Virus record (IMG/VR): IMGVR_UViG_3300046804_001103
Location: 1-20,972 of that record
From: a virus
Strand: one strand, 5' to 3'
Length of the DNA stretch: 20,972 nucleotides
In this document: piece by piece, positions 1 through 20,972 of the stretch
How positions within the stretch are numbered: the stretch's first letter is position 1
Layout: each line of letters opens with the position of its first letter
Notes under the pieces: model-generated
Told to the model about the DNA's origin: nothing
Databases searched by the model: none
What the model saw: the letters and a program-made list of their open reading frames with translations, nothing else
Made by a program: the position numbers and the translations under genes

Positions 1-10
1 GAATATTACT

Positions 11-28
11 GAGGGGCTTCGGCCCCTC
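11..28 (+). other. UUCG-capped perfect hairpin upstream of first gene
   Basis: A perfect 7-bp stem (GAGGGGC / GCCCCTC) closes a TTCG tetraloop in the C(UUCG)G context, which is exceptionally stable as RNA. No T-run follows, so it is not a canonical intrinsic terminator. It may end an upstream transcript weakly, act as an RNA-processing or stability element, or shield the 5' end of the mRNA that begins the first gene 22 nt downstream. The function is inferred; the stem itself is seen directly. Confidence 0.6.
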
Positions 29-37
29 CCACTACCG

Positions 38-54
38 AGGGAGAACCAACATGA
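38..54 (+). repeat. Duplicated translation-initiation module, copy 1
   Basis: The 17-mer AGGGAGAACCAACATGA comprises a Shine-Dalgarno sequence (AGGGAGA), its spacer and the ATGA start. It occurs identically here and at 288-304, in front of two unrelated small genes. This fixes both start codons and suggests duplication of a gene-plus-leader unit or selection for a shared ribosome-binding context. Confidence 0.7.
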
Positions 55-287
55 GCACTATCACTGCATCCATATTTTACCGCGCTGAAAAGCCTTTCGG
101 CATTGGCCGTACTGCGCAGGAACGCTCCAGCCGCATCGTTGGCGGTTGGCGTGGCGAAGTCATTGGCGGGCTGGAAGATGGCCTTTCTATCTACACGGGC
201 TTTTGCGCTGATCGTGAAGCCGTCAAGCGCGAGCTTGTGGAAAATCTGAAGGCGCATGGCCTTAGCGGCACATTGAAGTTTGTCTAA
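51..287 (+). CDS. Hypothetical small phage protein (78 aa)
   Basis: I do not recognise this 78-residue protein. It starts at ATG 51 behind a good ribosome-binding site (GAGGGAGA, about 7 nt upstream). It is soluble-looking and mixed alpha/beta in character, with a glycine-rich centre (residues about 30-45, GGWRGEVIGG) and a charged C-terminal helix (DREAVKRELVENLKAHGL) ending in a short hydrophobic strand. There is no cysteine pair, signal peptide or membrane segment beyond one Cys. It is the first gene of a dense run of small early genes and shares its initiation sequence with the next gene, so the two are probably co-expressed. No function is proposed. Confidence 0.7.
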   Translation: MSTITASIFYRAEKPFGIGRTAQERSSRIVGGWRGEVIGGLEDGLSIYTGFCADREAVKRELVENLKAHGLSGTLKFV

Positions 288-304
288 AGGGAGAACCAAC
301 ATGA
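288..304 (+). repeat. Duplicated translation-initiation module, copy 2
   Basis: Second identical copy of the 17-mer AGGGAGAACCAACATGA (first copy at 38-54). It directly follows the stop codon of the first gene and includes the ATG of the small membrane peptide gene at 301, which supports that very short gene as real. Confidence 0.7.
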
Positions 305-405
305 ACACTGCAGAACTTATCACTAACATCGTCGTATTCACCGCTGGCTCACTGATGTTCGGAGTCATCATTTGCATCAGCATTATCGCGGTGGTGATGC
401 AATGA
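301..405 (+). CDS. Tiny single-pass membrane peptide (34 aa)
   Basis: This 34-residue ORF starts at ATG 301 behind the same strong ribosome-binding module used by the preceding gene. Its stop overlaps the next start as ATGA (402-405). Residues about 8-33 form one continuous hydrophobic segment (ITNIVVFTAGSLMFGVIICI and onward) with almost no charge, typical of a single transmembrane helix in the inner membrane. Phages often encode such peptides as host-membrane modulators, superinfection factors or holin-like proteins, but nothing here distinguishes these roles. The initiation signal and translational coupling make it credible despite its length. Confidence 0.6.
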   Translation: MNTAELITNIVVFTAGSLMFGVIICISIIAVVMQ

Positions 406-611
406 ACAAGATCGTCAGCCCAATTCAGATGAAGCAACACGAAGATAAGACCTACACACTATATTACTTTGATAAAGTGGCAGGTCACGTTGCACCGATT
501 ACAGGTAAGAAGACTGCGCACAAATGGCGTGCCGTCTCGGTGCATGGTCATCTTCAGTATTGCTACACATTAGGGGAAGCACGGAAATGGCTGATAGGGA
601 TGTATCACTAG
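402..611 (+). CDS. Hypothetical small protein (69 aa)
   Basis: The protein is not recognised. I place the start at ATG 402, which overlaps the preceding stop as ATGA, rather than at 372, which would lie inside the membrane-peptide gene. The sequence is basic and aromatic, with the segment YTLYYFDKVAGHVAPITGKK and a C-terminal tryptophan-bearing amphipathic stretch (TLGEARKWLIGMYH). It looks like a small beta-rich domain, possibly nucleic-acid binding, but that is only an impression. The next gene's start (587) lies inside its last 25 nt, so the genes are translationally coupled. Confidence 0.55.
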   Translation: MNKIVSPIQMKQHEDKTYTLYYFDKVAGHVAPITGKKTAHKWRAVSVHGHLQYCYTLGEARKWLIGMYH

Positions 612-1141
612 AGTTCATGGACAACTATGCACGCATCAAGAAGCAGTTATGGAGTGCAGGAAAAAAACCAGCACCAGTTGTTATCCAAAAGCAGCCTGAA
701 CCAGCACCACCGAAAGAAGAACCGAAAGTCATATATCCATCAAAAGTCGATGTATTCGGTGTGCCAGATCATCCGCTGTTGCGTGGCATCAAACGATCAC
801 GGGTAGCAAACATAGTTGCTCCCATACTGTTTAGAGACAATGTGCCGTGGAAGATGGTTGTTAATACAAGCCGGGAGAAAACATGGCACTGGATCAGATA
901 CGAGTGCTACTACGCACTCTTTGTGAATGGCTACGGATACTCCGAAATTGCGAGGCTCTGTGACCGTGACCATACGTCAGTGATGTATGGAATCAGAAAG
1001 TGGAGAAGGGAACGAGGTGATGACTATCAACGCTACATTGTCAGAACGCGAGAAGACACACGGGTTCTACCGCAACCAAGCAGCGTGCACACAGCAGCTG
1101 AAGAATGTGATGCACGAGATGCCGGGTTGGAAACAGCTTGA
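587..1141 (+). CDS. DnaA domain IV-like helix-turn-helix protein
   Basis: This 184-residue protein starts at ATG 587 (ribosome-binding site AGGGGAAG, 524 being an in-frame upstream alternative without one). Residues about 100-140 resemble the C-terminal DNA-binding domain IV of the bacterial initiator DnaA: a helix, then GYGYSEIARLCDRDHTSVMY, whose D-R-D-H-T-S-V matches the DnaA signature that contacts the DnaA box. The AAA+ domain is absent. Residues 30-50 are a Pro/Lys/Glu linker. In the DnaA family this domain binds origin DNA, so this may be a phage origin-binding or DnaA-competing protein. The last 40 residues are encoded in DNA that also encodes the next gene in another frame and may be non-functional read-through. 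Confidence 0.7.
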   Translation: MADRDVSLEFMDNYARIKKQLWSAGKKPAPVVIQKQPEPAPPKEEPKVIYPSKVDVFGVPDHPLLRGIKRSRVANIVAPILFRDNVPWKMVVNTSREKTWHWIRYECYYALFVNGYGYSEIARLCDRDHTSVMYGIRKWRRERGDDYQRYIVRTREDTRVLPQPSSVHTAAEECDARDAGLETA

Positions 1142-1346
1142 ATACTTTCAAGCACAGTCATTGGATGCAATCGCTGACAAGATTGGTCGCATCCTAGCAG
1201 GTAATCCAGATTTCAAGGATCACTGGGTTGACATCCAAGGTTATGCTGCACTGGTGCATCGTGAACTTGAGATGTTTGAACTTGAGGCTGCTGTAAGTTC
1301 AACCGTAGTCGGGGGAATGAACCATGACGAACAACAAGCTGGCTGA
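1020..1346 (+). CDS. DUF6378-type phage protein
   Basis: This 108-residue protein starts at ATG 1020 behind GAACGAGGTG; an upstream in-frame start at 987 is less likely because the family pattern begins at MTINATLSEREKTHG. The pattern continues with QLKNVM, W-x-x-L, an 'L-D-A-I-A-D-K-I-G-R-I-L-A-G' helix and DHWVDIQGYAALVHREL. I recall this arrangement from a common phage family annotated as DUF6378, function unknown. Its helix and D/H residues are reminiscent of small all-alpha nucleotide-handling enzymes, but I make no activity claim. It overlaps the DnaA-like gene by 122 nt in a different frame and the next gene by 23 nt. Confidence 0.75.
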   Translation: MTINATLSEREKTHGFYRNQAACTQQLKNVMHEMPGWKQLEYFQAQSLDAIADKIGRILAGNPDFKDHWVDIQGYAALVHRELEMFELEAAVSSTVVGGMNHDEQQAG

Positions 1347-1590
1347 AATTGTCAACAGGATCGAACGGTTAGAGGATGAACGTGCTGTCCTTGCTGCAGA
1401 CATTAAGGACATCTACACTGAAGCTAAGAGCAGTGGCTATGATCCAAAGATCATTAAGAAGGTCATTGCTTTGCGTAAGAAAGACGCTGCTACAATCGCT
1501 GAAGAAGAAGCCTTGCTGGACACGTATAAGTCTGCGCTTGGTATGCTTGAAGGCACTCCATTAGGAGATTACGCGAAAGAGCAGAAATAA
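1324..1590 (+). CDS. GapR-like (DUF2312) nucleoid-associated protein
   Basis: The 88-residue sequence matches the GapR/DUF2312 family of alphaproteobacteria: an N-terminal coiled coil (LAEIVNRIERLEDERAVLAA), then D-I-K-D-I-Y-x-E-A-K-x-x-G-Y-D, then the basic helix KIIKKVIALRKKD and an acidic C-terminal helix. In Caulobacter, GapR binds AT-rich overtwisted DNA and helps replication and transcription. Length equals the chromosomal family's, so it looks intact. It starts at ATG 1324 behind GTCGGGGGA and overlaps the preceding gene by 23 nt. A phage copy could compact or protect viral DNA or mimic host GapR at forks. The family assignment is from pattern recognition. Confidence 0.88.
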   Translation: MTNNKLAEIVNRIERLEDERAVLAADIKDIYTEAKSSGYDPKIIKKVIALRKKDAATIAEEEALLDTYKSALGMLEGTPLGDYAKEQK

Positions 1591-1601
1591 CAGGAGTCAT
1601 A

Positions 1602-2162
1602 ATGAGACAGGCAATCATCGCATCAATCATTGTCGCCGCTGCAACACCAGCCTTCGCCTATCAGGATGAAAGCAATGCAGCCTATTGGATGAAAGCATGG
1701 GAACAATGGAACGGATCAGTCACAATGGCTGCGACTTCCAATGTCAGTGGCGAACGTGAAAAGGTGAAGAAGATTGTCGAGCGGCAGGCTCGGCAGGAGT
1801 TGGGTGCAAAGTGGGTCAATGTTGCGGTTCGCATCGCTAACACTGAAAGCCGCTTTAACACTCGCGCTGTCGGTCCTGCCGTCAGAATGCGGCATGGTAC
1901 AGAGAGTGCACGCGGTGTCATGCAAGTCATGCCTTCATCTGCGCGTGCACTAGGGTTTAACGATATTGCGCGGCTGACTCGCGATGACGAGTATTCGGTT
2001 GCTGCTGGTATCGCGCATATGAAGTCTTGCATCGATAGCGGTGTGCGTACAGATGCAGAGATGAGTGCCTGCCATGTGGCAGGTATACAAGGATGGAAGG
2101 TTAAACTACATCGTCGTGCTGAGAAGTATAAACGGCAGTATGTGGCAATGGTGATGAGATAA
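1602..2162 (+). CDS. Secreted lytic transglycosylase (SLT-fold)
   Basis: The 186-residue protein has a Sec signal peptide (residues 1-19, hydrophobic core then AFA before the likely cut). Residues about 70-170 look like a lysozyme-like lytic transglycosylase domain: the catalytic glutamate E82 in ANTESRFN, the GVMQVMP motif at 105-111, and CHVAGIQGW near 157-165 in the position of the usual N-A-G motif. Such enzymes cleave the MurNAc-GlcNAc bond of peptidoglycan to a 1,6-anhydro product. The signal peptide would place it in the periplasm without a holin. It lies in the early cluster rather than beside a lysis cassette, so it could be an endolysin or a wall-remodelling factor. Ribosome-binding site is CAGGAG. 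Confidence 0.85.
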   Translation: MRQAIIASIIVAAATPAFAYQDESNAAYWMKAWEQWNGSVTMAATSNVSGEREKVKKIVERQARQELGAKWVNVAVRIANTESRFNTRAVGPAVRMRHGTESARGVMQVMPSSARALGFNDIARLTRDDEYSVAAGIAHMKSCIDSGVRTDAEMSACHVAGIQGWKVKLHRRAEKYKRQYVAMVMR

Positions 2163-2172
2163 CATTCGTGAA

Positions 2173-2188
2173 GGGAGAATCACGATGA
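2173..2188 (+). repeat. Duplicated initiation module GGGAGAATCACGATGA
   Basis: This 16-mer, containing the Shine-Dalgarno sequence, spacer and ATGA start of the gene at 2185, recurs identically at 2643-2658 as the start region of the zinc-ribbon gene at 2655. It supports both starts and is part of a wider tandem duplication in this segment. Confidence 0.7.
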
Positions 2189-2442
2189 GCGATGATCTTG
2201 TGAAGCGGCTGCGTGAGCTTGCTAAAGATCAGGATATGCTTGCGCCTGATAACACAAACGACAGTGCTGAACTACGAGAAGCCGCTGACCGGATTGAAAC
2301 GCTGGAAGCGGCGCTGCAACCTTTTGCTGATCCTTGCATAGAGCATTGTTTTGAAAGATGTGAAAGTGAATGCGACTCTATGGAAGAATGCCCGTGTTTC
2401 ATCGCCCGCGCCGCGCTTGCAGGGGAGAAGAAAGATGAGTGA
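2185..2442 (+). CDS. Small helical Cys-rich protein, paralogue A
   Basis: This 85-residue protein has no function I recognise. It begins MSDDLVKRLRELAKD, has a central helix LREAADRIETLEAALQ, and ends ARAALAGEKKDE. Between them lies a cysteine-rich insert (residues about 51-71) with six Cys in CIEHCFERCESECDSMEECP, which could bind metal. Small 'LVKRLRE...AADRIEALE' proteins are common in phage early regions. The next gene is a clear tandem paralogue lacking the cysteine insert. Start at ATG 2185 is fixed by AAGGGAGAATCACG. The two genes overlap by 8 nt, and the ALAGE codons at the end of this one also form the ribosome-binding site of the next. Confidence 0.75.
   Translation: MSDDLVKRLRELAKDQDMLAPDNTNDSAELREAADRIETLEAALQPFADPCIEHCFERCESECDSMEECPCFIARAALAGEKKDE
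2411..2429 (+). repeat. 19-bp direct repeat, copy 1 (partner 2631-2649)
   Basis: CCGCGCTTGCAGGGGAGAA occurs identically here and 220 bp downstream. In both copies it encodes the C-terminal ALAGE of one paralogue and simultaneously supplies the GGGGAGA ribosome-binding site of the next gene. It marks the boundary of a tandem gene duplication. Confidence 0.8.
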
Positions 2443-2665
2443 AGAGCTTGTGAAGCTGCTGCGCTCTATGGCGGGAGATCGCCATGACTACGGGACCAGA
2501 TGGTATCGCAATCCAGATGGACCGGAAGCAGCTGACCGGATTGAAGCGCTGGAAGAGGCGCTGCGAGAAATCAAAAGCTGGAACGACAATCAAGATAAAC
2601 GCAGCCTGAAGATCGCTGCTGTGATTGATTCCGCGCTTGCAGGGGAGAATCACGATGACAAGTGA
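2435..2665 (+). CDS. Small helical protein, paralogue B
   Basis: The start is ATG 2435 behind AGGGGAGAAGAAAG; the upstream in-frame start at 2351 lies inside paralogue A. The 76 residues align with the preceding protein at both ends: MSEELVKLLRSMAGD against MSDDLVKRLRELAKD, PEAADRIEALEEALREI against REAADRIETLEAALQPF, and DSALAGENHDDK against ARAALAGEKKDE. The cysteine-rich insert is missing and the middle instead reads YGTRWYRNPDG. DNA identity is high in the shared blocks, so this is a tandem duplication that has diverged in the middle. Function unknown. Confidence 0.7.
   Translation: MSEELVKLLRSMAGDRHDYGTRWYRNPDGPEAADRIEALEEALREIKSWNDNQDKRSLKIAAVIDSALAGENHDDK
2631..2649 (+). repeat. 19-bp direct repeat, copy 2 (partner 2411-2429)
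   Basis: Second exact copy of CCGCGCTTGCAGGGGAGAA. It continues into the second copy of the 16-bp initiation module (2643-2658), so the initiation region of the gene at 2655 is a mosaic of the repeats found before and after paralogue A. Confidence 0.8.
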
Positions 2666-2834
2666 AATATGGGTGCGGTGTGGAAGCTGCAATCACAGAT
2701 GGATTGCTGTTTACCTGCCACAAACAATGTCCCGTGTATCAAAAATACTTGGACATCTGATCTGTCCTAAATGCGCTGAATCAGGAAGCAAGATATTCAT
2801 GTGCAAGCCTGAAACGGAGGAAAACGATGATTGA
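2655..2834 (+). CDS. Small zinc-ribbon-like protein (59 aa)
   Basis: Starting at ATG 2655 (shared initiation module), the 59-residue product carries two CxxC pairs, C-G-S-C near residues 10-13 and C-P-K-C near 37-40, separated by about 23 residues. This is the layout of a zinc ribbon or zinc knuckle, likely a small nucleic-acid or protein-binding fold. A third isolated Cys follows near residue 50. It overlaps the preceding gene by 11 nt and the SGNH hydrolase gene by 8 nt. The zinc-binding role is inferred from the cysteine spacing; no family name is claimed. Confidence 0.7.
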   Translation: MTSEIWVRCGSCNHRWIAVYLPQTMSRVSKILGHLICPKCAESGSKIFMCKPETEENDD

Positions 2835-3219
2835 GTGCATCTTACTCGGTGACAGTATTGCTGTTGGTCTGCGTCCGCATCTGCCGTGCATCTTGCAGGC
2901 GCAGGTTGGACGTAATAGCCACCACCAGTCGGTCATCATCCGCAACATCACAGCAAAGTCAGTAATAGTTAGCCTTGGGTCTAACGATGTCGGTGATCCA
3001 ATGCTGATGAAGAACCAGCTGCGTCACCTGCGTATCATTCGACGCAACATCGACGCAGATAAGGTGATCTGGATTTTGCCGTATCATAATCAGGGGCATG
3101 AAAACATCAGGCGAGTTGCTGCTGAAAACGGTGATGGGCTGCTGGACCTGATTAACTTCCGCACCAATGATGGTGTGCATCCGCGCAACTATAAGGAGGT
3201 TGCAAGTGAGCTACGATAA
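2827..3219 (+). CDS. SGNH/GDSL-family hydrolase
   Basis: The 130-residue protein shows the family blocks in order: G-D-S at residues 8-10 (nucleophile S10), an oxyanion glycine in QVGRN (G28), SLGSND at 49-54 (N53), and the catalytic D-x-x-H as DGVH at 115-118. SGNH enzymes hydrolyse esters, commonly acetyl groups on polysaccharides or peptidoglycan, or lipids. At 130 residues it is a minimal domain, shorter than the usual ~180-200. No signal peptide is visible, so it would act in the cytoplasm unless released at lysis or carried in virions. It follows a CGGAGG ribosome-binding site. It may modify surface glycans or PG; the substrate cannot be read from sequence. Confidence 0.82.
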   Translation: MIECILLGDSIAVGLRPHLPCILQAQVGRNSHHQSVIIRNITAKSVIVSLGSNDVGDPMLMKNQLRHLRIIRRNIDADKVIWILPYHNQGHENIRRVAAENGDGLLDLINFRTNDGVHPRNYKEVASELR

Positions 3220-3463
3220 AGAGACATCAGACCTGCAGAATGAAGCAGCGCAACTGATGATCCGCTGCGCAGAGTTGGCACGCGAAAACGATGTGCTGAC
3301 TGAACAAGTGGAACGTCTGATGTATCGCATTGAAAACCTGCGTGGCACATTGTCTGCCATCGAAAATATCACAACTGCAGATGAAGACCTTGCTCCTTGG
3401 TGGGCACAGGCAGCATTGAAAGAAGATGATACCTTTGTAAAGGAAACCCGCGATGAACGATAA
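3206..3463 (+). CDS. Coiled-coil small protein (GTG start)
   Basis: I place the start at GTG 3206, which has the best ribosome-binding site in the area (AAGGAGG, 191-197 of this stretch, 7-8 nt upstream), instead of ATG 3167 or 3170 deep inside the hydrolase gene. The 85-residue product is mostly one long helix with coiled-coil heptads (residues about 8-55, ...LQNEAAQLMIRCAELARENDV... then EQVERLMYRIENLRG), followed by an acidic tail with WWAQAALKEDD. Such proteins often dimerise. It overlaps the hydrolase gene by 14 nt and the next by 11 nt. No function is assigned. Confidence 0.65.
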   Translation: MSYDKETSDLQNEAAQLMIRCAELARENDVLTEQVERLMYRIENLRGTLSAIENITTADEDLAPWWAQAALKEDDTFVKETRDER

Positions 3464-3671
3464 GAACTGTGTTAACTGCCGATTCACCACAGGAAAAGAC
3501 GGTGGATCACTTAGCTGCCAACGCAACCCTGTTCCAGTGCGTGTTGCACGTTCATACTGGTGCGGTGAATGGCAGGAGATGGCTGCTGCACCACAGCCTA
3601 AAGCACGTACACCGCGTGAGATGAAGAAAGACTACAGCACTCTTTTCGTGGAGAAGGAAAGCAGTGATTGA
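3453..3671 (+). CDS. Small Cys-containing (zinc-finger-like) protein (72 aa)
   Basis: This 72-residue protein begins MNDKNCVNCRF, giving a C6-x2-C9 pair, followed by Cys 22 (SLSCQRNP) and Cys 37 (YWCGEW). The C-x2-C-x12-C-x14-C layout and the 'CxxC...C-x-R-x-P...WCGE' pattern resemble small zinc-binding phage or host proteins of unknown function. The C-terminal half is Pro/Ala rich then basic and polar. It starts at ATG 3453 with AAGGAAACCCGCG upstream and overlaps the coiled-coil gene by 11 nt. Confidence 0.65.
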   Translation: MNDKNCVNCRFTTGKDGGSLSCQRNPVPVRVARSYWCGEWQEMAAAPQPKARTPREMKKDYSTLFVEKESSD

Positions 3672-3716
3672 TTTATTGAGCAGCCGGGAGCAACCATGCT
3701 GCATGGAGGCTGACCA

Positions 3717-3938
3717 ATGAGAGACGTAAAGATCAAAGGGAATGCTGACCTAGCAGAACTGCTAGAAGCAGCACGCGAATACAGAGGGATGTCAAAGCGG
3801 CAGCTTGCTGCAGAGGCTGACTTATCTTCCGCGACATACAGTGTGTCGATTAAGAATGAGTCAATCGGCACTGTGACAAACCTGTTCAAGTATCTGGATG
3901 CGTTGGGACTGCAAATGAAGATTGGACCAAAAGCATGA
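3717..3938 (+). CDS. XRE/Cro-type helix-turn-helix regulator
   Basis: The 73-residue protein has an HTH of the Cro/CI type: AELLEAAREYRGMSKRQLAA forms helices 1-2 and A-E-A-D-L-S-S-A-T-Y-S the turn and recognition helix, followed by a helix (VTNLFKYLDALGLQMKI) typical of XRE proteins of about 70 residues. It has no extra domain, so it is a single DNA-binding module, probably dimeric. It starts at ATG 3717 behind GGAGGCTGACCA and overlaps the resolvase gene as ATGA. Position just before the replication genes suggests a transcriptional regulator of the early-to-replication switch; target sites are unknown, though the 9-mer cluster at 7705-7911 is one candidate. Confidence 0.8.
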   Translation: MRDVKIKGNADLAELLEAAREYRGMSKRQLAAEADLSSATYSVSIKNESIGTVTNLFKYLDALGLQMKIGPKA

Positions 3939-4402
3939 AGATTCTTGGCATTGATCCCGGTGCAAAAGGTGCACTCGCGTTCTTTGATGTGGACGCTGGT
4001 ATCCTTGATGTCATCGACACACCTGCAGTGCAGGTCAAACGTGGGCAGAAGTTAAAACTGGAAATCAGTCCGCAGATGACAGCTTCTGTCATAGCAGCAC
4101 GTAAACCTGCAGTTGCCGTGATGGAGAGAACAGGTGCTATGCCCGGTCAAGGGGTGTCATCTATGTATCAGTTTGGACGCAGCTGCGGGATGCTGGAAGG
4201 TATCCTTGCTGCACTGCAAATCCCTGTCACCTATGTCAGCCCTGCGACATGGCAGAAGGATGTAAACGCCAGAGCAGGGAAAGACGGTAACAGAGCAAGG
4301 GCTGCTGAATTGTATCCAGCGTATGCAGCTGAGTTTGCGCGTAAGAAAGATGACGGGAGAGCCGATGCCGCGCTGATGGCGTGGTGGATGGCAACACGAT
4401 AG
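3935..4402 (+). CDS. RuvC-like Holliday-junction resolvase
   Basis: The 155-residue protein has the RNase H-fold acidic residues of RuvC-type resolvases: D7 in LGIDPGAKGALAF, E64 in AVMERTG, and D140/D144 in KKDDGRADAALMAWW. The segments SSMYQFGRSCGMLEGILAAL and the 'P-A-T-W-Q-K' motif match phage RuvC-like crossover junction nucleases. These cut branched recombination or replication intermediates, which clears DNA for packaging. Length is close to that of RuvC itself. It overlaps the HTH gene by 4 nt and precedes the exonuclease and ssDNA-binding genes, consistent with a recombination module. Confidence 0.88.
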   Translation: MKILGIDPGAKGALAFFDVDAGILDVIDTPAVQVKRGQKLKLEISPQMTASVIAARKPAVAVMERTGAMPGQGVSSMYQFGRSCGMLEGILAALQIPVTYVSPATWQKDVNARAGKDGNRARAAELYPAYAAEFARKKDDGRADAALMAWWMATR

Positions 4403-4425
4403 ACGAGTTAACCGAGGGAAACACA

Positions 4426-5220
4426 ATGCAGAATGATTACTTCGACATCGAGGCACTGTCTGCCTCTGGTGCAAAGCTGATGCTGAAGTCACCAGCGCAT
4501 TACAGGTATTGGAAGGACAACCCTAAAGACCCGACACCTGCGATGACGTTTGGAACCATTGTTCACGCGCTGGTTCTGGAACCGCACCGCGACATTTCAA
4601 AGCTGTATGCGGTGAAGACGCTGAACTGGACAACGAAAGAAGGCAAGGAAGAGAAGGCATATTTGGAAAGCCTAAACCTGCCAATCATCAGCAAAGCAGA
4701 TGAGGATCGTGCATTAGCAGTGCGTGATTCAGTGTGGCGCAACAGCTTCATTGCAGACCTGATGAAAGGCGCCGTGATCGAATCCAACCAGCAGTGGCAA
4801 GGCTACAGCAATCTATGCCCATGCAAGGCAGGCATCGACGCTTATACCGACAACCACATCATCGACTTGAAGACCTGCCTTGATGCCAGCCCTGAAGGAT
4901 TTGCTGCACAGATCAGGCGGTTTAACTATGACCTGCAGGCTGCGCACTATCTTGAAGCAATGGTGCATGAGGATATTCACAGCTTTGTCTTTGTGGCAGT
5001 TGAGACACAGCCACCATACGCTGTGGCTGCATATACGCTGGACCACGATACGTTGATGCGCGGTTTCAAACGTATGGACCGTATCGCGCAGGTTTACAAA
5101 AACTGTCTGGATACTGGTCAATGGCCTTCCTATGAATTGGAGGCAAAAGGCATTCAGGTATTGTCTGTGCCTACCTATCAAAATGATAGGTTGGAAGACA
5201 TTGAAGCGGAAGACTTCTAA
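4426..5220 (+). CDS. RecE/exonuclease VIII-type PD-(D/E)XK nuclease
   Basis: Start at ATG 4426 follows CGAGGGAAACACA; the upstream ATG 4381 lies in the resolvase gene. The 264-residue product begins EALSASGAKLMLKSPAHYRYW, as in the DUF3799/YqaJ-like exonucleases, then TFGTIVHALVLEP with the conserved H47, the nuclease core KAGIDAY (D138) and IIDLKT (D147, K149), and the QAAHY motif (Q171, Y175). These enzymes degrade the 5' strand of duplex ends, giving 3' single strands for annealing. No annealase of the RecT, Erf or Sak type is seen beside it, so the downstream DUF2815 protein or an unseen gene may fill that role. The C-terminus is IEAEDF, an SSB-tail-like end. Confidence 0.9.
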   Translation: MQNDYFDIEALSASGAKLMLKSPAHYRYWKDNPKDPTPAMTFGTIVHALVLEPHRDISKLYAVKTLNWTTKEGKEEKAYLESLNLPIISKADEDRALAVRDSVWRNSFIADLMKGAVIESNQQWQGYSNLCPCKAGIDAYTDNHIIDLKTCLDASPEGFAAQIRRFNYDLQAAHYLEAMVHEDIHSFVFVAVETQPPYAVAAYTLDHDTLMRGFKRMDRIAQVYKNCLDTGQWPSYELEAKGIQVLSVPTYQNDRLEDIEAEDF

Positions 5221-5273
5221 ACCTTCCTCAAGCTGTCTGAGGGGCAGCAAACGTCTGAAAACGGAGAAAACGA

Positions 5274-5867
5274 ATGGAAACGAATACACGCATGGTCGTG
5301 CCTCATGCACGTTTTGCCTATGTCCATCTTCTGCAGCCGCGTGCAGCAGCGGAAGGAGCGGAGCCGAAGTATAGCGTCACGCTCATCATCCCGAAGAAAG
5401 ATGAACAGACCATCGCCAAGATCAAAGCTGCAATGAAAGCAGCCATCACGAAGAAGTGGGACAGCAAGCCACCGAAAGGACTGCGCAACCCGCTGCGTGA
5501 TGGTGATGAACTTGATGGTGAATCAGGCGAACGTATGAAGGGAGAAGAGTTCAAGGATTGCTGGTACATCAGCGCATCCAACAAGAAGCCTGTGAGGGCT
5601 GTTGCTGGTCGAGCAAAGATTCCTGCAACCGAAGAGCATCTTGCTTCCGGAAACTATGGTGCTGCCGAGTTGAACTTCTATGCCTATGACGCAGCAGGCA
5701 ACCGTGGTGTTGCGGCTGGCCTTAATGGCGTCTGGATCACCAAACGCGGTGAACCGCTTGGTGGTGCAGGTGTGGAATGGGGTGAGATTGAAGCAGACGA
5801 TTTTGCTGCTGCTGATCTGCCGAGCACCAAAGCTGCTGCCGAGATGGCCGAAGACGATATGTTCTAA
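5274..5867 (+). CDS. DUF2815-type single-stranded-DNA-binding protein
   Basis: The 197-residue sequence fits the phage DUF2815 family: MVVPHARFAYVHLLQPR at the start, KYSVTLIIPKKDEQT, a Lys-rich helix, LRNPLRDGDELDG, then DCWYISASNKKPV and NFYAYDAAGNRGVAAGLNGVWI. This is the T7 gp2.5-like OB-fold layout, with an acidic tail ending AEDDMF in the style of ssDNA-binding proteins. It would coat single strands made by the adjacent exonuclease and helicase and recruit partners via its tail. It starts at ATG 5274 behind ACGGAGAAAACG. A 53-nt gap follows the exonuclease gene; they are surely cotranscribed. ssDNA binding follows from family reasoning, not from a seen motif. Confidence 0.85.
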   Translation: METNTRMVVPHARFAYVHLLQPRAAAEGAEPKYSVTLIIPKKDEQTIAKIKAAMKAAITKKWDSKPPKGLRNPLRDGDELDGESGERMKGEEFKDCWYISASNKKPVRAVAGRAKIPATEEHLASGNYGAAELNFYAYDAAGNRGVAAGLNGVWITKRGEPLGGAGVEWGEIEADDFAAADLPSTKAAAEMAEDDMF

Positions 5868-5872
5868 AAGTA

Positions 5873-5907
5873 AACCCCGGCTGCAGGGGAGAACTGCAGC
5901 CGGGGTT
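5873..5907 (+). terminator. 14-bp perfect hairpin after the ssDNA-binding gene
   Basis: AACCCCGGCTGCAG (5873-5886) is perfectly complementary to CTGCAGCCGGGGTT (5894-5907), enclosing a 7-nt GGGAGAA loop. The stem is strong, but CTGGTCC rather than a T-run follows, so it is more likely a 3'-end stabiliser, processing site or weak/Rho-aided terminator between the ssDNA-binding gene and the next gene. The loop resembles a Shine-Dalgarno sequence. Confidence 0.6.
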
Positions 5908-5948
5908 CTGGTCCGAGGGGAACCATTCGCACTGCCAGAGGCTGACTT

Positions 5949-6257
5949 ATGCGCGAACATAACAATTATACAGGAAGCCGTAGTCTTCCGAAAGAAGCTG
6001 ATCCATACGCGGCACTGCACGATTACCTTGGCTCCGTGATGCTCTATGCAGGCATTGCGCAGGACTACACCCAGAGCCAAGACATTGCAGGACTATCCCA
6101 TGCCGTCCGTAGCCTGCTTGCCTATGCAAAGGCTGCTAAAGGCGAACTGGCGGCAATCATTGAGCAGGCGATAGAGGACGCAGGCAGGCGTGCTGATGAG
6201 GCTGTGGAAGCCGTGTCAAAACCTGTCACCCAGACAGATGAATGGTGGAACGAATGA
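5949..6257 (+). CDS. Hypothetical helical protein (102 aa)
   Basis: I do not recognise this 102-residue protein. It starts at ATG 5949 (CCAGAGGCTGACTT upstream). After a polar N-terminus it is predominantly helical (residues about 20-90: DYLGSVMLYAGIAQDYTQSQ, then LSHAVRSLLAYAKAAKGELA and EQAIEDAGRRADEAVEAV), with an acidic C-terminus ending DEWWNE. It sits between the ssDNA-binding protein and the helicase, whose ATG overlaps its stop as ATGA, so a replication-accessory or loader role is conceivable but is only inferred from position. Confidence 0.65.
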   Translation: MREHNNYTGSRSLPKEADPYAALHDYLGSVMLYAGIAQDYTQSQDIAGLSHAVRSLLAYAKAAKGELAAIIEQAIEDAGRRADEAVEAVSKPVTQTDEWWNE

Positions 6258-7693
6258 ACACGCTGGATGACCTGTTCAACGATGGACCGGATGACGGTTT
6301 AGCGGCTGATGACCTGACCAAGAAGGTGCAGGTGCTGACCGCCAAGAAGGGTGCAGACAAAGTATGGTCAACCGAGGAAGACGGTTCGACTAAAGACCTA
6401 GAAACAGGTGCACCGTGGGAAGACGGGCTGATCCGTGATGCCAAGGGATACACGATCCTGAACCACTATAATGTGTGCCACGTTCTGCGTGACCATCCTG
6501 AATGGCGCAATGTCATCGCGTTCAACGAGTTCAACGGACGCAAGATGGTGATGCAGCCGATACCCGGCAGCCGTGAGCCGCGCAAATACTTCAAGCCAAG
6601 GGAACTGCAGGATAAGGACATTCTGGTGGCAACCGCATGGCTGAACCGTCATGCGCTGCTGCGGGTGAACAAGGGGATGGTCGCAGATGCCATTGATGAG
6701 GTGGTCCATGAGGCAGCCATCAACCCGGTCAAAGACTACCTGCTGACCTGCGCAGCCGAGTGGGACGGAAAGCACCGGATCGATACATGGCTGGAGACAT
6801 ATCTAAGCAGTCAACCAGAGACAGACGCACAGAAGCAATACACACGCGAAGTTGGGTTGCGGTGGCTCATCAGTGCCGTAGCAAGGGTATTCCAGCCCGG
6901 TTGCAAGGCTGACGGCACACTGATCCTTGAAGGCGTCCAAGGCGCAGGCAAAAGCACTGCTGCCAAGATACTCGCAGGACAGGACTTCTTTGGCGACAAC
7001 CTGCCTCCGATGACCAGCAAGGAAGCATCTGCTTACGTCCGTGGCCGATGGATTATCGAAATGGCCGAGTTGGCAAACGTCACCAAGGCTGAAGTGGAAG
7101 TGGTCAAAGCATTCATCAGCCGGACTGAGGAGCGATTCCGTCCACCATACGGACGCAATGAGGTTTGCTATCCAAGGCAGTGCGTCTTCATCGGAAGCAC
7201 CAACCGCACAGACTATCTGCGCGATGACACAGGCAACCGCAGGTTCTGGCCCGTGGCAGTTGGAAAGGTGCGGCTGAAGGAACTGGAAGCAGACCGCAAT
7301 CAGATATGGGGCGAAGCCGTTAAGCGGTACGAGGCAGGGGAGCAGTGGTGGCTGACTGCTGCCGTCGAACGCATCGCGCAGGTGGAGCAGGCTGACAGGC
7401 TGATCGAAGACCCGTGGACCAGTGACGTTCTGGACAAGATTGCAGGCAAGTCAGAGGTGTCCGTGACGCAGGTGCTGGCTGATATGTCAGTCGATACATC
7501 GCGCCGTGATCGCATGATGTCGAACCGCATCGTCAGTATCCTGATGCAGAATGGTTGGGTGCGACATGGGCGCATGACGCATGATCCATACAAGGGGCAG
7601 AACAGGTTTGTCAGGGTGGACCAGTTGGTCCTGAAGCAGCCTGAGAAGGTGGAGCAGGTGATGCCTGCACAGAGCCTTGATGACCTGTTTTAG
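6254..7693 (+). CDS. VapE-type P-loop replication helicase/ATPase
   Basis: ATG 6254 overlaps the preceding stop; an in-frame ATG at 6242 lacks a good site. The 479-residue product has the virulence-associated E (VapE) core: Walker A GVQGAGKST (residues 227-235), a Walker B-like WIIEMAEL at 266-273, the FIGSTN sensor at 312-317, and the arginine-rich RDDTGNRRFWPV segment. In phages such proteins act as replicative superfamily-3-like helicases, often fused to a primase domain; here the N-terminal ~150 residues show no prim-pol motif. LDDLF occurs at both ends: residues 4-8 and the last five residues. No DNA polymerase is encoded in the window, so host polymerase use is likely. Confidence 0.88.
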   Translation: MNTLDDLFNDGPDDGLAADDLTKKVQVLTAKKGADKVWSTEEDGSTKDLETGAPWEDGLIRDAKGYTILNHYNVCHVLRDHPEWRNVIAFNEFNGRKMVMQPIPGSREPRKYFKPRELQDKDILVATAWLNRHALLRVNKGMVADAIDEVVHEAAINPVKDYLLTCAAEWDGKHRIDTWLETYLSSQPETDAQKQYTREVGLRWLISAVARVFQPGCKADGTLILEGVQGAGKSTAAKILAGQDFFGDNLPPMTSKEASAYVRGRWIIEMAELANVTKAEVEVVKAFISRTEERFRPPYGRNEVCYPRQCVFIGSTNRTDYLRDDTGNRRFWPVAVGKVRLKELEADRNQIWGEAVKRYEAGEQWWLTAAVERIAQVEQADRLIEDPWTSDVLDKIAGKSEVSVTQVLADMSVDTSRRDRMMSNRIVSILMQNGWVRHGRMTHDPYKGQNRFVRVDQLVLKQPEKVEQVMPAQSLDDLF

Positions 7694-7948
7694 GGTGAAG
7701 ATCGGGTGAACATAAGTGGTGAACATCCCGTTTTTCTGGAACATATTTAGGAGGGTGAATAAGGTGAACATAGTGAATATAATAGCTAATATAATAATAA
7801 ACACTGTAAGTGACTGATAGTACTACGCTATCGGCTGCTATGTGTTACAGCTAGACCATAGCTATAGCCTATATGTAATGGCTAGAAGTGTTTGCGGGAT
7901 TTATGTTCACCATCTTCACTGAGTGTTTCAAGTAAATCTGAGGGTAAA
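7694..7948. other. AT-rich non-coding gap: candidate origin/operator region
   Basis: No credible gene fills this 255-bp gap between the helicase gene and the next ORF, the largest gap in the replication module. It holds four exact GGTGAACAT 9-mers and related copies (see the repeat entry), an AT-only stretch around 7776-7800, and overlapping GCTA/TAGC palindromes around 7849-7867 (AGCTA-GACCA-TAGCT). Iterons plus an AT-rich tract next to replication genes is the usual composition of a phage origin; multiple operators for a repressor is the alternative. Confidence 0.5.
7705..7911. repeat. GGTGAACAT 9-mer repeat cluster (iteron-like)
   Basis: Exact GGTGAACAT occurs at 7705-7713, 7718-7726 and 7763-7771, and inverted (ATGTTCACC) at 7903-7911. 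Degenerate copies flank the third one in strict 9-bp tandem: GGTGAATAA at 7754-7762 and AGTGAATAT at 7772-7780. A given 9-mer is expected about 0.16 times in a window this size on both strands, so four in 207 bp is not random. Binding partners could be the DnaA-like protein, the HTH protein or the VapE helicase. Confidence 0.7.
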
Positions 7949-8533
7949 ATGATGACGGAAAAGCAGAGCAATCGGGGTCGAACGCAGCGTGCTGATGCGG
8001 TGGTAAATCCAGTCAAAACTGCGTCTGAAGCAGCGTGGCGTGCTGCACTGCAATACGCAGACGAGGCGGCATTGAGGATCGAAGGACAGTGGAGCATTGG
8101 CAGATTGGAGAAGCTGGTTGCACCCGAACTTGCTGCCAAGTTCGCAATGGCGCAGTGGCAACTCGATGAAGCTATCCAAGCAGGTGATGCACAGCTTGCA
8201 GCGCAGAAGTCGGCTTCCGTGGCTAGAGGGTGGCACGCGCTGGACAAGGCTGCACGGGAGGCAGGTCATACACCAGAAGACATTGGGCAGGTGTGGTTCC
8301 ATCGCAGCGATGACGGCAAAAAGGCTTATGCATTCGCTGTCGATATTCACGCGGCTGACAGGCTGCGGAAGAAGTATCCAGATCACACAGTTTACAGTTT
8401 TGCCGAGGTGGCACGGATCATCGAAGCTTCACAGGCTGGATTGTTCACTGCTGCCGTGAAGAAGGCGTTTCCCGGGGCTACAGTGGCTGCACAGCGCAGC
8501 CGTGAGGAGCCTGTGGACGAGATACCGTTTTAG
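7949..8533 (+). CDS. Unknown protein with canonical SSB-like C-terminal tail
   Basis: The start is ATG 7949 (or ATG 7952 directly after it), behind CTGAGGGTAAA. I do not recognise this 194-residue protein. The N-terminus is basic and polar (KQSNRGRTQR), the centre is Ala-rich helical (residues about 25-90, with WRAALQYADEAALRIEGQW and KFAMAQWQLDEAI), then comes a compact part with VWFHRSDDGKKAYAFAVDIH, and it ends EEPVDEIPF. The last residues are nearly identical to the DDIPF tip of bacterial SSB, which recruits replication and repair proteins. No OB-fold motif is evident, so it is not clearly an SSB. It follows the candidate origin and precedes the terminator at 8649. Confidence 0.7.
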   Translation: MMTEKQSNRGRTQRADAVVNPVKTASEAAWRAALQYADEAALRIEGQWSIGRLEKLVAPELAAKFAMAQWQLDEAIQAGDAQLAAQKSASVARGWHALDKAAREAGHTPEDIGQVWFHRSDDGKKAYAFAVDIHAADRLRKKYPDHTVYSFAEVARIIEASQAGLFTAAVKKAFPGATVAAQRSREEPVDEIPF

Positions 8534-8574
8534 ATGGTGCTGGTGTATAGTCATTTATGCGCGATTGACGCTGG

Positions 8575-8589
8575 TGTTATATTATAACA
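8575..8589. promoter_or_regulatory. 15-bp perfect palindrome, possible operator
   Basis: TGTTATATTATAACA is a perfect inverted repeat (7-bp arms, one central T) in the gap after the 194-aa gene. A TTGACG hexamer lies just upstream at 8565-8570, but no -10 box sits at a normal 16-18-bp spacing (TATAAC at 8583 would be only 12 bp away), so a promoter is not firmly supported. A repressor or activator site controlling the terminase transcript is plausible. Confidence 0.4.
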
Positions 8590-8625
8590 TTCAGACGCTT
8601 ATGCCGATGGTTACGAGGGTGACAA

Positions 8626-8730
8626 ATGCTTTATGCAGGTAAACCGGGAAAAAGAGGCTTCGTGCTTCCTCTTTTTTCCATTTCATTGCTCTGCTTCAGT
8701 GCTTCTGTTGCAAAGGTGTCACATGGCTGA
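8626..8730 (+). CDS. Possible leader peptide (34 aa) spanning the terminator
   Basis: ATG 8626 has an excellent ribosome-binding site (ACGAGGGTGACAA). The ORF encodes 34 residues: a basic start (MLYAGKPGKRG) followed by a hydrophobic run (FVLPLFSISLLCFSASVA), resembling a signal peptide or membrane anchor. It runs across the intrinsic terminator at 8649-8677 and ends 8 nt into the small-terminase gene. Translation of this ORF would melt the terminator hairpin, so it could act as an attenuation leader; alternatively the ribosome-binding site is fortuitous. A real but unknown membrane peptide is a further option. Confidence 0.35.
   Translation: MLYAGKPGKRGFVLPLFSISLLCFSASVAKVSHG
8649..8677 (+). 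terminator. Rho-independent terminator before terminase genes
   Basis: AAAAAGAGG (8649-8657) pairs with CCTCTTTTT (8668-8676) around a 10-nt loop, and the 3' arm merges into a six-T run (8672-8677). This is a normal intrinsic terminator, with an A-run on the 5' side that could also serve the opposite strand. It separates the replication module from the terminase and structural genes, so late genes either read through it or start after it. Confidence 0.75.
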
Positions 8731-9337
8731 ACCAGACAACTTTGATTCAAGAGGCAAGTTTGCGGTTGGCAACAAGGCGAACCCGTTCAACGGTTTGCCG
8801 CGTAAGCAGGTGCTTATGTATCGGCGGCTTGAGGGTCTGACACCGAAAGCAATCGGCAGGCTTGAGAAGCTGATGGAGCAGGACGAGAACCGTGCAGTTG
8901 CGTTCAACGCGGCGAAAGAGATACTGGATCGCACGCTTGGCAAGGTCAGCACGAAGGTCGATGTCACAGTGAAGACAACGGCAGAGCTGCACCTTGAAGC
9001 ACTGGTCACGCTGTCGCAGCGTGCCAAGGAGCGCAGGGATCAGGTGATCGACGCTGTGGCAGTGGAGACACAGTTGATTGAGCCAAGCAACTGTCAAACT
9101 GGTGACAGTGTCAAACTTTTGACAGGTGAAAACGCGGATACCCCCCCGGCTCCCGGGGTTGGCGGGGGCGCGCTGGTGCGGGGAGCACCCGCTGCCTACA
9201 CCTACACACCTAAAGACGATGTAACACCTGATGTTACTGTCACAACTACGGACGATGAAGCAGAAGAAGCAACGGCAATCCGTGACGCAGTTGCGCAGAT
9301 GTTTACCCCCCCACCCCCCGGCGACAAGGAAGCATGA
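8723..9337 (+). CDS. Terminase small subunit (probable)
   Basis: Start at ATG 8723 follows AAAGGTGTCAC; the longer in-frame start at 8633 would run through the terminator. The 204-residue product lies directly upstream of, and overlaps as ATGA, the large-terminase gene. Residues 1-75 include SRGKFAVGNKANPFNGLPRK and a helical segment LTPKAIGRLEKLMEQDENRA, like the DNA-binding part of small terminases, followed by a helical oligomerisation-like part to about residue 115. The last 85 residues are Pro/Thr/Asp rich and low in complexity. Small subunits recognise the packaging site and regulate the large-subunit ATPase and nuclease. The identity rests mainly on position and the N-terminal pattern. 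Confidence 0.75.
   Translation: MAEPDNFDSRGKFAVGNKANPFNGLPRKQVLMYRRLEGLTPKAIGRLEKLMEQDENRAVAFNAAKEILDRTLGKVSTKVDVTVKTTAELHLEALVTLSQRAKERRDQVIDAVAVETQLIEPSNCQTGDSVKLLTGENADTPPAPGVGGGALVRGAPAAYTYTPKDDVTPDVTVTTTDDEAEEATAIRDAVAQMFTPPPPGDKEA
9091..9124. repeat. Alternating TGTCA/TGACA half-sites inside terS
   Basis: CTGTCA (9091) and TGACAG (9103) form one inverted pair; TGTCAAA-CT-TTTGACA (9109-9124) is a perfect 7-bp inverted repeat immediately after. TGTCAAACT also repeats directly at 9092 and 9109 (17-bp period). Four half-sites in 34 bp within the small-terminase gene suggest a protein-binding cluster, for example a pac-type site, since pac sites of several headful phages lie inside this gene. 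Confidence 0.5.
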
Positions 9338-10734
9338 TGTCTGCTTCTAAAAAAAATAACTTCATCGACTTCATTGAGGCGTATGGCGATGATCCTGTTG
9401 CCTTTGTTGAGGAGGTCTTACAGGCGAAACCGTTAGACTGGCAGAAGGAGTTTCTGCGCAGCATTGCGAAGGGTGAACGGCGCATCAGTGTTCGGGCTGG
9501 TCACGGTGTCGGCAAGTCAACTGCGTGTTCATGGGCTTTGATCTGGCACATGGTTACACGGTATCCCCAAAAGGGTGTTGTGACGGCTCCGACTGCACCA
9601 CAGTTGTTTGATGCTTTGTTTGCTGAACTGAAGGCATGGATTAACAAACTGCCTCCGGTGTTGAAGGACAGCTTTGAGGTCTTCAGCGACAAGATTGCCT
9701 TCAAGGCTGCGCCCGAATCGAGCTTTATCAGTGCACGCACCAGCAGCAAGGAAAGACCTGAAGCACTGGCAGGTGTGCACAGTGAGAATGTGCTTTTGAT
9801 TGTTGACGAGGCATCGGCTGTTTTTGAAGAAGTGTTTGAAGCAGCTGCTGGTTCGATGTCCGGTCATTCAGCGACAACGGTGCTGATTAGCAACCCGACG
9901 AGAAACAGTGGACTGTTTTTTAAGACGCATCATGAATTAGCGGCAGACTGGAAGCGGATGCACGTTAGCTGCTTGGATAATCCGCTTGTCTCGGCTGACT
10001 TCGTCAATCAGATCAAGGCAACATATGGAGAAGGCAGCAATGCTTTCCGCATCCGTGTGTTGGGTGAGTTTGCGTTAGCTGATGATGACACGCTGATCCC
10101 GGCTGAATTGGTTGATGGTGCGATTAACCGCGATATTACGGTGTCACCTGCAGAACCGATTATCTACGGTGTCGACGTTGCACGATTTGGCACGGACAGA
10201 ACTGCACTATGCAAAAGGCGTGGGAATGTTGTCCTAGAAATCAAGTCATGGGGCGGCTTGGATTTGATGCAGACGGTTGGCGCGATTGTTAATGAAGCAA
10301 AGCTGGATGCACCTGAAGAAATCTGCGTTGACACGATTGGACTGGGTGGCGGTGTTGCAGACCGACTGCGTGAGCAAGGGTACAATGTTCGCGATGTGAA
10401 CGTGTCTGAATCGTCAGCCATGAATCCGAATGCTAATCGGCTGCGCGATGAACTATGGATGGCAGTGAAAGATTGGCTGGCAACAAGGGCTGTGAAGCTG
10501 CCGCGTGATGAAAGTCTGCGGCAGGAGCTGGTTGCACCAAGGTATAACTTCACAAGTTCAGGCAGGTTGGTTGTGGAGTCGAAGGATTCAATGCGGAAGC
10601 GGCGTATGCGTTCACCTGACTTGGCTGACGCATTGTGCCTGACGTTTGCAGGAAATGCTGCGGCAGTCGGTGGTCGTGCTTTGGCGTGGAAACCCGGTAA
10701 ACCGCTGACACGCGGGATCAGAGGGGTTGTATAG
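9334..10734 (+). CDS. Terminase large subunit (ATPase/nuclease)
   Basis: The 466-residue protein shows both motor and nuclease signatures. Walker A is GHGVGKST (residues 56-63), Walker B VLLIVDEA with D158 and E159, and the coupling motif SNP at 186-188. The RNase H-like nuclease has D281 in YGVDVARFGTDRTAL, a second acidic motif in CVDTIGLGGGVADRL, and the third in SPDLADALCLTF. It drives DNA into proheads and makes the packaging cuts. Length and layout are typical. ATG 9334 overlaps the small-subunit stop as ATGA. An eight-A run (9349-9356) sits five codons from the start. tRNA-Gly begins 4 nt after its stop. Confidence 0.95.
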   Translation: MMSASKKNNFIDFIEAYGDDPVAFVEEVLQAKPLDWQKEFLRSIAKGERRISVRAGHGVGKSTACSWALIWHMVTRYPQKGVVTAPTAPQLFDALFAELKAWINKLPPVLKDSFEVFSDKIAFKAAPESSFISARTSSKERPEALAGVHSENVLLIVDEASAVFEEVFEAAAGSMSGHSATTVLISNPTRNSGLFFKTHHELAADWKRMHVSCLDNPLVSADFVNQIKATYGEGSNAFRIRVLGEFALADDDTLIPAELVDGAINRDITVSPAEPIIYGVDVARFGTDRTALCKRRGNVVLEIKSWGGLDLMQTVGAIVNEAKLDAPEEICVDTIGLGGGVADRLREQGYNVRDVNVSESSAMNPNANRLRDELWMAVKDWLATRAVKLPRDESLRQELVAPRYNFTSSGRLVVESKDSMRKRRMRSPDLADALCLTFAGNAAAVGGRALAWKPGKPLTRGIRGVV

Positions 10735-10737
10735 GTT

Positions 10738-10812
10738 GCGGGTGTAGCTCAGTGGTAGAGTTTCTGTCTTCCAAGCAGAATGTCGTGGGTTCGATCCCCA
10801 TCGCCCGCTCCA
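10738..10812 (+). tRNA. tRNA-Gly (anticodon TCC)
   Basis: The sequence folds as a full cloverleaf: acceptor GCGGGTG with CGCCCGC (one T-G wobble), D-arm GCTC/GAGT, anticodon stem TCTGT/GCAGA around loop CTTCCAA with anticodon TCC at 10770-10772, and T-arm around TTCGATC. The discriminator is T and CCA is encoded (10810-10812). It starts 4 nt after the large-terminase stop and probably is excised from the late transcript by host RNases. It would help decode GGA (and GGG) codons. Confidence 0.93.
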
Positions 10813-10841
10813 ACTATCTTGGAATACCGGATGATTGGTTA

Positions 10842-10917
10842 GCTCCTGTAGCTCAGTTGGTAGAGCAACGCTTTTGTAAAGCGAAGGTCGCGGGTTCAAA
10901 TCCTGCCGGGAGCACCA
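10842..10917 (+). tRNA. tRNA-Thr (anticodon TGT)
   Basis: Cloverleaf: acceptor GCTCCTG with CGGGAGC, D-arm GCTCAGTTGGTAGAGC, anticodon arm CGCT-TTTGTAA-AGCG with anticodon TGT at 10875-10877, and T-arm GCGGGTTCAAATCCTGC. Discriminator A plus encoded CCA (10915-10917). It decodes ACA and probably other ACN codons. It lies 29 nt behind tRNA-Gly. Phages carry tRNAs to match their codon use or to replace host tRNAs cleaved during defence. Confidence 0.93.
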
Positions 10918-10973
10918 TTCGCAATTGTAGCAAGTTTAGTGTAGTTTATGCAGTGAAGATAAGGTGAATGGCT

Positions 10974-11282
10974 ATGGCAAAAACACCTGCGTGGCAGCGT
11001 TCAGAAGGCAAGAACCCTAAAGGTGGGTTGAATGCCAAGGGTCGTGCATCTGCAAAAGCTGCAGGCATGAACCTGAAACCACCAGTTAAGTCTGGCGATA
11101 ATCCTCGTCGTGCTTCATTCTTGGCTCGTATGGGTAATATGACGGGACCAGAACGCGATGAAAAAGGAAAACCAACACGTTTACTTTTATCGCTGCAAGC
11201 ATGGGGTGCGAGTTCTAAAGCGGATGCGAAGACCAAGGCAAAAGCTATCTCCGCGAGAAATAAAGGAAAGGGCGGCAAATGA
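10974..11282 (+). CDS. DUF6321-like basic protein
   Basis: The start is ATG 10974, 9 nt after AAGGTG; ATG 10968 is an in-frame alternative but too close. The product (102 residues) begins MAKTPAWQRSEGKNPKGGLN, then AKGRASAKAAGMNLKPPV, SGDNPRRASFLARMGNMTGP, and a Lys-rich C-terminus ending RNKGKGGK. This matches the phage family I know as DUF6321, of unknown function. It is strongly basic and Gly/Lys rich, like DNA- or RNA-associated virion proteins. It overlaps the next small basic gene by 4 nt (ATGA). The homologue family lies next to terminase genes in several phages, consistent with this location. Confidence 0.75.
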   Translation: MAKTPAWQRSEGKNPKGGLNAKGRASAKAAGMNLKPPVKSGDNPRRASFLARMGNMTGPERDEKGKPTRLLLSLQAWGASSKADAKTKAKAISARNKGKGGK

Positions 11283-11440
11283 AGAAGCCCGTCTGGAAAA
11301 CGAAAGACCCTACAAAGACAGACAAGAAGCTGACACCGAAACAAAAGTCAGCCGCAAAGTCGATGGCGAAGGCTGCAGGTCGGCCTTATCCTAATCTCGT
11401 TGATAATATGCGTGCAGCACGCATGAAGAAAGGAAAGTGA
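11279..11440 (+). CDS. Very basic small protein (53 aa)
   Basis: ATG 11279 overlaps the DUF6321 stop as ATGA, and the frame stays open to 11440. About a third of the 53 residues are Lys or Arg (MKKPVWKTKDPTKTDKKL at the start; ARMKKGK at the end), around a conserved-looking core AKAAGRPYPNLVDNMRAA. I recall this 'RPYPNLVDNMRAA' core from short proteins in other phages, always of unknown function. It is probably nucleic-acid binding. Position, coupling and the recognised core make it a real gene despite its size. Confidence 0.75.
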   Translation: MKKPVWKTKDPTKTDKKLTPKQKSAAKSMAKAAGRPYPNLVDNMRAARMKKGK

Positions 11441-11441
11441 C

Positions 11442-11681
11442 ATGAGCAGCTTTTTGGCAAACGGTCGCGTTTGGGGTGATGCAGAGTCGATCACAACATC
11501 TGCCACAGCAAACAATGCTTATTCGGCTATCTATGTCGGTGGCACAGGCGATGTGATTGTTGTGACTGAAGCAGGTACAACGGTGACATTCAAGGCTGTC
11601 CCGGTTGGCACAATTATCCCGATCCGCACGCAGAAGGTGCTGGCAACTTCAACGGCTACCCTGATGGTTGGCTTCAAGTAA
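11442..11681 (+). CDS. Small beta-rich phage protein (79 aa)
   Basis: ATG 11442 follows AAAGGAAAGTGAC. The 79-residue sequence alternates small and hydrophobic residues (ANNAYSAIYVGGTGDVIVVT, TVTFKAVPVGTIIPIRTQKV, ATLMVGFK) in the way of a small beta-sandwich or beta-barrel. Such short 'spike' or decoration-like proteins are common between terminase and capsid genes in phages with an SU10-type capsid. No catalytic residues are visible. It may be a head-decoration or stabilising protein; that is inference from fold and position only. Confidence 0.65.
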   Translation: MSSFLANGRVWGDAESITTSATANNAYSAIYVGGTGDVIVVTEAGTTVTFKAVPVGTIIPIRTQKVLATSTATLMVGFK

Positions 11682-11691
11682 GAGGTGCATC

Positions 11692-12210
11692 ATGGCGCGT
11701 ATGCCTGAAGGAATCGGCCTTCTGTCATCTCGTATGCAGGAGATGATGGGTGAAGGTGAAATGGATCGTTCGTGTCCTGTGGCAACACGCGACATCACGA
11801 TGAACCTGAAGAACCGTGGCAAGGCAATCAAGGTTGCCATGTATGGTCCCATGAACCCTGATGAACCTAATCAAGATTATTGGGCAAAGATGGCTGCAAA
11901 GTGGGATGTTCCTGCGGAAGAAGCCAAGACAATGCGTTGCGGTAATTGCGCTGCATTCATTCAGACTGCAAAGATGCTGAAGTGCATCGAAGAAGGTTTG
12001 GCTGATGGCGACAATGAAGCGGATGCCATGGAGACTACTGAAGCGGGTGATCTTGGCTTCTGTGAAGTCTTCGATTTCAAATGCGCAGCCAAGCGCACCT
12101 GCTCTGCATGGATCGTCGGTGGACCTGTCACAGATGAAGAAGGTGACAGTGAAGACAACGAGTCTGAAGACGGTGAGATGTACTCATCTGAAGATGGGGA
12201 AATGGACTAA
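11692..12210 (+). CDS. Cysteine-cluster protein, metal or Fe-S binding (HiPIP-like pattern)
   Basis: The ATG at 11692 follows AAGAGGTGCATC. The 172-residue protein has a polar N-terminus, then seven Cys: 28, 83, 86, 98, 124, 131, 137. The core MRCGNCAAF ... LKC ... GFCEVFDFKC ... KRTCSAW is a recurrent phage motif; databases sometimes name such proteins 'high-potential iron-sulfur protein-like'. Spacing C-x2-C-x11-C then C-x6-C-x5-C would suit a [4Fe-4S] or Zn site. The last 35 residues are very acidic (D/E/S rich). No signal peptide. Redox, electron-transfer or structural roles remain open. Its stop overlaps the glycosyltransferase start by 1 nt. Confidence 0.65.
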   Translation: MARMPEGIGLLSSRMQEMMGEGEMDRSCPVATRDITMNLKNRGKAIKVAMYGPMNPDEPNQDYWAKMAAKWDVPAEEAKTMRCGNCAAFIQTAKMLKCIEEGLADGDNEADAMETTEAGDLGFCEVFDFKCAAKRTCSAWIVGGPVTDEEGDSEDNESEDGEMYSSEDGEMD

Positions 12211-12884
12211 TGAACCTTAGCATCTGTGTTCCCGCACGGGAGACTGTGAACACAGGTTTTTCGTATGACCTTGCCATGCTGGCTGCACGCTTCTACGGCA
12301 ATGCACCAGCTGGCACTACGTTCAACCTGAACTTCTTGAACGGCACGTTGATCGCTGACCAACGCACAAAGTTGGCAGAAATGAGCCTGAAGCAAGGTGC
12401 AACGCATATACTGTTTCTTGATAGTGATATGCGGTTTCCTTCTACAATCGCAGATCAATTAGCAGCGCATGACAAGGACATCGTTGCCTGCAACTATGCA
12501 ACGCGGCGCCTGCCTGTGAAGACTGTTGCCTTCTCTGACTTCTCAAACCTGTCATATATGTATTCGACAGATAAGACAGGGCTGGAAGAGTGTGATGCAG
12601 TTGGCATGGGTGCAATGCTTGTGAAGGCAGAAGTGTTCAGGAAGCTGACATATCCTTGGTTTCAAGTGCATTACCTGCCGTCTGCTCGTATGTGGATGGG
12701 CGAAGATATGTACTTCTGTCAGTTGGCAAAGGCTAACGGCTACAAGGTTTGGATCGACCATGATGCGTCGAAGCAAGTTCGTCACATTGGGTCATTTGAA
12801 TTTGGGCATGAGCATACGGAAGTGGCGCGTGCTGAAGATGAATCCGTTGCAGCAGCGGCTGCACGCATAGAGGAGGCGGTGTGA
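12210..12884 (+). CDS. GT-A-fold glycosyltransferase
   Basis: The 224-residue protein starts at ATG 12210, overlapping the preceding stop by 1 nt. It opens with a beta strand, LSICVPARETVNTGFSYDL, typical of GT2/GT-A transferases. The DxD-type motif is D71-S72-D73 in HILFLDSDMRFP, which binds the nucleotide-sugar via a divalent metal. Further features are DIVACNYATRR and AVGMGAMLVKAEVFRKL, then WMGEDMYFCQLAKANGY, as in this family. It would transfer a sugar, perhaps to phage DNA, a virion protein or a host surface glycan. No membrane segment is seen, so cytoplasmic. A methyltransferase lies one gene downstream. Confidence 0.85.
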   Translation: MNLSICVPARETVNTGFSYDLAMLAARFYGNAPAGTTFNLNFLNGTLIADQRTKLAEMSLKQGATHILFLDSDMRFPSTIADQLAAHDKDIVACNYATRRLPVKTVAFSDFSNLSYMYSTDKTGLEECDAVGMGAMLVKAEVFRKLTYPWFQVHYLPSARMWMGEDMYFCQLAKANGYKVWIDHDASKQVRHIGSFEFGHEHTEVARAEDESVAAAAARIEEAV

Positions 12885-13060
12885 TGAAGGGCAAAGGCGG
12901 TAAATCTAAGATTGCTAAGGTTATGGGTGAGTTCAAAAAGGGTACATTGCACGCAGGTGTGAACCCTAAAGGCCCTAAGAAGGCTCCTCTGGCGAAGTCT
13001 CGTAAGCAGGCGATTGCGATTGCCTTGTCAGAAGCAGGCATGAGCAAAAAGAAGAAGTAA
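12884..13060 (+). CDS. DUF6496-like Lys-rich small protein (58 aa)
   Basis: ATG 12884 overlaps the glycosyltransferase stop by 1 nt, behind AGAGGAGGCGGTG, a very strong ribosome-binding site. The 58 residues read KIAKVMGEFKKGTLHAG, a Gly/Pro/Lys stretch, then SRKQAIAIALSEAGMSKKKK. This is the DUF6496 pattern: 'KVMHEFKxGxL' followed by 'KQAIAIALSEAxK'. The family is widespread in phages and bacteria with no known function and is highly basic. It is the third lysine-rich small protein in this cassette. It overlaps the methyltransferase gene by 1 nt. Confidence 0.78.
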   Translation: MKGKGGKSKIAKVMGEFKKGTLHAGVNPKGPKKAPLAKSRKQAIAIALSEAGMSKKKK

Positions 13061-13620
13061 TGGAACACTTCTACGACCAGATTCAGGGCTGGTTTAACTT
13101 CAAAGAACCGTATCGTCAGGCTGTCCGTGAGGCAAAAGACGGTGCGGTTTTTGTGGAGTTGGGGTGCTGGAAGGGCAAATCAGCAGTTTTTCTAGGTGTT
13201 GAAGTCATCAACTCAGGAAAAACTGTTTCCGTTCACTATGTTGACCATTGGGGAGGGTCTGATGAACCTGCGCACAAAGCTGATCCTGATCTGGAACGTG
13301 TTTTTGAGCTATTTAACGGCAACATCGCACTTCTTCGTGGGCTTAATTGCACTGTGCATCGACGGCGCACGGTGGATGCTGCAGAAGATTTCGCAGATGG
13401 CAGCGTGGATTTCGTCTGGATTGATGCAGGTCATCAGCATGATGAAGTCTTGGCTGACATCAATGCGTGGTGGCCGAAGCTAAAAGTCGGTGGTGTCATG
13501 GGCGGTGACGATTACCCTATGGATGGTGTAAACTCTGCCGTGAAACAGGTTTTTCCGCAGCATGAAGTCGGCTCAGAAGGTGGCTGGCAGTGGTGGCGGG
13601 TACGGAAAAGGGGTCAATGA
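13060..13620 (+). CDS. Class I SAM-dependent methyltransferase
   Basis: This 186-residue protein starts at ATG 13060 (TAATG overlap). It has the Rossmann-like motif I FVELGCWKGKSAVFL (residues about 30-44, E-x-G-x-x-x-G), and post motifs SVDFVWIDAGHQHDEVLADI and WWPKLKVGGVMGGDDYP, as in the methyltransferase-24/CmcI-like family that acts on small molecules, sugars and peptides. SAM would be the methyl donor; substrate unknown. Adjacent to a glycosyltransferase, it could methylate a transferred sugar. Its end overlaps the portal gene by 4 nt. Confidence 0.85.
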   Translation: MEHFYDQIQGWFNFKEPYRQAVREAKDGAVFVELGCWKGKSAVFLGVEVINSGKTVSVHYVDHWGGSDEPAHKADPDLERVFELFNGNIALLRGLNCTVHRRRTVDAAEDFADGSVDFVWIDAGHQHDEVLADINAWWPKLKVGGVMGGDDYPMDGVNSAVKQVFPQHEVGSEGGWQWWRVRKRGQ

Positions 13621-15833
13621 TGGCTATGCAGGACATCCAGCCGGGAACATATACACCTGATCTGATCCCGCAGTCGGCAGAAGGTGCGCAGGGTACATCT
13701 TACAACACGGAGACAGGCTATCTGACTCCTTATGATGTGCCAATGTCTGAGGATCAATTCCGTTACACGGTTTATCAGGCAATTCAGGACGCACAGACCT
13801 ACATTGACAGCTATATCGCGCCTGAACGTGAACAGGCAATGTCCTATTATCTGGCTGAACCGCTGGGTAATGAGGAGCAGGGACGATCACAAATCGTTAT
13901 GACGGAGGTACGCGACACGGTACTCGCGATGCTTCCGTCATTGCTCCGAATCTTCACGGGCGGTGACAAGATTCTGGAATTTGTCCCGAAAGGACCGGAA
14001 GATGTCGCTGCTGCTGAACAGGCAACAGACCTGATTAACTACATCTTCAGCCAAGAAAACCCCGGTTTCCGTATATTGCATGATGCAATGAAGGATGCGC
14101 TTATCCTGAAGACTGGTGTGCTGACTTGGTACAAGCGCGATGATGTCAGTGTGGAATATTACTCATATTCTGGACTGAATCAGGCTGAAGCAAACATCAT
14201 CACCAATGATCCAGATGTCGATGTTGACTCCATCATGGAGGAAACAGACCTTGTGACTGGTGAAGTGCGTATCAGCCTCACCATTCGTCGTAAGCGAAAG
14301 AACCCGCGTTATGTTGTTGAGTGCATTCCACCTGAACAGTTCCTTATCGACAACGAAGCAACATCGTTAGATGACTTCATCTATATGGGTCGTCGCAAAC
14401 TGATGACGATCAGTGAACTTGTTGCAATGGGATATGATCGCACTGTCATCGAAGAAAACGCTGGAACAGGCGGTTTTGAGATGAACAACGAAGTGCTGGT
14501 GCGCAACCCTGCTGACCAGTCATTCTTTGGTCTTGATCTTGGCAACGACGAAAGCACCAACAAGGTGTTTTACGTTGAAAGCTATATCAAGGTTGATAAG
14601 GACGGTGATGGCATTGCAGAACTGCATAAGGTCTGCACGGTTGGCAATGGCTCTTATATCCTGCATCAGGAAGTTGTACAGGAAGCACCTTTCTCCATTC
14701 TTGCTCCTGATCCGACACCGCACACAATCTTTGGTCAGTCGATTGCAGACCAGACGATTGACCTGCAGCGCATTAAATCAGCAATCATGCGTAATACGCT
14801 TGATAGCTTGGCTCAGTCGATCCATCCGCGCACTGCTATCGTCGAAGGTCAGGTCAACATCGACGATGTTTTGAACAATGAAACTGGTGCGATTATCCGT
14901 ATGCGTCAGGCAGGTGCAGTGCAGCCGTTTGCTACACCATTTGTCGGTCAGCAGGCGCTGGGTGTGATGGGTTATCTTGATGAAGTAAAGACGCAGCGCA
15001 CAGGTCTTTCGCGTGCAGCTCAGGGTCTTGATGCAGAAGCATTGCAATCGACTACACGCGCTGCAGTGCAAGCACAGTTGTCATCGTCGCAGGAACGCAT
15101 CGAAATGATTGCGCGTCTGTTCTCTGATGGCTTGAAACGCTGCTTCCAAGGTTTGCTGAAGCTGGTGATCCAGCATCAGGACAAGGCAAAGATCATCCGT
15201 CTGCGTGGCAAGTTTGTGCCGATTGATCCGCGTGGCTGGGATGCTGGCATGGATATGGTCGTTAACATTGCTCTTGGTCGCGGTTCTGATGAACAGCGCA
15301 TGGGCTTCTTGATGACGATCCTGCAGCAGCAGAAGGAAACAATTCAGGCATTTGGTCCAATGAACCCGCTCTGTGGCGTCGATAAGATTGCAGACACATT
15401 GGCTCAGATCACACAGCTTGCTGGTTTCCAAGACCCCACAAAGTTCTGGAATCAGGTATCACCTGAGCAAGTGCAGCAATATGCTGCAATGATGGCATCT
15501 AATAAGTCACCTGATCCTGCAACAATGCTTGCTAATGTTGAGGCAGAAAAGATCAAGGCTGACATAATCATCAACGCGGCTCAGTTGGAACTGGATCGTC
15601 AGAAAGCTATTGCGCAGGCTGATCTTGATCGTGACAAGCTGTATGTCGATTCACTGATGAAGGCTATGGAGATTAACGCGAAATACGGTGCACAGGTTGA
15701 TATGGCTGTCATCAAGGGTGAAGTTGATAAGCAGCGTGAGGAAATCAAGCAGATTTTCGCAACTGCAGGCGCTATGCAGCAGCAACAGCAGCAACCAGTT
15801 CCTCCTGTAATGCCTCCTAACATGGTGATGTGA
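13617..15833 (+). CDS. Portal (head-to-tail connector) protein
   Basis: The 738-residue protein starts at ATG 13617 (ATGATGG, overlapping the methyltransferase stop); ATG 13620 is equally possible. Its length suits a podovirus-type portal. Recognisable family segments are MTEVRDTVLAMLPSLLRIFT, EFVPKGPEDVAAAEQATDLI, FRILHDAMKDALILKTGV and PPEQFLIDNEATSLDD. The later part has LGRGSDEQRMGFLMTILQQQ and a coiled helical region, ending in a Gln/Pro-rich tail (MQQQQQQPVPP). Twelve copies would form the ring through which terminase packs DNA. Confidence 0.92.
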   Translation: MMAMQDIQPGTYTPDLIPQSAEGAQGTSYNTETGYLTPYDVPMSEDQFRYTVYQAIQDAQTYIDSYIAPEREQAMSYYLAEPLGNEEQGRSQIVMTEVRDTVLAMLPSLLRIFTGGDKILEFVPKGPEDVAAAEQATDLINYIFSQENPGFRILHDAMKDALILKTGVLTWYKRDDVSVEYYSYSGLNQAEANIITNDPDVDVDSIMEETDLVTGEVRISLTIRRKRKNPRYVVECIPPEQFLIDNEATSLDDFIYMGRRKLMTISELVAMGYDRTVIEENAGTGGFEMNNEVLVRNPADQSFFGLDLGNDESTNKVFYVESYIKVDKDGDGIAELHKVCTVGNGSYILHQEVVQEAPFSILAPDPTPHTIFGQSIADQTIDLQRIKSAIMRNTLDSLAQSIHPRTAIVEGQVNIDDVLNNETGAIIRMRQAGAVQPFATPFVGQQALGVMGYLDEVKTQRTGLSRAAQGLDAEALQSTTRAAVQAQLSSSQERIEMIARLFSDGLKRCFQGLLKLVIQHQDKAKIIRLRGKFVPIDPRGWDAGMDMVVNIALGRGSDEQRMGFLMTILQQQKETIQAFGPMNPLCGVDKIADTLAQITQLAGFQDPTKFWNQVSPEQVQQYAAMMASNKSPDPATMLANVEAEKIKADIIINAAQLELDRQKAIAQADLDRDKLYVDSLMKAMEINAKYGAQVDMAVIKGEVDKQREEIKQIFATAGAMQQQQQQPVPPVMPPNMVM

Positions 15834-16087
15834 TGCAGACTTTTGAAATGGAAGAGCTTTGGCGGTCTGCCAAGGCTTTTCACAGTGATGCGCTGTTTAA
15901 CGAACTGATGAAGCGGTTGGAGCAGCGATACATGGAGCAGTGGCGCAATTCGCCACCGGATCAGGTGTCCGTGAGGGAGGATGCCTATAACATGATCCGC
16001 GCAGTTTCTGCACTTTCGGCTGAACTGTCTGCACTCGCAGCAGAGAAGAAAGTTGCAGATTTCAACGCCCGATTGAAACGGGCATAA
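15833..16087 (+). CDS. Small helical protein between portal and scaffold (84 aa)
   Basis: ATG 15833 overlaps the portal stop by 1 nt; the GTG at 15830 is an unlikely alternative. The product is helical and charged: MEELWRSAKAFHSDALFNEL, then MKRLEQRYMEQWRN, and ALSAELSALAAEKKVADFNA at the end. Short proteins with a similar 'W-x-x-S...D-x-A-Y-x-x-I-R-A-V' layout often sit here in SU10-like phages; the role is unknown, perhaps in head assembly. Confidence 0.7.
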   Translation: MQTFEMEELWRSAKAFHSDALFNELMKRLEQRYMEQWRNSPPDQVSVREDAYNMIRAVSALSAELSALAAEKKVADFNARLKRA

Positions 16088-16099
16088 CTTGGGAGTAGT

Positions 16100-17107
16100 A
16101 TGATGTCTAATGCCGAGCAGTCGCAGCCAAGCGAAATCGGCCTTGCAGATGCCGCTGGTCGTATTTCAGCAATTCTGGAAGGGTCGCAACCCAAAGCCGA
16201 AGCTGAGAAAAAACAGGTGGCTCCTGCCGCAGTCGAAGAGACTGAGGCGACTGCTGAAGCTGCTGATGAGACTTCAGCACCTGAAGACGAGGCAACATCT
16301 GACGATGTGTCTGAAGGTGGTGAAACAGCAGATGACGCAGGGAACGATGATGATGCTTCTGAGAAGCAACTGAAGCCGGATACTCTCGTAACCGTCAAAA
16401 TTGACGGACAGACGCAGAAAATCCCGCTAAAGGAGGCTTTGGAAGGGTATCAGCGTCAATCCGATTATTCGCGTAAAATGGGTGAGTTGAAATCTGAAAG
16501 GCAGTCGCTGGAAGCAGAAAGGTCGCAGCTTCGTGTGGCTACTGAAAAGGTTCTGCAGGAACTTCAACAGTTTGAAATGCAGGAACCTGATTGGCAGCGT
16601 TTACACCAAGAAGATCCTATTAACTTCCCGCTCATCGAGAAACAGTGGCGTGACCATCAGGCGCGTAAGGCGCAACTGCAGGCACAGAAAGCCTATCTGG
16701 ATCAGGTGGCCTATCAGAAGGAAATGGAGCAGAAACAGCAACTGGTTGAGATGGGACGAAAGTATCTTCTCGACACATTTACTGAATGGAAGGACACAGA
16801 GAAGTTCGAAGCATCGACCAAACAGCTTCGTCAGTATGGCCTGAAGCAAGGCTTCACTGAAGATGAATTGGGAAATGTTTACGATCCTCGTTATGTCGTA
16901 ATGCTTGAGAAAGCACGGCGATATGATGCGTTGCAGGAAAAGCGACCACAACCTGTGAAGCAGGATGGTCCTCGTCCAATGCGCTCTGGTTCAGCTGCTT
17001 CATCGCCACGTACTCAAACCGATGTATCGCGAGTAAAACAGCGTCTCAAATCAACGGGCCACGTTAACGACGCGGCTGCTCTCTTTGCAATGATGGACAG
17101 GAAGTAA
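16100..17107 (+). CDS. Scaffolding protein
   Basis: This 335-residue protein has the hallmarks of a capsid scaffold: an acidic, Ala/Glu/Asp-rich disordered N-terminal third (residues about 30-90), a short beta segment (DTLVTVKIDGQTQKIPLKEA) with the GYQRQSDYSRKMGEL motif seen in phage scaffolds, then long charged coiled-coil helices rich in Gln and Glu, and a C-terminal basic helix (VSRVKQRLKSTGHVNDAAAL). It lies between portal and major capsid genes. ATG 16100 follows TTGGGAGTAGT; a second ATG at 16103 is possible. No protease domain is visible. Confidence 0.9.
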   Translation: MMSNAEQSQPSEIGLADAAGRISAILEGSQPKAEAEKKQVAPAAVEETEATAEAADETSAPEDEATSDDVSEGGETADDAGNDDDASEKQLKPDTLVTVKIDGQTQKIPLKEALEGYQRQSDYSRKMGELKSERQSLEAERSQLRVATEKVLQELQQFEMQEPDWQRLHQEDPINFPLIEKQWRDHQARKAQLQAQKAYLDQVAYQKEMEQKQQLVEMGRKYLLDTFTEWKDTEKFEASTKQLRQYGLKQGFTEDELGNVYDPRYVVMLEKARRYDALQEKRPQPVKQDGPRPMRSGSAASSPRTQTDVSRVKQRLKSTGHVNDAAALFAMMDRK

Positions 17108-17110
17108 GCT

Positions 17111-18094
17111 ATGACTACAGTTTCCAAGGTCACAACCTATGACGCACCGAACTCAATCCGAGAGGATTTGAGCAACATTATCTATGACATCAGCCCGACT
17201 GATACGCCATTTATGAGCAACATCGGTCGCGACACCTGCGAAAACACCTATTTCGAATGGCAGACGGACGTTCTTGCTGCGGCTGATACGTCGAATGCTG
17301 CCATCGAAGGTGCGGATGCAGGTAATGCTGAGTTCGTCCCGACTGTTCGCGTTGCGAATTATACCCAAATCAGCCGCAAGGTTATTTCGGTGTCTGGCAC
17401 AGACGATGTCGTGAACAATGCAGGCATGCGCACCCAGATGGCCTATCTTACCGCTAAAGCTGCTAAAGAGCTGAAGCGCGATATGGAAGCCATTCTTACA
17501 AGCAACCAAGCTGGTGTTGCTGGCAACAGTTCCTCCACAGCTCGTAAGACTGCTGGTCTGCCGACTTGGCTCATCACCAACTCGCAGGCTAACGGTGCAA
17601 CTGTTTCGGAAATGTCCGGCGCCAACGGCAACGGCTATCCCGACACAGCATGGACCAGCCTTTCGACTTCGACAGACGTTGCTCTGACGGAGACGATGCT
17701 GAAGACTGCTATCCAGCAGGTCTGGACGCAGGGCGGTGATCCGTCGATCTTCATGGTCAATGCGTACAACAAGACTGTGGCTTCTGCATTCGCTGGTCTT
17801 GCCCAGCAGCGCATGAACTACACCTCTGCAACTCCTATGAAGATCATTGCAACGGCTGACGTTTATCTTGGTGACTTTGGCGAAGTCGCCATTGTTCCTA
17901 ACCGCTTCAGCCCCGGCAACTTTGCCTTCGTGCTTGATCCTGAGTATGCGTCTGTGGCGTATCTGCGTCCGTTCCGCACGTTCGACATTGCCAAGACTGG
18001 CGACTCGGACAAGAAGGAAATGGTGGTGGAATATGGCCTCCGCATTAAGTCTGAAAAGGCTCATGCGGTCATCGCCAACATCATCGCTTCGTAA
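17111..18094 (+). CDS. Major capsid protein (SU10/DUF5309 type)
   Basis: The 327-residue protein begins TTYDAPNSIREDLSNIIYDI followed by SPTDTPFMSNIGRDTCENTY, a family start for SU10-like capsid proteins of the HK97 fold. Also present are FEWQTDVLAAADTSNAAIEG, RVANYTQISRKVISVSGTDD, AAKELKRDMEAILTSNQ, FMVNAYNKTVASAFAG, and a C-terminal GLRIKSEKAHAVI. It forms the icosahedral shell. ATG 17111 follows AGGAAGTAAGCT. Codon choice is C/G-biased at third positions relative to nearby genes, as is usual for a highly expressed gene. A hairpin follows its stop. Confidence 0.93.
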   Translation: MTTVSKVTTYDAPNSIREDLSNIIYDISPTDTPFMSNIGRDTCENTYFEWQTDVLAAADTSNAAIEGADAGNAEFVPTVRVANYTQISRKVISVSGTDDVVNNAGMRTQMAYLTAKAAKELKRDMEAILTSNQAGVAGNSSSTARKTAGLPTWLITNSQANGATVSEMSGANGNGYPDTAWTSLSTSTDVALTETMLKTAIQQVWTQGGDPSIFMVNAYNKTVASAFAGLAQQRMNYTSATPMKIIATADVYLGDFGEVAIVPNRFSPGNFAFVLDPEYASVAYLRPFRTFDIAKTGDSDKKEMVVEYGLRIKSEKAHAVIANIIAS

Positions 18095-18101
18095 TGAGTA
18101 T

Positions 18102-18123
18102 GGGGCTGGAGCAATCCAGCCCC
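18102..18123 (+). terminator. GNRA-loop hairpin after major capsid gene
   Basis: GGGGCTGGA (18102-18110) and TCCAGCCCC (18115-18123) form a perfect 9-bp stem with a GCAA tetraloop, 8 nt after the capsid stop. It is followed by TATTCCTT, a weak T-bearing stretch. Hairpins here are common in phages, acting as partial terminators or 3' stabilisers that raise capsid mRNA relative to downstream genes. It also argues against a start at 18094 for the next gene. Confidence 0.65.
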
Positions 18124-18141
18124 TATTCCTTGGGGGACATT

Positions 18142-18471
18142 ATGGCTGAAGAATACGCACCCGGTTCATTCAATCTTGGTTATGACAGTGTCACTGGAAC
18201 GCTGACCAAGATGCACATCACAACAGATCAAAAAATGGTCTTTGAAGATGTGGTGAATATCGACGGGATTGCAGAGCAAAACAAAGCAATTCGTAACAGC
18301 ATCAGCAACACAGAACGGTTGCCAGATGGCATGGTGAAAGTGGCGTCTTTGCCCATGATGGTGTATCTTGAATTGCAGCAAAAGGGCATCTTGAAGGATA
18401 AGATGGCTTTTCGTAAATGGCTCAGGTCGGATGCGGCAGCACCGTATCGCAATCATCGGATTACTAGCTGA
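18142..18471 (+). CDS. Conserved phage protein downstream of capsid (109 aa)
   Basis: ATG 18142 lies behind TTGGGGGACATT; the ATG at 18094 would translate through the hairpin and is rejected. The 109 residues contain GSFNLGYDSVTGTLTKMHIT (beta hairpin), VVNIDGIAEQNKAIRNSISN, MVKVASLPMMVYLELQQKGI and a C-terminal KWLRSDAAAPYRNHRIT. Homologues with this 'R-K-W-L-x-S-x-A-A-P-Y-R' ending occur after SU10-like capsid genes; function unknown. A virion or assembly role is likely from position. Confidence 0.75.
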   Translation: MAEEYAPGSFNLGYDSVTGTLTKMHITTDQKMVFEDVVNIDGIAEQNKAIRNSISNTERLPDGMVKVASLPMMVYLELQQKGILKDKMAFRKWLRSDAAAPYRNHRITS

Positions 18472-19088
18472 TGGCAACGATCACCAACTATGCAACTCTG
18501 CAATCAACGATTGCTGATTACCTGAACCGTGCTGACCTTACGTCACAGATTCAGACGTTCATTCAATTTGTTGAGTCAGACTTGAATTCGCGGCTGCGCT
18601 GCCGTGAAATGATCGTCCGTGCTACTGCAACAAGTGACCAAGAATATGTTCAGCTTCCGGCTGACTGGGTTGAAGCAATCAACCTGCAGATTGTCGATGG
18701 TGCTTCACCTCTGCGTTATGTGACGCTTGATGAAGGTGACATCATTAACAAGGCTCAAGTGCTGACACAGGTTTCAGTTTATTCGCTAATGAATGGTGCG
18801 ATTGAGCTTATCCCTGCACCATCAGTAGATGTAGAAATCGAGATGATCTATTACGGGAAAATCCCGGCTCTCACAGATGTAAACACGACAAACTGGCTGC
18901 TGACTAAAGCACCAGATGTCTATCTGTATGGTGCACTTACCCATGCAGCCCCATTCCTGATGGATGACCAGCGTATTCCTGTATTTGGCAACATCTACCT
19001 GAAGCGCGTCGAAGAACTTAATCAGGAATCCCAGAAATCACTGCATAGCGGTTCTCCGCTGCTTGCTCGCACTAGGAGTACATACTAA
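18471..19088 (+). CDS. Head-tail adaptor protein (SU10-like)
   Basis: The 205-residue protein begins ITNYATLQSTIADYLNRADL and then QIQTFIQFVESDLNSRLRCR, the start of SU10/gp6-like adaptor (ring) proteins found after capsid genes. Later come YVQLPADWVEAINLQIVDG, VYSLMNGAIELIPAPSVDVE and MIYYGKIPALTDVNTTNWLL, then the helical APDVYLYGALTHAAPFLMDD. These proteins bind below the portal and join the tail. It overlaps the preceding gene by 1 nt and starts the tail side of the operon. Confidence 0.88.
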   Translation: MATITNYATLQSTIADYLNRADLTSQIQTFIQFVESDLNSRLRCREMIVRATATSDQEYVQLPADWVEAINLQIVDGASPLRYVTLDEGDIINKAQVLTQVSVYSLMNGAIELIPAPSVDVEIEMIYYGKIPALTDVNTTNWLLTKAPDVYLYGALTHAAPFLMDDQRIPVFGNIYLKRVEELNQESQKSLHSGSPLLARTRSTY

Positions 19089-19480
19089 TGGCTGGTTTTA
19101 CGAACTACTCTGAAGACTTGGTTCTTGATTGGCTGCTGACGAATGCTTCAGCAACCCGCCCAACCGCTTGGTATGTTGCTCTTTATACGGTTGCGCCGGG
19201 TGAAGCAGGCGGCGGCACGGAAGTCTCTGGCGGCTCTTATGCTCGCACAGCCGTGACATTCACTGTTTCAGGCACTGCTCCGACAACAGCCAGCAATAGC
19301 GGCGCTGTTGAGTTCCCGACAGCCACAGGCTCATGGGGCACGATTGTCGCTGCTGGCATCTTTGATGCGTCCACAAGCGGCAACCTTCTTGCCTTTGCAA
19401 ATTTAACAACGTCTAAGACTGTGGACAGCGGTGACGTTCTCCGCTTCAACACTGGCGAAATCGACGTTACGTTGGACTGA
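19088..19480 (+). CDS. Gp80-like tail/fibre-associated protein
   Basis: The 130-residue beta-rich protein follows the pattern of the phage Gp80 'tail fibre' family: LVLDWLLTNASATRPTAWYV, ALYTVAPGEAGGGTEVSGGS, YARTAVTF, NSGAVEFPTATGSWGTIVAA, GIFDASTSGNLLAFANLT, and the closing TVDSGDVLRFNTGEIDVTLD. This is a small beta-sandwich domain in virion tails. ATG 19088 follows TAGGAGTACATACTA and overlaps the adaptor stop by 1 nt. Confidence 0.85.
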   Translation: MAGFTNYSEDLVLDWLLTNASATRPTAWYVALYTVAPGEAGGGTEVSGGSYARTAVTFTVSGTAPTTASNSGAVEFPTATGSWGTIVAAGIFDASTSGNLLAFANLTTSKTVDSGDVLRFNTGEIDVTLD

Positions 19481-19486
19481 TAAGCA

Positions 19487-20248
19487 GTGTCTGACTATGG
19501 CGTTGCAGACTACGGCGAAGGTTTATACGGCTCTGGCTATGTCCTAGAAGCCGCATTTACCGCTGCTGCAACGTCAGATGCTACTGCGGCTGCAATCAAG
19601 ACAATATCTGCTGCTGTTGTTATGGCTGCTCAGTCAGATATGTCTGTGGATGGAACACGGGTTCTTCTTGCGGCCTGTGAAGCGGCTGTAACGACATCGG
19701 CGGCGGCATTTGCGGCAGATGTTGAAGTTTGCTCTGTCACAATGGCTGCATCATCTGGGATGGCAGCAGATGCTGTAATCATTCAGACAGCAACAACGAC
19801 AGTAAATGTCACCAGCACGGCTGCTGCAAACGGATTCCTGATCCTTCAGCCATCGGCTGATATGGCTGCCACTTCTGATGCGTCTGCGACTGCTTATGTG
19901 GCGCAATTGGCATCCGTTCAAATTGATGCCCAGTCTGATGCAACTTTGAATGCAAATGTAACTTCCTACTCTGCATTCACCGCTTCTGCATCGTCTAATA
20001 TGGCTAATTCTGCCATAGTGTATTATTCTGCTTCTGAGACAATCGCTATTGTTTCTGATGCAACCATGAGCGCAAATCGCATCATTGCAGCGTCTGAGAC
20101 TATTTCTTGTGTTTCAGGTATGACTGCAAACGGTCGGTATTTGTGGGAGCCAGAAACAATAGCATCTGAAACATGGACGCCACAATCGGTGTCTTCTGAA
20201 ACTTGGACTCCAGCTTCAGTTCCTGCTGAAAGTTGGACAGTGCAATAA
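19487..20248 (+). CDS. Repeat-built virion/tail protein with WT-motif tail
   Basis: GTG 19487 starts a 253-residue protein with only a weak ribosome-binding site (GATAAG), 6 nt after the Gp80-like gene. After a Gly/Tyr start (YGVADYGEGLYGSGYVLEA) come about ten degenerate repeats of ~20 residues, each with an A-x-S-[DG]-[AM] core (AATSDATA, AAQSDMSV, AASSGMAA, AATSDASA, DAQSDATL, ASSNMANS, IVSDATMS, CVSGMTAN). It ends with three ~10-residue repeats around ETWTP/ESWTV. Strongly Ala/Ser/Thr rich and beta-like, it suggests an elongated fibre or tail spacer. Function by position and repeats only. Confidence 0.75.
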   Translation: MSDYGVADYGEGLYGSGYVLEAAFTAAATSDATAAAIKTISAAVVMAAQSDMSVDGTRVLLAACEAAVTTSAAAFAADVEVCSVTMAASSGMAADAVIIQTATTTVNVTSTAAANGFLILQPSADMAATSDASATAYVAQLASVQIDAQSDATLNANVTSYSAFTASASSNMANSAIVYYSASETIAIVSDATMSANRIIAASETISCVSGMTANGRYLWEPETIASETWTPQSVSSETWTPASVPAESWTVQ

Positions 20249-20265
20249 GGGCGAAGGAGGCTTCA

Positions 20266-20972
20266 GTGGCCGATTCATATACAACTAACCTTAACCTCAC
20301 TCTTCCAGAGGTCGGTGCAAGTCGTGACACTTGGGGCACGAAAATCAACACTGATATGTCATCCATTGATGCCCTGTTTAATGCAGCAGGCAATGGAACG
20401 TCTGTTGGTTTGAATGTTGGTAGCGGTAAAACGCTGACAGTTGCTGGTACATTTACTGGATCAGGAACAGTTAACATTAGTGGTTCAGCTTCAATCACTG
20501 GAACACTTGTTGTTCCAACTTCTGCATCTCCTGCTCAGACCACAGATGGTTCTATGGTATGGGATAGTGACGATAATCTTTTGACTGTTGGCGATGGATC
20601 ATCGCGTAAAGTGATGACTGATACAGATAGCAGTCAAACACTTACAAATAAAACGCTCACAAATCCAACAATCAATGGGTTCACTGGCAATACAGCAATT
20701 GTGAACATTGGTTCTGGTCAGATTTATAAAGATACATCTGGAAATGTTGGTCTTGGAACAACATCACCATTAGCAATGCTGCAAGTGATTGGCTCAAGTT
20801 CTATCGCAGCAGCAAAACTTCCAAACATTCTTGAAACAGCTACTGTATCTGCTACAGCAGCAACTGGCACAATCAACTATGATGTAACAACACAGAGCGT
20901 GCTGTATTATACAAGCAACGCATCTGCCAACTGGACAGTTAATATCCGCGCATCAAGCGGAACATCACTTAA
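20266..20972 (+). CDS. Tail fibre protein, N-terminal part (runs off window)
   Basis: GTG 20266 follows a consensus AAGGAGG (20254-20260). The frame stays open for 235 codons to the window edge. The start, ADSYTTNLNLTLPEVGASRD then TWGTKINTDMSSIDALF, is a well-known phage tail-fibre head region that attaches to the tail. It continues with beta-rich low-complexity sequence, including SQTLTNKTLTNPTINGF, a motif common in fibres, and GNVGLGTTSPLAMLQVIGSS, typical of fibre shafts before a chaperone or receptor-binding end. Base use is visibly more AT-rich than in the capsid gene. The receptor-binding C-terminus is outside this window. Confidence 0.85.
   Translation, partial: MADSYTTNLNLTLPEVGASRDTWGTKINTDMSSIDALFNAAGNGTSVGLNVGSGKTLTVAGTFTGSGTVNISGSASITGTLVVPTSASPAQTTDGSMVWDSDDNLLTVGDGSSRKVMTDTDSSQTLTNKTLTNPTINGFTGNTAIVNIGSGQIYKDTSGNVGLGTTSPLAMLQVIGSSSIAAAKLPNILETATVSATAATGTINYDVTTQSVLYYTSNASANWTVNIRASSGTSL

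Follow-up and report, generated by a model that had tools for sequence, protein, structure and literature searches.

The gap between two genes at 7694-7948 of the window, by which is meant the whole analysed stretch of 20,972 bases of a viral record, is very probably a replication origin of the SaPI/PICI type that is read by the winged helix of VapE, the helicase encoded directly upstream. For this uncultured phage, the probable origin is hereby located to base resolution, and an origin plan that has been described as peculiar to phage satellites appears to be widespread among VapE-encoding phages and prophages. The kind of origin is known, its carrier here being a tailed phage and not a satellite. 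To find the origins of other phages, a simple rule would be to look 3' of vapE.

In the proposed system, a helicase-initiator gene would be directly followed by its own origin, on the plan of the SaPI/PICI satellites. Binding, melting, loading and the start of replication, which we infer to take place at the array, could be ordered as follows: The C-terminal winged helix of VapE would bind the 9-bp iterons, and VapE assemblies would form on the six left copies and on the inverted right pair, facing each other with the AT-rich tract between them. The AT-rich core would melt, ATP-driven VapE rings would load there, and replication would start, together with host polymerase and the SSB that the phage encodes nearby.

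The repeat array downstream of the VapE gene

Eight copies of the word RGTGAAnAN, called by a position matrix derived from the window and the relative L003, lie between the VapE gene and the next start codon (Table 1). The six forward copies form a left group and the two inverted copies a right group, and the groups face each other across AT-rich DNA. The array begins with the first base past the VapE stop codon, and 28 bp separate its end from the start of the gene for a 194-aa protein. Four exact 9-mers had been reported in the first-pass annotation, together with two degenerate copies in 9-bp phase (GGTGAATAA and AGTGAATAT); all six are present at the coordinates given there, and exact GGTGAACAT has zero further matches in the whole record. 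The cluster is thus real, but it had been undercounted, the outermost copies on either side (GGTGAAGAT, forward, and AGTGAAGAT, inverted) having been overlooked. With the latter copy, the right arm likewise becomes a 9-bp-phased pair, in addition to the phased triple on the left. The relaxed word [AG]GTGAAnA occurs at 8 sites within 241 bp versus 11 across the remaining 20.75 kb, and four copies of any 8-mer or 9-mer within 215 bp were obtained in none of 200 dinucleotide-preserving shuffles of the window.

Table 1. Positions of the iterons and neighbouring features in the window
Feature	Position	Strand	Evidence
VapE-type SF3 helicase, proposed initiator	6242..7693	+	PF05272 E=1e-79, AlphaFold2 model, 7PDS
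Iteron GGTGAAGAT	7694..7702	+	position matrix
Iteron GGTGAACAT	7705..7713	+	exact match, position matrix
Iteron GGTGAACAT	7718..7726	+	exact match, position matrix
Iteron GGTGAATAA, 1st of 9-bp-phased triple	7754..7762	+	position matrix
Iteron GGTGAACAT, 2nd of 9-bp-phased triple	7763..7771	+	exact match, position matrix
AT-rich tract, proposed melting site; overlaps last left iteron	7770..7810		AT content across window
Iteron AGTGAATAT, 3rd of 9-bp-phased triple	7772..7780	+	position matrix
Core element TAAGTGACTGATA	7807..7819	+	once in array region of window and 8 close relatives
Inverted iteron GGTGAACAT	7903..7911	-	exact match, position matrix
Inverted iteron AGTGAAGAT, 9-bp-phased with 7903 copy	7912..7920	-	position matrix
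194-aa protein, no assigned family, SSB-like tip VDEIPF	7949..8533	+	ORF, family searches, relatives

At scales of 30, 40, 60 and 100 bp, the AT content of the window peaks where the AT-rich tract lies, at the beginning of the DNA between the two groups, and the AT-only stretch that had been noticed beside the repeats (7787-7801) is the longest A/T-only run of the window. The GCTA palindromes that had also been pointed out are real, as two TAGCTA (7783, 7859), without obvious informative value. The element TAASTNNYTGATA is shared by the window and all eight close relatives, in each case within the array region; its significance is not independent because the motif was derived from the same alignments. 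A DNA hairpin in the core is nothing unusual (z -1.0). GC skew climbs steadily from 1 to ~16.5 kb and passes 7.7 kb without an inflection; it is uninformative at the array, since the window is transcribed in a single direction.

The protein encoded upstream of the array matches PF05272 with 267.5 bits (curated cut-off, 25) and carries a Walker A motif, GVQGAGKST, at residues ~231-239, within which GxQGxGKS is invariant across the family. In the AlphaFold2 model, a winged helix is predicted at its C-terminus (residues ~391-460, encoded at ~7412-7621). Among solved structures, the nearest is PriRep1 with dsDNA (7PDS, ‘similar to D. nodosus vapE’; profile 1.8e-111, fold 2e-28), which belongs to the same helicase family and matches over nearly the full length, although the fold alignment shows just 22% identity. 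The PF05272 match and the VDEIPF tip of the 194-aa protein bear out the flanks originally assigned to the cluster, a replicative helicase and an SSB-tailed protein.

Arrays at other VapE loci

Among the close relatives, L003 has a helicase core that is 91% identical to that of the window and an array of eight copies of a word near AGTGAATAG. The order and orientation of the copies are as in the window, down to an inverted pair in 9-bp phase on the right; the copies are altered in concert, and the DNA core between the groups is still alike. In L001 and L002, the helicase cores are 96-97% identical to that of the window, yet just a few degenerate copies are found, forward on the left and inverted on the right, and a small gene is inserted past VapE (6454-6714 in L001). 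Five relatives at ~62% identity have differing words around a conserved AT-rich core: GGTAGAYAG in L093, ATGCAGAYAG in L094, CGGGAGACAG in L095, GGGAAGAYAG in L097, and GGTCGACAG with GGTAGAYAG variants, in few copies, in L098. Outside its own array, each relative's word has 0-1 matches per locus. In L094, L097 and L098, the array is parted from VapE by an inserted gene but remains beside the next gene. The gap between VapE and the array is an insertion hotspot, occupied by small genes or other sequence in several close relatives, and only in close relatives does the gene for the 194-aa protein adjoin the array. Conservation of the 9-mer had been proposed as a check of the cluster, and the exact GGTGAACAT cluster is indeed absent from the close relatives; this absence is misleading as a refutation, because homologous arrays with a changed word occupy the same place.

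The arrangement recurs far beyond these phages. Every 7-mer cluster of a locus was scored blind to its position. Among the bacterial loci, 38 of 47 had their top cluster near the VapE stop, as had 7 of 15 phage records and 56 of 76 viral contigs (near-duplicates included), as compared with 3.9, 1.4 and 9.1 expected from length only; ‘near’ denotes a centre at -50 to +750 bp of the stop, a range set after some arrays had been seen ~500 bp downstream. Thinning of the loci to <80% core identity left 35, of which 23 had four or more copies in an array; no array was detected in the other 12, Bacteroides phages among them. Loci such as L042, L062 and L074-L076 likewise have no detected array. The words vary with the lineage: GTTGGGACA, GGTTGGACA and GTGGGACA in Acetobacteraceae, AAGGATACA in Clostridium, TGTAAACA in Lachnospiraceae, and ACTGCAACA, GGGTGACAAAG and TGATGCAACA in a Paenibacillus, a Pasteurella and a Staphylococcus phage, respectively. 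A tandem pair spaced by 8-9 bp on the same strand is present in 22 of 24 arrays, against a mean of 6.9 under random placement, and in 21 of 23 arrays of a second set, several of which are mirror-symmetric around a central gap. In L103, L104 and L107, strong GTTGGGA arrays are situated ~2 kb past the VapE stop and do not adjoin VapE; possibly, the origin has moved in these loci.

Iterons and the winged helix

Iteron similarity is correlated with the identity of the winged helix when core identity is allowed for (partial r 0.49, p=0.0005, n=24, in a set that contained the duplicate pair L055/L064; this p value and the following one are from permutation tests in which phylogeny is not fully corrected for). 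The corresponding partial r is 0.46 in Acetobacteraceae, 0.57 in a Clostridia subset (n=13) and 0.22 (p=0.0075) in the viral set. In the first three of these sets, iteron similarity shows no correlation with the helicase core once the winged helix is allowed for. In a scan of 45-residue sliding segments, for which the duplicate pair was dropped, the peak lies inside residues 400-464 in all three sets scanned, that of the viral set being weak (0.28) and nearly equalled by a second peak at residues 100-144.

Sister phages offer a closer view of this relationship. In five loci with helicase cores that are 92-95% identical, the 3' half of the iteron, GAYAG, is kept and the 5' halves differ (GGTA, ATGCA, CGGGA, GGGAA); the predicted recognition helix is near-identical and the wing of the winged helix variable. 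It is conceivable, if rather doubtful, that VapE phages quickly diversify their origin specificity through changes to a single half of the iteron, with the wing reading the variable half. Each phage would then have a private origin, perhaps as a guard against cross-replication or interference by co-infecting relatives. Near-identical helicases with different iterons form a natural series on which the DNA-recognition code of this initiator family can be tested directly.

Alternative readings and known origins

The choice originally offered was between an origin and a multi-operator, and it is the origin that the anatomy of the gap, the relatives and the covariation favour. As operators, the repeats would be bound by a regulator of the phage, such as the HTH protein encoded at 3717-3938, that controls the gene at 7949. 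The right pair is indeed placed ~30-45 bp ahead of that gene's start codon, and in close relatives the arrays stay beside the 7949-type gene even where another gene separates them from VapE; an initiator might regulate this gene as well. A scan of 7500-8200 for promoters and terminators, however, revealed no sigma-70-like site that the repeats could overlap, and no terminator either; in distant lineages, the arrays are found 3' of VapE and are followed by genes that are unrelated, and the iterons track the winged helix of VapE. Regulation as the function of the array is therefore improbable.

It is quite improbable, too, that variant DnaA boxes make up the array, to be read by host DnaA or by the DnaA domain-IV-like protein encoded at 524-1141, to which the first-pass annotation had linked the repeats. 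This protein has a DnaA_C match with E=0.0011, which is under Pfam's cut-off, and is kept in L001 and L003, and the variant iteron at 7754 has a complement, TTATTCACC, that differs from a DnaA box by a single mismatch. Near-matches to TTATNCACA, however, are rarer in the window than expected (18 observed versus 39), with one of them within the array, and the words at the equivalent place in relatives and other lineages (GGTAGACAG, GTTGGGACA, TGTAAACA) do not resemble DnaA boxes, so that the link is not sustained. That the cluster arose by chance or consists of neutral repeats devoid of function is hardly credible. Arrays can degenerate, as L001 and L002 show, but the shuffles never reproduced the cluster, VapE loci of different phyla have arrays at the corresponding place, and this reading is contradicted by homologous arrays in which the layout is conserved while the word has changed in concert.

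The origin read by VapE, to return to the favoured reading, has parallels among known systems. In the Streptococcus thermophilus phage Sfi21, an origin was reportedly located in the 1990s in a noncoding region of the replication module, and phage origins of such a kind may therefore not be wholly new. The open-access literature searched contains no report that joins VapE with iterons or an origin. Like SaPI and PICI origins, the putative origin of the window is positioned immediately 3' of the helicase-initiator gene, and its six forward and two inverted iterons flank the most AT-rich stretch. Differences are the iteron word, the lack of an identified primase gene beside vapE, and the element itself, which is predicted to be no satellite but a tailed phage that has a terminase and structural genes of its own. 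PICI origins have the same layout, and a pri-rep-ori plasmid test has been done for one PICI (PMC6092414). SaPI Rep, according to a passage in PMC7581432 that cites Ubeda et al., reads the origin downstream of its gene by means of its C-terminal domain. In Cch2 of SCCmec, likewise a helicase with repeats downstream of its own gene, the C-terminal domain binds these direct repeats, a putative origin (PMC7581432); unlike the VapE of the window, Cch2 belongs to a different helicase branch (SaPI5 Rep/D5-like), and its repeats are three short AAGTG. The possibility that the element is itself a PICI, i.e. a satellite that uses the capsid genes of a helper phage, is ruled out because it has its own large terminase; its origin is nonetheless predicted to work like a PICI origin.

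The genes around the array complete the picture of the element. Upstream are genes for an Enc34-type SSB, an exonuclease VIII-like protein and a RuvC-like resolvase; downstream are those for a small-terminase-like protein and then the large terminase, followed by long genes that are, as judged from their sequence, structural genes of a tailed phage. Three proteins of the replication module have acidic C-terminal tips with a final aromatic residue: the SSB (EDDMF, 5867), VapE (DDLF, 7693) and the 194-aa protein (VDEIPF, 8533). These tips may compete for or recruit host proteins that bind SSB tips. The DnaA domain-IV-like protein is kept in contigs of L001 and L003 (L082, L083), at 95% and 77% identity, respectively, and one TGA falls within the match of the L003 copy. 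Ahead of the terminase, L001 (8380-9702) and L003 (8091-9347) encode a ParB-domain/DNA methyltransferase-like fusion of ~420-440 aa, a gene that the window does not have at the corresponding place. Directly past the large terminase gene, at 10738-10917, the window carries genes for tRNA-Gly (tcc) and tRNA-Thr (tgt).
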